From Treponema sp. (GTDB lineage Bacteria > Spirochaetota > Spirochaetia > Treponematales > Treponemataceae): a stretch of 64,000 nucleotides of DNA. Within the stretch, counting starts at the first letter, position 1; each line of letters starts with the position of its first letter. The stretch covers positions 1 through 64,000 of the forward strand of contig JAEEIU010000027.1 of assembly GCA_016281495.1 (NCBI GenBank), written 5' to 3'. Positions 1 through 64,000 of the stretch are shown in pieces. A program made the position numbers and the translations under genes. The notes under the pieces were generated by a model. It had not been told where the DNA came from. It saw nothing but the letters and a program-made list of their open reading frames with translations, and did no database searches.

Positions 1-71
1 GATCCTCCCATCGCTCATACGGGTTTTGAAACACTCCGTTAAAAGAAGCCGCTTTGGCACTTTGCAAATCT

Positions 72-152
72 GCGAGAGTGGTGAAATTGGCAGACACGCT
101 AGACTTAGGATCTAGTGCCCTAGGCGTGAGGGTTCAAGTCCCTCCTCTCGCA
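72..152 (+). tRNA. tRNA-Leu (anticodon UAG)
   Basis: A cloverleaf is readable: the 7-bp acceptor stem GCGAGAG/CTCTCGC closes 72-151, the discriminator base is A, the anticodon loop is CTTAGGA with anticodon TAG, there is a long class II variable arm, and the T arm contains GGTTCAAGTCC. CCA is not encoded. It is followed 48 nt later by tRNA-Gly, and the two probably share a transcript ending at the terminator at 284-318. Confidence 0.96.
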
Positions 153-200
153 AGCCTTATTCAGCAATAACTGCTGCAAAAGCGGATGCGAAGGTGATTT

Positions 201-272
201 GCGGGAATAGCTCAGTGGTAGAGCGCCACCTTGCCAAGGTGGATGTCGCGGGTCCAACTCCCGTTTCCCGCT
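201..272 (+). tRNA. tRNA-Gly (anticodon GCC)
   Basis: The acceptor stem GCGGGAA pairs with TTCCCGC, the discriminator is U as is usual for tRNA-Gly, and the anticodon loop TTGCCAA sits on a 5-bp stem CCACC/GGTGG. The T arm carries GGTCCAACTCC, so position 54 is C instead of the usual T, a minor oddity. CCA is not encoded. It reads in the same direction as tRNA-Leu just upstream. Confidence 0.95.
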
Positions 273-283
273 CTAAATATAAG

Positions 284-318
284 GCGGTTTAGAGTTCAAT
301 CTAAATCGCTTTTTTTTT
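284..318 (+). terminator. Rho-independent terminator after the tRNA pair
   Basis: GCGGTTTAGA (284-293) pairs with TCTAAATCGC (300-309) with one G-U pair, around a 6-nt loop, followed by nine T residues. It separates the tRNA transcript from tig. Confidence 0.85.
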
Positions 319-376
319 ACCGCAATCGTAAGTATTCAAGAATGCGGGTCTAATTTTATACAAGAGGTAAACTTAA

Positions 377-1747
377 GTGAACATCACCAAAGAAATCACT
401 AAAATCGAAAACTCAGCCGTAAGACTGACCGCTACCGTTTCCAAGCAGGATGTAGAATCAAGCTATAAGACAGGCCTTTCAAAAATAACAAAAAACATCC
501 AGATTCCTGGATTCCGCAAGGGTCATGTTCCGGCAAACCTTATCGAGAAAAAATACGGCGAGGACATCAAGATGGAAGTCCTTGGAAATATCATCGATGA
601 TGCTTTGAACGAGATTTTGCAGGGTGATGACATGAAGGATAACCGCCCCCTTCCATATGCACAGCCACGTCTTGAAGGCGACAAGATGCCAGAGTTTGAC
701 CTTTCAAAGGATTTTACCTTTACAGTCACATATGACGTTTTCCCACAGGTCGAAGTTAAGAACTTCAGTGGCATCACAATCAAGGAGCCACAGGTAGAAA
801 TCAGCGACAAGGATCTGGAAGAGGAACTCAAAGCCATACAGGACCGCAACTCTACAATCCTTGACAAGAAGGACGGAGATCCAGTTGCAAAGGGTGACAT
901 CGTAACAATCAATTACTCAGAGCTGGATGACAATGACGCCGTAATTGAAGACTCAAAGCGCGAGGGTTTTGTATTTACCGTAGGTTCAGGCGAAAACATC
1001 TACAAGATTGATGACGAAATCGTCGGCATGAAAAAAGACGAGACAAAGTCAATCACAAAGAAATACGATAAAAAGGATCCTGATGAAAATCTTGCAGGAA
1101 AGACAAAGAAAATCAGCGTAACAGTTACCGCAATAAAGGTAAAGGACATTCCTCCGCTTGACGATGACCTTGCTCAGGACGTAAGCGAAAAATACAAGAC
1201 TCTTGATGATTTGAAGAATGACATCAAACGCCAGATGGAAACCTCAAAGACCCGTAAGCTTGCTGAGTTAAAGAGCCAGAGCCTTCTTGAGCAGCTTGTT
1301 GAAAAGAATCCGTTTGACCTTCCAGCCTCAATGGTCAAGGCAGAACAGGATGCCAGATGGAACATGATGGCACAGCAGTTCCAGACAACACCGGAGCAGC
1401 TTGAAAAGATGATTCTTTCTTCAGGACAGACAAAGGAAGACATGGTAAAGCAGTGGACCGGCGACACAGAGAAGATGCTCAAGAGCCGCATCATCGTTGA
1501 CCTTTTGCTCCGCGACCGCAACATCTCCGTAACACCAGAGGAAGTTGAGGCACAGTATCAGAAGATTGCCGACGAGCAGGGCATCACCTTGGATGAAGTC
1601 AAGAAGCACTATGATGATCCGAGAAACAAGGAATACCTTGTTGATGACACAAAGGAAGAAAAGCTTTTTGAGGAACTTTACAAGGAAGTTAAAATAGCAA
1701 AGGGCGACAAAGTTGCATTTGCCGATCTGTTCAAGTCCAAAAACTAA
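377..1747 (+). CDS. tig: Trigger factor, ribosome-associated chaperone and peptidyl-prolyl isomerase
   Basis: This 456-aa protein has the full trigger factor layout. The N-terminal ribosome-binding domain carries the docking loop GFRKGHVP near residues 46-53 (canonical GFRxGxxP). It is followed by an FKBP-like isomerase domain around residues 165-250 and a long helical C-terminal chaperone domain. It binds nascent chains at the ribosome exit tunnel. The start is GTG, preceded by AAGAGG; no ATG lies nearby in frame. clpP and clpX follow, the order typical of many bacteria. A terminator at 1771-1818 separates tig from clpP, so at least part of its transcription is independent of the protease genes. 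Identification is by motif and synteny. Confidence 0.97.
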   Translation: MNITKEITKIENSAVRLTATVSKQDVESSYKTGLSKITKNIQIPGFRKGHVPANLIEKKYGEDIKMEVLGNIIDDALNEILQGDDMKDNRPLPYAQPRLEGDKMPEFDLSKDFTFTVTYDVFPQVEVKNFSGITIKEPQVEISDKDLEEELKAIQDRNSTILDKKDGDPVAKGDIVTINYSELDDNDAVIEDSKREGFVFTVGSGENIYKIDDEIVGMKKDETKSITKKYDKKDPDENLAGKTKKISVTVTAIKVKDIPPLDDDLAQDVSEKYKTLDDLKNDIKRQMETSKTRKLAELKSQSLLEQLVEKNPFDLPASMVKAEQDARWNMMAQQFQTTPEQLEKMILSSGQTKEDMVKQWTGDTEKMLKSRIIVDLLLRDRNISVTPEEVEAQYQKIADEQGITLDEVKKHYDDPRNKEYLVDDTKEEKLFEELYKEVKIAKGDKVAFADLFKSKN

Positions 1748-1770
1748 TAAAAAACAGGACTGAATCATAT

Positions 1771-1818
1771 AAAACGGAATGCACGGGAAAATTCCTCTTG
1801 TCGTATTCCGTTTTTTTT
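1771..1818 (+). terminator. Rho-independent terminator between tig and clpP
   Basis: AAAACGGAAT (1771-1780) pairs with ATTCCGTTTT across a roughly 25-nt loop that can itself fold, and the 3' arm runs into a T tract. It ends tig transcription; a TATATT-like -10 for clpP follows close behind. Confidence 0.8.
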
Positions 1819-1847
1819 GTTTATATTATATATAAGGAGTTTGCAAT

Positions 1848-2450
1848 ATGGGTTATTATTCATCACCAACGATTATAGAACGCAGTGGAAACGGTGAGCA
1901 TGCATACGATTTATATTCAAGGCTTTTAAAGGACCGCATCATTTTTGTTGACGGCGAAATCCGCGATGAAAACGCAGACATGATTGTTGCACAGATCTTG
2001 TATCTTGAAAGTGAAAATCCAGAGAAAGACATAAACATGTACATAAACAGCCCCGGTGGTTCTGTTACCGCCGGTCTTGCGGTTTATGATACCATGCAGT
2101 ACGTCAAGTGCGACATCCAGACAATCTGCATAGGACAGGCGGCAAGCATGGGTGCAATGCTTCTTGCAGGCGGAACAATAGGAAAACGTCATGCCCTGCC
2201 CTCCAGCCGCGTTTTGATTCACCAGCCTTGGGGAGGAGCCCAGGGACAGGCCTCGGACATTGCAATTCAAGCAAAGGAGATCGGCCGCCTAAAAAAACTC
2301 AGCATCAAATATTTTGCACAGCAGACAGGTAAAAGCGAAGAAGAAATAGCCCGGGACATTGAGCGTGATTTTTACATGGATGCAGAGGAAGCCAAGGCAT
2401 ACGGAATAATCGATCACATAATGGAAAATGCCAAGAAGGGAGACAAATGA
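1848..2450 (+). CDS. clpP: ATP-dependent Clp protease proteolytic subunit ClpP
   Basis: The 200-aa serine peptidase has all three catalytic sites of family S14: the nucleophile Ser in [12 protein letters not shown] (about residue 101), His in VLIHQPWGG (about 126) and Asp in [11 protein letters not shown] (about 175). Length matches the family norm. It forms the tetradecameric chamber that degrades substrates fed by ClpX, encoded directly downstream. The start follows a good AAGGAGT ribosome site. The stop overlaps the clpX start (ATGA), implying translational coupling and matched synthesis of protease and unfoldase. Confidence 0.98.
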
Positions 2451-3712
2451 TGAGGGGTTTCGGTAAAACTGAACAGCAGTTCTGTGCTTTTTGCGGTCGT
2501 CCGGCAGATGAAAACCGCAGGGTAATAAAAGCTCCAAATGATTCAATTTACATATGCGAACATTGTGTGGCGGCATGTCAAACCGTACTGAATGATGAGC
2601 GTCATTCCATGACACCGATTGACATGACAGAGGTTCCTACACCAAAAGAATTCAAGGACTATCTTGATGAATATGTAATCGGTCAGGATCGGGCAAAGAA
2701 AGTCCTCTCTGTTGCCGTTTACAATCATTACAAGCAGCTTTCCGTATCAAAGGAAAAGCAGGCCATCAGCGACATAAAAATCGAAAAATCAAACATCCTT
2801 CTCCTGGGACCAACAGGAAGCGGAAAAACACTTCTTGCCAAGACCCTTGCAGAGCGCTTAAAAGTGCCATTTGCAATTGCAGATGCCACTACCCTTACTG
2901 AAGCTGGATACGTTGGTGAAGACGTTGAAAATGTGCTCCTCAAGCTTATAAATGCGGCAGACGGAGATGTCAGTGCGGCAGAAAGGGGCATCATATTCAT
3001 TGACGAAATTGACAAGATCAGCCGTAAGAGCGAAAACACTTCAATTACAAGAGACGTTAGCGGTGAAGGCGTACAGCAGGCATTGCTCAAGATTCTGGAA
3101 GGAACCCATGCATCAGTTCCACCACAGGGTGGCCGCAAGCATCCAAACCAGGAAATGATTGACATTGACACAACAAACATCCTGTTCATCTGCGGCGGTG
3201 CTTTTGTTGGACTTGACAAGATAATCGAACAGAGGCTTTCTACTTCTTCAATTGGTTTTGGAGCAAAGGGAACCCAGAGGACTGACGAGGAACGCATGGA
3301 GCTTTTGAATCAGGTGACATCAGACGACCTTGTGCAGTTCGGCTTGATTCCGGAGCTAATCGGACGTCTTCCAATGACATGTGCACTCAAGGAACTTACA
3401 CGCGATGACCTTAAGCGCATCCTTACAGAGCCAAAGAACGCCATAACCAAGCAGTTCCAGGCAAGTTTTGCAATCGATGACGTTGACCTTACATTCAACG
3501 AGGAATCCATCGACAAAATTGCAGACATCGCCATAAAGAACAAGACCGGAGCACGCGGACTGAGGGCAATTGTTGAACAGATTCTTCTTGACATAATGTT
3601 TGAGATTCCAAGCATAAAGGGCAAAAAGAAACTGGAGATTACAAAGGATATCGTTGAACAGACGGCCCATCCGGACATTCAGACCCTGCTGATTGACCAG
3701 AAGACCGCTTAA
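2447..3712 (+). CDS. clpX: ATP-dependent Clp protease unfoldase subunit ClpX
   Basis: The 421-aa AAA+ unfoldase has an N-terminal zinc-binding domain with two CxxC pairs (C13/C16, C37/C40). These are followed by Walker A GPTGSGKT, the pore loop GYVG, Walker [11 protein letters not shown], an RKH pore loop (GGRKHPNQE), and an IGF tripeptide loop (SSIGFGAK) that docks on ClpP. It selects, unfolds and threads substrates into ClpP. There are two possible in-frame starts (ATG at 2447 or 2450); the first overlaps the clpP stop by 4 nt. The stop lies only 3 nt from the stop of the convergent glycosyltransferase gene, leaving no room for a classical terminator. Confidence 0.98.
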
Positions 3713-3715
3713 GTC

Positions 3716-4843
3716 TTATTTTCCCAATACCGATTCAAGGACGGCTACTGTAGCATGGGCATTCTTTTCCCAAGAGAAGCGTTTTGCCCACTCAAGGCCG
3801 TCCTTTATCAGCTTTAAACGAAGCGGCTCATCAGAGATGATTCGTTCAATTGCATCTGCCATTTCCTGAATATTCTCGCTGTCAAAATAGAATGCGTTTT
3901 TACCGGCCACCTCAGGCAAGGCACCTGCAGAAGCACATGCCACAGGTATTCCAGATGCCATGGCCTCCAATACCGGAAGCCCTACCCCTTCATTTACGGA
4001 CGGGAAAAGACAAGCTTCAGCATTCCTGTATAATTCCGGGAAATTCTCATGGGGGAAATGCCCCGTAATGAAAATGTCACTTGCAGCTGTAGACTCAAAA
4101 ACGGCCTTGTGAACCAGATCTCCATAATCCTGACTGGGGTTTCCTGCAATGACAAGACGATGTGGAGCCCCTGTTTTTTCCTTAAAGAGCGTAAATGCCT
4201 TTATGAGCTCTATATGCTTTTTTCCAGGATTATTTATTCTGCTTGGATAAATGAAGTATGGTTTTTTTATTGCAAACGGCTTTATGTCAACAAGATCGCT
4301 TTCGACCTCTGCATTGGCCCTTGGATAGAACAATGTCCTGTCCACGCCGTTATGAATGACCTCTATGCGCTTACAGTGAATCTTGGAGCGTTCAATGTCT
4401 TTTTTTATGTACTGGCTTGATGCTATTATGCAGTCAACATGGGAAAGCCCCGCACGAATCTGATGCCTCTGAGAAAAACCCTCTGTCTGAGACAAAACAG
4501 TGCTTACTATGTCGTTTACAACCGCAACACCCTTGACCTTAAAGCGGTCCGGTATCATCCTTGAGCCGGCTGTGTAAAGCATTACATCATACTGCTGTTT
4601 TTTGCCAAAATAATTTGCCTTGAGCTTGTGCCAGCGGAGGTCACTCTTGGCTGTATCAAGTGTGGCAACTGAAACAAACGGAAAATCGCGGTCCCCGTTA
4701 AAAGTAAAACGATCCAGCTCCGGACCAAAGAGCTCATAAGATATATCATCCGATTCGGGGAGGTTCCTGACAAGGGAAATCAGATAAGATCCCAGTCCAG
4801 ACCTGCCGTGCTCGGTTCCAAAGGTATCAATTCCTACTTTCAT
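3716..4843 (-). CDS. Family 4-type glycosyltransferase (GT-B fold)
   Basis: The 375-aa protein begins MKVGIDTFGTEHGRSG; a longer upstream open frame is ignored because it runs through the divergent helicase gene. The N-terminal acceptor-side half has the glycine-rich SGLGSYL segment. The C-terminal half has the retaining GT-B signature FPSVNEGVGLPVLEAMASG, with the EX7E pair that binds the nucleotide-sugar donor. It probably transfers a sugar onto an envelope glycolipid or polysaccharide; acceptor and donor cannot be read from sequence. No signal peptide or membrane segment is seen, so it is likely cytoplasmic or peripheral. No Shine-Dalgarno precedes the start, and an extended -10 (TGATATACT) ends 8 nt before the ATG, so the mRNA may be leaderless. 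Confidence 0.9.
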   Translation of the reverse strand: MKVGIDTFGTEHGRSGLGSYLISLVRNLPESDDISYELFGPELDRFTFNGDRDFPFVSVATLDTAKSDLRWHKLKANYFGKKQQYDVMLYTAGSRMIPDRFKVKGVAVVNDIVSTVLSQTEGFSQRHQIRAGLSHVDCIIASSQYIKKDIERSKIHCKRIEVIHNGVDRTLFYPRANAEVESDLVDIKPFAIKKPYFIYPSRINNPGKKHIELIKAFTLFKEKTGAPHRLVIAGNPSQDYGDLVHKAVFESTAASDIFITGHFPHENFPELYRNAEACLFPSVNEGVGLPVLEAMASGIPVACASAGALPEVAGKNAFYFDSENIQEMADAIERIISDEPLRLKLIKDGLEWAKRFSWEKNAHATVAVLESVLGK

Positions 4844-4892
4844 AGAATTATAGTATATCACAAAATCAAGAAAATATGCTATAGTATTTTTT
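4844..4892. promoter_or_regulatory. 49-nt divergent promoter region, both sides apparently leaderless
   Basis: Toward the helicase, TGC-TATAGT (-10 at 4880-4885) is followed by exactly 7 nt and then the ATG at 4893. Toward the glycosyltransferase, the minus strand reads TGA-TATACT, then 8 nt, then the ATG at 4843. Neither start has a Shine-Dalgarno sequence. Extended -10 elements would fit the weak -35 regions. Transcription start sites are inferred. Confidence 0.6.
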
Positions 4893-6089
4893 ATGAGTAC
4901 AACTTTTATAAATTTAGGCATTTCAAGGCAGATTGTTGGCTGTCTGGAAAAGAACGGAATAACAGAGCCTTCTCCCGTACAGGAAAAAGTAATTCCAATG
5001 ATCATGCAGAACAAAAACATCATGTTCCAGAGCGAGACTGGAAGCGGAAAAACACTTGCATACCTCCTGCCCCTTATTGACAGGCTTGAAAATGAGGAGC
5101 AGAGCGGAGACCTTTCCCTTTTGATAGTTTCCCCCACCTATGAGCTTGCATCCCAGATTAAAGCCCAGATTCAGGCGATAAGCGACATTTCCTGTGCCCT
5201 TTGCATTGGTGGAAGCCCCATCTCCAAGCAGATAGAAAAGCTTCGTGAGCGTCCCAGGATTGTAATTGGTGGATCTGCCAGAATCCTAGAGCTCATTCAC
5301 CTTAAGAAATTGAAGGCAGAACAAGTACGGTGTCTTGTACTGGATGAGGCAGACCGTCTTTTAAGCCCCGAACTCAGGGATGAAACCCAGGCTCTTCTTG
5401 ACCGCCTAAATAAAAACGTCCAGATTATCGGAAATTCTGCAACTGTCAGCAAATTCACAAGGGACACATTGGAAAAAGCCAGGGAATCAAAAGAACAGGA
5501 CAATCCAGATGCCATGGAATTCGTAACGGTGGACTCTCATGATGTACTCAGGACCAAAATCGAACATTGGGCAATTTTTGCTCAAAGGCAGCAGAAAATC
5601 GACACGCTCAGAAGCTTCATCCATGCGGTAAAGCCGGAAAAACTGATTGTCTTTACAAACCGCACAGACCAGGTGGAGAATATAGTGTCCAAGCTCAAGT
5701 ATAAGAAAATTGATTGCGAGGGATTCAGCTCCAAAACCGACAAAAAGCAGCGCAAGATATTCCTGGACAGATTCAGGAGCGGCAAACTCCCCATATTGGT
5801 CACAACCGACCTTGCTTCCCGAGGACTGGACATTCCCCGCATAACTCACGTAATACAGATGGATTTGAGCGACAAGAGTGATTTTTTCATACACAGGGCA
5901 GGAAGAACCGCCAGAGCAGGCCTTTCAGGAGTCAACTGCGTGATCGGTGACGAAAAGGAAATGTTTTTGTATTCAAAAATGGAAAAAAAACTTGGAATAA
6001 CGGTCTATCCAAAGGAACTTTACAACGGACGCCTTATTTCTCCATCTGATTTTCCTGAATATTCCGCCGGGGAAAATGATGTTTCTTGA
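4893..6089 (+). CDS. DEAD-box ATP-dependent RNA helicase
   Basis: The 398-aa protein carries the ordered DEAD-box motifs: a Q-motif-like segment (NGITEPSPVQ), motif I SETGSGKT, Ia SPTYELA, GG in CIGGSP, motif II LDEADRLL, motif III SAT, IV-like IVFTNRT, V TTDLASRGLDIP, and VI HRAGRTARAG. It unwinds or remodels short RNA duplexes, probably in ribosome assembly or mRNA turnover. It lacks a long C-terminal extension, so it resembles compact RhlE/SrmB-like or CshB-like helicases; the exact subfamily is not assignable. Its 3' end overlaps the prepilin peptidase gene by 14 nt, suggesting cotranscription. The mRNA appears leaderless (see the preceding promoter region). Confidence 0.93.
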   Translation: MSTTFINLGISRQIVGCLEKNGITEPSPVQEKVIPMIMQNKNIMFQSETGSGKTLAYLLPLIDRLENEEQSGDLSLLIVSPTYELASQIKAQIQAISDISCALCIGGSPISKQIEKLRERPRIVIGGSARILELIHLKKLKAEQVRCLVLDEADRLLSPELRDETQALLDRLNKNVQIIGNSATVSKFTRDTLEKARESKEQDNPDAMEFVTVDSHDVLRTKIEHWAIFAQRQQKIDTLRSFIHAVKPEKLIVFTNRTDQVENIVSKLKYKKIDCEGFSSKTDKKQRKIFLDRFRSGKLPILVTTDLASRGLDIPRITHVIQMDLSDKSDFFIHRAGRTARAGLSGVNCVIGDEKEMFLYSKMEKKLGITVYPKELYNGRLISPSDFPEYSAGENDVS

Positions 6090-6552
6090 ATTCCTGAACT
6101 CACACGCGACCTTATGTGCCGCCGTCATTTTCCTGATTTTTTCAATTCCAATAAGCATCTGTGACATACGCAGCCTTAAGATTCCGGATTTACTGAATAT
6201 AATCCTGGCCGTCCTGCTCCTTGCATACAGGTTGATTTTCTCCAGAAACGATGTTTTCATATACTGCATCTGCTCTGTTCTGGCATTTTTGCTCTTTTGG
6301 CTTGTACGAAGGATCTCAAAGCTTGGACTGGGATGGGGAGACATCAAATACAGCCCTTCATGTGCGCTTGTATGCGGGAACTTGTGTTTTCCAGGTTTTT
6401 TGCTGAGCTCAGTCTTTTGTGCACTATATTTTCTTATAGTAAAAATGACAAATCGTTCAAATAAGGCCCAAAAAGCCCCTTTTGCCCCGTTTATGGCATT
6501 GGGAACGCTAAGCTTAAGTTCAATACCTATTGTTCAAGAGCTTTTAAACTGA
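6076..6552 (+). CDS. Prepilin peptidase-like A24 membrane aspartyl protease
   Basis: This 158-aa polytopic protein has both aspartates expected of the A24 family: CDIRSLKIPD after the first membrane helix and GWGDIK in the GxGDxK motif. It has about five to six hydrophobic segments. The length matches the compact peptidase-only form (CpaA/TadV type); the zinc-binding methylase domain of full-length PilD is absent. It would cleave leader peptides of type IV pilin-like or Tad pilin substrates at the cytoplasmic membrane. No pilin genes are in the window, so its substrate is unknown. The start overlaps the helicase end by 14 nt; two adjacent ATGs (6076 and 6079) are possible starts. Confidence 0.8.
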   Translation: MMFLEFLNSHATLCAAVIFLIFSIPISICDIRSLKIPDLLNIILAVLLLAYRLIFSRNDVFIYCICSVLAFLLFWLVRRISKLGLGWGDIKYSPSCALVCGNLCFPGFLLSSVFCALYFLIVKMTNRSNKAQKAPFAPFMALGTLSLSSIPIVQELLN

Positions 6553-6584
6553 TATAATGGTTTGCGATTAAAAGGGGAACAGAC

Positions 6585-9500
6585 GTGTTTTTAAAAAGTC
6601 TTGAGATATTTGGATTTAAATCATTTGCCGACCGTACACGAATAAATTTTGCAGACGGCATCACAGCCTTGCTTGGACCAAACGGTTGTGGAAAGAGCAA
6701 TGTAGTTGATGCGATTAAGTGGGTACTGGCAGAAAACCGCTCAAAAAACCTCAGGGCCGCAACAATGGAAGACGTTATATTTAACGGAACTGAATCCCGT
6801 CCTGCCCTGTCTCTTGCAGAAGTTACTCTCACCATTGCAAACGAGAACCGCCTTCTTGAAATTGACGACGAAGAAATTGCAATCAAAAGAAGACTCTACC
6901 GCTCAGGAGAAAACGAATACTTCATCAATGACCGCCAGGTAACAGCAACAGAAATACGACGACTCTTTATGGATACCGGTGTCGGAAAGGCCGCCTACTC
7001 CGTCATGGAACAGGGAAAAATCGACCAGATACTTTCATCCAAACCGGAAGACAGACGCTATCTTTTTGAAGAAGCGGCAGGAATCACAAGCAGCAAGGCA
7101 AAGGTTGCGGAAGCAGAAAGGGACATAGAACGCACAAGGATAAACCTTTCCCAGATAGAGATAACGCTTGCAGAGACCAAACGCAATTACGAGTCCCTTA
7201 AAGTTCAGGCTGACAAAACATCCAAATACCGCAAATACAACGAGGATAAATTCAACTACGAGCTGGACATACAGCTTTTAAAGCTCAAGGATTTCATACA
7301 GAACAAGGCACGTCAGGAAAAGAAGGTTGAGGAAATCAAGGCCAAGCGTGACGCCTATGCAAAGGAAATTGAAGAAATATACAATACCCTCAACGAAAAC
7401 ACCGACAAGATCAAAACTCTTTCCGAACAGATAAGCCTTAAGCAGCAGGAACTGGCAAAACTGGGAGCCGAACAGGAAGGCAAAAAGGAAATGGCAAAAA
7501 ACCTTCGCTTCCAGCAGAGTTCAGTAAAGGAAAAAATCGGACAGATAGAAAACAGAATCAAAAACATAAAAGAAAGAATTGACGAATACAATGAGGACAT
7601 AGACAGCCGTAATGCAGAACTCCACGAAAAGGAAAAGGAGCTGGACGGCATCAGGCAGAACATAGAAAACTTCACTTCCAGCATAGAGCTTTCTTCCGGA
7701 CAGATAGACGAAAACCAAAGGCAGATAGGAACGAATGCAGGCAAAATCCACAATCTGGACTCAGAGCGTTCAGAACTGCAAAAACAGCTTGCGGCAATCA
7801 CGGAAGACATCGTAAAGGAACTGGATGCAAAACTTAAGGAAGCGGGATATTCCTCCGTCAAAAACAAAAAGGCAAAGGAAGACATAAATACCCAGCTTGA
7901 AAAAATCAAAATCTTTACCGGTGGTAGGACAAACATATTCAAGGACTATTCAAGCCTTGCCTCACATACAGAAAAGGACGCTTCAAAATTCGGAGAGGAT
8001 GCCGTACAGGCATTTACACAGCTTGGAACAATGCTGGACGAACTTTCTGTTTCTATCGACACGTTCATTAAGACATCTCCGCTGTTCATCGATGATTTTC
8101 TTTCACCGGAAGGAATCATCACCAAAAAGCGTTCAATTGACGATGCAATCTCCAGCAACTACGAGCAGATTGACGCCATCTCCAAAGAGAACGAGGGCCT
8201 GAACAAACAGAATGAGGAGCTTACCAAAAAGATTAACGAATACAAGGAAACCCTCACCAAGCTCCAGACAAACCGCGCGGTAATGATTCAGCAGATGAAT
8301 TCATTCGAACAGCAGATTTCTACTTTGAAGAAAACCCTTGCATCCGAGGAAACCGCGTTAAAGGAACAGGAAGACGAACTTTTCCAGGAAAACAAACAGC
8401 AGGAAAACATAGCCGAACAGCTTGAAGAAATAGACGAGCAGATAGCGGAACTTCAGGTAAAGGGAGAAAAGCTCTTTGCAGAACTTGATGACCTGAACAA
8501 GCAGGTTGAAGAATGCAACTCAAAAGTCAGCGGAAAGGAAAGCGTGCTTAAGAAAAAGCAGGACGAAAAGAACCGCTGTCAGGAGCAGCTTGAAAACTTT
8601 AACGTCAACATTGCAAGGAACGAGACGGACATCCGCAACATAAAGCAGAATTTCCAGGACAATTTTTCCAGAGACCTTATGGAATTTGAAGAGAGGATGT
8701 ATACCATATCGGAAGCTCCGGAATCCCTGCGCAAAAAGCTTGCTGACACAAAACAGAAAATCCAGGAGCTGGGTCAAGTCAACTTCATGGCAGTTGAGCA
8801 GTTTGCCGAAGAAAAGGAACGCTACGAACGCCAGCAGGAAAGCTTTGCCGACACAAAGAAATCACTGGACAACCTTGTACGCGTAAACGAAGAAATCAGG
8901 AGCAAGTCAGCAGAATTGTTCCTGAACACATACAACAAGATCAGGCGCAATTTCCACAACATGTTCCGCCGCATGTTCTCTGACAACGAGGGTCATGGAG
9001 GAGGAAGGGCCGACCTAAGGCTTGTGGATCCGACAAACGTGCTTACAACAGGTGTTGAAATCTATGCACAGCCGCCGGGAAAAAAGCTCCAGAGCATATC
9101 ACTGCTTTCCGGTGGAGAAAAAACAATGACGGCCATGGCACTTCTGTTTGCAACCTATCAGGTTCACGCAAGCCCGTTCTGTCTTCTTGACGAGATTGAT
9201 GCCGCCCTTGACAACAAGAATGTCATAAGCCTGGTAAACGTACTACGTTCCTTTGCCAACGTAAGCCAGTACATCGTCATCACGCACAATACAAAAACCG
9301 CTTTGGGAGCCTACACGATGATAGGTGTAACCATGGAAGAAAGCGGTGTTACAAAAGTCGTCCAGATGAAAAAGGATGAGGACACCCTTAACGGAAACAT
9401 TCCTTACGAGGCGGACAATGATTTTGTAGATGAGGATGTTGAGCCGGAAGAAGGAATAGTCCTGCCACCACGTCCTCCCCGACGGGAACATAATCCAGAC

Positions 9501-9755
9501 GGTTCGCTTAAAGTTCCTCAGGAACAACCGGCCGTTCAAGCGGAAGTTCAAGCTGATGCAGTAGTTCAGCAGGAAGCGGAGGTTCAACCTGCCAAAGAGG
9601 TTCAACCTGACGCAGAAGCACAACCTGACGCTGAAGTACTGGCAGATGCGGAAAACTCTGACATTCAGGAAAATACTGAAAATCAGGAAAATTCAAGTGA
9701 AAATCAGGGTTCAGACATTGACGAAAGCCCCGATTCCGTGGAAAATATAAACTAA
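6585..9755 (+). CDS. smc: Chromosome segregation SMC ATPase with atypical hinge region
   Basis: The 1056-aa protein has the SMC head split between both ends. Walker A GPNGCGKSNVVDAIKWVL lies near residues 31-48, the ABC signature LLSGGEKTMTAMALL near 843, and Walker B PFCLLDEIDAALDN near 864. Two coiled-coil arms of roughly 235-250 residues flank a central globular stretch (about 405-520). That stretch lacks the glycine-rich hinge sequence I would expect of bacterial SMC. The protein is shorter than the usual 1150-1200 aa, and ends in an acidic tail (about 960-1056) with Glu-Val-Gln/Ala-Asp-Ala repeats. It should condense and segregate DNA with ScpA and ScpB, encoded at 29.9-31.5 kb. The start is GTG at 6585, the first in-frame candidate before the conserved FGFKSF motif. 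Confidence 0.93.
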   Translation: MFLKSLEIFGFKSFADRTRINFADGITALLGPNGCGKSNVVDAIKWVLAENRSKNLRAATMEDVIFNGTESRPALSLAEVTLTIANENRLLEIDDEEIAIKRRLYRSGENEYFINDRQVTATEIRRLFMDTGVGKAAYSVMEQGKIDQILSSKPEDRRYLFEEAAGITSSKAKVAEAERDIERTRINLSQIEITLAETKRNYESLKVQADKTSKYRKYNEDKFNYELDIQLLKLKDFIQNKARQEKKVEEIKAKRDAYAKEIEEIYNTLNENTDKIKTLSEQISLKQQELAKLGAEQEGKKEMAKNLRFQQSSVKEKIGQIENRIKNIKERIDEYNEDIDSRNAELHEKEKELDGIRQNIENFTSSIELSSGQIDENQRQIGTNAGKIHNLDSERSELQKQLAAITEDIVKELDAKLKEAGYSSVKNKKAKEDINTQLEKIKIFTGGRTNIFKDYSSLASHTEKDASKFGEDAVQAFTQLGTMLDELSVSIDTFIKTSPLFIDDFLSPEGIITKKRSIDDAISSNYEQIDAISKENEGLNKQNEELTKKINEYKETLTKLQTNRAVMIQQMNSFEQQISTLKKTLASEETALKEQEDELFQENKQQENIAEQLEEIDEQIAELQVKGEKLFAELDDLNKQVEECNSKVSGKESVLKKKQDEKNRCQEQLENFNVNIARNETDIRNIKQNFQDNFSRDLMEFEERMYTISEAPESLRKKLADTKQKIQELGQVNFMAVEQFAEEKERYERQQESFADTKKSLDNLVRVNEEIRSKSAELFLNTYNKIRRNFHNMFRRMFSDNEGHGGGRADLRLVDPTNVLTTGVEIYAQPPGKKLQSISLLSGGEKTMTAMALLFATYQVHASPFCLLDEIDAALDNKNVISLVNVLRSFANVSQYIVITHNTKTALGAYTMIGVTMEESGVTKVVQMKKDEDTLNGNIPYEADNDFVDEDVEPEEGIVLPPRPPRREHNPDGSLKVPQEQPAVQAEVQADAVVQQEAEVQPAKEVQPDAEAQPDAEVLADAENSDIQENTENQENSSENQGSDIDESPDSVENIN

Positions 9756-9763
9756 GGGGATAA

Positions 9764-10132
9764 ATGGGAGCAATGGGAGCTTTTAATAATTCTATTGAAA
9801 AAATTGGTGATTACTTAAACGAGCATAAAAAAGTTGCATTGGGCATAATAATCGGACTTGCCCTTCTCCTTTTGATTTTGATTATCGGGATGCTGGCATC
9901 CGGAAAAAAAACTTCCATTCCAAGTACACTCTCTCACAATCAGGAAGACCCCTTCATGCTTCCCCAGAACACAACCGTGACGGAAGACTATTATTATTCC
10001 AGGACCACGGGAGAAAAATGGGATGAAGAGCAGGTAAATCAATGGTTTACAATTCCAGGTACAGCCACCGTAGAAGAGCTGGGGCGGGACAATGATGTTC
10101 TCGTCCAAGAAATATTAGGAGCAGCACCATGA
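9764..10132 (+). CDS. Single-pass membrane protein of unknown function
   Basis: I do not recognise this 122-aa protein. A short N-terminal region is followed by one strongly hydrophobic helix (about residues 22-44, rich in Leu and Ile), then a polar Ser/Thr- and Tyr-containing tail likely outside the membrane. It lies 8 nt after smc, and its stop overlaps the next start as ATGA, so it belongs to an smc-linked transcription unit. Two Met starts (9764 and 9773) are possible; GGGGAT precedes the first. Confidence 0.65.
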   Translation: MGAMGAFNNSIEKIGDYLNEHKKVALGIIIGLALLLLILIIGMLASGKKTSIPSTLSHNQEDPFMLPQNTTVTEDYYYSRTTGEKWDEEQVNQWFTIPGTATVEELGRDNDVLVQEILGAAP

Positions 10133-11874
10133 AAAAAATTATCAGAACAATCTGCATGTCTTGTATTGCATTGTCAATTCCACTTTCAACAGTATATTCA
10201 CAGGACATCGGAAATTCACAGAGCAAGGGTAACTCGGACAAGACAGACAACATCCCCGAATATATTGAGATCGATGACAACGAGGTCTTTTTTAACCCTG
10301 TAGAAAACGATGAATATGATCAGATTCCTGTATCAGGGGCAACACTTGCATGGAGGGATATCCGTCCTGAAACAGATCCCAATGTCACACCATCACGTTC
10401 AGTAACCATCGGGCTCAACCAATATCTTGAAGTTGAATATCCAGGAAACGAATGGATTTATCTTGGCGAAGCTGAAGAAACAAATCACGTCCGCTATTAC
10501 GGAAGGAAGCTCGGCCGCGACAACACTGTCTTTACATTGTGCTCTAAGGAGGAAGCGGGAACCGTATTGCTTCACTTTTACTGCATAGATCCTCTTAACG
10601 GAACATCCATAAGCGATTATCTTGAAGTCGTTGTTGAGGACAGAACCACTGGAACCTCCAAGAAAGCGGTAGCACCTTCCTATGCAAGCGCTTTCCCCGC
10701 CAACCAGCATTCCAATGAGTTTGACTATGTAACGCCGACCGTAAAGGATGTCCACAAGGAACCTGACACTCCATATACACTTGAGGTACCTAATCCACCA
10801 AAAGAAAACACTGTCGCAGTTCCAAAGACATCATCAACAGGAAAAAGCTCAACAACAGGCAAGAGCACAAGTTCCACAACACAGACCACTACAACAAGCA
10901 AGCCTGCAACATCAAGTTCAAGTACAAGCTCTACAAAGAACACATCTTCTTCTGCAAGTTCAACTGCACCGGCAGCATCAAGTTCTGGCACAACAAAAAG
11001 CACCAGCTCTTCAACATCCAGTGCAGCAACAAAGCCTGCAGCATCAAGCACGGCCAAGAACTCAAGCTCAAGTACCAGCACAGCAAAGAGCACAAACTCT
11101 ACAACACAGACAACTGCAACCAAACCTGCTGCGTCAAGTTCAGGCACCAGTTCAACAAAGAATACATCCTCTGCCGCAACTTCAACTGCAAAGGCAACAT
11201 CAAGCACAAGCACAGCTAAAAGTTCCAGTACAGGAACAACACGCAGCACTACATCTTCTGCATCAAGCACATCATCACCGGCAACTCCCAGCACAGGAAC
11301 AACACGCAGCGCAAGTTCTTCTGCAACAAGCTCAACTGCAACAACGAGTTCAAATCCGCCTGCTTCTGCATCAATTGCAACAGGCAACCCTACAACACGC
11401 TCAATATCAAGGAGTGCCAGTTCACCGGTTGCAGAGGATTATGACACGTCAGATTATGGTTATGAAGATACAGACTCATACTCAAATGACAATGATGCAT
11501 ATTCTTATGGATACTCATCAATGTCTGGCTCTAACATTAATTCAGGCCCAAGCATTGCGGCTAATACAGGTTCCGACTACAGCTCACTCTCTGGAACCGA
11601 ACTTTTGGAAAAGGCAAAGGAAGCATACAATAACGCTAAATACGCAGAATGTCTTTCGTACCTTGACGAATTCTTCATCTCATCTGCATCAGATACTGAC
11701 GAGGCACTTTACCTTAAGGGACAGGCACTTGAGGCACCGGGAAGCAGCAGGAACATAAAGGGTGCTCTTGACGCATATGAAACTCTGGTAAAGAATTATC
11801 CATACAGCAAGTACTGGGAACCAGCCAACGAGAGAGTCATCTACATCAAGCGTTTTTACATAAACATCAGATAA
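10129..11874 (+). CDS. Exported Ser/Thr-rich protein with C-terminal TPR-like domain
   Basis: The 581-aa protein begins with a signal peptide (MKKIIRTICMSCIALSIPLSTVYSQ, cleavage probably after Ser-24 or Gln-25). A beta-rich N-terminal domain to about residue 185 is followed by a low-complexity Ser/Thr/Ala linker of roughly 180 residues (about 235-420). A Tyr/Asp-rich segment comes next, and finally a TPR-like region (about 487-570, LLEKAKEAYNNAKYAECLSYL) similar in type to CpoB/YbgF ends. It is probably periplasmic or surface-exposed. The linker is repetitive at DNA level and could vary in length by slippage; the alternative frame there is a Gln-rich artefact. It is translationally coupled to the small membrane protein upstream. 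Function unknown. Confidence 0.75.
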   Translation: MKKIIRTICMSCIALSIPLSTVYSQDIGNSQSKGNSDKTDNIPEYIEIDDNEVFFNPVENDEYDQIPVSGATLAWRDIRPETDPNVTPSRSVTIGLNQYLEVEYPGNEWIYLGEAEETNHVRYYGRKLGRDNTVFTLCSKEEAGTVLLHFYCIDPLNGTSISDYLEVVVEDRTTGTSKKAVAPSYASAFPANQHSNEFDYVTPTVKDVHKEPDTPYTLEVPNPPKENTVAVPKTSSTGKSSTTGKSTSSTTQTTTTSKPATSSSSTSSTKNTSSSASSTAPAASSSGTTKSTSSSTSSAATKPAASSTAKNSSSSTSTAKSTNSTTQTTATKPAASSSGTSSTKNTSSAATSTAKATSSTSTAKSSSTGTTRSTTSSASSTSSPATPSTGTTRSASSSATSSTATTSSNPPASASIATGNPTTRSISRSASSPVAEDYDTSDYGYEDTDSYSNDNDAYSYGYSSMSGSNINSGPSIAANTGSDYSSLSGTELLEKAKEAYNNAKYAECLSYLDEFFISSASDTDEALYLKGQALEAPGSSRNIKGALDAYETLVKNYPYSKYWEPANERVIYIKRFYINIR

Positions 11875-11912
11875 TCGATTGGAAATTAATTGCAACAAAT
11901 TTAGAGGAATAT

Positions 11913-13247
11913 ATGCTAGACTACAGATTCATTAAAGAAAACCTTGCGGCAGTAAAAGAAAACATCAAGAACCGCAATATGAATGCAGACGCAGACAAGG
12001 TTGTTGAACTCTATGACAAGCGGACGGCAACCGTAACAGAACTTCAGGGCTACCAGCAGAAAAGGAATGAGAATGCTGCCCTGATGAAGCAAAAACTCGA
12101 CAACGAGACAAGACAGAAATATATTGAGGAAGGAAAACAGATTAAGGAAAAAGTCGCCGAGGCAGAAAAACGTCTTGCAGAGATTGAACAGCAGATGGAA
12201 GAAGCCGCACGACAGATTCCAAACATGGCACACCCTGATGTTCCCATCGGAAAACTTGATACCGAGAACCTTGAAGTAAAGAAAGTCGGTACACCACGCA
12301 AATTTGAATTTAAGCCAAAGGATCATGTCGAACTTGGAGAATCCCTTGACCTTATTGACTTTGACCGTGGCACAAAAGTATCAGGACAGAAATTTTATTA
12401 CCTTAAGAATGAGGCTGTATTCCTTGAGCAGGCTCTTATCATGTATGCCCTGAACATACTCCGCAAGCACAACTTCACAACCTTCATAACACCGGATGTT
12501 GCACGTGAAGAAATCCTTAAAGGCATAGGCTTTAATCCACGTGGAAACGAAAGCAATGTTTATGCCATTGAGGAAGAAGGAACATGTCTTGTAGCCACTG
12601 CAGAAATTACGCTTGGCGGTTTCCATTCAGGAGAAATATTGGACAAGACAAAGCTTCCTCTTTATTACTGCGGACTTTCACATTGTTTCCGCAGGGAAGC
12701 AGGAGCAGCAGGACACTTCAGCAAGGGCCTTTACCGTGTCCATCAGTTTGACAAGGTGGAAATGTTTGTTTACTGCCTTCCGGAACAGAGTGATGAAATC
12801 CATGAAAAACTCAGATTGATTGAGGAAGAAATATTCACAGGCCTTGGACTTCCATTCCGTGTTGTTGATACATGCACTGGAGACCTTGGCGCCCCAGCCT
12901 ACCGCAAATGGGACCTGGAAGCATGGATGCCGGGACGTGCGGATGAAGATCACCCAGACGGAGATTATGGAGAGGTAACTTCTACATCAAACTGCACAGA
13001 CTACCAGGCACGTCGTCTGAACGTAAAATATCACGATGATGACGGCAAGAACAAATATGTTCATATGCTCAACGGTACGGCCATTGCAGTTGGTAGAGCC
13101 ATGCTTGCGATATTCGAGAATTATCAGAATGCGGACGGTTCAATCACTGTACCAGAAGTCCTTGTTCCATACTGTGGATTTGACAAGATTGGTCCAAAGT
13201 CAGATGACAATTCTCCAGTTTATTCATCCAACAGGGCAAAAAAATAG
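11913..13247 (+). CDS. serS: Seryl-tRNA synthetase
   Basis: The 444-aa class II synthetase has an N-terminal antiparallel coiled-coil arm (about residues 30-105) that holds the long variable arm of tRNA-Ser. A class II catalytic core follows: motif 2 is in LSHCFRREAGAAG, and motif 3 is represented by AIAVGRAMLAIFENYQ followed by DGSITVPEVL. It charges tRNA-Ser and the tRNA for selenocysteine with serine in the cytoplasm. The start has a TTAGAGGA site. Motif 3 usually reads GLAVGRTLxAILENYQ, so small substitutions exist but the catalytic Arg is retained. The next gene starts 8 nt downstream. Confidence 0.97.
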   Translation: MLDYRFIKENLAAVKENIKNRNMNADADKVVELYDKRTATVTELQGYQQKRNENAALMKQKLDNETRQKYIEEGKQIKEKVAEAEKRLAEIEQQMEEAARQIPNMAHPDVPIGKLDTENLEVKKVGTPRKFEFKPKDHVELGESLDLIDFDRGTKVSGQKFYYLKNEAVFLEQALIMYALNILRKHNFTTFITPDVAREEILKGIGFNPRGNESNVYAIEEEGTCLVATAEITLGGFHSGEILDKTKLPLYYCGLSHCFRREAGAAGHFSKGLYRVHQFDKVEMFVYCLPEQSDEIHEKLRLIEEEIFTGLGLPFRVVDTCTGDLGAPAYRKWDLEAWMPGRADEDHPDGDYGEVTSTSNCTDYQARRLNVKYHDDDGKNKYVHMLNGTAIAVGRAMLAIFENYQNADGSITVPEVLVPYCGFDKIGPKSDDNSPVYSSNRAKK

Positions 13248-13255
13248 GTACATCA

Positions 13256-14383
13256 ATGCCTGACAAAAAACTGAAGAACCCTATGATGTACATGATGCTG
13301 ATCCTCACTTTCATTGCCATGGCAGCAGTGCTTAAGTTGACGTCAGCATTCTCGCTGCCCATCATTCTCGCGGTTCTTCTTTCATTTGTCTTTTATCCGA
13401 TTTGCAAAAAACTCAACAGATGTCACATTCCCTGGCTTTTCTGCATTTTGATTACATTTTTGTTCTCTGCTTTTTTGATTTTTGGAATCGGCAATTTGCT
13501 TTACAACACCATAAAGTCAATCATAAATGTTTATCCGCGTTATGAGCAGCGCTTTAATGATTTGTATCAGCTTTTCTGTGACACATTCAAGATTCATTAT
13601 GATCAGGAAGCAGACCTTTTTACGAATCTTTGGAACTCACTTAATGTAAGGACTGCGGTTCAGAATTACGCAATATCATTGAGTGCAAACCTGGTTTCTT
13701 TTGTAAAGGAATTTGGGCTTGTACTGTTTTTCATGCTGTTTCTTTTGATTGAATTCAACGACATAAAGCCAAAGATTACAATGGCCTTTTCTGACAAAAC
13801 AGAGCTTCAGGGAAAGATCAAATCAATTGCAAGCACGACAGTCAAGGAAGTGACACACTACATATCCATAAAATTCCTTGTGTCTCTTTTGACTGGCATC
13901 CTTGTATTTCTTGTAACCCTTTTTGCTGGCCTGGACTTTCCTGTAATCTGGGGAGCAACAGCCTTTATACTTAACTTTATTCCGACCTTTGGATCGATCA
14001 TTTCATGGGCGGCAACCACAGTCTTTGCCTTGCTGCAGTTTTATCCGTCATGGGGTAAATTTATTTTTATAGCGGTCTCTGTTCTTGCAATCAACTTTAT
14101 CCTTGGAAATATAATCGAGCCTAGATGGGAAGGATCTGACCTTGGGCTTTCTCCATTTGTAATTCTTGTAAGTCTTTCGTTCTGGGGATGGATGTGGGGC
14201 TTTATAGGGATGATTCTGGCCGTTCCGATGACAGTTATCCTCAAGATTATTTTTGAGAACACCACTGTCCTTAAACCAGTTGCAATACTTTTGGGGCATT
14301 CCGGGAAAAAGAATTCAGATCAGTCAACTACAGGGCAAGAGATTTCAAAACAAAAGCCTCTTGACCAAAATTCTTCCGTGTAA
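13256..14383 (+). CDS. AI-2E family transporter (PerM-like)
   Basis: The 375-aa protein has about eight hydrophobic segments in the arrangement of the AI-2E (UPF0118) family. There is an N-terminal helix pair, a longer soluble loop around residues 85-140, and a C-terminal cluster with ILNFIPTFGSIIS and a later conserved LGNIIEPRW segment. Members export small molecules such as autoinducers or act in Na+/H+ exchange; the substrate here is unknown. It starts 8 nt after serS with a weak ribosome site. The C-terminus is a hydrophilic Ser/Gln/Lys tail. Confidence 0.88.
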   Translation: MPDKKLKNPMMYMMLILTFIAMAAVLKLTSAFSLPIILAVLLSFVFYPICKKLNRCHIPWLFCILITFLFSAFLIFGIGNLLYNTIKSIINVYPRYEQRFNDLYQLFCDTFKIHYDQEADLFTNLWNSLNVRTAVQNYAISLSANLVSFVKEFGLVLFFMLFLLIEFNDIKPKITMAFSDKTELQGKIKSIASTTVKEVTHYISIKFLVSLLTGILVFLVTLFAGLDFPVIWGATAFILNFIPTFGSIISWAATTVFALLQFYPSWGKFIFIAVSVLAINFILGNIIEPRWEGSDLGLSPFVILVSLSFWGWMWGFIGMILAVPMTVILKIIFENTTVLKPVAILLGHSGKKNSDQSTTGQEISKQKPLDQNSSV

Positions 14384-14411
14384 AGGATTCGGCTGAATAA
14401 ATCAACATTTA

Positions 14412-15281
14412 TTACAGTTTCATCCTCTCTGAAATGAAACGTTCATCCTCTGCCTTTATTTTGGTAATCTTGCATAAATAACAAGCCATGTCAGAAGATG
14501 AAGTGCTGTATATGTCACTTACCGTACATTCAAGCAAAATAGAACGTGTCAAGAATGCAGAAAGCGTAACCTCAAGGGACAGAGAATAATCAGATTCAAG
14601 TTCCAGTTCCTGAGCATATTTTCTTTTTCCCAGGACGATTTTTCCACCGTCGATATAAATCAAATCTAGCGGAAGCTGTGTGCCATGAACAGAAGAAAGA
14701 TTCTTTTTAAGCTCAGGATCGCAAAGAAAGCATGCCACCGGAATAAGGTGCATTCCGTTCCCTAAAGATGAAGAATTTTCCTCTTTTCTTTCATTGACAA
14801 GTTTGGCCATAAGCATCCTGCATTCTTCCTGAACCTGATGAGGAACATCATCCCACACAGGCTTGGACAAAAGGGAGCATGATTCAGGAACCGTGCAGGG
14901 AATCGTAATATCCTTGTTTTTTTCATCCAGATAAAAAAGCCTTGCCCTAAACGACTGAGGCTTGGTCAAAGCACTTGACTTTACCCTGTTGATTTTCTTT
15001 GGTATTACAAGAGCCAGCCCCATCGAGCTGTCCTGGAGTGTTGTGTCAAAGCAATACCCCACTTGGTTTACATAAAACTGAACCACAACCTGGTTTCCGA
15101 CAGACTGACTTATGGATCCAAACGATTTTGAAACAAGAACAATTCCCTGAGAATTGAATGAAATGTATTTTGAAGGGATTTCAACGGTAATCCCCAATAC
15201 CTTGTCTTTTAAAATAATATCCAGACTGCCTGATCCAAGCGCCTTAAGTACTTGTTCCTGTTCCAGCCCGCTAAGCATCAT
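14412..15281 (-). CDS. Hypothetical protein with PilZ/YcgR-like features
   Basis: This 289-aa soluble protein is not clearly recognised. The first half contains a segment like the N-terminal domain of YcgR-type flagellar brakes: a FYVNQVGYCFDT strand, then LALVIPKKINRVK and FRARLFY. The second half could be a degenerate PilZ domain, but the classical RxxxR and D/NxSxxG c-di-GMP-binding signatures are absent; only YIDGGKIVLG occupies the expected place. If the family call is right, it would be a non-binding regulator of motility or envelope behaviour. Its start overlaps the upstream lipoprotein stop by 4 nt (ATGA), so the pair forms one unit. Confidence 0.45.
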   Translation of the reverse strand: MMLSGLEQEQVLKALGSGSLDIILKDKVLGITVEIPSKYISFNSQGIVLVSKSFGSISQSVGNQVVVQFYVNQVGYCFDTTLQDSSMGLALVIPKKINRVKSSALTKPQSFRARLFYLDEKNKDITIPCTVPESCSLLSKPVWDDVPHQVQEECRMLMAKLVNERKEENSSSLGNGMHLIPVACFLCDPELKKNLSSVHGTQLPLDLIYIDGGKIVLGKRKYAQELELESDYSLSLEVTLSAFLTRSILLECTVSDIYSTSSSDMACYLCKITKIKAEDERFISERMKL

Positions 15282-15916
15282 ACTTCTCCTTTGAGGGCGA
15301 TGTTATGGATCTTATAGAATCCCGGGGAATCTTCCTTTAGGTAAATCAGCACATCAAGTGTAAAATCCTCCCCTTTAAGGAAACGCACGGGACACTGGAG
15401 AATCTCCGGACTCACAAAAGGCTCACCCAGAATATAAGAGCTAAAAGTTGAATAGCCCAAACTTCCAAGATCATATTTGAATAAAACTAGCGAGTACATG
15501 CAGCCCTGAGCCATAAAGGATTCTGCATTTCTGGAAGATGCTATAGCCGTACAAAAACCGTCAAGAACAGTTTTGGCACTTTCCGGACAATTGCTCAAAT
15601 CCAGGGATGCAAAACCAACTATCTGGGGATAAATGGGATCATAATCGTCCTCCGCACCAGAGGCAAACACAAATTGAGGATTTCCTGCCAGGGATTTAAC
15701 AAAACCGTCGGCTCCCTTGATTTTCTGAAGCAATACCGAAGATTCCAGTTCCTGCTCCCATTTTATTGAAGAATTAAGATCATCTGATTCTCTCCTGAGC
15801 GTATACATCTCAAAGTCAGAGTCCATGGAACCGTGACTGCATGATGCAAAAAACACCGTCATAGAGAAAATCAACAATTGTCCAAGACAAAACAGAATCT
15901 TTTTCAAAGTATCCAT
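15278..15916 (-). CDS. Lipoprotein of unknown function
   Basis: The 212-aa protein has a signal peptide ending in FFASCSHG, a spirochaete-style lipobox with Cys at about residue 26. The mature part is a compact domain with several Ser/Asp/Phe-rich strands and no recognised motif. It is the first gene of a two-gene unit with the PilZ-like protein. Upstream lies a 209-nt region shared with the divergent uracil permease. No clear Shine-Dalgarno precedes the start, so leaderless translation is possible but the promoter match is weak. Confidence 0.65.
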   Translation of the reverse strand: MDTLKKILFCLGQLLIFSMTVFFASCSHGSMDSDFEMYTLRRESDDLNSSIKWEQELESSVLLQKIKGADGFVKSLAGNPQFVFASGAEDDYDPIYPQIVGFASLDLSNCPESAKTVLDGFCTAIASSRNAESFMAQGCMYSLVLFKYDLGSLGYSTFSSYILGEPFVSPEILQCPVRFLKGEDFTLDVLIYLKEDSPGFYKIHNIALKGEV

Positions 15917-16028
15917 ATTCTAACATAAAATCGGTCATTATTACAGTCCCCTTCAGTTAAAAGGCAAATCAAAATGATATGGCTGTTAAAGCTAAGCTCA
16001 GATTTTCCAAAAGAGCGACTTTAAGAGG

Positions 16029-16100
16029 TTATCAAGATGGCAAAAATGTGATATGATGTGCATTATAAGGCCTGGATTATCCCATAAGATAATTCAGGTT
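16029..16100 (+). promoter_or_regulatory. Extended -10 promoter and 5' leader hairpin of the uracil permease gene
   Basis: TTATCA (16029-16034), a 17-nt spacer and TGA-TATGAT (-10 at 16052-16057) form a promoter. Just after the predicted start of transcription, CCTGGATTATC (16071-16081) pairs with GATAATTCAGG (16088-16098) around a 6-nt loop, extendable by two G-U pairs. The hairpin ends 27 nt before the ATG and has no T tract, so it is a leader structure rather than a terminator. A regulatory role is inference. Confidence 0.55.
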
Positions 16101-16125
16101 AATATAAAATACAGGAGATATTCAA

Positions 16126-17430
16126 ATGGCTCAAAGTCAAGAGATTCTAGGACCACACGACAGACCGCCAATCGGACGCTGGATACCCTTGAGTATTCAG
16201 CATGTATTTGCAATGTTTGGAGCAACCATTCTGGTACCGCTTCTTACAGGGCTCAGCACATCAACAGCATTGTTCACGGCAGGAACAGGAACGCTTATCT
16301 ACATCCTGCTTACAGGTGCAAAGGTTCCGGCATTTTTAGGTTCATCATTTGCCTTTATTCCGGCATTGCAGTCGATTTCTGCGGTGTATGGTATTCCGTA
16401 TGCCATGGGAGGAGCCATCTGTGCAGGTCTTTTTTATGCACTGGTAGCTGGCATCATCAGGGTGTCCGGAAAAGGATGGATTGACAAGGCATTGCCACCT
16501 GTTGTAATAGGATCTGTAATCATCGTAATCGGTCTTGGACTTGCTCCTACTGCCATAGACGAGGCTTTTTACCTTAACGAAGAATATTCCCTGGTTTGTG
16601 CAAGCATTGCTGCCGTGACACTTATCATAGCGATTCTTGCAACAATTTTCCTAAAGGGATTCTTCAACACCATTTCAATTTTGATTGGTCTTATCGGAGG
16701 TTACCTCTTTGTCCTGATAATGGGATTCATATCTGACAGCTATCATTTGATTGATTTCTCCGCCGTAAAGGAAGCTCCCTGGTTTGGACTTCCATTCTTG
16801 CAGAGGGACGGAAACTCATATTTCTGGATGGTACCGAAGTTCAATCTTGTTGCAATCCTTACTTTCGTGATTGTCTCAATCTCTACAATCTGCGAGCATT
16901 TGGGTGACACCCTTACGACTTCAACTGTTGTTGGAAAAGACTTTACAAAGGATCCTGGACTTCACCGAACACTCTTGGGCGATGGTGTTGCAACCGCTTG
17001 GGCTGCATTATGGGGAGGCCCGCCTAACACAACATACGGTGAAAACATTGGTGTCATGGCCATTACAAAAGTTTATTCAGTATGGGTTATCGGTGGAGCC
17101 GCAATCATCTCCGTTCTTCTTTCTTTCTGCCCTAAATTCGGAGCATTGATATCCACAATTCCTACACCTGTTCTGGGTGGAATCTGTACACTCCTTTATG
17201 GTTTGATTGCATCTTCAGGATTGCGTACAATTGTTGAAAGCGGTGTAAACTACAAGGACAAGAGGAACCTTACAATTTCCTCCGTAATTCTTGTAATCGG
17301 TATCGGTGGCGGACTTTTGCAGTTCAAGATTGGAAGTGACTTTACATTCAGCCTGGGCGGTGTGGCTCTTGCTACTGTAATCGGAATAATCCTTAATCTT
17401 GTAATTCCACGCGACAAAGCATCCGCATAA
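16126..17430 (+). CDS. uraA: Uracil/xanthine permease (NCS2 family)
   Basis: The 434-aa protein with about 14 membrane segments matches nucleobase:cation symporter-2. Two substrate-site motifs are visible: ICEHLGD (Glu and His near residue 257) and GGPPNTTYGENIGVMAITKVYS, whose Glu sits at the position that contacts the pyrimidine ring in UraA. It should import uracil (or possibly xanthine) with protons for salvage. The start follows AGGAG. It has its own promoter and leader hairpin, and a strong terminator directly downstream. The gene symbol is by family; substrate specificity is inferred. Confidence 0.92.
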   Translation: MAQSQEILGPHDRPPIGRWIPLSIQHVFAMFGATILVPLLTGLSTSTALFTAGTGTLIYILLTGAKVPAFLGSSFAFIPALQSISAVYGIPYAMGGAICAGLFYALVAGIIRVSGKGWIDKALPPVVIGSVIIVIGLGLAPTAIDEAFYLNEEYSLVCASIAAVTLIIAILATIFLKGFFNTISILIGLIGGYLFVLIMGFISDSYHLIDFSAVKEAPWFGLPFLQRDGNSYFWMVPKFNLVAILTFVIVSISTICEHLGDTLTTSTVVGKDFTKDPGLHRTLLGDGVATAWAALWGGPPNTTYGENIGVMAITKVYSVWVIGGAAIISVLLSFCPKFGALISTIPTPVLGGICTLLYGLIASSGLRTIVESGVNYKDKRNLTISSVILVIGIGGGLLQFKIGSDFTFSLGGVALATVIGIILNLVIPRDKASA

Positions 17431-17438
17431 AAAAACAA

Positions 17439-17474
17439 GCCCTTCAAAACAATTGATTTTGAAGGGCCTTTTAT
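17439..17474 (+). terminator. Rho-independent terminator after uraA
   Basis: GCCCTTCAAAA (17439-17449) pairs exactly with TTTTGAAGGGC (17457-17467) around a 7-nt loop, then CTTTTAT. It ends 1 nt before the left 43-bp repeat of the island. Confidence 0.88.
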
Positions 17475-17475
17475 T

Positions 17476-17518
17476 TGACGCATGGCAGACTCGAACTGCC
17501 GACCCTCTGCTTAGAAGG
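17476..17518. repeat. Left attachment-site copy (tRNA-Arg 3' fragment)
   Basis: These 43 nt are identical to 23554-23596, which is the anticodon-loop-to-3'-end half of tRNA-Arg. After position 17518 the sequence diverges from the tRNA, so this is a fragment without the 5' half. Confidence 0.9.
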
Positions 17519-17525
17519 TTCGTGA

Positions 17526-18155
17526 TGTTCCTGTTCCAGACAGGATACTGTCAGAAGTTACTGATTATTTGTCCCTTTTAGATTATCTTGAAGATGACTA
17601 TATTTTTATCAGTTTCTGAAATTCAACAAACCTGAAAGGGATTATCTTCTTGCAGATGCATACCAGACATTGGCAACTCCTTCCTTGATTTTTGATTCAA
17701 TGTCGCCTGATTCAAAAAGTGGAGAATTAAAACCCATCTGAGTTTATGGAAAATCTTTCTATAGAGAAAATAAGGATAAATCACGTGCCGTTGAATCAGT
17801 TATTATCTTTAAGGAAGAAAACAATATTGTTATAGGAACGCACAATAAGGATTTTCCAAGATTTGTAAATCAAATAAAAACGGCCGACCAGATTATCTAT
17901 GCAGATAAGACTGTCAGCCGAGTATGCGAACTCGCCAAAGGCGGACGCGCATATGTGCGGACTGAAGGCGATAATGCCCAATCCCTAAATCGAAATTACA
18001 ATAAAAGTTCAGTTTTGTCAATATCGGATTTAATCAAAAATAAAAGACTGTCAGTTATTCACATAGAACTAGAAAAATTAAGTTATTTTAAGGAGCAGGT
18101 AATGGATAAATTTAAAAGGAAAACTGGTAGATATCTTGAAAAAAACAAATGTTGA
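17526..18155 (+). pseudogene. Remnant of a phage-type nuclease-like polyvalent protein
   Basis: No start is evident. Reading from about 17530, a frame encodes PDRILSEVTDYLSLLDYLED and breaks near 17605. One missing T would join it to the next frame (NKPERDYLLADAYQTLATPS). An in-frame TGA at about 17740 then interrupts a segment that continues past KDKSRAVESVIIF and TADQIIYADKTVSRV to the stop at 18153. The pattern resembles the barnase/EndoU/RelE-like nuclease domains (PBECR type) at ends of phage polyvalent proteins. That assignment is from memory of the pattern and moderate. At least one frameshift and one nonsense codon make it nonfunctional as read. Confidence 0.6.
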
Positions 18156-20213
18156 AAAGAAAAAACCTGACAACTCAATGGAAGAGATGCCAGGTAATGA
18201 AAATGCCATTAACCCGTTAATGTCGCAGGATGACAGTCTCAACACATATTATGATAAGCGCCTCATAAATATTTGTCAAGTACCTCAGATGCCCTATCTC
18301 ATACAGGACAACAATGGCTTGTGGACACTTACTCAGGAAGCAATTAAGGCTGTAATGAATGGTACGCTTTATATAAAAAAAGAAGGTCAGGCATATTACA
18401 TGGTTGATTTGAACGAACAATCTCATAGACGTGATTATAAGGAACATGAAGAAGAAATTGCATCTGAAAATAATCCCGCAAACACAGTTCACAGATCTGA
18501 TGAGCAATTTCCTAAACTTAAAACCTATCACACGCTCACAAAAGAAGATGTTGAGGGACTTGAAATAATCAGTGATGATGATTTCTCGGATATCGTGGAT
18601 TCAATAATCCTGAATGATTACAGGAATATTCCAAACGCCATACGTTTGCCGAATTTGAAAGCGGAACTTGCTGAGAAACTCGGATTAGGAAAAGATGCTG
18701 CGTTTATTCTTAAAAAGAATGCAACACATATTAGACCAGACAGAAAAGGTGGATATGGTCAAGCATTTGATACAGAGGAATACAGACGGATTCCTGAAGT
18801 TTTAAGAAATGCAGATTTTGCAATAGTTGATAATGTTTTCCAAAATTTTCAGATAGTTTTTGATGATGAGAATGACGGAAGTAAAATTAACAAACTCGTT
18901 TTTAATAAGGATGAACTTGGAAACTATCTTGTAACGATTGGCAAAGTTGACAGGGAAAATGCTTTCGCAGAAGAAAGAAATATCGTTGTTGCGGTGGGCG
19001 TCGCTCCCACAATACAGACACTTAGAACAAGTGCCTCCTCTACTGCTTTGAGGGCATCGACAACAACGAATAATCAAAATTTATCACAAGAGAAGCCACA
19101 TGTCAAGTCTGTCGGAGAACTGCTTGCGGAGCTTGACTCAAAAGCTTGGAATGAGCATGGCATAGAGTCTGTCAGCGATTTTACCGGACATCCGGAAAAG
19201 ATTAAGAGCTATGCATCCTCTATCAAAGATTATCTCGATGCAAACGGAATTAAGGAACTTGACCGGGAAACTTTCTCCTTCCTGGAGGCAACCAATTACC
19301 ATACCCTTAACAACATTCTTGGTCTACACGGTGTTTACGGAGAAGAATTCAGACGCAGGGCAATAGAGAGGGCCGACAGTCCATACTCCAATTACGACAG
19401 AAATACCGCCCTTGAGATTGTCAATGGAATTGACCATGTCTTGAAGCTGCAAAAGATTATACAAAATATACATCTGATGATTGGGATAAATTCCGTAAGA
19501 TTTTCAAACAGTTCCCTGCAAAAGTAAATATGACAGAATATGTTGAGAACATTTTACAGGAGAAATGCAATGAAAGAGGATACTCTGTTTTTGAAAATAT
19601 TGACCATAATGTGGCCAACAAAATAAAAACAGATAGTAAACAGATTGCTACAAACTAAGTCCTTGAAAAGCTGGCTGCCACCGGAATTGAGGTTGTAACA
19701 GACAAGACGATCTTTGAAGAACTTCTAAACACTTCTGAACTGCTTCAAAAAATGACTGATAATAAACCGACCGTCAATGTCAGTGATATCTATTTTACGG
19801 CAGACAAGAATGAAGTTCTGGCTTTTGCAAAAGAACTTGATGACTTTGCATCTCAAGCAAAGCTAGGCGATAAATCCATAAATCCTCTTAGGCTTATAAA
19901 TGTGGGAAGTATTTCTCCTGTGATGAAGGTTCTTGGTATTGCTGATGTCCCTGTTGAAATTGAACAGTCAACTGTATTAAAAGCATTAAGGGAAGAACCT
20001 CTGTATCCGAATGATAGGCAGGGTCATAAGCTTAGCCTTGATGAACTAAAAGCTATTCCACAATCACTGGCAGATCCGGTAATGGTATTTCGGTCTGATT
20101 CTCCCACCCGTAAGACAAAAGACAGCTTCGTTTTCTTTACTGAACGCAAAGATGAGAAAAATAGAAGTATTATAATTCCATTTGCAGTTAAAAAAAATTT
20201 GGACGACTTGTAA
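18136..20213 (+). pseudogene. Broken polyvalent protein with nuclease-like and MuF-C-like modules
   Basis: An intact frame from a TTG at 18136 runs to 19527 (463 aa), but the homologous reading shifts frame near 19440. One missing base in GTCTTGAA would continue as VLEAAKDYTKYTSDDW. An in-frame TAA at 19656 interrupts it again, and a 153-aa open frame follows (19752-20213). The middle (about 18660-18990) looks like a PBECR-type nuclease domain, with ATHIRPDRKGG and a RIPEVLRNADFAIVD strand. The last part (VLGIADVPVEIEQS, then LKAIPQSLADPVMVFRSDS) resembles the C-terminal domain found on phage MuF proteins. It probably belonged to one long protein of a conjugative or phage element. Domain names are tentative; disruption is seen directly. 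Confidence 0.6.
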
Positions 20214-20321
20214 TAAATAAAGTAAGTTCAATCTACGGAAGGAATCAAGAAGTAGGTTATGTAAAAGACAATATCCAACGAGGAAATCTTGTCTACTTTG
20301 ACAAAAAAGGAAGCCTAATCT

Positions 20322-20430
20322 GGGAACGTGAATGCAAGGTACAATTCCTTGCGCAGGTTCTCCCAGCAGAAGGCTCTATAAACAATATACTGTCAAAAGA
20401 TTCGCTTGTCAAGTTCTTAGATTCAAAAAA
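20322..20430 (+). repeat. Direct repeat A, copy 1 (109 nt)
   Basis: Nearly identical, with only a few mismatches, to 21224-21332. It encodes WERECKVQFLAQVLP followed by SINNILSKDSLVKFLDSKK. Confidence 0.9.
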
Positions 20431-20454
20431 GCAAAATTTCGTTCGCAATTTAAA

Positions 20455-20633
20455 GACCTACGGTTTCGCCTATAGGGGAAAAATCTATCTGGATCCAGAT
20501 CTCATGAACAGTGAGGTTGCAGTCCATGAGTACACGCATCTCTGGGACAGGTACACGATGAAAACCAATCCGGAGCTTTGGGAAAAGGGAAAGGAAGTTT
20601 TCAAGCGGACTTCCCTCTGGAACGAGGTCAAGG
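20455..20633 (+). repeat. Direct repeat B, copy 1 (179 nt)
   Basis: Highly similar to 21672-21850. It encodes the HEYTH zinc-protease core and TNPELWEKGKEVFKRTSLW. In copy 1, repeats A and B are 24 nt apart; in copy 2 they are 339 nt apart, so an intervening module was deleted or inserted. Confidence 0.9.
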
Positions 20634-20988
20634 CCAGCCCAGATTATGCAGACATTGCGGACGACGACAACCTTGTCCTTAGTGAGTGTCATGCCCGGAT
20701 CTGCGGAAAAATGGCAAATACAATTCTTTCAAAAATTGTAGAGCATGACGGTGAACTTACAAAAGATACTGTTATTGATTGGGATAAGGAAGCATGGGAA
20801 TATATAAACAAAGAATTAGGCCGCAAAATTGCAAATACTGGTGTTTATTCTTTTTCAGACACAGGACTTAATGATGACTACGCAGTTGATTTCAAACATT
20901 TTCTTTCAATGCCTATGAAAGCCCTGATGAACGGAAAAGATTTCTCCGTAAAAGAAAAGGAAGAATTGTAATCAATGAAATCACTTCA

Positions 20989-22155
20989 ATGTATGGAAGA
21001 AATAATGAAATTGATTTTGTAAAGACAAATATTGATAATAATAATCTTATTTATGCAGATAAAAAAAGAAGCCTAGATTGGGAACGTAGCAGTCAAGTAC
21101 AATTCTTGACGCAGAGGTTCTCAAATCCAAACTTTGAATACAGTATACTTACAAAAGAAAGACTTGTCAACTTTATTTTTTCTCAAAATCAAGAGACCCT
21201 TGACAAAAAAATAAGCCTCGAATGGGAACGTGAATGCAAGGTCCAATTCCTTGCGCAGGTTCTCCCAACCGAAGGCTCTATAAACAATATACTGTCAAAA
21301 GATTCGCTTGTCAAGTTCTTAGATTCAAAAAAAATGGTTAATGGAACGAGTCTATATTTTGAAGAAGTTCTTGAAGGAAATAAAAACAAAAAATTAAGAG
21401 GAAAAACTTTATTCAAAAAGGAAAATGACATATCTAATGCACGACTGTTAAACATTATTAGCATGAATAATGAATCGACAAATATAGAAAAGGCAAAAAT
21501 TAAGGTTCACGATGGTGTAGCCATATCACCGTTCATGTCAACTAAAGTTGATGCAGCGGCTATCTCTGCGGAACGTGAACCTAATAGTAGTTTATCAGTT
21601 TTTATTGATAAGTCAATAGCTCAATACGCAAAAAATAAAAAAAACTCAGAGTTTTATATCAAAAATAATAAGACCTATGGCTTCGCCTACAACGGCAAAA
21701 TCTACCTGGATCCGGAGCTCATGAACAGTGAGGTTGCAGTCCATGAGTACACACATCTCTGGGACAATTACACAATGAAAACCAATCCGGAGCTTTGGGA
21801 AAAGGGAAAGGAAGTTTTCAAGCGGACTTCCCTCTGGAATGAGGTCAAGGACCACCAGCACTACAAGCAGATTTTCGGTACCGTGGCACAGATAAACGCC
21901 GTTGTTAGCAACATAGACAAGCAGCAGAAAGTTAAGGAGGAAAAATCATATTCCTCACGCCACAAGGATCTGCTTGATGCCGTTAAAAGAGGAACTCTCC
22001 CGGCTTTCAACATGCGGGAAGGTATGCCTGACAAAGAAGGAGGATCGGATTATGGAGCATTCTTGCTGAATGAGGTTCTGCAAGTCAAAACATTGGCAGT
22101 CCCATTGAAAAGGTTAAAAGCGGTTGACTTTTCTGTGGAATATGATATTATCTAA
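20989..22155 (+). CDS. Zincin-like polyvalent-protein fragment, copy 2
   Basis: The 388-aa open frame begins at MYGRNNEIDFVK, but homology to copy 1 extends upstream through a frameshift, so the ATG is probably not a natural start and no ribosome site precedes it. It contains two degenerate WER..VQFL units (about residues 26-80), a 100-residue linker missing from copy 1, then the NKTYGFAYNGKIYLDPEL and VHEYTHLWD zinc-protease core. The C-terminal end (PLKRLKAVDFSVEYDI) is related to the end of copy 1. I regard it as a remnant of a longer gene, possibly still open by chance. It is the last plus-strand gene of the island. Confidence 0.5.
   Translation: MYGRNNEIDFVKTNIDNNNLIYADKKRSLDWERSSQVQFLTQRFSNPNFEYSILTKERLVNFIFSQNQETLDKKISLEWERECKVQFLAQVLPTEGSINNILSKDSLVKFLDSKKMVNGTSLYFEEVLEGNKNKKLRGKTLFKKENDISNARLLNIISMNNESTNIEKAKIKVHDGVAISPFMSTKVDAAAISAEREPNSSLSVFIDKSIAQYAKNKKNSEFYIKNNKTYGFAYNGKIYLDPELMNSEVAVHEYTHLWDNYTMKTNPELWEKGKEVFKRTSLWNEVKDHQHYKQIFGTVAQINAVVSNIDKQQKVKEEKSYSSRHKDLLDAVKRGTLPAFNMREGMPDKEGGSDYGAFLLNEVLQVKTLAVPLKRLKAVDFSVEYDII
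21224..21332 (+). repeat. Direct repeat A, copy 2 (109 nt)
   Basis: Second copy of 20322-20430. A more diverged third relative starts near 21081 (WERSSQVQFL). Confidence 0.9.
21672..21850 (+). repeat. Direct repeat B, copy 2 (179 nt)
   Basis: Second copy of 20455-20633, carrying the second HEYTH motif. Confidence 0.9.
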
Positions 22156-22209
22156 GCAAGGTAGGCATAACTACCATTTCGGCTGCGGATTCGTCCGTAC
22201 AGTGCCGTC

Positions 22210-22638
22210 TCACAGACCGGGTGCTTTTTCGTAAAGTATGCCGGTCTTTCTTATTTTTGAAAGAATCTGATTAAGCCTTTCCTCGTGAGTTGTTATAGAA
22301 ATTCCAATGTCACCTCTTTCAATAGTTGCAGAAATAACATTTTTCTTTTTTCCGTCAGCGGAAACAAAAGACTTTACATAAACCCTCGTACCGTTTTCGG
22401 CACGAAAAACAAAGGATGGATTCTCCAAAGTCTCTTTGGCGGCTATAAAAAGATTTCCCCGATTCTTTGCCATAAACTTGCTGTATTGGTTCGCACCCAT
22501 TCTTACAGTTCCCAATGGAGTTAGCATCGGGCTGCCCAAATATTTCTGAAATTCCTCTTCAGTTCCGTTAGACGGCTTAAAAACTTCCGCCGTTGCAAAA
22601 AGAAGTTTCTTATAATGCTCTTTCTCTGATTCAGTCAA
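22210..22638 (-). CDS. PBECR-like putative nuclease-fold protein (possible toxin)
   Basis: The 142-aa protein has a pattern seen in phage barnase/EndoU/RelE-like domains: LTPLGTVRMGANQYSKF, then a KNRGNLFIAAKETLENPSFV strand, VYVKSFVSADGKKK, and ISITTHEERLNQILSKI. The domain family is recalled, not searched. It is uninterrupted, unlike the plus-strand genes of the island. It lies 9 nt downstream of a small HTH protein gene in the same direction, an antitoxin-then-toxin order. If toxic, it would act as a cytoplasmic ribonuclease neutralised by its partner. The alternative is a free-standing remnant module. Confidence 0.5.
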   Translation of the reverse strand: MTESEKEHYKKLLFATAEVFKPSNGTEEEFQKYLGSPMLTPLGTVRMGANQYSKFMAKNRGNLFIAAKETLENPSFVFRAENGTRVYVKSFVSADGKKKNVISATIERGDIGISITTHEERLNQILSKIRKTGILYEKAPGL

Positions 22639-22647
22639 TTCACAATC

Positions 22648-22905
22648 CTAAATTATAGGAAGGTCGGTTTCTCGATCGATGAACTTTATTTCAAATTCTG
22701 CGCCCAGTGTATCGGCAAGCTTCTCGATGTCACGCAGATAGAAGGAATTGTTCTTCTTTTTGAGGAAGAAACTTTGTGCCGATATACCAGCCTTGATTGC
22801 AGCCTGACGTGAAGAGGTGTTTCTTTTTACACAGCAAAGTTTAATATATTCGACAATATCCCTATTCTTGTCTCCTTGCCTTTTGCATTGAATATTATCA
22901 TTCAT
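22648..22905 (-). CDS. Small helix-turn-helix protein (possible antitoxin or regulator)
   Basis: The 85-aa protein contains an XRE-like helix-turn-helix: SSRQAAIKAGISAQSFF with an ISAQ turn, then DIEKLADTLGAEFEIKFID. A charged N-terminal tail of about 20 residues precedes it. It is followed 9 nt later by the nuclease-like gene and preceded 11 nt by another small gene, so the three may form one transcript. Single-domain XRE proteins beside a small RNase-like protein often autoregulate and neutralise a toxin; that is inference here. Confidence 0.55.
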   Translation of the reverse strand: MNDNIQCKRQGDKNRDIVEYIKLCCVKRNTSSRQAAIKAGISAQSFFLKKKNNSFYLRDIEKLADTLGAEFEIKFIDRETDLPII

Positions 22906-22916
22906 GTCTCCTTTAG

Positions 22917-23327
22917 CTAATACTCAAAGTCCCAATCATCATCCTTTGAGTTTGTAATGCTTGACTTTTTGATTGAATGTGGTATATTAGATATGTCTGG
23001 GAGTTCGATGGAAACATCGGGCGCCCTTCTTGACAAGGGCTGTCGTAGTTTGGCGGCCCTTATTTTTTGCATGTCAAACAATTGGAAGGTTCCAGTATCT
23101 TCAAGGAAGAATAATGCCAAACCATTTTTACCCCTGCGAGTTTCCTTAAAATCCATGCTTTTAGAAACAAAGTCATTACTGAATTCATGTAAAAATATAG
23201 CAACCCCGTTTGAGAATCTTTTTCTCATGCCATCTTTGTAATTAATCAGATCATCATCCTCAACTTCTTCAAGCATTGCAAAAAGACGATTATTCAAATC
23301 TGCTATGAACGGCTTCTTTTTTTGCAT
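22917..23327 (-). CDS. Hypothetical island protein
   Basis: I do not recognise this 136-aa protein. It is charged and soluble, with an acidic MLEEVEDDD helix, a central strand-rich part (GVAIFLHEFSNDF, NGLALFFLEDTGTFQLF) and an acidic C-terminus (KDDDWDFEY). No good ribosome site precedes the ATG at 23327, and the frame is open upstream for about 12 codons, so the true start is uncertain. It is the first gene of the minus-strand trio in the island. Confidence 0.5.
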   Translation of the reverse strand: MQKKKPFIADLNNRLFAMLEEVEDDDLINYKDGMRKRFSNGVAIFLHEFSNDFVSKSMDFKETRRGKNGLALFFLEDTGTFQLFDMQKIRAAKLRQPLSRRAPDVSIELPDISNIPHSIKKSSITNSKDDDWDFEY

Positions 23328-23379
23328 CCCGGAATCGAACCGGCTGTCCGTTGTTTTGCTTCAAAGACAGTCCAAATGC

Positions 23380-23422
23380 AAAAAAAAGCGTCGTCTGACA
23401 ATGAGGATTCATCAGACGACGC
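23380..23422 (-). terminator. Rho-independent terminator, minus strand
   Basis: GCGTCGTCTGA (23388-23398) pairs exactly with TCAGACGACGC (23412-23422). On the minus strand the stem is followed by a run of about eight T residues (23380-23387). It would end the tRNA-Arg transcript inside the island. Confidence 0.85.
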
Positions 23423-23553
23423 ATATTTCAGCTGGATTACAACATCAGAATCCAGTGAATAATTACGTTTGGTGAGCCTTTTTTAGTTAAATTTTTGTTA
23501 GAATCAATAAGAGAGGATGCATCCCCCCGCCGAAAGGCAGGGAGATAATAGTC

Positions 23554-23596
23554 TGACGCATGGCAGACTCGAACTGCCGACCCTCTGCTTAGAAGG
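23554..23596. repeat. Right attachment-site copy within tRNA-Arg
   Basis: Identical to 17476-17518; here it forms the 3' half of the intact tRNA-Arg gene. Confidence 0.9.
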
Positions 23597-23628
23597 CAGA
23601 TGCTCTAATCCAGCTGAGCTAAAGCGCC
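23554..23628 (-). tRNA. tRNA-Arg (anticodon UCU), integration site
   Basis: The minus strand starts GGCGCTTTAGCTCAG, has anticodon loop CTTCTAA (anticodon TCT) on a TCTGC/GCAGA stem, a T arm with GGCAGTTCGAGTCTGCC, and ends ATGCGTC plus discriminator A. One T-T mismatch lies in the acceptor stem. CCA is not encoded. It is the only complete copy beside the island, so the 5' half is ancestral and the element supplied or preserved the 3' half. Confidence 0.92.
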
Positions 23629-23639
23629 GTAGTTCTGCC

Positions 23640-23668
23640 AATATATCACATTAAGCTGATTATTTCAA
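23640..23668 (-). promoter_or_regulatory. Promoter of tRNA-Arg
   Basis: On the minus strand, TTGAAA (23663-23668), a 17-nt spacer and TGA-TATATT (-10 at 23640-23645) lie 11 nt before the tRNA 5' end. Confidence 0.7.
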
Positions 23669-23685
23669 GTAGTATAAAAAAATAA

Positions 23686-24456
23686 TTATTCTGTCCGTAT
23701 CGAAACAGAACCCATCAGATAAGGCCTTGAGTATTGCATTGTATAGTTTACGTCACGGGCTATAGAAACGGCATACATGTCCACATACCACACCCCATCC
23801 TCGGTTGCAGTATCAGACCATGTCACGTCCTCATCCGTCTGCAGGGGAACTGGATTGTCATCATCTAACCCGAATGAAAAGCCCTTGGAACTGTCTATAT
23901 ATCGTCTGGGATATACAGGCTGTCCATCTATCTCGAGTTCATTTCCAGGGGTATAAATATTCATTGCTCCATAAGTGGAAATACAAATCGGTTCAGAATC
24001 AGTAAGCTTTATGTAAACGAATTTGTTTTGTGGCGAACTTCCGGCCTTTATCAGTGGGAATATTGCACCACGGCTTAATTTAAGGGGTTTATACCCTTTT
24101 GTGTCTATCAGATAGCTTGCAGAAGAAGATGCCGATGCAGAGTCCGAGGCCATGCTCTCTATGCTTGATTCTGCAGAAAGCATTGTTGAGACATTATTAT
24201 ATATCCTGTAATAGATTTCCGTCCCCAAAAATATACACTCGCTTGAACCGAACATGTATTGGTTTTCACTGGGGCTTTCTTCTGTTGTGCGGCATGAAAA
24301 ATAATCAAAAAGAGTATCTGAGGAAGAATATGATGCCAGATGTCCATCGTAGACCGGGCTGTCAACATAATAAAATGTATCAAGCCCACATGCGCATATG
24401 AAAATGGCTGCAAAAAGGAAAAAACTAAGTTTTAGGATACCGTTTTTACATGCCAC
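23686..24456 (-). CDS. Lipoprotein of unknown function
   Basis: The 256-aa protein has a signal peptide ending FICACG (lipobox with Cys at about residue 23). The mature part is rich in Ser, Tyr and Asp with beta-strand patterns such as EIYYRIYNNVST and YKPLKLSRGAIFPLI, and no known motif. The start is GTG, the only in-frame start near the signal sequence, preceded by AAAGGCGG. It lies 12 nt downstream of a TPR membrane protein and is probably cotranscribed with it. Confidence 0.7.
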   Translation of the reverse strand: MACKNGILKLSFFLFAAIFICACGLDTFYYVDSPVYDGHLASYSSSDTLFDYFSCRTTEESPSENQYMFGSSECIFLGTEIYYRIYNNVSTMLSAESSIESMASDSASASSSASYLIDTKGYKPLKLSRGAIFPLIKAGSSPQNKFVYIKLTDSEPICISTYGAMNIYTPGNELEIDGQPVYPRRYIDSSKGFSFGLDDDNPVPLQTDEDVTWSDTATEDGVWYVDMYAVSIARDVNYTMQYSRPYLMGSVSIRTE

Positions 24457-24468
24457 CCATACCCGCCT

Positions 24469-25161
24469 TTACTCAGCTTTGCCTTCTATCCTTAACTGAA
24501 CAAGACGGCTCTGAGCAAGATTTGTCCAAGAATCTGATGAATAGTTGTCTACCAGCTTCTGATACAGGGAAACAGCTTCTGCCTCGTTGCCATTTGACTC
24601 ACTTACCCTTGCGGCATTAAACAATGCATGTGAAGCAAGCGTAAAGCTCTGGTGATCGGCTGCACTCTGATAATATGAAATTGCATCGCTTGTGTTTCCA
24701 AGTTCCTCGGAGCATACTGCGGCATTGTACCAGCAGATTGGTGCCGTATAAAACTTTTCACCGGCCTGTGCTGCCTTGAGGTAATGATCAAGTGCTGATG
24801 TATAATCCTTCTTTGCAAAACAGATGTCAGCGCTTATCATGTTTGCACGTACACCTGTAAAATCCTTTTTCTCCAGATATGGCTTAAGTCCGTCCAATGC
24901 GGTTGTCTGCCTCTGAGAAATCTCATCATCGCTTAAATCCGTAAAATTCTTGGTGTACTCATATTCAATATCATCAATTACGGCAAGACCCTTTTTGCGG
25001 ATTGAATCAGTTATACCGATAAAAAGACAAACTGCAGCTGCAACTGCAACAATACAGATACCGACAATAAGAATCGGCTTCCTGTTACGGATCATGAAAT
25101 TTTCAACTTTTTTTGTTGGATTATCTTGTTTCTTTGATTTTGTTTCTAAATTCTCAGCCAT
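24469..25161 (-). CDS. Membrane-anchored TPR protein (YfgM-like)
   Basis: The 230-aa protein has a short basic cytoplasmic N-terminus, one transmembrane helix (about residues 30-50), then four or more TPR helix pairs in the periplasmic part (ICFAKKDYTSALDHYLKAA, ISYYQSAADHQSF, AVSLYQKLVDNY). The layout is that of YfgM-type tetratricopeptide proteins, which assist periplasmic protein traffic; the exact role is unknown. It is transcribed from a perfect consensus promoter and followed by a lipoprotein gene. The start is preceded by TTTGGAGT. Confidence 0.75.
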   Translation of the reverse strand: MAENLETKSKKQDNPTKKVENFMIRNRKPILIVGICIVAVAAAVCLFIGITDSIRKKGLAVIDDIEYEYTKNFTDLSDDEISQRQTTALDGLKPYLEKKDFTGVRANMISADICFAKKDYTSALDHYLKAAQAGEKFYTAPICWYNAAVCSEELGNTSDAISYYQSAADHQSFTLASHALFNAARVSESNGNEAEAVSLYQKLVDNYSSDSWTNLAQSRLVQLRIEGKAE

Positions 25162-25181
25162 TTTAGGACTCCAAATAAAAT

Positions 25182-25231
25182 ATTCAATTATTGAATTGAT
25201 ATATTATATAAAAAATCAATACTTTTGTCAA
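25182..25231 (-). promoter_or_regulatory. Consensus sigma-70 promoter with palindrome at the transcription start
   Basis: On the minus strand, TTGACA (25226-25231), a 17-nt spacer and TATAAT (25203-25208) match consensus exactly. A perfect 15-nt palindrome, ATTCAATTATTGAAT (25182-25196), covers the predicted start. It could be an operator or an mRNA 5' stem. Confidence 0.75.
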
Positions 25232-25265
25232 AACCATTCAGAGGATTTCGATGTATTTTTCTTAA

Positions 25266-26822
25266 TTATTTAGGCTTTTTTATGTCAAGCTCACCCATCA
25301 GGCGGGATACATAGGTTCTCTGGACATCGAGTATCTGGGCGGTTTTTGTCTGGTTCCATCCAGTCTGCTCAAGTATGCGTGTAAGGTACTGCTTCTTGAA
25401 TACGGAAAGAGCGGTCTTTAGGGTCCTGTCCTCCGTGTTTATCAGGTCCTCCACAGATGAATGAACCATATCGCCGTAGGAATCTCTGTCATCGGAATCA
25501 GGAAGGGGAAGCCTTAAGTCCATCATCTGAATCAAAGGTCCCTGTCCCAAAATGCATGCCCTTTCTATTGAATTTTCCAGTTCCCGCACGTTTCCCGGCC
25601 ATGAATATGTATAAAGCGCCTTGCTTGCCGCGGAAGAAAAACCCTGGAAATTCTTTTTCATCTCATTGCTGTATTTTTGGAGGAAGAAATTAGCAAGAGG
25701 TTCTATATCGTCTTTTCTTCGTCTTAGCGGAGGTATGTTAAGAGGAAGGACATTCAGGCGGTAATAAAGGTCATCGCGGAACGTCTTGTTCTTTACCATT
25801 TCCTCAAGATTGCGGTTTGTGGCGGCAATAATCCTTACGTCAACTGATATTGTCTCGCTGGAACCAACACGCTCAAATTTCTTTTCCTGAATAACACGCA
25901 GGAGTTTGGCCTGAAGGTCCAGAGGCATTTCTCCTATCTCATCCAGAAACAGGGTACCGCCATCTGCCATCTCAAAGCGTCCCACCCTCGAAGAATTGGC
26001 ATTTGTATATGCCCCCTTTACATGACCGAAAAGTTCACTTTCCAACAAGGTTGGGGATAATGCGGCACAACTGACACGGACAAAAGGCTGATTCCTCCTG
26101 TCGCTCTTTAAATGAAGCTGTTCCGCAAACAGTTCTTTTCCGACACCACTTTCACCTATGATCAACACAGAAGAAGATGTTTTTGCAACTTCCTCAACAA
26201 CTTTCAGTATATCCAAAATGATGGGGCTTTTTCCAACAAAAGTATGATAGTCTTTTCCCTGACTTACGGCATCCTGAAGGACTACAATGCTGTCTTTCGT
26301 CTTGCTGTATAAATGTGCGTTCTGATATGCAACACCGGCCTGATTACCGAACAGCTCAAGTATTGCAAGATCTTCCTCATCAAAATCACGGAAATCCGTT
26401 TTGTTAAGTACCTCGATTACGCCGACACATTCATTTCCAACATGCATCGGAAAAGCAATCATGTTGCGTGTGATGTAATTTGTGCGCTCTTGAACCAAAG
26501 AATTGAACCTGCGGTCATGACGGACATCATTTACGATTACCGCCTGATTGTGGCTAACGACCCATCCTGCGATGCTGTTTTTAGATACAGTGATGTTTTT
26601 AGCCTCAGCACCTTTAGGTCCCAAGGCCACCATGAATTTCAGGGAATCGTCTTGATTGTTGACTAATAAAACGGAAGAAGACTCACACTGAACCAAACAC
26701 ATTACAGATTCCAAAATTGAAACCAACAATGCATTTGAATCAGTGTAATTAGAATTCACAGAGGTGGTTATTTCAACGAGTGCCTTGAGCCTCTCTATAC
26801 CGATTGACGTTACTTCACCCAT
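25266..26822 (-). CDS. Sigma-54-dependent activator with GAF sensor domain
   Basis: The 518-aa protein has an N-terminal GAF domain (about residues 20-170), a central AAA+ activator domain, and a C-terminal Fis-type HTH (NQTKTAQILDVQRTYVSRLM). The AAA+ domain has Walker A GESGVGKE, Walker B GGTLFLDEIGEMP and the arginine-finger region RDDLYYRLNVLPLNIPPLR. It opens RpoN-holoenzyme promoters in response to a small-molecule or redox signal sensed by GAF. The sigma-54 contact loop reads GAYTNA instead of GAFTGA. The gene lies 12 nt after cmk-rpsA and may be cotranscribed with it. No rpoN or obvious target promoter is in the window. Confidence 0.93.
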   Translation of the reverse strand: MGEVTSIGIERLKALVEITTSVNSNYTDSNALLVSILESVMCLVQCESSSVLLVNNQDDSLKFMVALGPKGAEAKNITVSKNSIAGWVVSHNQAVIVNDVRHDRRFNSLVQERTNYITRNMIAFPMHVGNECVGVIEVLNKTDFRDFDEEDLAILELFGNQAGVAYQNAHLYSKTKDSIVVLQDAVSQGKDYHTFVGKSPIILDILKVVEEVAKTSSSVLIIGESGVGKELFAEQLHLKSDRRNQPFVRVSCAALSPTLLESELFGHVKGAYTNANSSRVGRFEMADGGTLFLDEIGEMPLDLQAKLLRVIQEKKFERVGSSETISVDVRIIAATNRNLEEMVKNKTFRDDLYYRLNVLPLNIPPLRRRKDDIEPLANFFLQKYSNEMKKNFQGFSSAASKALYTYSWPGNVRELENSIERACILGQGPLIQMMDLRLPLPDSDDRDSYGDMVHSSVEDLINTEDRTLKTALSVFKKQYLTRILEQTGWNQTKTAQILDVQRTYVSRLMGELDIKKPK

Positions 26823-26834
26823 TGAACACCACTG

Positions 26835-29186
26835 TTATTTATTTTGTTCTTTTAAGCTGTCGCCTATTGTGTAAGCACCATCATCGTCGTTGTTGCCAGA
26901 CATATACTGTGATATCTCTGCGCGAGCCTGGGCTTTCTTGTATTCCTTGACGGAGAATGCAACCTTTTCCTTGTCTACATCGATGTTAACGACATAAACG
27001 TTTACCTTGTCTCCGACATTATACTTCTTGATAGCTTCCTCAAACGGAACTTCACGGTTGTCGCTGAGGTTTGCCTTGTTAACAAGACCTTCGATTCCGC
27101 TAGGAGCCTTTACGAAGATACCAAAGTCAGTGATGCTTGATACCTCGCCTTCAAGTGTGCTGCCCGGACGATATTCTTCAGCAAACTTAACCCATGGGTT
27201 GTCTGTAAGCTGCTTTACGCCGATGCGGATCCTGTGGTTCTCCGGATCACATTCAAGGATGACACCCTCAAGTTCCTGTTCAACTTTAATCTCACTGCCA
27301 GGATGCTTAACCTTCTTTGTCCAAGAGAGGTCTTCGCCTGCAAGGAATGCGTCAATGCCTTCTTCAAGCTGAATGAATGCACCGCTGTTTGTAATCTTTA
27401 CAACCTTGCCCTTTACCTTGGTGTCTACAGGATACTTTTCTGCAATTGTATCCCATGGATTTTCGGTGACCTGCTTGAGACCCAAAGATACACGGCCGGC
27501 CTGAATGTCATAGCCAAGGATCATGCACTGAACCTCGTCACCTTCCTTTACCATGTCTGAAGGCTTGTTTATTTTCTTTGTCCAGCTGAATTCAGAAATG
27601 TGGGCAAGACCCTCAATTCCTTCTTCAAGCTCGATGAATGCACCGAATTCTGTAAGCTTGGTTACCTTTCCGCTTACGATGTCATTTACGTGATACCTTT
27701 CTTCAAAGTGTACCCACGGATCTTCTGAGAAATGCTTGAGTGAAAGATTGATCCTCTTTCCTTCCGGATCAAGACGGATAACCTTGAGCTCGATTTCCTG
27801 TCCCTTCTTAACGAAATCCTTTGGACGTGTTACGTGACCCCAGCTCATGTCATTGATGTGCAAGAGACCATCAAATCCGCCAAGATCAATAAAGGCACCG
27901 AAACTTGTAAATGACTTTACAGTTCCCTTTACTGTATCTCCGATCTTTACCTCGCTGAAGAATTTGTCGCGGTTTACGTCGATGAGTTCTTCAAGATACT
28001 TGCGGCGGTTTACTACAACATTGCGCTTTTTGTTTGTGAAAAGGCGCTCGATATAGAACTTGCCCTTAAGACCAAGGAGTTTTTCTTCTTTTTCTACTTT
28101 CTGGCTGTCGGCCTGGCTTATTGGAAGGAATGCTGAGATTCCACCACCAAGATCGACCATATATCCGCCCTTTGTCAAAGAAACAATTGTTCCGTCAACA
28201 GGCTTCTTTTCTTTATAAGCAATATTGAATTCTTCCCACAGGCGCTTTTCGTCTGCCATGAGCTTTGAGATTTCTGGGAGGCCGTCTCTTCCTGATGGGT
28301 TCTTGAGGTATACAGTAATCTTATCACCGACACCTGGCACTCTGTCGCCAAACTCTGAAATACGCAGCTGACCATCCCGTCCTGTACCGATGTCAACAAA
28401 AACTGTGTCGTCACGTACTTCAACAACGGTACCCTCTACGTTACCGCCTTCCACGGATTCCATTTGATTGATAGATGCTTCTAATTGTGCGTGAATGTTG
28501 CTTGAATCCTGAGCTTCATTCATTTCCACTTCCTTCTGTTCCATATAATAACCCTTAAGTGTTAAATTTGACATTATTATCTCACAAACCTCATTTATGG
28601 TCAAGTCCGAAGTGTCAATATATACTGCATCTTCTGCTTTTTTTAACGACCCTTCAACCTTGTTTTTATCCTGCCTGTCACGCTCGATTATGGCCTGTTT
28701 TATCTCTTCCAGGGAAAGATTGCTTACTCCCTGGTCATAGCGTCTTTTGGCCTGAACATCTATACTGGCGTCAAGATAAAATTTACATTCTGCATTGGGG
28801 AAAACCACGGTTGTCATGTCGCGGCCCTCGCAGATAATGCTGAGTTTCTTAACGATTTCCCTCATCCTGTCGTTTACAAGATGGCGTATTGCAACTATCG
28901 ACGATACTTTTGATACCGCAGCGTCAACCTTATCCTGATGCAGCAGGTCATCAACATCCTTTCCGTTGACATACAGGCGTGCATCTATATAATCCAGCTT
29001 GAGTCCTGAGGCAAAATCCAGAACAGCCTTTTCGTCATCAATGCTTATACCTGCATCCAGCAGATAGAGAGTTATACCCCGGTAAAAACTGCCGCTGTTC
29101 AAATAGACTATTCCCAGTCTTTTTGCAATTTCATGAGCAACTGTGCTTTTTCCTGTTCCTGCCGGTCCGTCAATAGCTATAACCAT
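26835..29186 (-). CDS. Cytidylate kinase fused to ribosomal protein S1
   Basis: This is one 783-aa reading frame. Residues 1-210 are cytidylate kinase: P-loop GPAGTGKST, SFYRG and CEGRDMTTVVFP, phosphorylating CMP/dCMP. After a linker come six S1 RNA-binding repeats, the canonical four each ending in a GAFI/GIFV-type strand (for example SFGAFIDLGGFDGLLHIND). S1 repeats 3-6 bind mRNA on the 30S subunit. The start at 29186 is chosen over an ATG 9 nt upstream because AAAAAGG lies 8 nt before it. The start overlaps rluB by 17 nt. An internal ATG at 28544, with AAGGG 7 nt upstream, could yield free S1 of 569 aa. I recall a similar fused annotation in Treponema pallidum. Confidence 0.93.
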   Translation of the reverse strand: MVIAIDGPAGTGKSTVAHEIAKRLGIVYLNSGSFYRGITLYLLDAGISIDDEKAVLDFASGLKLDYIDARLYVNGKDVDDLLHQDKVDAAVSKVSSIVAIRHLVNDRMREIVKKLSIICEGRDMTTVVFPNAECKFYLDASIDVQAKRRYDQGVSNLSLEEIKQAIIERDRQDKNKVEGSLKKAEDAVYIDTSDLTINEVCEIIMSNLTLKGYYMEQKEVEMNEAQDSSNIHAQLEASINQMESVEGGNVEGTVVEVRDDTVFVDIGTGRDGQLRISEFGDRVPGVGDKITVYLKNPSGRDGLPEISKLMADEKRLWEEFNIAYKEKKPVDGTIVSLTKGGYMVDLGGGISAFLPISQADSQKVEKEEKLLGLKGKFYIERLFTNKKRNVVVNRRKYLEELIDVNRDKFFSEVKIGDTVKGTVKSFTSFGAFIDLGGFDGLLHINDMSWGHVTRPKDFVKKGQEIELKVIRLDPEGKRINLSLKHFSEDPWVHFEERYHVNDIVSGKVTKLTEFGAFIELEEGIEGLAHISEFSWTKKINKPSDMVKEGDEVQCMILGYDIQAGRVSLGLKQVTENPWDTIAEKYPVDTKVKGKVVKITNSGAFIQLEEGIDAFLAGEDLSWTKKVKHPGSEIKVEQELEGVILECDPENHRIRIGVKQLTDNPWVKFAEEYRPGSTLEGEVSSITDFGIFVKAPSGIEGLVNKANLSDNREVPFEEAIKKYNVGDKVNVYVVNIDVDKEKVAFSVKEYKKAQARAEISQYMSGNNDDDGAYTIGDSLKEQNK

Positions 29187-29949
29187 ATATACCATCCTTT
29201 TTTTCTGTATGATTGCATAGTGATTTCAATGTCTTGATTTCATGGGCGGTCAAATCCCTGAATTGTCCCTGTGCCAAATCTCCGATTGAGACGGAGCCAA
29301 TACGTACACGGGTCAAACTTTTTATTCCTATTTCACGGGACTCAAACACACGCCTTATCTCACGGTTTTTGCCTTCCACAAGGACAATGCGCATTTTCCT
29401 TGAATTGAGTTCCTGGGCATCCTTGCATCTGTAGAATACATTGTCCACCCTGACCCCATGCATAAAATCCTGTGCAAGATTTCTTGGAAGTGGAAGACTT
29501 GTTTCCACGATGTACTCTTTCTCCAGTTCTGCGGAGGGATGTGAAAGAAGGGCTGCAAAATCGCCGTCGTTTGTAAAGATAATCAAGCCTGTGGAGAACA
29601 TGTCCAAACGGCCTACATTATAAAGGCGCTCGCTGTATGCTTCCTTCAGGAGGTCTGATGCTATGGGACGTCCCTTTTCGTCGGAAAGTGAACATACATA
29701 ACCTGCGGGCTTGTTTAAAAGAACATAACGTTTTTCTGCCTCAAACTGAATGGGCTTTGAATCAACGCAAACCTTGTCCTTTAGGGTAACCTTGGTTCCA
29801 GGAACAGTTACTGTCACTCCGTTTACGCTTACCCTTCCCTCTGCAATGATAGTTTCACTGGCACGCCTGCTTGCAACCCCGCACAGAGCCATATAATGCT
29901 GGAGGCGCCATTCGTTTTTTCCGCTGTTTTCGTTTTGACTATCTGGCAA
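29170..29949 (-). CDS. 23S/16S rRNA pseudouridine synthase, RsuA/RluB family
   Basis: The 259-aa protein has an N-terminal S4 RNA-binding domain (residues 14-60, LQHYMALCGVASRRASE) and a catalytic domain with the active-site Asp in YNVGRLDMFSTGLII. Conserved NKPAGYVCS and GKNREIRRVF motifs are also present. It isomerises a uridine of rRNA, most likely in 23S helix 80-93 if RluB-like; RsuA versus RluB is not resolved. The start is TTG with AGAGG 7 nt upstream, overlapping the scpB stop. It is coupled to cmk-rpsA downstream, so ribosome-related functions are grouped. Confidence 0.92.
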   Translation of the reverse strand: MPDSQNENSGKNEWRLQHYMALCGVASRRASETIIAEGRVSVNGVTVTVPGTKVTLKDKVCVDSKPIQFEAEKRYVLLNKPAGYVCSLSDEKGRPIASDLLKEAYSERLYNVGRLDMFSTGLIIFTNDGDFAALLSHPSAELEKEYIVETSLPLPRNLAQDFMHGVRVDNVFYRCKDAQELNSRKMRIVLVEGKNREIRRVFESREIGIKSLTRVRIGSVSIGDLAQGQFRDLTAHEIKTLKSLCNHTEKKDGIYGYSY

Positions 29950-30760
29950 GATCGAACCTCTCGCTTTCTTTTTCGTCCAGCTGCGGCAAATCTGCTATGC
30001 TCTGCAAATGGAAGAATTCAAGGAATTCCTTTGTTGTTCCATAAAGAACGGGTTTTCCGGGAATGTCCTTTTTTCCTACTTCCTTGATGAACTTGCGGTC
30101 CAAAAGCACCCTCATCATGTTGTCTGCGTTAACGTGCCTTATGCTTTCTATCTCCGCCCTTGTAATCGGCTGGCTGTATGCAATTATGGAAAGGGTTTCT
30201 ATGGCAGCCTTGCTCAAGCGGCCCTCGTTTTTCTTTCCGTAGCGTTCCTTTACAAGATCAAATGAATCCTTTTTTGGAGTAAGTATCCATCCGCCTATGA
30301 TTTGTGAAAGCTCTATTCCCGAATCTGCATTTGAGTATTTCTCTTTAAGACGTTCAATACATTCGTTTACCACATCTTCCGAGAACTGCGTGATTTTTGC
30401 AAGGTTTTCGACAGGCTGCGGTTCACTTTCCAGAAAGAGTACGGTTTCCAAAAGTGCGGTTTCGCTGTCCAGATTAAGGTTTTCGCGTCTGGCTTCAAGC
30501 CTTTCATCTTCCTCTTCGTCCGAACGGTCTTCTTCCAGATCTGGGTTTCCGGTACTTTCTTCCCCGGCATTTGATTCTTCTTTATTTTCTGGGTTCTCTG
30601 CTTTCTCTTCGTCTGCTGCGGGAGATTGAGTTTCTTCACTTTTTGTTTCTTCTTGTTTTTCCTGTTCCTGAACATCCTGCTCAAGAACAGTGTTTTCCTG
30701 AACAGTCTGTTCTGTCTCTGTGGTATCCTGTGCTTCTATGCTGCCACTTTCTTCTTGCAT
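29939..30760 (-). CDS. scpB: Segregation and condensation protein ScpB with acidic N-terminal extension
   Basis: The 273-aa protein ends in the ScpB winged-helix pair (about residues 105-270: ALLETVLFLESEPQP, AAIETLSIIAYSQPITRAEIE, GKPVLYGTTKEFLEFF). The first ~95 residues are an unusual Glu-rich, low-complexity stretch; typical ScpB begins near the winged helix. ScpB binds ScpA to complete the SMC-ScpAB condensin. The start at 30760 overlaps the scpA end by 25 nt and follows GGAG at 10 nt; an open frame upstream runs through scpA and is ignored. The order is scpA-scpB-rluB. Confidence 0.93.
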   Translation of the reverse strand: MQEESGSIEAQDTTETEQTVQENTVLEQDVQEQEKQEETKSEETQSPAADEEKAENPENKEESNAGEESTGNPDLEEDRSDEEEDERLEARRENLNLDSETALLETVLFLESEPQPVENLAKITQFSEDVVNECIERLKEKYSNADSGIELSQIIGGWILTPKKDSFDLVKERYGKKNEGRLSKAAIETLSIIAYSQPITRAEIESIRHVNADNMMRVLLDRKFIKEVGKKDIPGKPVLYGTTKEFLEFFHLQSIADLPQLDEKESERFDLAR

Positions 30761-31494
30761 ATCTTTATGTCTCCAAACATCCTGTTTTGATATATGTCCG
30801 CGATTTTCATCTTGACGGCATCTAAGATTGCCATAAAAGCACATATTACGTCAAGTTCATTTCCACGGCGTGTTATCAGGTCGGTGAACATGCATTCCCC
30901 GTTTTTTTCAAGGAGCTCGTTCATCAGAGTAATTTTCTCGTTTGGCGTAATCTCCTCCTTCATGTTAAGGATGCGTTCGTCCGGGTTTACATTGGTAAGG
31001 TTCCGGAAAATCTTCTGCATGTCCTGAAGGAGCTGCCATGTATCCATCTTTTCCCACTGGGTTTCATCGTCCTCAAATGGCAAGATGCGTTCTATCTTTT
31101 TGCGTTCAAAACTCCACTCGCTCTGTTCTTCCTGCTCTTCCATAAGTTCGGAAAGCTTCTTGAACCTCTGGTATTCAATCAACTGCTCAACAAGTTCCTC
31201 ACGCGGGTCTTCCATGCTCTCGTCATCATCATACTTTACTTCAACAGGTAAAAGCATGCGGCTCTTTATGCACACAAGTTTGGCAGCCCACAGGTAAAAC
31301 TCGCTCAAATCCTGAAGGTTCAGTTCCACCGCATAGTCAAGATAATCCAGAAACTGTTCGGTTATCTCCGCAATCGGAATGTCATAAATGTTTATCTTGT
31401 TTTCACGAATCAAGCTCCACAATAAATCAAGCGGGCCTTCAAAGTTTCCTGCCGTATATTTTCTTGATGGGGCTCCGTTTTCTGTTTCTTCCAT
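30736..31494 (-). CDS. scpA: Segregation and condensation protein ScpA (kleisin)
   Basis: The 252-aa kleisin has the N-terminal SMC-neck-binding motif FEGPLDLLWSLIRENKINIYDIPIAEIT (about residues 18-45), an acidic middle, and a C-terminal winged helix (FTDLITRRGNELDVICAFMAILDAVKM) that bridges to the SMC head. Length is typical. It links the two SMC heads with ScpB, whose gene overlaps this one. AGAGG precedes the ATG. Its partner smc lies 24 kb away in this window. Confidence 0.95.
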   Translation of the reverse strand: MEETENGAPSRKYTAGNFEGPLDLLWSLIRENKINIYDIPIAEITEQFLDYLDYAVELNLQDLSEFYLWAAKLVCIKSRMLLPVEVKYDDDESMEDPREELVEQLIEYQRFKKLSELMEEQEEQSEWSFERKKIERILPFEDDETQWEKMDTWQLLQDMQKIFRNLTNVNPDERILNMKEEITPNEKITLMNELLEKNGECMFTDLITRRGNELDVICAFMAILDAVKMKIADIYQNRMFGDIKICKKKVAA

Positions 31495-31522
31495 TTCTTT
31501 TGCCTCTATGCTGATATTGAAC

Positions 31523-32071
31523 CTATTTTAGCCTGACAGTTTCTACAAGTTTCCTAAAGTCACCCTCGCACATGCACAGATCAATTTTCTGATCCGCAAG
31601 CGATTCCAGCTTTTCCCTATAAAAACCTTTTGGCCATATATTAACATCGGCATTTTTATTCAAAATATCAAGCAGGGGACGCAAAACAAATGCCCTTTCG
31701 GTCATCCTCTCGTGAGGGACAACAAGGTCATCCTGAACGATGTGGCGTCTGGCAAACAGTTCTATGTCGATATCCAGAGGCCTTGGTCCGTTCCTTATTT
31801 CCTTTTCCCTGTCCCTTCCAAATTCCGCCTCAAGTGAATGAATGGCGTTTAGAAGTGACCTGGGAGAACCTTCATAACGACCTGCAACCACCATGTTGTA
31901 AAAGTCGTCCTGATCGGTCACATACATGGCAGCAGTCCTGTATACCGCAGAAAACCTCATGGAAGCGATAAACCTGGACAGGCTGACGCATGCACTCGCA
32001 AGAAGCCCGGGACCATTAAGGCCGTTGAATTCCCTGTTGGTTCCAAGCCCCAGCGCCACCAGATGACTCAA
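31523..32071 (-). CDS. folK: 2-amino-4-hydroxy-6-hydroxymethyldihydropteridine pyrophosphokinase
   Basis: The 182-aa protein has HPPK signatures: LGLGTNRE at the N-terminus, the pterin/ATP-binding [12 protein letters not shown] motif, and the C-terminal [16 protein letters not shown] motif. It transfers pyrophosphate from ATP to hydroxymethyl-dihydropterin in folate synthesis. The length is slightly above E. coli FolK. The start is TTG, overlapping the recA stop (TTGA), so it depends on recA translation. Other folate genes are not in the window. Confidence 0.93.
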
Positions 32072-33342
32072 AAAAGTTCCTCCGGCACAAGTTTGTCAGA
32101 AGAAGCAGCCTTTGCAAGAGAAGCAGTTTTTGAGCTTGCCTTTGGAGCAGCCTTTTTCTCGGGAGCGGGAGTTGCCGCAGCAGCCTGAGGAGCTGAAATT
32201 GGCTTTACCCCTTCGTCCGTTGGAGCGCCACCCGTACCGACACCTTTTGCGCGCATCTGCTTTTCATATTCACGGATCTGCTCGTCTGTTACAACCTCTC
32301 CCTCTTTTGTGCGTAGAACCTGACCCGGGAACAGCTTATCCCTTAACGCATGTTCAAGCTCAAGCCTGTAATCCGGATTTGTTTCTATAAAGTTGACGGC
32401 ATTTTCCTTTCCCTGTCCGACCTTTTCTTCTCCACGGGTATACCATGCGCCCCTCTTGTCGATAAGGCCGTGCTTTACAGCGGAATCCAAAAGTGAAGCC
32501 GATGCGGAAACACCCTTTCCGAAATATATGTCAAGCTCAACCTTGCGGAATGGAGGAGCAACCTTGTTCTTTACGATCTTTACGCGGACACGGTTACCAA
32601 GGGCATCCTCATCACCCTTGCCTTCAATTGTCTCTATGCGGCGGATCTCAAGACGTATTGATGAATAGAACTTGAGTGCGTTACCACCTGTTGTTGTCTC
32701 CGGGTTTCCGAACATGACACCGATTTTCATGCGGATCTGGTTGATGAAAACGATCGTACACTTGCTCTTTCCCACGATGGCGGTAAGCTTGCGGAGTGCC
32801 TGGCTCATGAGGCGGGCCTGAACACCCATCACGGAGTCACCCATCTCACCGTCGATTTCCTTTTGCGGAACAAGGGCGGCAACGGAGTCAATTACGATAA
32901 TGTCCACTGCTCCTGAACGCACAAGATTTTCACAGATTTCAAGGGCCTGCTCACCGGTATCCGGCTGGGACACCCAAAGTTCATCAATATTTACACCCAG
33001 ATTTTTTGCATAAACTGGATCAAGCGCATGTTCGGCATCAATAAAGGCTGCAATGCCGCCAAGCTTCTGAGCCTCTGCAACCGCATGAAGTGCCAGAGTT
33101 GTCTTACCGGAACTTTCAGGACCATACATTTCGATAATACGGCCACGTGGATAACCACCAACGCCCAAAGCCTCATCAAGAAGGATTGAACCTGAAGGAA
33201 TGACATCCACTCCGGATGTATCTGTCTGGGTCCCCAATTTCATGAGGGATCCGCTTCCGAACTGTTTTTCTATCTGAAGACGAGCCGCCTCCAGAGCCTT
33301 GAGTTTCTCCGACATTTCTGCCGGAACTTTTTCTTCTGCCAT
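32068..33342 (-). CDS. recA: Recombinase RecA
   Basis: The 424-aa protein has Walker [12 protein letters not shown], Walker B-type [10 protein letters not shown], and loop L1/L2 DNA-binding segments around [16 protein letters not shown] and [20 protein letters not shown]. It forms filaments on single-stranded DNA for recombination and SOS co-protease activity. The C-terminal 60 residues are Ala/Pro/Lys-rich and longer than in E. coli. The start at 33342 is preferred over an ATG at 33381 because GAGGAAAAGGTGG precedes it at good spacing and the upstream ATG has none. A promoter with an inverted-repeat operator lies upstream. Confidence 0.97.
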
Positions 33343-33389
33343 TTTTGCCACCTTTTCCTCCCACAATGTATCATAGGCCAACAGCTTGT

Positions 33390-33420
33390 ATTATCGCCTA
33401 CACCTTTATACTGGTGTAAA
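33390..33420 (-). promoter_or_regulatory. recA promoter with a palindromic operator candidate
   Basis: On the minus strand, TTTACA (-35-like), a 19-nt spacer and GATAAT (-10-like, 33390-33395) bracket the inverted repeat TACACC-N8-GGTGTA (33399-33418). A regulator there would block RNA polymerase, as LexA does at recA in other bacteria. The rest of 33343-33623 (about 280 nt) shows only AT-rich sequence and weak -10-like boxes. Confidence 0.5.
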
Positions 33421-33623
33421 ATTTTGCATTTTTAACAAAAATATCCGAATAAATTTAAAAAAAATCCATATATTTTTAAATTTATCACTAAACATAATAC
33501 TAGTTTATAGAGAAACCGTAACTATTATACAAAAATGCATGGATTTTGACAACTTCAAAATGAAGCGAAAAGTAGATTGTCACGGGGTTTCATTACTGGG
33601 CTGGAGAAAAATTTCTGTTTTCC

Positions 33624-34748
33624 TTAATCTTCAAATTTGCCGCTTACAGGCTGATAGATTGATCTTCCATCAAGATAGATTTTTCCACCGACTTCACTTA
33701 CTACACCAAGGATGCGGATAGGCCTGTCTGTGTTTACAGGGCTTACGTTCTCCGGGCGGAATATCACGTTCACGGCACCTTCAAGATGCTTGCTGTTCTC
33801 ATAGCCTACAAGCAGGGTGCAATACCAAGAGCCGTCATCAGCGTTTCCGGGATCTGCAATTGCACCAGTCCATGAAACAAAACATCCGTCATAGAGTATA
33901 TGATCGCCTTCAACTTTCTCGTATGAATAATTGTCTTTTTCCTGCAGCTTGTCAAAAGTGATGTCATCAGAAAGATATGACTTTAAGATTATGGCCTTTT
34001 GCTTGATGGAGGGTGAGGCATTGCTGTTTATGAGGCGGTTTATTTCCACACGTGCCGGATTGTCCCGGTGTTCCTGCCAGTACATGACTGCATCCTCGTA
34101 GCTTGAATTGATGGTATCATTGTCAAGGATGTAATGCACTGCGGCTGTAGAAAGATCCTCTGACACCGCATTTTTCTTTTCTCCGCTTGTAAGCTTTTGG
34201 GCAGAAAGGTCACCACGAGGTCCGTTATACTTTACTTTCTCGCGTGGCCAGAAAATGATGAAAAGGGAAACGACAATTCCAATCAAAAGGCCAACCATAA
34301 CACAATTGCGAATTACAAGAGGGTTGATTCCTATTGGCGGATAAAAGTCCTTTATCTTGCCGTTTGACTTAAGCTTTTGTATCTCGGAAAAGTTCCTTGC
34401 GTTTTTCTTTATGAATTCCAGGGCATTAAGGGCTACTTCGTTATTGGGATCTATGTCTTTTGCATTTAGGTAATACTGAAGTGCATGCGTGATGTCCCCG
34501 CGCCTAAGGTAAATCGCCCCCTGTCCTATGAGGAGCTCGGTATTGTTGATTTTTACTTCACGGGCAAGATTGTAATATTTTGCCGCCTCTCCGTCATATC
34601 CCAAATACAGGAATGAAGTTCCCAGCGCAAGATAATACTCAAAGCTGCCTTTGTAGTTTTCAGCATATGACTCAAGAAGACGTGTTGCAAAACCAAAACG
34701 CCTTTGACTCATAAGAAGTCTTGCCTGCTGTATAACCGTTTGTCCCAT
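33624..34748 (-). CDS. TPR protein with a central transmembrane helix
   Basis: The 374-aa protein has three TPR units in the first 115 residues (FGFATRLLESYAENYKG, GEAAKYYNLAREVK, THALQYYLNAKDIDP). A single hydrophobic helix follows (about residues 148-168), then a 200-residue beta-rich C-terminal domain ending YLDGRSIYQPVSGKFED. The TPRs would be cytoplasmic and the C-terminal domain periplasmic if the helix is a simple anchor. Function unknown. It is last in a four-gene unit with rpe, a coiled-coil protein and an exported protein; the gap to the previous gene is 11 nt. Confidence 0.7.
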   Translation of the reverse strand: MGQTVIQQARLLMSQRRFGFATRLLESYAENYKGSFEYYLALGTSFLYLGYDGEAAKYYNLAREVKINNTELLIGQGAIYLRRGDITHALQYYLNAKDIDPNNEVALNALEFIKKNARNFSEIQKLKSNGKIKDFYPPIGINPLVIRNCVMVGLLIGIVVSLFIIFWPREKVKYNGPRGDLSAQKLTSGEKKNAVSEDLSTAAVHYILDNDTINSSYEDAVMYWQEHRDNPARVEINRLINSNASPSIKQKAIILKSYLSDDITFDKLQEKDNYSYEKVEGDHILYDGCFVSWTGAIADPGNADDGSWYCTLLVGYENSKHLEGAVNVIFRPENVSPVNTDRPIRILGVVSEVGGKIYLDGRSIYQPVSGKFED

Positions 34749-34759
34749 ACCCTAAAACC

Positions 34760-36235
34760 TTAAAAACCCCGGAGTTTCTCCATTACAGAATCAATTTCTG
34801 CATTAAGGAATTCAAGTTCAGCATCATTCACCTGGTCGCTGTTTTCTATTTCTGCAATGTGGTCAAGCAAAAGCTGAATGTATTCCATGTCAATCTCATC
34901 TGAATCACCATATTTTACATTGTTGCCGCTTGAATTTCCAGTACTTGAAATGGGTTTTTGCTCAAAATCTTTTGAACCGGCCTGTTTTGCGGCTGTAGGA
35001 ACGTTGGAGAATGACATTGAAGAATCATTCCAGTAAGTGTTCTCGGGGTCAACAACAGAAGGCATGTTCTCCCAGTACCATGTCTGAATGTCTGCGTCTG
35101 ACAGTTCGATTGGCTTTGGTGCCTCAGATGAACTCAACAGCTTTGTCGGATGATCAGGAAGAAGTGCTACACTTCCCTCGTCCAATTGCTTGATGAAATT
35201 TTCTCCGGCAGGTTCAATTCCACCTGTAGAGCATGAGATATAGAAAGTGTAGGCTTCAACTTGATACGGATCCACTGTTGCAGGTTTCCAGTTAATGCCT
35301 ATTCCCGAATTATTGTAAGAAGATGCAGAGTTATATCCCTTTGCCTCATCAATTGTAGGCTTCCACAATTCTGATGTAATCTTGTTTTTTGAGGCAAGAG
35401 TTACGGTCTCTGGTGTTCCAAGTCTCTGGCTTGAAAGAATGAAGCGTATGGCGGCATTTGCATTCTCTGAATTAACCCATTGCTCGTCATAAAAAGCCGT
35501 ATACTGTTTTTCCCTGTTGACTTTTCCAAGTGTCTTTGTTGAAAAATGAGTTCCGTCTGCTTCTCCAAGATATGTGTCAAAGATTCCCTTTACTGCAATA
35601 GTTTTTGTCGTCTTGGCAAGGTTTATCGTATAAAGGGTTACACGAAGCATGTCCACACGCGTTGATGTTGCAATAGATGGCATGAAGCTGAAATCTACTA
35701 TGAGCTGTGCCTTGTTTCCCACCTGGTAGACCATCTGTCCTCCATAAGGGGTTCTGCGGGCCTCGGTTTTAATTCCGTTTCTTTTTGTAAGTATGTAGTT
35801 TCTTCCGTCAATCTGAATGACAAAATATGATGCAGTAAGTGACTCATGGGTTGAGATCAACGGGATTTCTCCGCCACTCTCCGGAATGGCAAAAATGCAA
35901 AAACCACCGGTTCTTCCGTCAAGTTCTATCATCATGTCACCGTTCTGGAGCGTAAAATGTTTTTCCGGAATGTAAATCCATCCAGTATACGGATCATTTG
36001 TTATCTTGCTGCGTTTCTTAGACTCGCTGTCGCCTTTAAGGTTTGCCTTGGTCCTGAGTTTGGAAGGATCCTTTTTTGGCTGTTCCTGTTTTTCTTCCTG
36101 AACAGTGGCCTTGTCCTCTTGAACTGAAGAATTAGAATCAGGGAGTGCTGCCGAAGCGGTTTGAGAAGCCGCATTGACGGTAAAAAGCAAGGTTCCAATT
36201 ATGACTGCTATTACAAGTTTAATCAGTTTTCTCAT
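34760..36235 (-). CDS. Exported protein of unknown function
   Basis: The 491-aa protein has a signal peptide (MRKLIKLVIAVIIGTLLFTVNAASQ). A charged low-complexity stretch to residue 75 precedes a large beta-rich domain (about 85-350; GWIYIPEKHFTLQNGDMMIE, MLRVTLYTINLAKTTKTIAV). The C-terminal helix is acidic (YIQLLLDHIAEIENSDQ). I do not recognise the domain. It is probably periplasmic. It lies 15 nt after the coiled-coil gene and 11 nt before the TPR gene, so the three envelope proteins are likely made together and may interact. Confidence 0.7.
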   Translation of the reverse strand: MRKLIKLVIAVIIGTLLFTVNAASQTASAALPDSNSSVQEDKATVQEEKQEQPKKDPSKLRTKANLKGDSESKKRSKITNDPYTGWIYIPEKHFTLQNGDMMIELDGRTGGFCIFAIPESGGEIPLISTHESLTASYFVIQIDGRNYILTKRNGIKTEARRTPYGGQMVYQVGNKAQLIVDFSFMPSIATSTRVDMLRVTLYTINLAKTTKTIAVKGIFDTYLGEADGTHFSTKTLGKVNREKQYTAFYDEQWVNSENANAAIRFILSSQRLGTPETVTLASKNKITSELWKPTIDEAKGYNSASSYNNSGIGINWKPATVDPYQVEAYTFYISCSTGGIEPAGENFIKQLDEGSVALLPDHPTKLLSSSEAPKPIELSDADIQTWYWENMPSVVDPENTYWNDSSMSFSNVPTAAKQAGSKDFEQKPISSTGNSSGNNVKYGDSDEIDMEYIQLLLDHIAEIENSDQVNDAELEFLNAEIDSVMEKLRGF

Positions 36236-36250
36236 ATTCCAATCTCCCGT

Positions 36251-38830
36251 TTATCTTGTCTTTTTCTTTTTGGCATCCAAAAGTACCTGAACCCATGAGG
36301 CCTTTGCCTTAAGTGAATCAAGCGCGCTGTTGGATGTTGAGCTTTGGCTCTGACCTGAGGCTTTGCGTTCTGCTTCCATCTGCCGGAGTCTGTCTATCTT
36401 GTCCTGAAGCTGCTGTTTTGAAGCATCTGCATTCGTCTTGTTTATCTGGCTCTGTGCGTCTGCATTTGCCCTGTCTATCTGGTTTTGTGCATTTGTATTT
36501 GCCTGGTCAATCTGATTCTGGGCATTTGAGTTTGCACGGTCTATCTGGTTCTGTGCGTTGGCATTTGCTCGGTTTATCTGATTCTGTGCATTGGCATTTG
36601 CACGGTCAATCTCGGCCTGTGCGTCTGCATTTGCTCGGTCTATCTGATTCTGGGCGTTGGCATTTGCCCTTTCTATCTCTGCACGTGCATTGTCGTTTGC
36701 CCTCTGAATCTGGCTTTGAGCGTTGGCATTCGTCCTGTCGATTTCCGCCTGTGCATTTTTACGTGCCATATCTATCTGCATGAGTGCATCAAGCCTTGCC
36801 TGCTCTGCATCCTGCTTTGCCTTGGCCTGTGCCCTTTCCGCATCATTGGTTGCCTGTTCTGCCTCGCGTTTTGCATCATCAACTGCCTTCTGGGCTTCCT
36901 TTAAGCGGGCTTCCGCTTCCTCATTGCTGCGTGCAATCTGTGCGTCCGCCTCTGCCTGCGCCTCTTTTCTTGCCTGTTCAATCTGCATGAGTGCGTCAAG
37001 CTGTGCCTGTTCTGCCTTGGCCTGAGCCTCTGCCTGCGCCCTCTCTGCCTCTGTGCCGGCTTCCTCTGCCTTTCTCTGGGCTTCCTCAAGTGCAAGGCGT
37101 GCTTCCTCTATCTGCCTTTCTGTCTCTGCATTGTTTCTTTCGATTTCTGCCTCTGCTTCCGCACGGGCCTTTTCGTTTGCCTTTTGAATTTCTTCCTGAG
37201 CCTTTTGGCGTTCTGCTTCGATTTGTGCAAGTGCCTCTGCCTGTGCCTTTATTGCCTCTTCCTGAGCCTTAAGGCGTTCAGCTTCTATCTGAGCAAGGGA
37301 TTCCTGCTTTGCCTTTTCCGCTTCTTCCTGACTCTTGCGTCTTTCTTCCTCGATTTGAGCCAGCGCATCCTTTTGGGCCTGCTCTGCCTGTTCCTGGGCC
37401 TTGAGCCTTTCTTCCTCTATCTGTGCAAGTGCCTGAGCCTGGGCCTGTTCCGCCTGCTCCTGTGCCTTTAGTCTTTCTTCCTCTATCTGTGCAAGGGCAT
37501 CAAGACGTGCCTGTTCAGCCTGTCGTGCCGCTTCTTCCGCCTTCTGACGTTCTTCCTGGGCCTTGAGCCTTTCTTCTTCTGCCTGACGTTCAGCTTCCGC
37601 CGTCTTTTGCCTTTCTTCTTCCAACTGGGCCTGGGCTGCCTGTTCTGCTAGCTGGGCCTGTTCTTCCGCTCGCTTTCGTTCTTCCTCTATCTGCAGCAAA
37701 GCATCAAGCTGGGCCTGTTCTGCCTGGGCCTGAGCCTCAAGACGTACCCTTTCTGCCTCTGATCCTGCCTGTTCCGCTGCAAGCCTTGCTTCTTCCGCAG
37801 CCCTACGTGCCTCTTCAATTTTACGTTCGGCTTCCTCTGCATCAGACCTGGCTTCAAGCTGTGCAAGCTCTATCTGTTCCTGGGCATCCTTTTGTGCCTT
37901 TTCAATCTGTTCAAGTGCATCCGCCTGAGTCAATGCAAGCTGTCTTTCTGCCTCAAGCAATTCAGCCTGTTTTTTCTCCGCCTCTTCCTCAAGCTGCCTG
38001 ATCCTGTCCTGGGCTTCCTTTAACTGAAGTGCGAGCATGTCCGCTTCCTTTTGCTTAAGGGAAAGCTCGTCATCACCGTCTTCCAGTTCCTTTATCCTGT
38101 CTTCCGCCTCTTTTAGCTTGAGTGCAAGATCTTCGCCATCTTCAGAACCTGCCGACCTTAACAGGCGCTCATAATTGTCCCTTGAGCTAAGGTATTCCTC
38201 TCCCGTCATCTTAAGGAGGTACAGGAGTTTTTCCTCACGTTCCTTTTGCTTTAATTCCTCAAGCCTTCTTTCTGCCTCGGGAACCTTGCTGTCTTCGGGA
38301 TATTGGGTTACAACCTGATTGTAAAGTGCGGCGGCGGCCTCAAAGTCATAGTCGCTGTAAAAACATTCTGCCATCCAGAAAAGGGATGACGGATACATGG
38401 GATTGTCGGGATAACGGTGGCAAAAATCACTTAAGGTGCGTACTGAATCCTCGTTTTGGCCGTTATAATGCTGGGCCCGTCCTTTTTGATATACGACAAA
38501 AGACAAAAGATCGCTTCTGGGAAACTGACGTTCAAAATAGTTGCAGTCAGAAATTACGGAGTCATAGTCTCCAAGAGACATCTCGCTCATGATGAGCATG
38601 TACCAGATGTTGTCCGTATTGTTCTTGGGTTCTGTTACCGCCCTGTGCAAAAAAATTGAGGCTGAAGTCCAGTCCTGTTTCCTGTATGCCTCGTAGCCGT
38701 TCTGCAGGGCATCCTGAGTATAAACCGAAGTCGTCTGACTGGCCGTACCCTGAGCAAATGAAGCCGTGACTGTTGCAAAACACAGCAAAAGAGTTGCTAA
38801 TCTGTAATAAAGTCCCCTCATGCCTTCCAT
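36251..38830 (-). CDS. Exported TPR and long coiled-coil protein with 11-residue repeats
   Basis: The 859-aa protein has a signal peptide (MEGMRGLYYRLATLLLCFATVTASFAQ) and TPR repeats to about residue 195 (AYRKQDWTSASIFLHRAV, AAALYNQVVTQYPED). About 620 residues of nearly continuous charged coiled coil rich in Ala, Glu, Gln and Arg follow. Near the end the repeat is strictly 11 residues (IDRANANAQNQ, about ten copies); earlier it is 22-residue units (AEQAQAQALAQIEEERLKAQ). Such hendecads form straight, right-handed coils, which suggests a rod spanning the periplasm. The start overlaps rpe by 13 nt; an ATG at 38821 overlapping as ATGA is equally possible. It is followed by the exported-protein and TPR genes. 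Confidence 0.75.
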   Translation of the reverse strand: MEGMRGLYYRLATLLLCFATVTASFAQGTASQTTSVYTQDALQNGYEAYRKQDWTSASIFLHRAVTEPKNNTDNIWYMLIMSEMSLGDYDSVISDCNYFERQFPRSDLLSFVVYQKGRAQHYNGQNEDSVRTLSDFCHRYPDNPMYPSSLFWMAECFYSDYDFEAAAALYNQVVTQYPEDSKVPEAERRLEELKQKEREEKLLYLLKMTGEEYLSSRDNYERLLRSAGSEDGEDLALKLKEAEDRIKELEDGDDELSLKQKEADMLALQLKEAQDRIRQLEEEAEKKQAELLEAERQLALTQADALEQIEKAQKDAQEQIELAQLEARSDAEEAERKIEEARRAAEEARLAAEQAGSEAERVRLEAQAQAEQAQLDALLQIEEERKRAEEQAQLAEQAAQAQLEEERQKTAEAERQAEEERLKAQEERQKAEEAARQAEQARLDALAQIEEERLKAQEQAEQAQAQALAQIEEERLKAQEQAEQAQKDALAQIEEERRKSQEEAEKAKQESLAQIEAERLKAQEEAIKAQAEALAQIEAERQKAQEEIQKANEKARAEAEAEIERNNAETERQIEEARLALEEAQRKAEEAGTEAERAQAEAQAKAEQAQLDALMQIEQARKEAQAEADAQIARSNEEAEARLKEAQKAVDDAKREAEQATNDAERAQAKAKQDAEQARLDALMQIDMARKNAQAEIDRTNANAQSQIQRANDNARAEIERANANAQNQIDRANADAQAEIDRANANAQNQINRANANAQNQIDRANSNAQNQIDQANTNAQNQIDRANADAQSQINKTNADASKQQLQDKIDRLRQMEAERKASGQSQSSTSNSALDSLKAKASWVQVLLDAKKKKTR
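36430..36760 (-). repeat. 33-bp tandem coding repeat (11-residue coiled-coil units)
   Basis: About ten copies of a 33-bp unit encode variants of IDRANANAQNQ. They are diverged in third positions, so they are maintained by selection on the protein; unit number may still vary between strains. Confidence 0.8.
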
Positions 38831-39450
38831 GTAAGAGTCCCCCGAAAGAAAGATGAACCGGAAACTACAATATCAGTTCCTGCATCCAACACGGAGGATA
38901 AGGTTGTCTCGTTAACACCGCCATCAACAGAAATCAGATAGTTATAGCTTTTCTCTTTCTGTATATCGGCAAGTTTTTTCACTTTGTCAACAGTATATGG
39001 AATAAGTTTTTGACCGCCCCACCCTGGATTCACGGTCATTACAAGGACAATGTCCACAAGCGGAAGCAGTTCCTCCAAAACCGAGACGGGAGTTGAAGGA
39101 CAAATGGCTATTCCAGGCTTTTTGCCAAGCTCACGGATTTTCTGAATGCACAGGTCCGCATGGTTTGTAGCCTCGTAGTGGAAGGTGATGTAATCCGCAC
39201 CGGCTTCTGCAAATGATGCTATGCTGAATTCCGGGTTTTGCACCATCAGGTGTACGTCAAACGGGAGTTTTGTTATTGAACGTATGGAAGATATGACCGG
39301 CTGGCCAAATGTCACAGGAGGAACAAAATGACCGTCCATAACGTCGATATGGACAAAATTTCCCCCACCATCTTCAATTTTCTTAATATCATCGCCCAAA
39401 TGGCTGAAATCCGCCGCCAAAATCGACGGAGAAAGTAAAGCGTGTTTCAT
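38818..39450 (-). CDS. rpe: Ribulose-phosphate 3-epimerase
   Basis: The 210-aa TIM-barrel enzyme has LLSPSILAADFSHLGDDI, the metal-binding HIDVMDGHFVPPVTFG, FDVHLMVQNPE, TVNPGWGGQKLI and ISVDGGVNETT motifs. It interconverts ribulose-5-P and xylulose-5-P in the pentose phosphate pathway. The start is the ATG at 39450; an upstream open frame runs through a heptanucleotide repeat and is ignored. A promoter (TTGATT-17-TATCAT) ends 7 nt before the ATG with no Shine-Dalgarno, so the mRNA is probably leaderless. It heads a four-gene unit with the coiled-coil and TPR genes. Confidence 0.95.
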   Translation of the reverse strand: MKHALLSPSILAADFSHLGDDIKKIEDGGGNFVHIDVMDGHFVPPVTFGQPVISSIRSITKLPFDVHLMVQNPEFSIASFAEAGADYITFHYEATNHADLCIQKIRELGKKPGIAICPSTPVSVLEELLPLVDIVLVMTVNPGWGGQKLIPYTVDKVKKLADIQKEKSYNYLISVDGGVNETTLSSVLDAGTDIVVSGSSFFRGTLTWKA

Positions 39451-39457
39451 GCCTAAA

Positions 39458-39486
39458 ATGATAGAATAAAAGGCATTTTGAATCAA
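39458..39486 (-). promoter_or_regulatory. rpe promoter, leaderless arrangement
   Basis: On the minus strand, TTGATT (39481-39486), a 17-nt spacer and TATCAT (39458-39463) are followed by 7 nt and then the rpe ATG. Confidence 0.65.
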
Positions 39487-39500
39487 GTACGTTTTGGGAA

Positions 39501-39535
39501 GTTGAAAGTTGAAAGTTGAAAGTTGAAAGTTGAAA
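39501..39535. repeat. Heptanucleotide tandem repeat (GTTGAAA)5
   Basis: Five perfect copies of GTTGAAA lie 14 nt upstream of the rpe -35 element, on the side facing tRNA-Gly. Variation in copy number could change the upstream promoter region. Confidence 0.95.
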
Positions 39536-39596
39536 GATAGACGGGAGCTTATCAAAAACGGGATTTCTGCCGATATATAATTGGATAATTGTATCC

Positions 39597-39667
39597 GCGG
39601 TAATCATATATCGGTATTATGCTGGCTTCCCAAGCCCGACAGGCGGGTTCGACTCCCGTTTACCGCT
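39597..39667 (+). tRNA. tRNA-Gly (anticodon CCC)
   Basis: The acceptor stem GCGGTAA pairs with TTACCGC, the discriminator is U, and the anticodon loop TTCCCAA gives CCC. The T arm GCGGGTTCGACTCCCGT is strong. The D arm is unusually AU-rich (CATA/TATG) and one anticodon-stem pair is mismatched. CCA is not encoded. A coding sequence begins 1 nt after its 3' end. Confidence 0.85.
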
Positions 39668-39668
39668 T

Positions 39669-40259
39669 ATGGCAAAGAAAAACCAATTACCAGTGGCAAG
39701 GGCGTTCACTGCGTTTTCAGAGAAATTTTCCCGCTCGTTCCAGTCCAGGGACAATTCACGCCCGAATATTGTCCACGAAGATGAAATCATCCAGAAAAAA
39801 TTTGATGCAAAAGAAGCAGAATACAGGGCATCAATTATTGCAAAGTACCAGGGATATTCAGACCCGTATCACACTTATGGGAAAAAATCAGCAGAAGCGC
39901 AGGCAATCGCAGAGGACGAGGCAAACCTTGTTAAGGCATACTCGCTTTTCAAGGCGGTCCGTGAGGCAAACCTTAGCATAGGAGATTTGTCAACCTTCAT
40001 AAACGTAAAGGAAATTCAAAGTCCGCTTACAGAACGAGAATGCTATACAATCGGGAAGAATTTCATTTACCTTCAATGCTGGCTCATCTACGAACAGGGT
40101 GCAAGGGATTTTATTCCTGAACTGGAAGAAATTGAGGAGGACATGCAGACGACCTATCACCTGCATTTTGTACCGCTAAAGAACTATGAATTCAACTATA
40201 AGGACAAGGAAGTCATAGCAATAATCGAAAGCGTGTATCATCCCTCCAACAAAAAATAG
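39669..40259 (+). CDS. Hypothetical protein directly abutting tRNA-Gly
   Basis: I do not recognise this 196-aa soluble protein. It has a basic N-terminus, an acidic middle (IIQKKFDAKEAEYRASII), helices rich in Ala, and an aromatic C-terminal part (CYTIGKNFIYLQCWLIYEQG). The ATG at 39669 starts 2 nt after the tRNA discriminator base, so any ribosome site would lie inside the tRNA. After RNase processing the mRNA would be leaderless. A GTG at 39693 is an alternative start but has no good Shine-Dalgarno. It ends 1 nt before the convergent lipoprotein gene. Confidence 0.65.
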   Translation: MAKKNQLPVARAFTAFSEKFSRSFQSRDNSRPNIVHEDEIIQKKFDAKEAEYRASIIAKYQGYSDPYHTYGKKSAEAQAIAEDEANLVKAYSLFKAVREANLSIGDLSTFINVKEIQSPLTERECYTIGKNFIYLQCWLIYEQGARDFIPELEEIEEDMQTTYHLHFVPLKNYEFNYKDKEVIAIIESVYHPSNKK

Positions 40260-40260
40260 G

Positions 40261-40827
40261 CTAACGCTTAAGCAGAGTTCCATCCACAATCACATGTTTT
40301 TTGTCTTTCCATTCAACCGGATACGGGAAAGAAGACGCATAATGACCGCTGGTAAACAGAATCGCCTCACTTGTATTAATCACATAGTAAACCTGAATTG
40401 AATCTTCTCCAAGTGTAATCGTAAGTACATGGGTTTTCTTGTCAAACAGGAACTCTACTTTTCCGTTGTCGTCAGTTGCGCTGTAAAGGCCGTCCAGATC
40501 CTCCAGGCGGTTAACCTTTTTTCCCTTTGCATAAATCTCGCTGCCGTAAAAATCAATTGTAAAGCCGTTTGTTCCTGGTGCTATTGAAAAACTGCTTCCG
40601 TCATCTGTCTCCAGTACGCCGGTTGTGATGAGCGAAAAATCACCCTTGCTGGAAGAATTGTCTCCGCGTGCAAAATAGGTCCCCTTTTTTGTGTTGAACT
40701 GAATGGTTGAATCATCGGGAAACTTCCACTTGCCGTCCAGACTGTAATCAGCTGAACATGAAAATAAAACTACGCAAAGAAAAATGCATGCGGATAAGGC
40801 AAAGGATTTTGTTAAAGATTTATACAT
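40261..40827 (-). CDS. Lipoprotein of unknown function
   Basis: The 188-aa protein starts MYKSLTKSFAL with GGAG 8 nt upstream; a TTG 6 nt earlier is a weaker choice. The signal peptide ends VLFSCSAD (lipobox). The mature domain is a small beta-barrel-like fold with repeating strands (SLDGKWKFPDDSTIQF, KVEFLFDKKTHVLTITL), similar in style to small lipocalin-like or META-type lipoproteins, though not assignable. It stands alone between convergent and same-strand neighbours. Confidence 0.7.
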   Translation of the reverse strand: MYKSLTKSFALSACIFLCVVLFSCSADYSLDGKWKFPDDSTIQFNTKKGTYFARGDNSSSKGDFSLITTGVLETDDGSSFSIAPGTNGFTIDFYGSEIYAKGKKVNRLEDLDGLYSATDDNGKVEFLFDKKTHVLTITLGEDSIQVYYVINTSEAILFTSGHYASSFPYPVEWKDKKHVIVDGTLLKR

Positions 40828-40912
40828 ATGCAACTCCGAGATTTGACATATCTATTTATCGGATAAAAAATTGCCATACAGTATAACTTGCAAAAAAATA
40901 ATTACAAAAAAG

Positions 40913-41629
40913 TCAGTCTTCGTTAACCAGTTCTTGTGCAGCATCAATACAGATTTTCTGATAATTGAAAAACAGCCTGCGTTTTCCAGAGGGGAACGTT
41001 TCCATATTGAATGCCCTCTTCAGATATTTGCGGTCCTGGCTTATGCCACAATTATATGCCGCAGAAAGATAGGATATTCTGGAATTCAAGTCATCGGAAG
41101 CAAGGGAAAGCACTTCCACCTCATAGTCGATGAATGCCTTAAGGTATTCAAGCTGAATGGATCTGTCGTTAAGGCGCATGATTCGGTCTCTTCGGGCCTG
41201 CACGGTTGAAACATCCCCACCAAAGCTGATTGCCGCATATTTTTTCCGCAGTTGAGGATTTAGTGAAATGATTTTTTCAACCTGAATGGCAAATACCGGC
41301 TTCATCTGGAATTCTCCGATAGAAAAACCGTCGCTTTCTTCTGTGGTAACTGCCAGCACTTCGTTAAAGAGGGATTCAATTTCGTTTTGAAACGACCTGT
41401 AGCGCATGAGTTCCGGAAAGACTATTGAAGCAGCTTCCAGAGCATAGGGATAATCCTGCTCTTTTAATTCAGAGAGGATTTCCCCTGCCGTAGAAAGTGC
41501 AAACTTATAATCCTGTTTCCTTTCCTTCTTGAAATAATTTAAAGGGCTTTCCCCCTCCCTTAGGGTAAGAGCCCAGATGAATGAGGAGGATATCAGCAGT
41601 ACGAAAATTATTGCCGCAAACCTTCGCAT
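40913..41629 (-). CDS. Exported protein with possible degenerate lysozyme-like domain
   Basis: The 238-aa protein starts at the ATG at 41629, chosen because GGAGGA lies 6 nt upstream. It has a signal peptide (MRRFAAIIFVLLISSSFIWA). The middle contains TTEESDGFSIGEFQMKP and later LSAAYNCGISQ. These lie in the same order as the catalytic-Glu, S-x-G-x-x-Q and AAYNxG signatures of soluble lytic transglycosylases. Spacing and overall similarity are weak, so I treat a peptidoglycan-cleaving function as a hypothesis only. It follows leuA with a 25-nt gap and may be cotranscribed. Confidence 0.5.
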   Translation of the reverse strand: MRRFAAIIFVLLISSSFIWALTLREGESPLNYFKKERKQDYKFALSTAGEILSELKEQDYPYALEAASIVFPELMRYRSFQNEIESLFNEVLAVTTEESDGFSIGEFQMKPVFAIQVEKIISLNPQLRKKYAAISFGGDVSTVQARRDRIMRLNDRSIQLEYLKAFIDYEVEVLSLASDDLNSRISYLSAAYNCGISQDRKYLKRAFNMETFPSGKRRLFFNYQKICIDAAQELVNED

Positions 41630-41654
41630 AAGATGTCCTCCTGCAACAGCGATT

Positions 41655-43343
41655 TCATGCAATCTGATTCAAGGCGCTTACAACGGCATCGATACCTGCA
41701 CGGCCGACGTTGGTTGATTTACCCACGCCCCAGTAATCGTTTCCGTCTTCGCATGTAATCTGAACATAGGCGATGGCACTTGTGTTGTTTCCTGTACCCA
41801 CGCTGTGCTCATGGAATGCCGTAATGCTGAACCTTGGAGCCGGTGTCTGAGAAAGTGCGTTTGAGAAAGCATCCAGAGGTCCGTTGCCTTTTTCTCCGAT
41901 GGAAATCTGCTCGCCCTTCCAGTTGACTACAGCACGGCATAGGGTTGTCTCCACGATTTCCGCTTCCTTCTTTCCTTCCACATGGGTTTCCGACAAATCC
42001 ACAATCGAAAGGTTCTTGTCCGCCTTGAGCCATTGCTTTTCAAACAGGTCGTAGATTTCTTCCGCACGGAGTTCACGCTGTGCAGCATCAGCCGCATTTT
42101 TGACCACGGCACCAACAACCGGATGCATGGCCTTTGGAATAGAAAGACCGTATTTTTCCTCCAGGATGAATGCAGAGCCGCCCTTTCCTGACTGACTGTT
42201 GATTCTGATGATGCCCTCGTACTGGCGACCAATGTCATGCGGATCGATCAGGAGGTATGGGACATCCCACAAATCGTTCTTGTCCATCTTTGCCCTTGCA
42301 GCCATGCCCTTTCTGATTGCATCCTGATGGCTTCCGCTGAATGCAGTAAATACAAGCTCGCCCGCATAAGGTGTTCTTGGAGGAATTTCCATTTCGGTGT
42401 ACTGGCAGTATTTTTCAGCAATGTCAACGATGTTGCGCAAATCAAGCTCCGGATCCACACCCTGACTGAACATGTTGAGCGCCACGGTGACCACATCCAG
42501 GTTTCCTGTCCTTTCTCCATTTCCAAAGATGCAGCCTTCCACCCTGTCCGCTCCAGCCAAAAGGCCAAGCTCTGCAGATGCAACACCTGTTCCACGGTCG
42601 TTGTGGCAGTGCGTGCTGATTAAAACAGAATCGCGGTTTGTGATGTGGGAAGAAAAATATTCAATCTGATCCGCATACACGTTTGGTGTTGAACATTCAA
42701 CTGTTGTAGGCAGGTTCAGGATAATCTTGTTGTCAGGAGAACATCCCCATTCATTTTTTACGGCTTCACAGATTTCAACAGCATAATCAATTTCCGTCAT
42801 TGAAAAACTTTCAGGAGAATATTCAAGACGGATGCGCTTTTTGTCTTCTTCCGTCAGGCAACTCTTGATGCACTTTACGCCGTCAATCGCAATCTGCTTG
42901 ATCTCTTCCTTGTTTTTGTTGAAGGTATATTTCCTCTGTGCTGGAGAAGTTGAATTGTAAATGTGGAATATTGCCTTTGGCACACCCTTGAGGCATTCCA
43001 TTGTCTTTTTAACGAGCTGTTCGCGGGCCTGGCACAAAACCTGAATCGTAACATCATCAGGAATGCGGTTCTCTTCTATCAGGCGGCGGATGAATTCATA
43101 TTCGGTATCACTTGCGGCAGGGAATCCAACCTCTATCTCCTTGAATCCAATCTTTACAAGCAGGTCAAAGAAAGAAAGCTTTGTTTCAATTCCCATAGGA
43201 TTGACAAGGGCCTGGTTTCCGTCGCGCAAATCAACGGAACACCAAAGAGGTGCCTTTTCAATTTTCTTTGTTGGCCATACCCGGTTTTGAATCGGGATCT
43301 CTGCAATTGGGGCATACTTGCCGTTTGGATTCATAACTGACAT
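41655..43343 (-). CDS. leuA: 2-isopropylmalate synthase
   Basis: The 562-aa protein is the long LeuA form. It has the HMG-CoA lyase-like barrel with DLRDGNQAL, the metal-binding STHCHNDRGTGVAS and GNGERTGNLD, a linker, and a C-terminal allosteric domain that senses leucine (VGTGNNTSAIAYVQI, GVGKSTNVGRAGIDAV). It condenses acetyl-CoA with 2-oxoisovalerate, the first committed step of leucine synthesis. The start at 43343 follows TATAGGAGGACTTT. Expression is controlled by the leucine attenuator at 43412-43540. The remaining leu genes are not in the window. Confidence 0.97.
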   Translation of the reverse strand: MSVMNPNGKYAPIAEIPIQNRVWPTKKIEKAPLWCSVDLRDGNQALVNPMGIETKLSFFDLLVKIGFKEIEVGFPAASDTEYEFIRRLIEENRIPDDVTIQVLCQAREQLVKKTMECLKGVPKAIFHIYNSTSPAQRKYTFNKNKEEIKQIAIDGVKCIKSCLTEEDKKRIRLEYSPESFSMTEIDYAVEICEAVKNEWGCSPDNKIILNLPTTVECSTPNVYADQIEYFSSHITNRDSVLISTHCHNDRGTGVASAELGLLAGADRVEGCIFGNGERTGNLDVVTVALNMFSQGVDPELDLRNIVDIAEKYCQYTEMEIPPRTPYAGELVFTAFSGSHQDAIRKGMAARAKMDKNDLWDVPYLLIDPHDIGRQYEGIIRINSQSGKGGSAFILEEKYGLSIPKAMHPVVGAVVKNAADAAQRELRAEEIYDLFEKQWLKADKNLSIVDLSETHVEGKKEAEIVETTLCRAVVNWKGEQISIGEKGNGPLDAFSNALSQTPAPRFSITAFHEHSVGTGNNTSAIAYVQITCEDGNDYWGVGKSTNVGRAGIDAVVSALNQIA

Positions 43344-43411
43344 AAAGTCCTCCTATAAAAACACAGCCGTTTGCATGACAGCCGGTCTCCATGCATGCGT
43401 CATATCACGCA

Positions 43412-43444
43412 ATAAAAAAAGACCCGCTGCCGAAGCAACAGGCC
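43412..43444 (-). terminator. Attenuator terminator in the leuA leader
   Basis: On the minus strand, GGCCTGTTGC and GCAGCGGGTC form a 10-bp stem (three G-U pairs) with a TTCG tetraloop, followed by seven T. It lies between the leader peptide and leuA, so stalling of the leader ribosome would allow readthrough when leucine is scarce. Confidence 0.88.
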
Positions 43445-43483
43445 TGTTAGTTTACCGTTTAATTACACAACTACACCAGTACC

Positions 43484-43540
43484 TTAGTTTCGGCATCCGC
43501 TTGAGGCATTAAGTTCTAGTAGTAGTAGTGTTCTATTCAT
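43484..43540 (-). CDS. leuL: leu operon leader peptide with Leu codon run
   Basis: The 18-aa peptide MNRTLLLLELNASSGCRN contains four consecutive Leu codons, all CTA, and a fifth (CTT). It lies between a strong promoter and the attenuator terminator, 140 nt upstream of leuA. Translation speed over the CTA run should report charged tRNA-Leu, which explains its position. The transcript is predicted to start at or 1-2 nt before its ATG, so the leader peptide appears leaderless. It is too short for ordinary gene finders. Confidence 0.85.
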   Translation of the reverse strand: MNRTLLLLELNASSGCRN

Positions 43541-43547
43541 AACAATA

Positions 43548-43576
43548 TTTATACAATGAATGAGTGCAAAAGTCAA
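43548..43576 (-). promoter_or_regulatory. leuL-leuA promoter
   Basis: On the minus strand, TTGACT (43571-43576), a 17-nt spacer and TATAAA (43548-43553) are followed by 7 nt and then the leuL ATG. Confidence 0.8.
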
Positions 43577-43586
43577 GAGGGGGGAT

Positions 43587-43628
43587 CGTAATTCGTAATT
43601 CGTAATTCATAATTCGTAATTCTTAATT
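43587..43628. repeat. Heptanucleotide tandem repeat (CGTAATT)6, imperfect
   Basis: Six units read CGTAATT three times, CATAATT, CGTAATT, CTTAATT. The repeat starts 11 nt upstream of the leu -35 element and contains the stop codon of the MORN gene. Confidence 0.92.
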
Positions 43629-44431
43629 TCAACATCTTTTTCTTTATTGGATTTTTTCAACTTTTTATACATCATAAACAAAATTACATTCAACAATATT
43701 GAAACGAACAGTATGAGGAAATAAATGTCGGTTACAAAGCGTGCAAACTTTATCAAACCTTCATTTCTCATTTTACCATTAATAAACTTTCCTTTTTTAA
43801 TTATTCCGTCTGGGTATGTATAAACACCATCACTAAAGAAATTGTTGTTATGAAAGCCACCTTCATATTTGGCACCGTCTGAAAATTCATATACGCCATA
43901 ACCTTCAAGCATATCATTGACGAATTTACCCTCTGCCCTATCTCCTGTTGAATAAATTTGAATTCCTTTACCATTCCTTGCGTTATTTTTGAATTCTCCG
44001 GTATAGCAGTTTCCTGAAGGATCTTTTAAAATGCCCTTGCCGTCATACATGCCGTCTTTAAAATCACCCTCGTACGTAACGGCATTGATATATTTCATTT
44101 TACCATAACCGTCTATAATCCCGTTTTTGAATTCACCTTCATAATCATAAATGCTTGTTGTCAGCTTTCCTTTTCCTTCATAAACGCCATCAACAAACTC
44201 TCCATCGTATTTCGTTCCATTTTGTAAAGTTTGAATTCCGTGGCCATTAAACTTTCCGTCCTTGAATTCTCCTTCATAATATGTCATGCCATTTAAGGTC
44301 ATCACACCATGTCCATTAAACAGACCTTTAACAATGAGTCCCTCATATACAGTTCCATCCGGCAAGCTGACGGTTTCAGCAAATGCAAAGCAAAGATTCA
44401 CCAGTAGAAATAACAAAAACTTTCTTTTCAT
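43607..44431 (-). CDS. MORN-repeat protein with signal and C-terminal membrane helix
   Basis: The 274-aa protein has a signal sequence (MKRKFLLFLLVNLCFAFA), about eight MORN repeats (YEGEFKDGKFNGHGIQT type, residues 25-215), then a hydrophobic helix (about 233-253) and a charged tail. MORN repeats form an elongated beta-sheet for lipid or protein binding. Here the repeats would be periplasmic and the tail cytoplasmic. The start at 44431 has AGAGG upstream; a GTG six bases earlier overlaps that site and is rejected. Its 3' end lies in a heptamer repeat next to the leu promoter. AT content is higher than in neighbouring backbone. Confidence 0.85.
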   Translation of the reverse strand: MKRKFLLFLLVNLCFAFAETVSLPDGTVYEGLIVKGLFNGHGVMTLNGMTYYEGEFKDGKFNGHGIQTLQNGTKYDGEFVDGVYEGKGKLTTSIYDYEGEFKNGIIDGYGKMKYINAVTYEGDFKDGMYDGKGILKDPSGNCYTGEFKNNARNGKGIQIYSTGDRAEGKFVNDMLEGYGVYEFSDGAKYEGGFHNNNFFSDGVYTYPDGIIKKGKFINGKMRNEGLIKFARFVTDIYFLILFVSILLNVILFMMYKKLKKSNKEKDVEIKNYEL

Positions 44432-44514
44432 ATACACCTCTTTTTCTTATGATTTTAATATCATCAAAGATATTTTTTTTCAATGCTCAAATATTTCTTT
44501 ATTGAGATTTTATC

Positions 44515-45297
44515 TTAACCCTTTTTCATTTTCCAATAATCACTTTTTATCAGCCGGATGACTTCCTTTGAAAATGTATCATAGTTTTCGTTTCTTTTAA
44601 TCAAGCGTCCGTTATAAAGGGCGTATTCTTGGTTAGGATTTTCTGAATAGGTAAAATTCATCAATTCTTTACCATCTGATTTTATGATACAAAGGCATTC
44701 AATTAAAGATTTGTAATTTTTTTCTTTTTCTAGATCTTTTACATAGACAGGTTTTTCATTCAAGACTTTATCAACATCAGTAAACTCATGCAAATCACGA
44801 TAAAGCAAAATCTCCTTTTGTTCATAAGATCCATTCCGGATTGATTCTTCGCTCCTAAACTCTGTATATGTTACAGGATTGTAATAAAAGATGATTTCCA
44901 GATTGGCTGGTTGATTTTCCTTTACGAACTCTCTTACAGATCCATCTTCATACTTAATTGACATTTCTACTTTTGAAACAAAAGTTACCTTATATACGGT
45001 GTCTTTCCCTTCATCATTGATTATTATTTTCCAATTACCCCTGTCTATATATCCGCTCTTTGATTCAGGAATAGTTTTTAAATCAAATCCTTCTTCCGAG
45101 TTTAAAAACCATTCCATCGGGAAATACGAAATTACCACCTTATTATCCTTTGATATTTCAATTTTTGTTTTAATTCCAATTGAATCATCACAGGAAATCC
45201 ATATTCCATTAAATTTTCTTGCGGCAGAACAGGAGAGGAAAAGAAATGACAAAAGAAACAAGCAGAAAAACTTGACACGAACAAATTGTTTTTTCAT
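44515..45297 (-). CDS. Lipoprotein of unknown function
   Basis: The 260-aa protein has a signal peptide ending FLFLSCSAA (lipobox, Cys about residue 23). The mature region is beta-rich (FNGIWISCDDSIGIKTKIEIS, GNWKIIINDEGKD), suggesting a lipocalin-like or jelly-roll domain, and a helical C-terminal part (DTFSKEVIRLIKSDYW). No family recognised. Its start overlaps the stop of the upstream exported protein by 4 nt (ATGA), so both come from one mRNA. Confidence 0.7.
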   Translation of the reverse strand: MKKQFVRVKFFCLFLLSFLFLSCSAARKFNGIWISCDDSIGIKTKIEISKDNKVVISYFPMEWFLNSEEGFDLKTIPESKSGYIDRGNWKIIINDEGKDTVYKVTFVSKVEMSIKYEDGSVREFVKENQPANLEIIFYYNPVTYTEFRSEESIRNGSYEQKEILLYRDLHEFTDVDKVLNEKPVYVKDLEKEKNYKSLIECLCIIKSDGKELMNFTYSENPNQEYALYNGRLIKRNENYDTFSKEVIRLIKSDYWKMKKG

Positions 45298-46097
45298 TTT
45301 TTACACTCGTTTATGATTTCTTCCAGAAACTCATTTGTTTTCCCTGAGATAAAATATTTAAGAATTTTTCTTTCTGATACATCATTTATTATAAGTAATA
45401 AATCATAATCTTCATCATTTAACAAATAGGCCCGCACCAATTCTTCTTCATTTTTACTGTATGTAATGCAAGATATTGCACGTTTATCATAGGCTTCTTT
45501 TAAAGGCTCTTCAGAGTTGTATAGTTTTATTGTCAGCAATTCATTAGATACAGTGTCCGCATAACTTCTTATATCATTTTTAGTTAAACCAGTGCACGTA
45601 TAAACTAAATGATCAATTCTTTTATATAATTCACGGAACTGGCTGTAATCTTTTATACCACTTAATATGGAGTCATATTGATTTATTTTTCGTTCAAAAT
45701 TTCTATATTGGATTATATAATCATTTCTTGTTAATTGCTCCCAACCATTAAGCATGGCTTCTCCACTGCTTTTTCTTACTGAAACCATATAACCAACTGT
45801 TGCTACACCATCTACAAACAAATCATCACTTATATATTCATCTTTTAAATCAAACCAAATTCTCCAAAAATAATTGACTTCATATAATCTAGGAGTTTTC
45901 ATTTTGACTTCATCAAAGGCAAAGTCGTTTGGCAGAAATAATTTTGCATATTCAATGATTAAATCTTCATCAATTTTATTTTCCTTAAAATTATTAACAA
46001 CTTGTTCCCTAAGCTCTGCTTTTTTATCCGTAAGATCATCTGAATAAAGAAAAGAACATATGGTAAAACTTATTAATAGTAGTATAAGCCTTTTCAT
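45294..46097 (-). CDS. Exported protein of unknown function
   Basis: The 267-aa protein has a signal peptide (MKRLILLLISFTICSFLYS). The mature part is mostly helical and rich in Asp, Glu, Lys and Tyr, with WRIWFDLKDEYISDDLF and a single Cys pair in YTCTGL. No family is recognised. It is transcribed from a good promoter at 46187-46215 and coupled to the following lipoprotein gene. It may belong to a paralogous group with 46279-46674, because the two promoter regions are near copies. Confidence 0.65.
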   Translation of the reverse strand: MKRLILLLISFTICSFLYSDDLTDKKAELREQVVNNFKENKIDEDLIIEYAKLFLPNDFAFDEVKMKTPRLYEVNYFWRIWFDLKDEYISDDLFVDGVATVGYMVSVRKSSGEAMLNGWEQLTRNDYIIQYRNFERKINQYDSILSGIKDYSQFRELYKRIDHLVYTCTGLTKNDIRSYADTVSNELLTIKLYNSEEPLKEAYDKRAISCITYSKNEEELVRAYLLNDEDYDLLLIINDVSERKILKYFISGKTNEFLEEIINECKK

Positions 46098-46186
46098 AGA
46101 AAACCTCCAACAATTATTTGCAGGATTAATTATTTGCTCAGAAATTACAATACAGACTAGATGTTAAACTTGATTTCCTACACAAA

Positions 46187-46215
46187 AGTTTATTCTTATA
46201 TTAATTTGGTGTCAA
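46187..46215 (-). promoter_or_regulatory. Promoter of the 45.3-46.1 kb operon
   Basis: On the minus strand, TTGACA (46210-46215), a 17-nt spacer and TAAACT (46187-46192). About 55 nt of this region is a diverged copy of the promoter at 46728-46756. Confidence 0.65.
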
Positions 46216-46278
46216 GCCTTTCTGTCCTTTTATGCGTACAGAATAAATTATTCTACATATTACCAATAGATAAGTTCG

Positions 46279-46674
46279 TCAATTCTGTAGCATCAAAAAT
46301 AAATCTGATATTTTACCGGTTTTTTTATCCAAATAAAAAATATATTTCAAAGGATAGTCTAGCGTATCTATGATGAGGTCTTTTTCAGGTTTTTCTGACA
46401 AAAATAAAAATACAAGCCACTTATTCTTTTCATCGCTTATGCTTATTGAATAAAATGCATTATTGTCGATATTTAAAAGCTTGTTATCCAATAAGTATTG
46501 CACATAGTTTTCTGCCTGATTCTCTGTTGAATATAATTCTGATTGAATTTTTCTTTTTTTCATTTTTTTAATGCTTTCAGAGGGATTTATACTTATGAAT
46601 TGTTTCTCTTGTCCCCAAATAGAAATAGTTAAAAAACAAGAAATCATCAGGATTAAAAAAGCTTTTCTTTTCAT
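46279..46674 (-). CDS. Small exported protein of unknown function
   Basis: The 131-aa protein has a signal peptide (MKRKAFLILMISCFLTISIWGQ), then a charged helix (IKKMKKRKIQSELYSTENQA) and three strands (WLVFLFLSEKPEKDLI, LKYIFYLDKKTGKISDL). No family is recognised. It is monocistronic, with a promoter at 46728-46756 and GGGGT before the start. Confidence 0.6.
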   Translation of the reverse strand: MKRKAFLILMISCFLTISIWGQEKQFISINPSESIKKMKKRKIQSELYSTENQAENYVQYLLDNKLLNIDNNAFYSISISDEKNKWLVFLFLSEKPEKDLIIDTLDYPLKYIFYLDKKTGKISDLFLMLQN

Positions 46675-46727
46675 TTTGGTTTACCCCGCCAAATTCGACC
46701 AAACTTTAACTTAGATTTACTACCAAA

Positions 46728-46756
46728 AGTTTATTCCTATATTGACTTTGGGTCAA
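46728..46756 (-). promoter_or_regulatory. Promoter of the 131-aa exported protein gene
   Basis: On the minus strand, TTGACC (46751-46756), a 17-nt spacer and TAAACT (46728-46733), embedded in a copy of the sequence around 46181-46235. The rest of 46757-47069 holds only AT-rich sequence and the terminator at 46932-46966. Confidence 0.6.
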
Positions 46757-46931
46757 GCCTTTCAATCCTTTTAGCGGATGGCATCATTGTTATCTATCCG
46801 CCGTTTTCTATTATTTTCCTTGAACTGCTTAAATCTGAATTTTTTTTGTTTTCTACCTTTCTTTTCATTATTCTGTAGAAAACTAATTTATAAAATGGTA
46901 TCATTTTAGAGGGTGCTAGAACACTACCCTC

Positions 46932-46966
46932 AAAAAAAAAATAAATGGCGAAGAACTTACTCGCCA
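46932..46966 (-). terminator. Rho-independent terminator after the XRE gene
   Basis: TGGCGA and TCGCCA (46946-46966) form a short GC stem on the minus strand, followed by TTTAT and a run of about nine T (46932-46940). It ends the XRE transcript about 100 nt past its stop. Confidence 0.7.
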
Positions 46967-47069
46967 GCAGATGGACCTGGGTCTTTCAACCAGCCCGATA
47001 ATTTTATTCTGTTATTTTTTTATCAGTTTGTCAAGTTGAGTTTATATTTATACAAAAGAATATGAATAT

Positions 47070-47387
47070 CTAGAGAGTGAAGTCTTGGAATTTTTCATGA
47101 ATTGAATCAGAAATAAGTTCTATCAAATCATTTTCAAGAGCATGAAGATTAAATGACAAGTTTTTATCTTCCGATATGTCATCTTTAAAAAGTCTCTCGT
47201 AGGAAACATTCAGAGCTTTTGCAATACTTTCAATAACTTCAAGAGATGCAGTTTTACGAGCCAGTTCTATTTGAGTCATAAAAGGAACGGAGATTCCAGC
47301 TTTTTCAGCCAATTTTTCTTGAGTCCATCCCAATCTTTTACGAAGACTCCGTATGTTCTTCCCTAATATTTCTGCTATTTCACTCAT
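47070..47387 (-). CDS. XRE-family transcriptional regulator
   Basis: The 105-aa protein has a canonical Cro/C1-type helix-turn-helix (residues 9-65: LRKRLGWTQEKLAEKAGISVPFMTQIE, ASLEVIESIAKALNVSYERL). A 35-residue C-terminal tail probably serves dimerisation (HALENDLIELISDSIHEKF). It faces the 756-aa gene. Its promoter (TTGTCA-17-TATTTT) ends 6 nt before the ATG and no Shine-Dalgarno is seen, so the mRNA is probably leaderless. Paired TTGC...GCAA operators sit in its own promoter and at the divergent start. It should repress both, like phage Cro/CI or restriction-modification C proteins. Confidence 0.88.
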   Translation of the reverse strand: MSEIAEILGKNIRSLRKRLGWTQEKLAEKAGISVPFMTQIELARKTASLEVIESIAKALNVSYERLFKDDISEDKNLSFNLHALENDLIELISDSIHEKFQDFTL

Positions 47388-47393
47388 AAATAC

Positions 47394-47457
47394 AAAATAT
47401 TGCCCACAGCAACTATTGACAATTATCTATTTGCAATATTATAATTGCTAATAGCAA
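47394..47457. promoter_or_regulatory. Divergent promoters with face-to-face -35 elements and paired operators
   Basis: Rightward: TTGACA (47416-47421), an 18-nt spacer, TATAAT (47440-47445). Leftward: TTGTCA (47417-47422), a 17-nt spacer, TATTTT (47394-47399). The two -35 elements overlap on opposite strands. Operator candidates TTGCCCACAGCAA (47400-47412) and TTGCTAATAGCAA (47445-47457) share half-sites, 45 bp apart centre to centre. The first lies in the leftward spacer and the second overlaps the rightward -10 and start. Confidence 0.7.
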
Positions 47458-47500
47458 CTTTCTATATATAATATGGAAAACAACATAAAGGAGTGAAAAT

Positions 47501-49771
47501 ATGTCCCAGATTTACAGCAGTTCAAGTGGAAGTTATTCAAATTATCTTGCAGAACGTCAGAATGATAAAATAGCGGAAGTAATAAACGCCCAGACAAAGG
47601 CTATAAATACTCAAACAGCAATGAACCTCTCTGCTGCGGCACATATAGAAACTAGCCTCAAACAAGAAATGAGGCAAATGTCTACAGGGATTAAGACAAG
47701 TATAGATAAAAACACTTATGCCTTAGTAGCATCAGCAAATATGCTGCAAACGACTTTTAGGGAAGGATTTGATTCCATCAACAATACTCTAGACTTAGGA
47801 TTCACTGGCATATCGATGGATATTGGTCACATGACATCTGCCATGACAGCCGGCTTTTCAAATCTTTCAGAAAAAATGGATAATTGGGGAACTGAAATAT
47901 GTGAAAAACTCGATGCAATTCATGATATAGTAAATAATCCTCTTCTTACAGCAAGTCGTGAGTTATATAGAAGAGCAGCAACAAATGCTTCCAAAAAGTT
48001 TTACGAAGAAGCCCTTGAGGATATAAAAGGTGCAGTTGAAAAGAACAAAACGGATTTTATTTCTTGGGGTCTAATGGGAAAAATTTATTTATTTGGAATG
48101 AGTGAATTCAGCAATGTGGTGGATGTTCCAAAAGCAGTAGAATCATTTACAAACGCCTGCAAGTACATAAGCCCCGACATAGATGAATCTGAAGAAGCCA
48201 GAAAAATGGCCAGTGAGTTTTATTTTTATCTTGGTTATGCGAATTATGTTCTGGCAAATGAAAGCAAACTTAAAGGTAAGAATGAGGAACAAAAAAATTA
48301 TCTTGAAACATGTATAAAGAATAACAAAAGATCCTATGACCTTTCTAACGACATGTTGGAATCACATTATAATGAGGCCCGTGCCCACAGTCTGATGGGA
48401 GAAAAAGACAAAGCATTGGAATGCCTCAAGGAAATCATGACAAAAGATGCATTCTATTCTTTAAAAGCTCTTGATGATTATGATTTTTCTACTATGAAAG
48501 AAGATGTTTTTGAATTAATAAAAAAACTTAGAGATGAATTATATTCTAGTTTTAAAGGATATCTAGATACCTTATCTAATGATTATTATTATTTTGACAC
48601 TCCTTATGCAAAAAAGGTTCTTAACATAATTAATTCTCCAGAAGTAAAAGAAATATCTCCAGAAAGTCCTTATCTAGAAGTATTTAACAAAAATATAGAA
48701 TTGATTGAAGTTTATAACGTCATAAAAAGCAGAGATATACCATTTGACTTAGAAGTAACATCTCTCACAATATCTGGTAAAAACACAATTAATACTTCTT
48801 TCTTACCAATTGTTTATAAGGGAATTATTCTTCCATGGTATAGTTTTCATGATGAGTTTAGGCAAAATACCCTTTATTATGGTGATTATGGAATAAAACA
48901 AATAGCTAATCCAGACGAATATGAAAACACAGAAGATCGTTTTTTTGGATATACCTTTTTGCCAACAGAATATGGGAAAGGTGATATAGTTTTAAAATAT
49001 ACAGATATTGTATCAGAAGGCCTTGAAATTTCAATTGATAATTTAAATAAAAAAACTGGATTAAACTGTAAAAAAACTGAGTATATTCACGATAAAAGAG
49101 AATTTCAAATAGACGACTATACAATAATGGAATTTGAAATTTTAGAAAAAAATGGAACCGTTTATAATGATTTGGATGGTAGGACAACTACAGGTTTACC
49201 ATCTAAAGCACGGTTTACAGTAAGGCAAAAAGGGATCATAGAAAAGTCAAAAATGAAGAAGCAGAATGAAGAATTTTCAAAAACCCGAATTAAAATAGAA
49301 GAACAGAAGAAAACAAACTTAGTTGAAAAAGAAAAAAAAATTAAAACTTGTATCAACAATTACTCAAAGCTAAAGAAAATGGCAATAATCTTTGCCATAA
49401 TTATTGAAGCTTTACTTTTCGTTTTACTCCCTCTTTCAAGAGTAATGACGCATGGAATAGTCAGAACAATAATAATAGTACTGTTTGCTATCATCGGAGT
49501 ATTTGCGATTAATCTATATCTATTAAAATTAAAACTAAACAAAGATAATTTTCAAAAAACAAATTTTTTTGATGACGATTCACTTGGTGGTGCAATCGCA
49601 GGGGCAATATTAGGATTAATTCTTTCATTCATCATTTATTTGCCATTTTATGTTGTAATTGCAATTTGGAGTCTGCTCAATTTGATTTTCTTAATTATTG
49701 TGATTTTAGGAGGAAAAGGGTTTCTTGATTTTGAGATAAGACAAATAGAACGACTTACTAAAAACAACTGA
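47501..49771 (+). CDS. Large protein with N-terminal helical region, TPRs and C-terminal membrane helices
   Basis: I do not recognise this 756-aa protein. Residues 1-150 are helical and Gln/Ser/Thr-rich with repeated GF.SI/GFTGI.MDI motifs, like a signalling or pore-associated coiled coil. Residues 155-345 contain TPR-like pairs (ASKKFYEEALEDIKGAVEKN, MGEKDKALECLKEIMTKD). A beta-rich middle (400-590) leads to a charged coiled coil (600-640) and four hydrophobic helices (about 643-745). No signal peptide is visible, so the bulk is cytoplasmic and anchored at the C-terminus. GGAG precedes the start. It is controlled by the divergent XRE gene and followed by a 207-aa partner. Base composition is AT-rich. 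It may be a sensor/effector of a defence or stress system. Confidence 0.6.
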   Translation: MSQIYSSSSGSYSNYLAERQNDKIAEVINAQTKAINTQTAMNLSAAAHIETSLKQEMRQMSTGIKTSIDKNTYALVASANMLQTTFREGFDSINNTLDLGFTGISMDIGHMTSAMTAGFSNLSEKMDNWGTEICEKLDAIHDIVNNPLLTASRELYRRAATNASKKFYEEALEDIKGAVEKNKTDFISWGLMGKIYLFGMSEFSNVVDVPKAVESFTNACKYISPDIDESEEARKMASEFYFYLGYANYVLANESKLKGKNEEQKNYLETCIKNNKRSYDLSNDMLESHYNEARAHSLMGEKDKALECLKEIMTKDAFYSLKALDDYDFSTMKEDVFELIKKLRDELYSSFKGYLDTLSNDYYYFDTPYAKKVLNIINSPEVKEISPESPYLEVFNKNIELIEVYNVIKSRDIPFDLEVTSLTISGKNTINTSFLPIVYKGIILPWYSFHDEFRQNTLYYGDYGIKQIANPDEYENTEDRFFGYTFLPTEYGKGDIVLKYTDIVSEGLEISIDNLNKKTGLNCKKTEYIHDKREFQIDDYTIMEFEILEKNGTVYNDLDGRTTTGLPSKARFTVRQKGIIEKSKMKKQNEEFSKTRIKIEEQKKTNLVEKEKKIKTCINNYSKLKKMAIIFAIIIEALLFVLLPLSRVMTHGIVRTIIIVLFAIIGVFAINLYLLKLKLNKDNFQKTNFFDDDSLGGAIAGAILGLILSFIIYLPFYVVIAIWSLLNLIFLIIVILGGKGFLDFEIRQIERLTKNN

Positions 49772-49802
49772 TTTTAGAAAAGAATAAATAGGAGTTACTA
49801 CG

Positions 49803-50426
49803 ATGAAACTTGTTAAGATTTCTAAGTATTCACAACTGCTAGAATATAACAACAAATTGACAGAAGTTGATTATCTTTCAAAAATTCATTTTGACACAAG
49901 CAATTTGGAAACTATCCAAATACATGTTAAAAGTAGTGGAAAATACGATCCATTTATGAGTACCACATTTATGGAAGCTTTCCTTTGTTTACAGGTTGAA
50001 TTATATAAAAGTTATGCAGAGTTTAAATACAGAAAAAGAGATATCAGATCACTCAAAAAAGAAGAAAAAGAAGCTCTTAAAATAATTGTAAAAGTCAGTA
50101 AAGGTTCTTCTATCTTTTCGATTATTTTACCAGAACTTGTTGAGCCTTTAATGGAATCCATTTCAAATACAACTCAAATTGAATTATTCAGAAATCAAGC
50201 ATTGATAATTAGTGCTAAAGTCATAGTATCTTTTTTTAGTAAATGGCTTGATAGTAAAATTACATTATCAGATAAACATAATAAAGATAATAAACAATTT
50301 AGTTATAAACGAAAAAACTCAAAATGGAAATTCTTTAATATTATTTCAAATGAAAATGAAGAAATAGATATTAATGGTAAAAACTTATCAGAAAGAGACA
50401 TTGCGAACATCTTGAATGAAAACTAA
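49803..50426 (+). CDS. Hypothetical partner protein of the XRE/TPR-membrane cassette
   Basis: The 207-aa soluble protein is not recognised. It has an N-terminal beta region (VKISKYSQLLEYNNK, IQIHVKSSGKYDPFM). A helical middle contains KVSKGSSIFSIILPELVEPLMESISN, a pattern I associate with uncharacterised phage and defence-island proteins, but I cannot name a family. The C-terminus is basic and Asn/Lys-rich. It follows the 756-aa gene by 31 nt with its own AGGAG site, and a strong terminator follows, so the two plus-strand genes form one operon. Confidence 0.6.
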   Translation: MKLVKISKYSQLLEYNNKLTEVDYLSKIHFDTSNLETIQIHVKSSGKYDPFMSTTFMEAFLCLQVELYKSYAEFKYRKRDIRSLKKEEKEALKIIVKVSKGSSIFSIILPELVEPLMESISNTTQIELFRNQALIISAKVIVSFFSKWLDSKITLSDKHNKDNKQFSYKRKNSKWKFFNIISNENEEIDINGKNLSERDIANILNEN

Positions 50427-50433
50427 AGAATAA

Positions 50434-50474
50434 ATAATCCTGTCATAGATTATGTATGACAGGATTATCTTTCT
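50434..50474. terminator. Bidirectional terminator closing the cassette
   Basis: ATAATCCTGTCATA (50434-50447) pairs perfectly with TATGACAGGATTAT (50455-50468) around a 7-nt loop, followed by CTTTCT. It separates the AT-rich cassette from the TRAP transporter operon. Confidence 0.82.
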
Positions 50475-50542
50475 ATTAGGATTTTTTATATCAAGTATTT
50501 CAGCAATCAGATTAATAACAATATTTCAGATACATCCACCCT

Positions 50543-52507
50543 TTACCCAACCACAGCCTTCTTTGCCATGGCCTTCTTTCTGATTATCTCAAATACAATC
50601 AGTACTGCGATGGCGGCAAGACCGATAATGTCCGTCCTTTGTTCAGGGATGATGCACATGAGGCCTGCGGCTATGAACAGGATTCTTTCCACGATCGAAA
50701 GGTTTTTGATTGCATATCCTTCAAGACCTGCGCTGATGCCGAACATTCCGATGATTGCAGTTAGCAGAATCCACAGCAGTGAAAGAACATGGGCGTCTAT
50801 CATGAGCATTTGCGGATAGAAGACGAACATGTACGGTATGATGAACGCACCTATGGCAAGCTTAGTCGCCTGTAGTGCGGTTTTCATCGGTTTGGCTTTT
50901 GCAACGGCGGCACCTGCAATTGCGGCAAGGGCCACAGGAGGCGTAATGTCCGCTATGATTCCAAAGTAGAATGCGAACATGTGGGCTGCAAGAGGCTGTA
51001 CTCCAAGCTGAATGATTGCACCAGCTGTGATTGTAGATGTAATAAGATAGTTTGCGGTTGTCGGGGCACCCATTCCAAGGATGATTGAAGAAATCATCGT
51101 GAACAAAAGTGTCAGGAAAAGGATTCCGTGAGAAAGGCTTACAAGACCTGCACCAAGCTTAAGTCCAAGGCCTGTCAGGGTAACGATGCCGATGATGATT
51201 CCGGCAACACCACAGGCAACGGCAACAGAAAGAATGTTTCTTGCGGCGGAACAGAGCACGTCAAGCAAATCCTTGAACGTAAACCTGGGCTTTTTTCCGC
51301 GGATGATGTCAACCAGGGAAGTAACCACTCCAATTGCAAGACAGGAAAGAATACCCATCAGGGCTGCATACTGGGCTGTACGTCCAATGCAAAGGGAAAC
51401 AATGATGATGACAAGAGGAAGAAGCATGTATCCCTTTTTCAAGAACAATGGAAGGAATTTTGGAAGCTGCTCCTTTGGAAGTCCCTTTAATCCGAGTCTT
51501 TTTGCCTCAAGGTGAACTGTAATGAATATTCCGGTAAAATACAGAATTGCAGGAATAACAGCGGCCTTTACAATCGTTATGTAGGACAGGCCAAGGCTTT
51601 CTGCCATAAGGAATGCGGCGGCACCCATGATTGGAGGCATGAGCTGTCCACCTGTAGATGCAGAGGCCTCAACCGCACCTGCAAACTCCGGCTTGTATCC
51701 CAGCCTTTTCATCATTGGAATCGTAAAGCTTCCAGAGCCTACCGTATTTGAAACGGAGCTTCCAGAAACAGTACCGAGCAATGCAGAAGAAAGGACTGCA
51801 ACCTTGGCAGGACCACCGGATGCACCACCAGCAATGGCATTGCACAAATCAATGAAGAATTGTCCGATTCCTGTTTTTTCCAAAAGGGCTCCAAACAGAA
51901 TGAAAAGGAAAATGAAAGTTGAACATGCACCGATTGGGGTACCCATGATTCCTTCCGTGTTAAAGAAAAGATGGCTTACCACGCGCTGGAACTTGTATCC
52001 GCGGTGATTCAGGAAGCCAGGCATATACGGTCCGACAAAAGCATAGATGATGAAACAAATTGCAATTATCAGAATCGGGAGGCCTACAAGACGGCGACAT
52101 GACTCACACAGTATTACAATGGCAACGGAACCAACCGCAATGTCAACTGCGGTATAAGCACCGGCACGGGATGCCAGAGCGGAAAAGTTTGTTACGATGT
52201 ACATCCAGCAGGCCGCACCGATGAGCCCCAGAACGACATCATACCATGGCAGGGTTGAACGTGACATTTTCTTTGTGGCAGGGAAAAGAAGGAATGCCAG
52301 AAACTGCACGAAGGCAAGATGGGAAGCCCTCAATATCTGAGCCGGAATACGTCCGCTTAATGTTGCATATAACTGAAAAAGACAAAAGGCTACGGAAACA
52401 ACACAGATTATGATTTTCCTTATTCCGCCCAAACGTCTGTATGCCTGCTCTCTGTCAAGCTCCTGCATCAGGGTATCAATTTCTTCTGGTTTCGTATTTT
52501 CTTCCAT
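50543..52507 (-). CDS. TRAP transporter fused permease (TAXI type, 4TM plus 12TM)
   Basis: The 654-aa membrane protein combines the small (DctQ-like) and large (DctM-like) TRAP subunits, as in TAXI-TRAP systems. The N-terminal four helices lead into a DctM domain with AKVAVLSSALLGTVSGSSVSNTVGSGSFTIPMMKR and GAPTTANYLITS. It imports an organic acid or amino acid with the ion gradient; the substrate is unknown. The order SBP, DUF1850 protein, permease (all minus strand) suggests one operon starting at 54038. The start follows a purine-rich AGTAATAGGATGG region. Confidence 0.93.
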   Translation of the reverse strand: MEENTKPEEIDTLMQELDREQAYRRLGGIRKIIICVVSVAFCLFQLYATLSGRIPAQILRASHLAFVQFLAFLLFPATKKMSRSTLPWYDVVLGLIGAACWMYIVTNFSALASRAGAYTAVDIAVGSVAIVILCESCRRLVGLPILIIAICFIIYAFVGPYMPGFLNHRGYKFQRVVSHLFFNTEGIMGTPIGACSTFIFLFILFGALLEKTGIGQFFIDLCNAIAGGASGGPAKVAVLSSALLGTVSGSSVSNTVGSGSFTIPMMKRLGYKPEFAGAVEASASTGGQLMPPIMGAAAFLMAESLGLSYITIVKAAVIPAILYFTGIFITVHLEAKRLGLKGLPKEQLPKFLPLFLKKGYMLLPLVIIIVSLCIGRTAQYAALMGILSCLAIGVVTSLVDIIRGKKPRFTFKDLLDVLCSAARNILSVAVACGVAGIIIGIVTLTGLGLKLGAGLVSLSHGILFLTLLFTMISSIILGMGAPTTANYLITSTITAGAIIQLGVQPLAAHMFAFYFGIIADITPPVALAAIAGAAVAKAKPMKTALQATKLAIGAFIIPYMFVFYPQMLMIDAHVLSLLWILLTAIIGMFGISAGLEGYAIKNLSIVERILFIAAGLMCIIPEQRTDIIGLAAIAVLIVFEIIRKKAMAKKAVVG

Positions 52508-52570
52508 CCTATTACTCCCATAAAAAAGTCAAAAAAAGTGAAAGGTATTTCCAGATGCCTTTATCTGGAT

Positions 52571-53089
52571 TCATGAATCAAGTTTATCAAGACAATATCT
52601 TAAAACCGGAACACGCTCAACTTTAAATCTAATACCTGTCTGCGGTGGAAAAAGTTCCTGCATGGGTATTTCCCTTCCACCGATTGTTATTGAATGATTT
52701 GCGACAAGACCGACCGCCATGTCAAACGACTTCATACGCCTGTCCTGCCATGAAATCTGGTAACCGTCATCCAGCACAGTAAAAACTGCATCTGGAGCAT
52801 CCTGTACCTCAGGAATTCCGGCACCATAGGAGACGAACCTGCTTTTTTCCACAACAAGCTCGTCACCTTGAACTGAAAAACAGTCATGCACCCTGCCCTT
52901 GTTAACTGAATGTGTATATGCTATCTCAAAACCGTCCAGGGCCTTTCTTGAACAAACGCTGTTTCCCTTATTATTCCGCTCACTTATGCTGACGCACTTA
53001 ACAGACGGAACAAGGCACAGGAACAAAAAAAGCCCGGCACACAATGCAGACACACAAAACAGGATGCGTGTCTTTTTACTCAACGGCAA
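52571..53089 (-). CDS. DUF1850 domain protein of TAXI-TRAP operon
   Basis: The 172-aa protein has an N-terminal hydrophobic helix (signal anchor, about residues 8-26) and the DUF1850 pattern: GFEIAYTHSVNKGRVHDCFSV and FVSYGAGIPEV. Such proteins commonly sit with TAXI-type TRAP transporters; their function is not established. The start is TTG, overlapping the binding-protein stop by 14 nt, which gives coupled translation. It is probably periplasmic. Confidence 0.82.
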   Translation of the reverse strand: MPLSKKTRILFCVSALCAGLFLFLCLVPSVKCVSISERNNKGNSVCSRKALDGFEIAYTHSVNKGRVHDCFSVQGDELVVEKSRFVSYGAGIPEVQDAPDAVFTVLDDGYQISWQDRRMKSFDMAVGLVANHSITIGGREIPMQELFPPQTGIRFKVERVPVLRYCLDKLDS

Positions 53090-54038
53090 AACCTACTTCT
53101 TTGAAGAATTTCTTTGCACCCGGGTGGAATGGAACAGAAACACCTGTTACTGCACTTGGTACAGAAACTTCCTTACCCTTAGCGTTTGCCTGAGCAAGTT
53201 CATCCAGGTTCTTGAACAAAGCCTTTGTCATCTCGTAAACAGTATCTTCATCAAGTTCTGCGTTTACTGCAAGAGTTGCCTTGATTGCGAGAGCTTCAAC
53301 ATCCTCGTCAGTTCCGTTATATGTTCCGCCAGGGATTGTTGTCATTGTGTAGAATCCATAGTTATTGCAGATCTTAACTGCCTCTGCATCCTTTACAGGA
53401 ATCAAAACAAGACCGTTTGTAAATGCAAGTTCCTGAAGAGAAGCATTTGGAACACCGGCTGTTACGAAACATGCATCCAATGTACCGTTCTGGATACCGT
53501 CTGCTGATTCCTTGAATGAAAGGTTGTTTTTCTGAATGTCATCAAATGTAAGGCCATAGCCCTCAAGGATCTGCTTTGCGTTGAATTCAACACCTGAACC
53601 GGCATCACCTACAGAAACACGCTTTCCCTTAAGATCGTATACAGACTTGATTCCGCTTGAGACAGAAGCTGCAATCTGAACAACCTCTGGATAAAGTGTT
53701 CCAACTGCCATAAGGTTTGGAAGAGCCTGACCTGCGAACATGTCAGTTCCATTGTAGGCATAATCCATAACGTCATTCTGAACGATGGCGAATTCTGCCT
53801 CTCCCTTGCTTATAAGGCGAAGGTTTTCTGCTGATGCGCCTGTAGCCTGGGCTGTAACATTCATGTTGTCAATCTTGGTATTCCAGATATTTGCGATTGC
53901 ACCACCGAATGGATAATAGGTTCCACCTGTTCCACCTGTTGCAAGGATGTAGTTCTTTTTGGCATTCTGCTTTGAGCATGCAAAGAAACATAAAGCTGCC
54001 ATCATTGTGGCGGCTATAATCGAAATTGATTTTTTCAT
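53076..54038 (-). CDS. TAXI family TRAP transporter solute-binding lipoprotein
   Basis: The 320-aa protein starts at 54038, with GAGGAG 7 nt before; an in-frame ATG 24 nt earlier lacks a site. The signal peptide ends LCFFACSKQ (lipobox). The mature part has the TAXI signature LATGGTGGTYYPFGGAIANIWN and a TAQATGASAENLRLI segment, then KRVSVGDAGSGVEFNAKQIL. It captures the substrate in the periplasm for the fused permease encoded two genes downstream. The ligand is unknown; glutamate or other acids are typical of the family. Confidence 0.93.
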   Translation of the reverse strand: MKKSISIIAATMMAALCFFACSKQNAKKNYILATGGTGGTYYPFGGAIANIWNTKIDNMNVTAQATGASAENLRLISKGEAEFAIVQNDVMDYAYNGTDMFAGQALPNLMAVGTLYPEVVQIAASVSSGIKSVYDLKGKRVSVGDAGSGVEFNAKQILEGYGLTFDDIQKNNLSFKESADGIQNGTLDACFVTAGVPNASLQELAFTNGLVLIPVKDAEAVKICNNYGFYTMTTIPGGTYNGTDEDVEALAIKATLAVNAELDEDTVYEMTKALFKNLDELAQANAKGKEVSVPSAVTGVSVPFHPGAKKFFKEVGFAVE

Positions 54039-54067
54039 ATTAAACTCCTCGAAAAATTTCAACTAAT

Positions 54068-54096
54068 ATTATAATTTTTTTACCTGTTTTGTACAA
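54068..54096 (-). promoter_or_regulatory. Promoter of the TAXI-TRAP operon
   Basis: On the minus strand, TTGTAC (54091-54096), a 17-nt spacer and TATAAT (54068-54073) precede the binding-protein gene by 29 nt. Confidence 0.75.
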
Positions 54097-54165
54097 GTCT
54101 AAACGAGCATTGATTTTAAGGATACTTTCCTATATTATTGTGGCATAAAACAGGAGGAATACAAA

Positions 54166-54585
54166 ATGAAGACATACAAGCACAAGGTAGCATATTACGA
54201 GACAGACAAAATGGCCGTTACACACCATTCAAATTACGTCAGATGGATGGAAGAGGCACGGGTTGATTTTCTGGACCAGATTGGCTGGAATTTCCACAAG
54301 CTGGAAGAAACTGGCATCATATCTCCCGTTATCGGCATAACCTGCAATTACAAGCGCAGCACAGTTTTTGATGACATTGTAGAAATTGCGGTAAGCGTAA
54401 AGTCTTTTTCAGGTGTAAAGCTGGTAATTGAATACGTGATGAAAAAAGAAGGTGACGACGCCGTTGTATTTACGGGAACTTCTGAGCATTGCTTCCTGAA
54501 CACGGAGGGACGCCCCATAAGGCTTCAGAGCGAGTACCCCGGCTTTTACGAGGCACTCACCGCATGCATTGCAAAAAATGATTAG
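54166..54585 (+). CDS. Acyl-CoA thioesterase of the YbgC/FadM hot-dog family
   Basis: The 139-aa single hot-dog domain starts YETDKMAVTHHSNYVRWMEEARVDFL, the family signature in which the Asp near residue 14 is catalytic and the His-His-Ser-Asn-Tyr segment lines the pocket. It hydrolyses acyl-CoA thioesters; chain length is unknown. GGAGG precedes the start. Its stop overlaps the stop of the convergent EF-hand protein gene by 3 nt. Confidence 0.9.
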   Translation: MKTYKHKVAYYETDKMAVTHHSNYVRWMEEARVDFLDQIGWNFHKLEETGIISPVIGITCNYKRSTVFDDIVEIAVSVKSFSGVKLVIEYVMKKEGDDAVVFTGTSEHCFLNTEGRPIRLQSEYPGFYEALTACIAKND

Positions 54586-56810
54586 GATGCCGCAGGAACC
54601 GCATTTTCTACGGTTTCCGTGGCCTTTACCATAAATTTTCCAAAAAAGCCCTTGATGTTTTCCCAAACCCCGACAATGCCGTTGGGGTTCTTTATTATAA
54701 GCACCAGGGCAAGCACGATAATGGCTACTATCACCACAGCAAAAATCACGCGTTTAATCGGGAATCCCTTTTGTTCAAACGGGTCATAGGGATTTAATGT
54801 AGAGCCCTTTGGACGTGATGCTGTTTGCGTCATGGTGTTCCCAAGCTTTATGCTTATCTTGACGTTGCCGTTTATGGCCCAGCCCGATGCATCCAGGATT
54901 GGAGCAATGTTCCTCTGCCTCAGCTTGTTCCATGCTATGAACATTGACGGGAGCGAAATCAAGAGGATGATGCCAAGTATGCCAAGAGGAATCCATGCAC
55001 CAAGACCAAGGAATGCCTGCATCAGTCCACCCACCACGGTTGCAATTCCAGTAAATGCTACAGAAATGGCGGCAATTGTTCCGATGTCGATTTTCTTGGA
55101 AGTTGCGGCGGCGGCATTTGTTGCGGCCTCGGCTGGATGATCCACGGTTGCTGACATTTTATCTGAAACCTTGTTCTCTGCGTCACTTGCCATCTTTGTA
55201 ACTTTTTCCTGAACAAAACGTGCAAGCTTTTTATACGGGCTCCAGAACGCTTCCTTTATGCTTGTCGGGTTCTCCACTATCTTTGTAATCACGGCATCCC
55301 AGTCGTTTCCTTCCCTGTCATAGAAAAGTCCGTTTCTTCCGGGCATAAGGTTTTCTGTCTTTCCTGCAGACACCATGGCGGCAATCTGCATTGTCTTACC
55401 CGTTGCCTTTTGGGTGCAGTCGCAGTAAAGAAGATAGCACTGTGACAGGGGCGACATGGAGGCATGTTTGGCGGCATCAGTTACCTTAAAGCACAGGTCG
55501 CATGAATGGCCGTCGATATAGAGCACTCCGCACTGGAATATGGCCATCAGATCCGGGTCATAAAATTCCTTGAATGAAACATAGTTCTTTAAAAGCTTGA
55601 GGAAGTCACGGCGCAGTAAGAGCATTTTCTTTAAGTCAACCGTGGCAAGGGCTACCGGAGGATGCTTTTCTTCCTCAGAAAGATTGTGGTCGATAATCTG
55701 CCTTGCATCGGATGAAAGAATTTCGTCAACACGCTCAAAACTCAAGGATGATGCACTATTGTCCGGTTTTGCAGAAAACCATGCTGAATACGGATCAAAG
55801 TCATCCTTTATCTTTTTCCATTCAAGCTCGGACAGGCTTTCCTTGTTTGAATCAAAAATCTGGGAGACAACCTGTTCTGTAAATGCCTTGATCTTTTCGG
55901 CCCACATGGGATTGATGCCTTTTTTAAGCGGAAGGTTTTTATCCTTGTTAATGGAGGCTATCGGCAAAAGGGAAAGGTTTTCCTTATCAAGTCCGTCCTG
56001 CATTGAATCAAGATCGTGCTCCCCCAGCTTTTTTGAAAGATCATCTGAATATGAATCAACAGAACAGCGCAAAAAGAATTCGTCGATTTTTTCCTTTACG
56101 TCACTGTAAGACTTGAATGCGGCATCTGTTCCAAAATTCAAAAAGAAGATTCCCGGTGCATCCTTTTGTGCCATCTCTCGCCAGTCGTGTATTGCCTGCA
56201 CGTCATTGAAGAATGTCTCAAACTGCTCTCGGTTGATTCCCTTTACTCCAGAAATGTCATCACATCCACCGGTTGCTTCGATTATTTCCTTTACGACATT
56301 ACAAGCCGTCTCATCATGAACTACTTCTGCAGGAAGAACCTTGTCTCCGTTAAAGACTGTCGGAGAAAAAAGCCTGTCATTTACGCTTATGTCATCAAAT
56401 CCGATTTCCGTGGCAGAATCTTTTTCAAGTATGTGAAGGATTGAGGCAGCTGATTCAGCAGGAGAATGACCGCAATCAAAGGCCTCGTCTCCAAGTGCAT
56501 CAAGGGGAATGGTATCACCTTCCTCCATGATTACTTCGGGCTTCTTGAAATATTTTTTGATGTAATCAACAGCGGCAAGAATCTCCGGGACCCGAACGCG
56601 ACCGTCCTTGTCAATGTCTAGGATTTGCAGGGTCTCATCACTGAACTCCAGACCGCTTACCGGGCAAGCCAATGCCACCCACAACTTTTGATCCAGCTTG
56701 TCAAGATTAAGTACATCATCAACCGACTTGAAATCGACCTGCATCAAACCACCAGTCTGAACAAAATGCCATGCATGACCGTCTGCATTCTTACGCTTTG
56801 CCATCATCAT
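54582..56810 (-). CDS. EF-hand protein with C-terminal membrane helices, function unknown
   Basis: The 742-aa protein is not a known family to me. Near residues 65-76 it has a canonical EF-hand calcium loop (DIDKDGRVRVPE). Otherwise it is largely helical and acidic, with a CxxCF pair (DGHSCDLCFKV) and QCYLLYCDC. Three hydrophobic helices lie at about 588-640 and 690-715. There is no signal peptide, so the EF-hand domain is probably cytoplasmic. Three adjacent ATGs (56810, 56807, 56804) lie just after GGAG; the last is best spaced. It is monocistronic or first of a unit with its convergent neighbour. Confidence 0.65.
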   Translation of the reverse strand: MMMAKRKNADGHAWHFVQTGGLMQVDFKSVDDVLNLDKLDQKLWVALACPVSGLEFSDETLQILDIDKDGRVRVPEILAAVDYIKKYFKKPEVIMEEGDTIPLDALGDEAFDCGHSPAESAASILHILEKDSATEIGFDDISVNDRLFSPTVFNGDKVLPAEVVHDETACNVVKEIIEATGGCDDISGVKGINREQFETFFNDVQAIHDWREMAQKDAPGIFFLNFGTDAAFKSYSDVKEKIDEFFLRCSVDSYSDDLSKKLGEHDLDSMQDGLDKENLSLLPIASINKDKNLPLKKGINPMWAEKIKAFTEQVVSQIFDSNKESLSELEWKKIKDDFDPYSAWFSAKPDNSASSLSFERVDEILSSDARQIIDHNLSEEEKHPPVALATVDLKKMLLLRRDFLKLLKNYVSFKEFYDPDLMAIFQCGVLYIDGHSCDLCFKVTDAAKHASMSPLSQCYLLYCDCTQKATGKTMQIAAMVSAGKTENLMPGRNGLFYDREGNDWDAVITKIVENPTSIKEAFWSPYKKLARFVQEKVTKMASDAENKVSDKMSATVDHPAEAATNAAAATSKKIDIGTIAAISVAFTGIATVVGGLMQAFLGLGAWIPLGILGIILLISLPSMFIAWNKLRQRNIAPILDASGWAINGNVKISIKLGNTMTQTASRPKGSTLNPYDPFEQKGFPIKRVIFAVVIVAIIVLALVLIIKNPNGIVGVWENIKGFFGKFMVKATETVENAVPAAS

Positions 56811-56870
56811 TTCTCCTGTTATGTATGATTTATTAAGATTGCCTGTTGAAAATGTTTTTGAATGACTTGA

Positions 56871-57482
56871 TTAATCCTCTTTTTTGTCGTAATAACCTGA
56901 ATCCTCAAGATACTGGCGGCGTGACATTACCAGATCAATCAGCTCCTGATACATGTTGTAGTCAACTTCCAGCGCAATTGGGAAAATAAAATACTCCGTC
57001 TCATCACAGTAACGTTCAATAAACGCCTCGCTTGTGACAAAGCCCAGAGAAATCATGTTGCTGATTCTGTCCGCGCACTTTAAGAGTTTGGCCTTGTGGC
57101 TTCCGTTTTCGATTATTCCCCTAAGGTAATCAGGTTTAAGCTGTCCCTTGCGTTTTGTAACTTCAAGTACAAGTTTAAGGACTTCCTCACCTTCCTCGTC
57201 TGCATTTTTTATAAGCTCAACATCATAATCCGGAATGTCCTCAACGACATCATGAACGCAGGCCGCCTTAAGCAAGACTGAATCGATGTAACCGTAGTCA
57301 ATCAGTATTCCCATCGTGTCAATCTGATGACGGAACATGTTGCCGCCCGCAAAACGAGCCTTACCGATGAGTGCCGTTGAAAGCTGCATGTAAGGAGCAA
57401 GAGTAATACCTTTGAGCTGGAGCATGTGCTCCCTGTCCATTTGTGAAGGCTTTTCTGTTGCCATGTTAAATGTTCTGCCCAT
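56871..57482 (-). CDS. HD-domain hydrolase resembling (p)ppGpp hydrolases
   Basis: The 203-aa protein has an HD fold with the arrangement seen in SpoT/MESH1-type enzymes: FRHQIDTMGILIDYG, then AACVHDVVEDIPD (HD plus ED) and KLLKCADRISNM. That fits a metal-dependent 3'-pyrophosphohydrolase, possibly a small alarmone hydrolase; the usual N-terminal RKSG..Y motif is absent, so the assignment is moderate. AAGGAG precedes the start by 6 nt. It lies 37 nt after valS and is probably cotranscribed, a sensible pairing for amino-acid stress. Confidence 0.7.
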   Translation of the reverse strand: MGRTFNMATEKPSQMDREHMLQLKGITLAPYMQLSTALIGKARFAGGNMFRHQIDTMGILIDYGYIDSVLLKAACVHDVVEDIPDYDVELIKNADEEGEEVLKLVLEVTKRKGQLKPDYLRGIIENGSHKAKLLKCADRISNMISLGFVTSEAFIERYCDETEYFIFPIALEVDYNMYQELIDLVMSRRQYLEDSGYYDKKED

Positions 57483-57519
57483 ATAGTCTCCTTGCCAACC
57501 TCTATGCCCGATGGGAAAA

Positions 57520-60264
57520 TCAAAGACTCTTCAGATAACCGGAAAGCTTTTCTATCCTTCTCTGACTTTCCGCCATCTTGTCACGTTCTGCCTGAACCAC
57601 TTCCGCTGGTGCATGCTGTGCAAAGTTACCGTTGAGTTTTGCCTCGCTCTTTTTTACAACAGCCTCTTCTTCTGCTATTTCCTTTTCAAAACGTGCCTTA
57701 AGCTGTTCCGTATTGATTCCTTCATCAACCAAAAGGAAGGCTTCAAATCCGGTGCCGACTGTTCCAATTGATTTTGCAGGAGCATTGTCCACAAAGTCAA
57801 TCTGGCGCACACCGGCCAAAAGTTCAACCATGTCGGTCTTTTCTTTAATAACTTCAGCAGATGATCCTGCAATGATTTTTACTGCAACGTGAAGTTTTGA
57901 TGCAGGATCAAGCCCGCATTCAACCCTAAGTCCACGGATATTGCGGATGAGCTCCTTGAGCACTTCAAAGCGCTTTGTAATTTCCTCGTTGTTCCTTCCT
58001 TCCTGAACCTCTGGATATGGAGCATCAACAAGAAGGTCTGCATAAGTTGAATTTGAAATTATCTTTTGCTCACCGGCTTTCTTACGGTTTTCTGCAATTT
58101 CCGAAAGTGGAAGCTTGCCGTAGATTTCTTCCGTTACAAAAGGAATGCACGGATGCAGGAGTCTTAGGCTTTCTTCCATTACGTTAAGCAAAACAGATGC
58201 GGCCCTATCCTTTTCTGCATCATCACCGTTCTTGAAACTGAGCTTGGTTGCTTCAACATACCAGTCGCAGAAATCATTCCAGAAATATTCATACAGGGCT
58301 GATGCGGCATCGTTATAGCGGTATGACTCAAATGCGGCCCTTGCATTTTCCACGGCACGGTTAAGGCATGCATAAATCCATTTGTCAAGTTCGGTTAAAT
58401 CAGAATCCTTTACCGGAACAAGATTGCGTCCTTCCAGATTGCCCAGGATGTAACGGCTTGCATTCCATACCTTGTTGCAAAAACGGCTTCCCATTTTAAA
58501 GCTGTCCTTGTCAACAAGAACATCCTGTCCCTGAGCGCACATATATGAAAGAGTGAACTTAAGGGCGTCTGCTCCGTACATGTCTATTATTTCCAGCGGG
58601 TCAAGTCCGTTACCCAAAGACTTTGACATCTTGCGTCCCTGCTTGTCGCGAACCAAACCGTGAATGTAAATGTCGTGAAATGGTGCCTTGCCTGTAAACT
58701 CAAGGCCTGCCATAATCATGCGGGCAACCCAGAAGAAGATGATGTCATAAGCGGTGACAAGGGCTGTCGTCGGATAGAAGGTATCCAAGTCTGATGTATT
58801 CTGCGGCCATCCCAAAGTACTGAACGGCCATAGCCATGAGCTGAACCATGTGTCAAGAACATCTTCATCCTGCTTGAGGTCCTCTGCTCCACAACCGCAT
58901 TTCGTGCATTTTTCCGGATTTGTACGGCTTACGATTATCTCGCCACACTTCTGACAGTACCATGCAGGAATCCTGTGTCCCCACCAGATCTGACGGCTTA
59001 CACACCAGTCACGGATGTTTTCCAGCCAGTGTGAATATGTATTCTCCCATTTCTGCGGGAAGAATTTAAGGTCACCTGCTTTCCATGCGGCAAGGGCCTT
59101 GTCTGCAAGAGGCTTCATCTTTACAAACCACTGGTCGCTCAGATATGGCTCAACGACAGTCTTGCAGCGGTAGCAGTGTCCTACAGAGTGAACCATTTTT
59201 TCTTCACCCTTGTACAAACCGCATGCCTCAAGATCTTCAATTACAAGGGCACGTGCCTGCTCGGGTTTAAGCCCACGGTATTTTTCCGGTACGTTTTCGT
59301 TAAGGCGTCCGTCGGGAGTCAAAAGGTTTACTACTTCAAGATTATGGCGTAGTCCAACTTCCCAGTCGTTCGGATCATGGGCTGGGGTAATCTTTACCAT
59401 ACCGGTTCCGAATTCCTTGTCTACATAATCATCTGCAATTATTGGGATTTCTTTTCCTGTAAGCGGAAGCTTGAGTTTTTTTCCTACAAGCGCGGTATAG
59501 CGTTCATCTGTGGGGTTTACTGCAACGGCTGTATCACCAAAGAAAGTTTCTGGACGTGTTGTGGCAACTTCAATTTTACCGCTACCATCGGCATATTCAT
59601 AATAAAGGTGGTACATTGCACCCTGTGTATCCTCGTGGTCAACTTCATCATCAGCAAGGGCTGTTCCACAACGGGGGCACCAGTTTACAAGACGTTTTCC
59701 ACGGTACATGAGGCCGCGTTCATAAAGGGTTACAAATACATCACGTACAGCGGCACTAAGTCCTTCATCATAGGTAAAGCGTTCCCTGTCCCAGTCGGTG
59801 GAGTTTCCAAGCTTTTTCTGCTGCTTTACGATTATAGTGTGGTGTTCTTCCTTTACCTTCCATGTTCTTTCCAGGAATTTTTCACGACCAAGATCGTTTC
59901 TGGTTTTGCCTTCTTTCTTCAATGCCCTTTCAACAACATTCTGGGTTGCAATTCCAGCATGGTCTGTTCCGGGAATCCACAGGGTATCGTCACCCTTCAT
60001 CCTGTGATAGCGTACTACTATGTCCTGCAGGGTATTGTTGAGGCCGTGCCCCATGTGAAGGACACCGGTAACGTTTGGCGGTGGAATTACGACAGTATAT
60101 TTTGCTACTTTTATGTTCTTTGATTTTTTGTCAAGGTAAGTCTGGTGAATGGGTGAAGATGGATCTGATGCAGGTTTAAAACAACCGCTTTTCACCCAAT
60201 TATCATAAATTCTGTCCTCAAAGTCTTTTGGATTATAAGATTTTTCTAATTCAATTGCCTTCAT
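57520..60264 (-). CDS. valS: Valyl-tRNA synthetase
   Basis: The 914-aa class I synthetase has HIGH-type PPPNVTGVLHMGHGLNNTL, the KMSKS loop GRKMSKSLGNGLDP, an editing domain with TTRPETFFGDTAV, a zinc-binding CQKCGEI/CTKCGC cluster, and a C-terminal coiled-coil arm. It charges tRNA-Val with valine. The start at 60264 is chosen over a longer frame because GGAG lies 7 nt before it and the motif MKAIELEKSYNPKDFE begins there. The HD hydrolase gene follows. Confidence 0.97.
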   Translation of the reverse strand: MKAIELEKSYNPKDFEDRIYDNWVKSGCFKPASDPSSPIHQTYLDKKSKNIKVAKYTVVIPPPNVTGVLHMGHGLNNTLQDIVVRYHRMKGDDTLWIPGTDHAGIATQNVVERALKKEGKTRNDLGREKFLERTWKVKEEHHTIIVKQQKKLGNSTDWDRERFTYDEGLSAAVRDVFVTLYERGLMYRGKRLVNWCPRCGTALADDEVDHEDTQGAMYHLYYEYADGSGKIEVATTRPETFFGDTAVAVNPTDERYTALVGKKLKLPLTGKEIPIIADDYVDKEFGTGMVKITPAHDPNDWEVGLRHNLEVVNLLTPDGRLNENVPEKYRGLKPEQARALVIEDLEACGLYKGEEKMVHSVGHCYRCKTVVEPYLSDQWFVKMKPLADKALAAWKAGDLKFFPQKWENTYSHWLENIRDWCVSRQIWWGHRIPAWYCQKCGEIIVSRTNPEKCTKCGCGAEDLKQDEDVLDTWFSSWLWPFSTLGWPQNTSDLDTFYPTTALVTAYDIIFFWVARMIMAGLEFTGKAPFHDIYIHGLVRDKQGRKMSKSLGNGLDPLEIIDMYGADALKFTLSYMCAQGQDVLVDKDSFKMGSRFCNKVWNASRYILGNLEGRNLVPVKDSDLTELDKWIYACLNRAVENARAAFESYRYNDAASALYEYFWNDFCDWYVEATKLSFKNGDDAEKDRAASVLLNVMEESLRLLHPCIPFVTEEIYGKLPLSEIAENRKKAGEQKIISNSTYADLLVDAPYPEVQEGRNNEEITKRFEVLKELIRNIRGLRVECGLDPASKLHVAVKIIAGSSAEVIKEKTDMVELLAGVRQIDFVDNAPAKSIGTVGTGFEAFLLVDEGINTEQLKARFEKEIAEEEAVVKKSEAKLNGNFAQHAPAEVVQAERDKMAESQRRIEKLSGYLKSL

Positions 60265-60321
60265 AAAATAACTCCACGGAGGCATTGTAGCACTTTTTGG
60301 CAATGTATTCTAGTAGTTTTT

Positions 60322-60744
60322 TTAAGCTGATTTTCCGCGGCAGTCCTTGCAAAGTCCGTAAAAAACAGTCCTTGTCATGTCCAGAACAAAATCGTGATCG
60401 GCCTTAAGATGGGTTTCCAGATTAAGGATTTCAGAACATTCAAGATGGATGAGCTTTCCGCATTCCAGGCATTTGCAGTGGAAGCAGTTTTTATCCCTGC
60501 CCTGACCGTCGTTTCCGATATACTCAAAGCATGCGCTTTCACTTCCGTCCAGAACATATTTGTTTACAAGGCCATTTCCTACCAGACGCTCTATCTGCCT
60601 GTAGACTGTGGTAAGACCCACGCTTTTTCCCATGTCATTCAAGTGGCGGCATATTTCCTGCGCAGTAAGGTGGACTCCGGGGTTTTCCTTGAGGTAATCC
60701 AGAATGTCACCGCTGTGTTTCGTATTGTACTTTATTTCGCTCAT
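60322..60744 (-). CDS. Fur-family metal regulator (likely Zur)
   Basis: The 140-aa protein has the Fur fold: an N-terminal winged helix (HLTAQEICRHLNDMGKSVGLTTVYRQIERL) and a C-terminal domain with two CxxC pairs (CHCKCLECGK and GLCKDCRG) that form the structural zinc site. It senses Zn, Fe or Mn. Location 8 nt downstream of a zinc/manganese-type binding protein suggests Zur, but specificity cannot be read. The start at 60744 follows GAGGTG. It probably represses the palindromic site at 61745-61761 upstream of the operon. Confidence 0.9.
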   Translation of the reverse strand: MSEIKYNTKHSGDILDYLKENPGVHLTAQEICRHLNDMGKSVGLTTVYRQIERLVGNGLVNKYVLDGSESACFEYIGNDGQGRDKNCFHCKCLECGKLIHLECSEILNLETHLKADHDFVLDMTRTVFYGLCKDCRGKSA

Positions 60745-60752
60745 GTTGCACC

Positions 60753-61730
60753 TCACAGGCCCTTTTTAAGCTGATCAAGATTTGACTGCATTATTCCAAG
60801 GTATGTCTTTCCGCTTTCCACATCTTTTTTTGATATGGACTGCATGGAATCAAGCACCAGAATGTTGCGGTCTTGCTTTTTTGAATTTTCAATAATTGTC
60901 TTTGCAAGCTTTTTGTCAGAAGACTCTATTACAAAGACATTATCCAAGTCAAGTTCGTCGGTTTTGTCCACAAGGAATTTTACAGTCTGGAAGCTGGCCT
61001 CCGTCTCTGCAGAACAACCAGAGAAGGCGGCATAATAGTCAAGCTCATAATCCTGAACCAGATAGCGGAATGGAAAACGGTCTGCAAACACAAGGGTTTT
61101 GTTTTTGGCATTAACCGTTGCACTTGAATACTGCCTTTCCAAATCAGAAAGTTTTGAACAGTAAGCGGATGCATTTGAGCTGTACAAAGAAGAATTTGAT
61201 TCATCAGAGGAAATGAAAGCCCTGGAAATCTCTTCCACACACAAGGCGGCATTTTTCAGCGAGAGCCAGATATGCTCGTCATATTCAACTTCTTCCTCAT
61301 CAGCCTCTTCACCATCTTCCTCTTCTTCCGCCTGCATTCCTTCAACCAGTTCTTCTTCAAGGATTCTTGATTCAAGGGCATCCATCAGGTTTATGGCCTT
61401 TAAATTCTTGTTTTTTACAGTACGGAGCACACCCTCCACCCATTCGTCACTTTCACCGCCAACATAGATGAAAATGTCAGCAGAAGATACTTTTGCAATG
61501 TCCTTTACAGATGGTTGGAAACTGTGCAAGTCCGCTCCATTGTTCAGGAGCATGGTATATTCGATATTGCTGTTGCCTGCCCCAACTTCCCTTGTCCAAT
61601 CGTAAATCGGAAAGATCGTTGTAACGACAGAGAATTTGTCATTCTTTTTTGTTGCCTTTGAAAAGACGATGATTCCGACAACACATGCCAAAGTAATTAT
61701 GCACAAAAATGATATTTTCTTTCCGTTCAT
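60753..61730 (-). CDS. Metal ABC transporter substrate-binding protein (ZnuA-like)
   Basis: The 325-aa protein has a signal anchor and the cluster A-I fold: VVTTIFPIYDWTREV, the first metal His in GADLHSFQPS, a second His in DEHIWLS, and the VFADRFPFRYLVQDYELDYYAAF segment. Here an Asp stands at the third ligand position. Between ligands 1 and 2 lies an acidic loop (about residues 132-151, EEEEDGEEADEEEVE) in place of the usual His-rich loop. It binds Zn or Mn in the periplasm for an importer whose other subunits are not here. It is coupled to the Fur-family gene downstream. Confidence 0.87.
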   Translation of the reverse strand: MNGKKISFLCIITLACVVGIIVFSKATKKNDKFSVVTTIFPIYDWTREVGAGNSNIEYTMLLNNGADLHSFQPSVKDIAKVSSADIFIYVGGESDEWVEGVLRTVKNKNLKAINLMDALESRILEEELVEGMQAEEEEDGEEADEEEVEYDEHIWLSLKNAALCVEEISRAFISSDESNSSLYSSNASAYCSKLSDLERQYSSATVNAKNKTLVFADRFPFRYLVQDYELDYYAAFSGCSAETEASFQTVKFLVDKTDELDLDNVFVIESSDKKLAKTIIENSKKQDRNILVLDSMQSISKKDVESGKTYLGIMQSNLDQLKKGL

Positions 61731-61744
61731 GATCCAACCTCAAT

Positions 61745-61791
61745 ATGAAAATGATTTTCATTTTTATATCATATTTGAAAAATCATGTCAA
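61745..61791 (-). promoter_or_regulatory. Metal-regulated promoter with 17-nt palindromic Fur/Zur operator
   Basis: On the minus strand, TTGACA (61786-61791), a 17-nt spacer and TATAAA (61763-61768) are followed by the perfect palindrome ATGAAAATCATTTTCAT (61745-61761), which covers the predicted start site 14 nt before the ATG. A bound Fur-family protein would block RNA polymerase. Confidence 0.75.
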
Positions 61792-61810
61792 GAAAAAAAA
61801 TCTTTTAAAA

Positions 61811-63781
61811 TCAATCAAGTTCAATTCCACCCGTGTAGAGCTGGTAGTACCTTCCCTTCTTTGCCAAAAGTTCATCGTGGTTTCCGCGCTCAACGATTGT
61901 TCCTTTTTCCAGTACGATTATTTCCGTTGCGTTTCTTACGGTGCTTAGCCTGTGTGCGATTACGAATACGGTGCGTCCTTCCATGAGGCTGTCCATTCCC
62001 TTTTCGATAAGAGCTTCGGTACGTGTGTCAATGGATGATGTTGCCTCGTCAAGAATCAAAACCGGCGGATCTGCAACTGCGGCACGTGCAATGGCCAGAA
62101 GCTGCCTCTGTCCCTGACTCAAGTTTCCACCGTCGCCTGTTATTACCGTGTCATATCCCTTGTCCAGATGGCGGATGAAGTTGTCTGCGTTTGCAAGTTT
62201 GGCGGCCGCAATGATCTGGGATTCACTTGCCTCAAGGTTTCCGTATTTTATGTTGTCGCGTATTGTTCCCGTAAACAGATGGGTATCCTGCAATACCATG
62301 CCAAGGGACTTCCTCAAATCATCCTTTGCAATGTCCTTGAGTGGTATTCCGTCGTAGGTTATGGTTCCCTTTCCGTCCTCTATGTCATAGAAGCGTGTAA
62401 GCAGGTTTGTAATTGTCGTCTTGCCGCTACCAGTTGAACCGACAAGAGCAATTTTTTCTCCGGGCTTTGCATGAAGGTCTATGTGGTGCAGGACTTCCTT
62501 TTCCGGCACATAGCTGAACGAAACGTCATTAAAGATAACGTCACCCTTCAGTTTCCTCAAGTGGAAGCCGGGATTGTCTGCGATTGAAGGCATTTGCTCA
62601 GAGTCTGAATCAACCTTTACAGAATCGTTAATCCTCCACGCCCACTCACCCGTGTATGCGAATGACTGGACAAGGTGTGAAACTCCGTCTGGAGATGCGG
62701 CTGGAATTGTCTCGCTTGCGTTTACCAGAGTTACTGTGCCCTCGTCTACCTCTCCCTTTTCGTCGATTACGGCAAAGATTCTTTCGGCACCGGCCAGGGC
62801 GTTGAGTATTCCGTTAAGCTGCTGGCTCATCATCGTGATGGGACGGTTAAAGCTTCTTGTGTACTGAAGGAATGATGCTATGCTACCCAAGTCAAGATGT
62901 CCTGAAATGACGCGTACTGCACCGGCTATTGCAACAATGGCATATTGGACATGGCTAAGGTTTCCCATAATCGGCATAAGTATGTTTGCAAAAGAATTTG
63001 CCCTTGTACCCGCCCTGCACAGATTATCGTTAATCGTGTTGAAATCCCTAATCGATTCATCCTCGTGGTTGAATACCTTGATTACTTTCTGGCCTGAAAC
63101 CATTTCCTCAACATAACCGTTTACCTTTGCAATCGCAGCCTGCTGGTCACGGAACGCCATTGCAGACCTCTTTCCGATAAAGCCCGCAATGAAAATGCTC
63201 AAAGCCATCGTCACAATCACTATGGCCGTAAGTAGTGGACTTACAACAAGCATCATCGTAAAGATTCCGATTACGGAAATCACGCTTGAAAACAGCTGGG
63301 GAACGGTCTGGCTCATCATGTCACGCAGAGTGTCAATGTCATTTGTAAAAAGCGACATCAGCTCACCGTGGGTGTGACCGTCAAAATATTTAAGCGGAAG
63401 TGTTTCCAGCTCGCGGAAAAGATCCGTGCGGATAATGTAAAGGGTTCTGCTTGAAATGTACAGCATTATCCTGCCATTAACCCATGCTGCAAAAGCACCG
63501 AACAGATAGATTACCGCCATGATTAAAATCAGTTTTGTAAAAGGCAGGAAATCAATGGCGCTAAGGCTTCCCTCGGCACTGAATTTTTTTGCAAGGTCCA
63601 CCAGTCCGTTTACGGCAGGCTTTAAAAGCGAATCTCCCACAACCTGGGCTCCAGAACTTACAAGAACTGCAAGAAGCACAAAAACAAGAAGAACCTTGTA
63701 TTTTCCGATGTATTGAATCAGGCGGCCTATGGTCTTTTTTGCATTAACCGGCTTGGCTACACCCCTTATTGGTCTTGGCAT
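61811..63781 (-). CDS. ABC exporter subunit, canonical half of a heterodimer
   Basis: The 656-aa half-transporter has six membrane segments (to about residue 330) and a nucleotide-binding domain. That domain has Walker A GSTGSGKTTI, Q-loop LGMVLQDTHLF, signature NLSQGQRQ, Walker B VLILDEATSSID with the catalytic Glu, and the switch His in VIAHRLSTV. It is a multidrug/lipid-exporter-type (MdlB, LmrA-like) subunit. It is encoded 12 nt downstream of a partner gene that runs off the window. Substrate unknown. It starts MPRPIRGVAK. Confidence 0.9.
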   Translation of the reverse strand: MPRPIRGVAKPVNAKKTIGRLIQYIGKYKVLLVFVLLAVLVSSGAQVVGDSLLKPAVNGLVDLAKKFSAEGSLSAIDFLPFTKLILIMAVIYLFGAFAAWVNGRIMLYISSRTLYIIRTDLFRELETLPLKYFDGHTHGELMSLFTNDIDTLRDMMSQTVPQLFSSVISVIGIFTMMLVVSPLLTAIVIVTMALSIFIAGFIGKRSAMAFRDQQAAIAKVNGYVEEMVSGQKVIKVFNHEDESIRDFNTINDNLCRAGTRANSFANILMPIMGNLSHVQYAIVAIAGAVRVISGHLDLGSIASFLQYTRSFNRPITMMSQQLNGILNALAGAERIFAVIDEKGEVDEGTVTLVNASETIPAASPDGVSHLVQSFAYTGEWAWRINDSVKVDSDSEQMPSIADNPGFHLRKLKGDVIFNDVSFSYVPEKEVLHHIDLHAKPGEKIALVGSTGSGKTTITNLLTRFYDIEDGKGTITYDGIPLKDIAKDDLRKSLGMVLQDTHLFTGTIRDNIKYGNLEASESQIIAAAKLANADNFIRHLDKGYDTVITGDGGNLSQGQRQLLAIARAAVADPPVLILDEATSSIDTRTEALIEKGMDSLMEGRTVFVIAHRLSTVRNATEIIVLEKGTIVERGNHDELLAKKGRYYQLYTGGIELD

Positions 63782-63793
63782 ATCATCCCCTTC

Positions 63794-64000
63794 CTAGTTC
63801 TGAGACTGCTGTGAATCGTAAACTTCACGGTAAATCTTATTGTTTTCAAGCAGCTCTTCGTGAGTGCCGCATCCGTCTATCATTCCGTTGTCAAGGACAT
63901 AAATCTTGTCAGCATCCTGAACTGAATTGATTCTCTGTGCGATGATGATTTTGGTCGTTTCCGGAAGTTGAGTCCTCAGGGCCTTTCTTATGCGTGCATC
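63794..64000 (-). CDS. ABC exporter subunit, partial (C-terminal 68 residues)
   Basis: The window cuts this gene. The visible C-terminal part reads TTKIIIAQRINSVQDADKIYVLDNGMIDGCG and ends SQQSQN. The H-loop His is replaced by Gln (AQRINSV versus AHRLSTV in the neighbour). This is the mark of the non-catalytic half in asymmetric heterodimeric exporters. The two genes form an operon. Confidence 0.85.
   Translation of the reverse strand, partial: DARIRKALRTQLPETTKIIIAQRINSVQDADKIYVLDNGMIDGCGTHEELLENNKIYREVYDSQQSQN

Follow-up and report, generated by a model that had tools for sequence, protein, structure and literature searches.

A predicted leaderless leader peptide and transcription attenuator upstream of leuA in Treponema, and a TTCTC element shared with histidine leaders

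The leuA gene of a rumen-type Treponema is very likely controlled by a ribosome-mediated transcription attenuator whose leader peptide would be read from a leaderless 5' end. The locus lies on the minus strand of the window, the whole stretch of 64,000 nucleotides of contig JAEEIU010000027.1 that was analysed, and all features of the locus given below are on that strand. In this computational analysis, sequence and comparison with relatives show all the parts of the proposed device, their covariation and a fixed distance between promoter and ATG.

In the mechanism proposed here, in which we infer the 5' end of the transcript, the stalling of the ribosome and the response to leucine, sigma-70-type transcription would begin at the AUG or no more than one base away from it, as suggested by the spacing and conservation of the promoter, and the ribosome would therefore have to load on a bare 5' end. 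When Leu-tRNA is ample, the ribosome would pass the four CUA codons, reach the stop codon and cover region 2, and the terminator would form. When Leu-tRNA is scarce, it would stall on the CUA run and leave region 2 free to pair with the 5' arm and loop of the terminator, which would allow transcription of leuA. With no translation, the Leu-codon run would pair with TGGTGTAGTTGTG and the terminator would form, giving a basal off state.

The promoter, which the first-pass annotation of this DNA had described as consensus-like, was found as a -35 hexamer TTGACT (43571-43576) and a -10 hexamer TATAAA (43548-43553) separated by a 17-nt spacer; the ATG (43538-43540) stands 7 nt past the -10, as that annotation had also stated, and relatives keep TTGAC 34-38 nt 5' of the ATG. 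This promoter was absent from the output of a simple promoter scan because the scan demands T at position 6 of the -10 hexamer. The leader ORF (MNRTLLLLELNASSGCRN and stop codon, 43484-43540), predicted to be leaderless by sequence and comparison, bears the four CTA codons that had been claimed for it (CTA CTA CTA CTA, Leu, 43517-43528). Among the Leu codons of the 45 window genes, CTA is the least used (3.3%), so that four CTA out of four would be expected by chance with p ~1e-6. The Leu-codon run constitutes region 1 (43516-43531), which pairs with TGGTGTAGTTGTG (43466-43478) in a 1:2 helix that would serve as a protector or pause hairpin. Region 2, the 5' half of the antiterminator (TGCCGAAACTAAGGTACTGG, 43476-43495), comprises the tail of the peptide, the stop codon and the next bases, and its partner, region 3 (43428-43448), corresponds to the 5' arm and loop of the terminator. 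The latter, already recognized in the first-pass annotation as a UUCG terminator before leuA, is an intrinsic terminator with an 11-bp stem (AGGCCUGUUGC-UUCG-GCAGCGGGUCU, 43420-43445) and, by sequence, a U-run (43414-43420, or 43410-43420 for the whole of TTTTTTTATTG). Its stem folds at -17.3 kcal/mol (z -4.9), with 0 of 200 shuffles equally good, and the whole leader of the window folds at z -3.3. The 1:2 helix and the antiterminator, which were absent from the earlier reading, are both present in the window leader.

The gene downstream was identified as leuA, encoding a 2-isopropylmalate synthase of 562 aa (41655-43343, ATG 43341-43343), by a match to the NCBIfam equivalog TIGR00970 (711.7 bits, cut-off 697.4); it is 99% identical to leuA of Treponema sp. 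UBA1233 and is preceded by a Shine-Dalgarno sequence AGGAGG (43349-43354). Several other elements occur around this gene. Past the terminator, but still ahead of the Shine-Dalgarno of leuA, there is a second, weaker hairpin of 7 bp with a T-run (43364-43384); sequences like it are present in three relatives (L003, L004 and L034), and taken alone it folds no better than shuffles. An ORF at 40913-41662, also on the minus strand and with no NCBIfam match, overlaps the leuA stop codon and may be co-transcribed with it. Short tandem AATTACGAATT repeats (43585-43626) separate the promoter from a MORN-repeat gene, and a DUF3800-XI RNA (Rfam RF02975, 49.8 bits) was detected near a helix-turn-helix gene at 46950-46997 of the minus strand.

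The attenuator is widespread in the genus. A Leu-run leader peptide with a terminator was found in 48 of 55 distinct Treponema leuA upstream regions; four of them (L010, L013, L030 and L031) have no Leu-run leader with terminator, and the remaining three rows are incomplete or duplicates. Contigs of metagenome-assembled genomes may contain errors, and some leader starts in the relatives were set by a rule, others by eye (peptide prefixes). The same leader is present in the culturable species Treponema berlinense (L055/L021). Of 118 Treponema genomes, 86 gave exactly one match each to a covariance model, and the matches of this model in the order were confined to the same family, including the genera g23, g24, g27 and g30, where the leaders carry -35 and -10 hexamers just 5' of the ATG and have leuA downstream. 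CTA accounts for 53% of the Leu codons in the 48 leaders and was counted 203 times among the codons at the first four positions of the run (~81 leaders). The transcription attenuation suggested in the first-pass annotation is supported by what most leuA leaders of Treponema conserve, namely the peptide, the cognate codons, the terminator and an antiterminator that excludes it, and by the compensatory changes among them. Outside the family, long Leu/Arg-rich leaders precede leuA in two members of other families of the order (L074 and L075); as the 5' UTRs of these leaders are short and contain an SD-like AGG, attenuation may have preceded the leaderless form of the device.

The distance between promoter and start codon is nearly invariant among these leaders. 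In all 38 main-type leaders of the first set the -35 hexamer starts 34-38 nt from the ATG, and in 33 of them this distance is 35 or 36 nt; 37 have the end of the -10 at 6-8 nt from the ATG, and 37 have T or C at -1. In a held-out set of 45 previously unused leaders, 41 of main type and from clades shared with the first set, the -35 started 35-37 nt from the ATG in 40 of the 41 and a pyrimidine stood at -1 in the same number. When both sets are combined, 77 of 79 leaders have a pyrimidine at -1, compared with 26 of the 45 window genes, and the -35 starts 34-38 nt from the ATG in all but one. Bacterial transcription usually starts at a purine (+1) that follows a pyrimidine (-1). Main-type leaders mostly lack a Shine-Dalgarno before the start codon, and none was found before the leader ATG of the window. 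Genome-wide, the pattern TTGAC-N16-18-TAWWAT followed by ATG showed a gap of exactly 6 nt in 12 of 64 occurrences, vs ~2 at each other gap, and 9 of these 12 begin reading frames that run for at least 127 codons, one of which resembles methionyl-tRNA synthetase as identified by eye. Leaderless genes have been predicted in 6 of 18 spirochaete genomes (PMC3160421). The near-fixed distance from -35 to ATG, the pyrimidine at -1 across 79 relatives and the -10-N6-ATG genes of the genome support the leaderless start put forward in the first-pass annotation, and translation of the leader very probably proceeds with no 5' UTR.

It is unlikely, though more credible than the other alternatives considered, that the attenuator is real and its leader not leaderless, with transcription starting further upstream or reading through from the MORN-repeat gene, and initiation on a 5' UTR devoid of Shine-Dalgarno, e.g., by means of S1. 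The MORN-repeat gene indeed lies upstream of the promoter on the same strand, and one well-supported Treponema clade (10 leaders, nine tree rows), nested among the leaderless ones, has leaders with an SD-like sequence that appear to sit directly behind another gene. However, a fixed -35/-10-to-ATG distance together with a pyrimidine at -1 in 79 distinct leaders would have no reason to persist if transcription started elsewhere, and where the start is indeed elsewhere, as in the SD clade, TTGA is missing from the -35 place and all 10 leaders have a purine at -1.

The proposed switch involves three competing helices: the Leu run with TGGTGTAGTTGTG, region 2 with the 5' arm and loop of the terminator, and the terminator itself. 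In permutation tests that compared true partners with partners swapped among species, and which were computed without regard to shared ancestry, none of 20000 permutations reached the true value for the Leu run/TGGTGTAGTTGTG helix (z -6.5), for the antiterminator (z -6.5; own partners -18.9 kcal/mol vs -15.8 kcal/mol for swapped ones) or for the terminator helix (z -12.4); the antiterminator gave z -6.5, again with 0 of 20000 permutations, in the held-out set, and z -10.6 in an extended set of 83 sequences. Co-changes were evident in individual pairs of sequences, i.e., TGCCGAA/TTCGGCA (region 2/terminator) in the window, CCGTATTTG/CAAATGCGG in L022 and ACCGTAACTG/CAGTTGCGGT in L023, and double changes affect 9 of the 10 consensus pairs of the terminator. 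The support for the antiterminator comes from the set of leaders; the duplex energy of the window's own antiterminator is not better than that of base-shuffled sequence (p 0.32).

Folding of the nascent RNA was modelled with the transcript ending just past the terminator loop and the ribosome either stalled on the Leu run or placed at the stop codon. The mean probability that the 5' arm of the terminator is paired upstream was 0.72 with the stalled ribosome vs 0.19 with the ribosome at the stop, the direction being the same in 48 of 48 leaders; for the window leader the values were 0.18 with no ribosome, 0.66 stalled and 0.15 at the stop. Equilibrium folding of the window leader with a stalled ribosome gave no antitermination, as the finished terminator wins (P(term) 0.97). 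Since this occurs even when the ribosome is stalled, the predicted switch must work kinetically, the order of events being what matters.

A different function for the leader, as chiefly a small RNA or the source of a trans-acting peptide in the manner of Sinorhizobium meliloti rnTrpL/peTrpL, with termination before leuA being secondary, is improbable. Termination would release a discrete RNA of ~125 nt, and dual roles of this kind have been reported for the trp attenuator of S. meliloti; yet the Treponema peptide outside the Leu run is barely conserved in length or sequence, and the conserved part consists of the competing RNA helices. Leucine control by a T-box, a riboswitch or a protein-binding RNA in place of ribosome stalling is the least credible alternative and highly improbable, although regulatory leaders before leuA do differ among phyla (e.g., the actinobacterial LEU element): no Rfam family, whether Leu_leader, another leader or the T-box, matched the leader stretch at gathering score, and a threshold of E up to 10 yielded nothing beyond weak, unrelated hits, none of them a Leu leader or a T-box, while the preservation of the Leu run through synonymous changes in relatives points to translation.

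Attenuators dependent on a leader peptide seem to extend to another amino acid in this family. A weak covariance-model match led to a locus (L195) with the same layout before hisG and the leader MTEIRLHLHHHLFSA, and the hisG upstream regions across the family yielded 24 His leaders, in related genera. In the 23 that have a -35-like hexamer the distance to the ATG is mostly 36-39 nt, which exceeds that of Leu leaders by 1-3 nt, and A is more frequent at -1, so that the start may lie a base or two upstream. No attenuator was seen at ilvB, hisG, trpE or the leuC-like gene of the window genome. In that genome, ilvB (L102) has a hairpin (ACGGTGTTTTC...GACACCGT) and a T-run just upstream, without a leader peptide, and hisG (L106), which has no leader peptide either, looks leaderless itself (TTGAAG-17-TATGAT-8-ATG). 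A CRISPR-like array of TTGACTGGAAAAATTAATCAGGTATAAT repeats spaced by ~66 nt was noticed elsewhere in the genome, outside the window (G000:C48:163837-164818).

Leu and His leaders have in common a pentamer, TTCTC, located inside the leader ORF. It is present in 64 of the 81 Leu leaders, against 4.0 expected by shuffling, at 34.1 +/- 1.9 nt from the ATG and in 16 of 23 His leaders (1.2 expected) at 35.5 +/- 1.5 nt; it was found while inspecting the Leu leaders, and the His leaders, where it was seen again, were not used for discovery. The window leader has a degenerate site, GCCTCA (43502-43507), two changes away from the pentamer, at the position where most relatives carry TTCTC. The element is spread about equally over all three reading frames and therefore acts as nucleotides, not as codons; no conservation of its flanks was found. 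The SD clade retains the element, which thus accompanies attenuation and not leaderlessness. Three explanations of TTCTC were rejected: that it pairs with the ribosome-binding site of leuA (z 0.4), that it marks gene starts in general (none of the 45 window genes has it, and only one of the 12 leaderless-promoter hits) and that it is a leucine-tRNA or codon signal, given the even distribution among frames and its presence in His leaders. TTCTC is possibly an RNA-polymerase pause element that would give the ribosome time to load. More tentatively, and with the odds somewhat against it, attenuators for different amino acids across the Treponema family may share this in-ORF element as a means of holding RNA polymerase, by NusG or by the sequence alone, until a ribosome has loaded at the 5' end, the element replacing the 1:2 pause hairpin or working beside it. 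In Treponema NusG, residues N81/T82 of the Bacillus subtilis protein are not clearly conserved, and the region aligned with the residues that read TTNTTT carries a 4-residue insertion.

These predictions add spirochaetes to the groups with leader-peptide attenuation. A literature search, from which most subscription journals were out of reach, found no report of a leaderless attenuator or of leader-peptide attenuation in spirochaetes or Treponema. What is new here are the His leaders before hisG sharing the layout and the TTCTC common to Leu and His leaders, which, being shared and independent of frame, represents a concrete candidate for a timing signal. The natural change of one clade to a Shine-Dalgarno makes it testable how ribosomes that load on an unleadered 5' end keep up with RNA polymerase.

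Several known systems resemble parts of the Treponema leader. The leader of the proteobacterial leu operon (Rfam Leu_leader) likewise has a Leu-codon run and follows the classical 1:2, 2:3, 3:4 logic; it possesses a Shine-Dalgarno and a 5' UTR, and the Treponema leader differs from it in giving no Rfam match even at E up to 10. In actinobacteria, the LEU element also places a Leu-run leader peptide before leuA, and there a pseudoknot forms in which the Leu run pairs with the leuA Shine-Dalgarno (PMC1262725), whereas the Treponema leader has an intrinsic terminator and an antiterminator. In B. subtilis tlrB, a NusG-dependent pause at a T-rich DNA motif gives time for translation of the leader peptide (PMC12288461); this motif offers a lead for TTCTC, likewise short and located in a leader, but differs in sequence (TTNTTT).

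A leaderless leader peptide is in itself not unprecedented, being present in Corynebacterium glutamicum ilvBNC and S. meliloti trpL. The leader of the latter (trpL/rnTrpL) is a leaderless ORF beginning with AUG, with an attenuator and a biosynthetic gene downstream (PMC10117765), features likewise predicted for the Treponema leader; it differs in its Trp codons, in belonging to an alphaproteobacterium and in that its peptide and RNA also act in trans. In the C. glutamicum ilvBNC attenuator (ilvL; Morbach 2000, from the description in PMC11857589), transcription starts one nucleotide away from the AUG of the leader, which lacks a ribosome-binding site, and three hairpins compete, one of them holding the region after the start codon. 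The predicted Treponema leader resembles it in these features; the C. glutamicum leader differs in belonging to an actinobacterium, in its mixed branched-chain amino acid codons (VVV) and in preceding ilvBNC instead of leuA.
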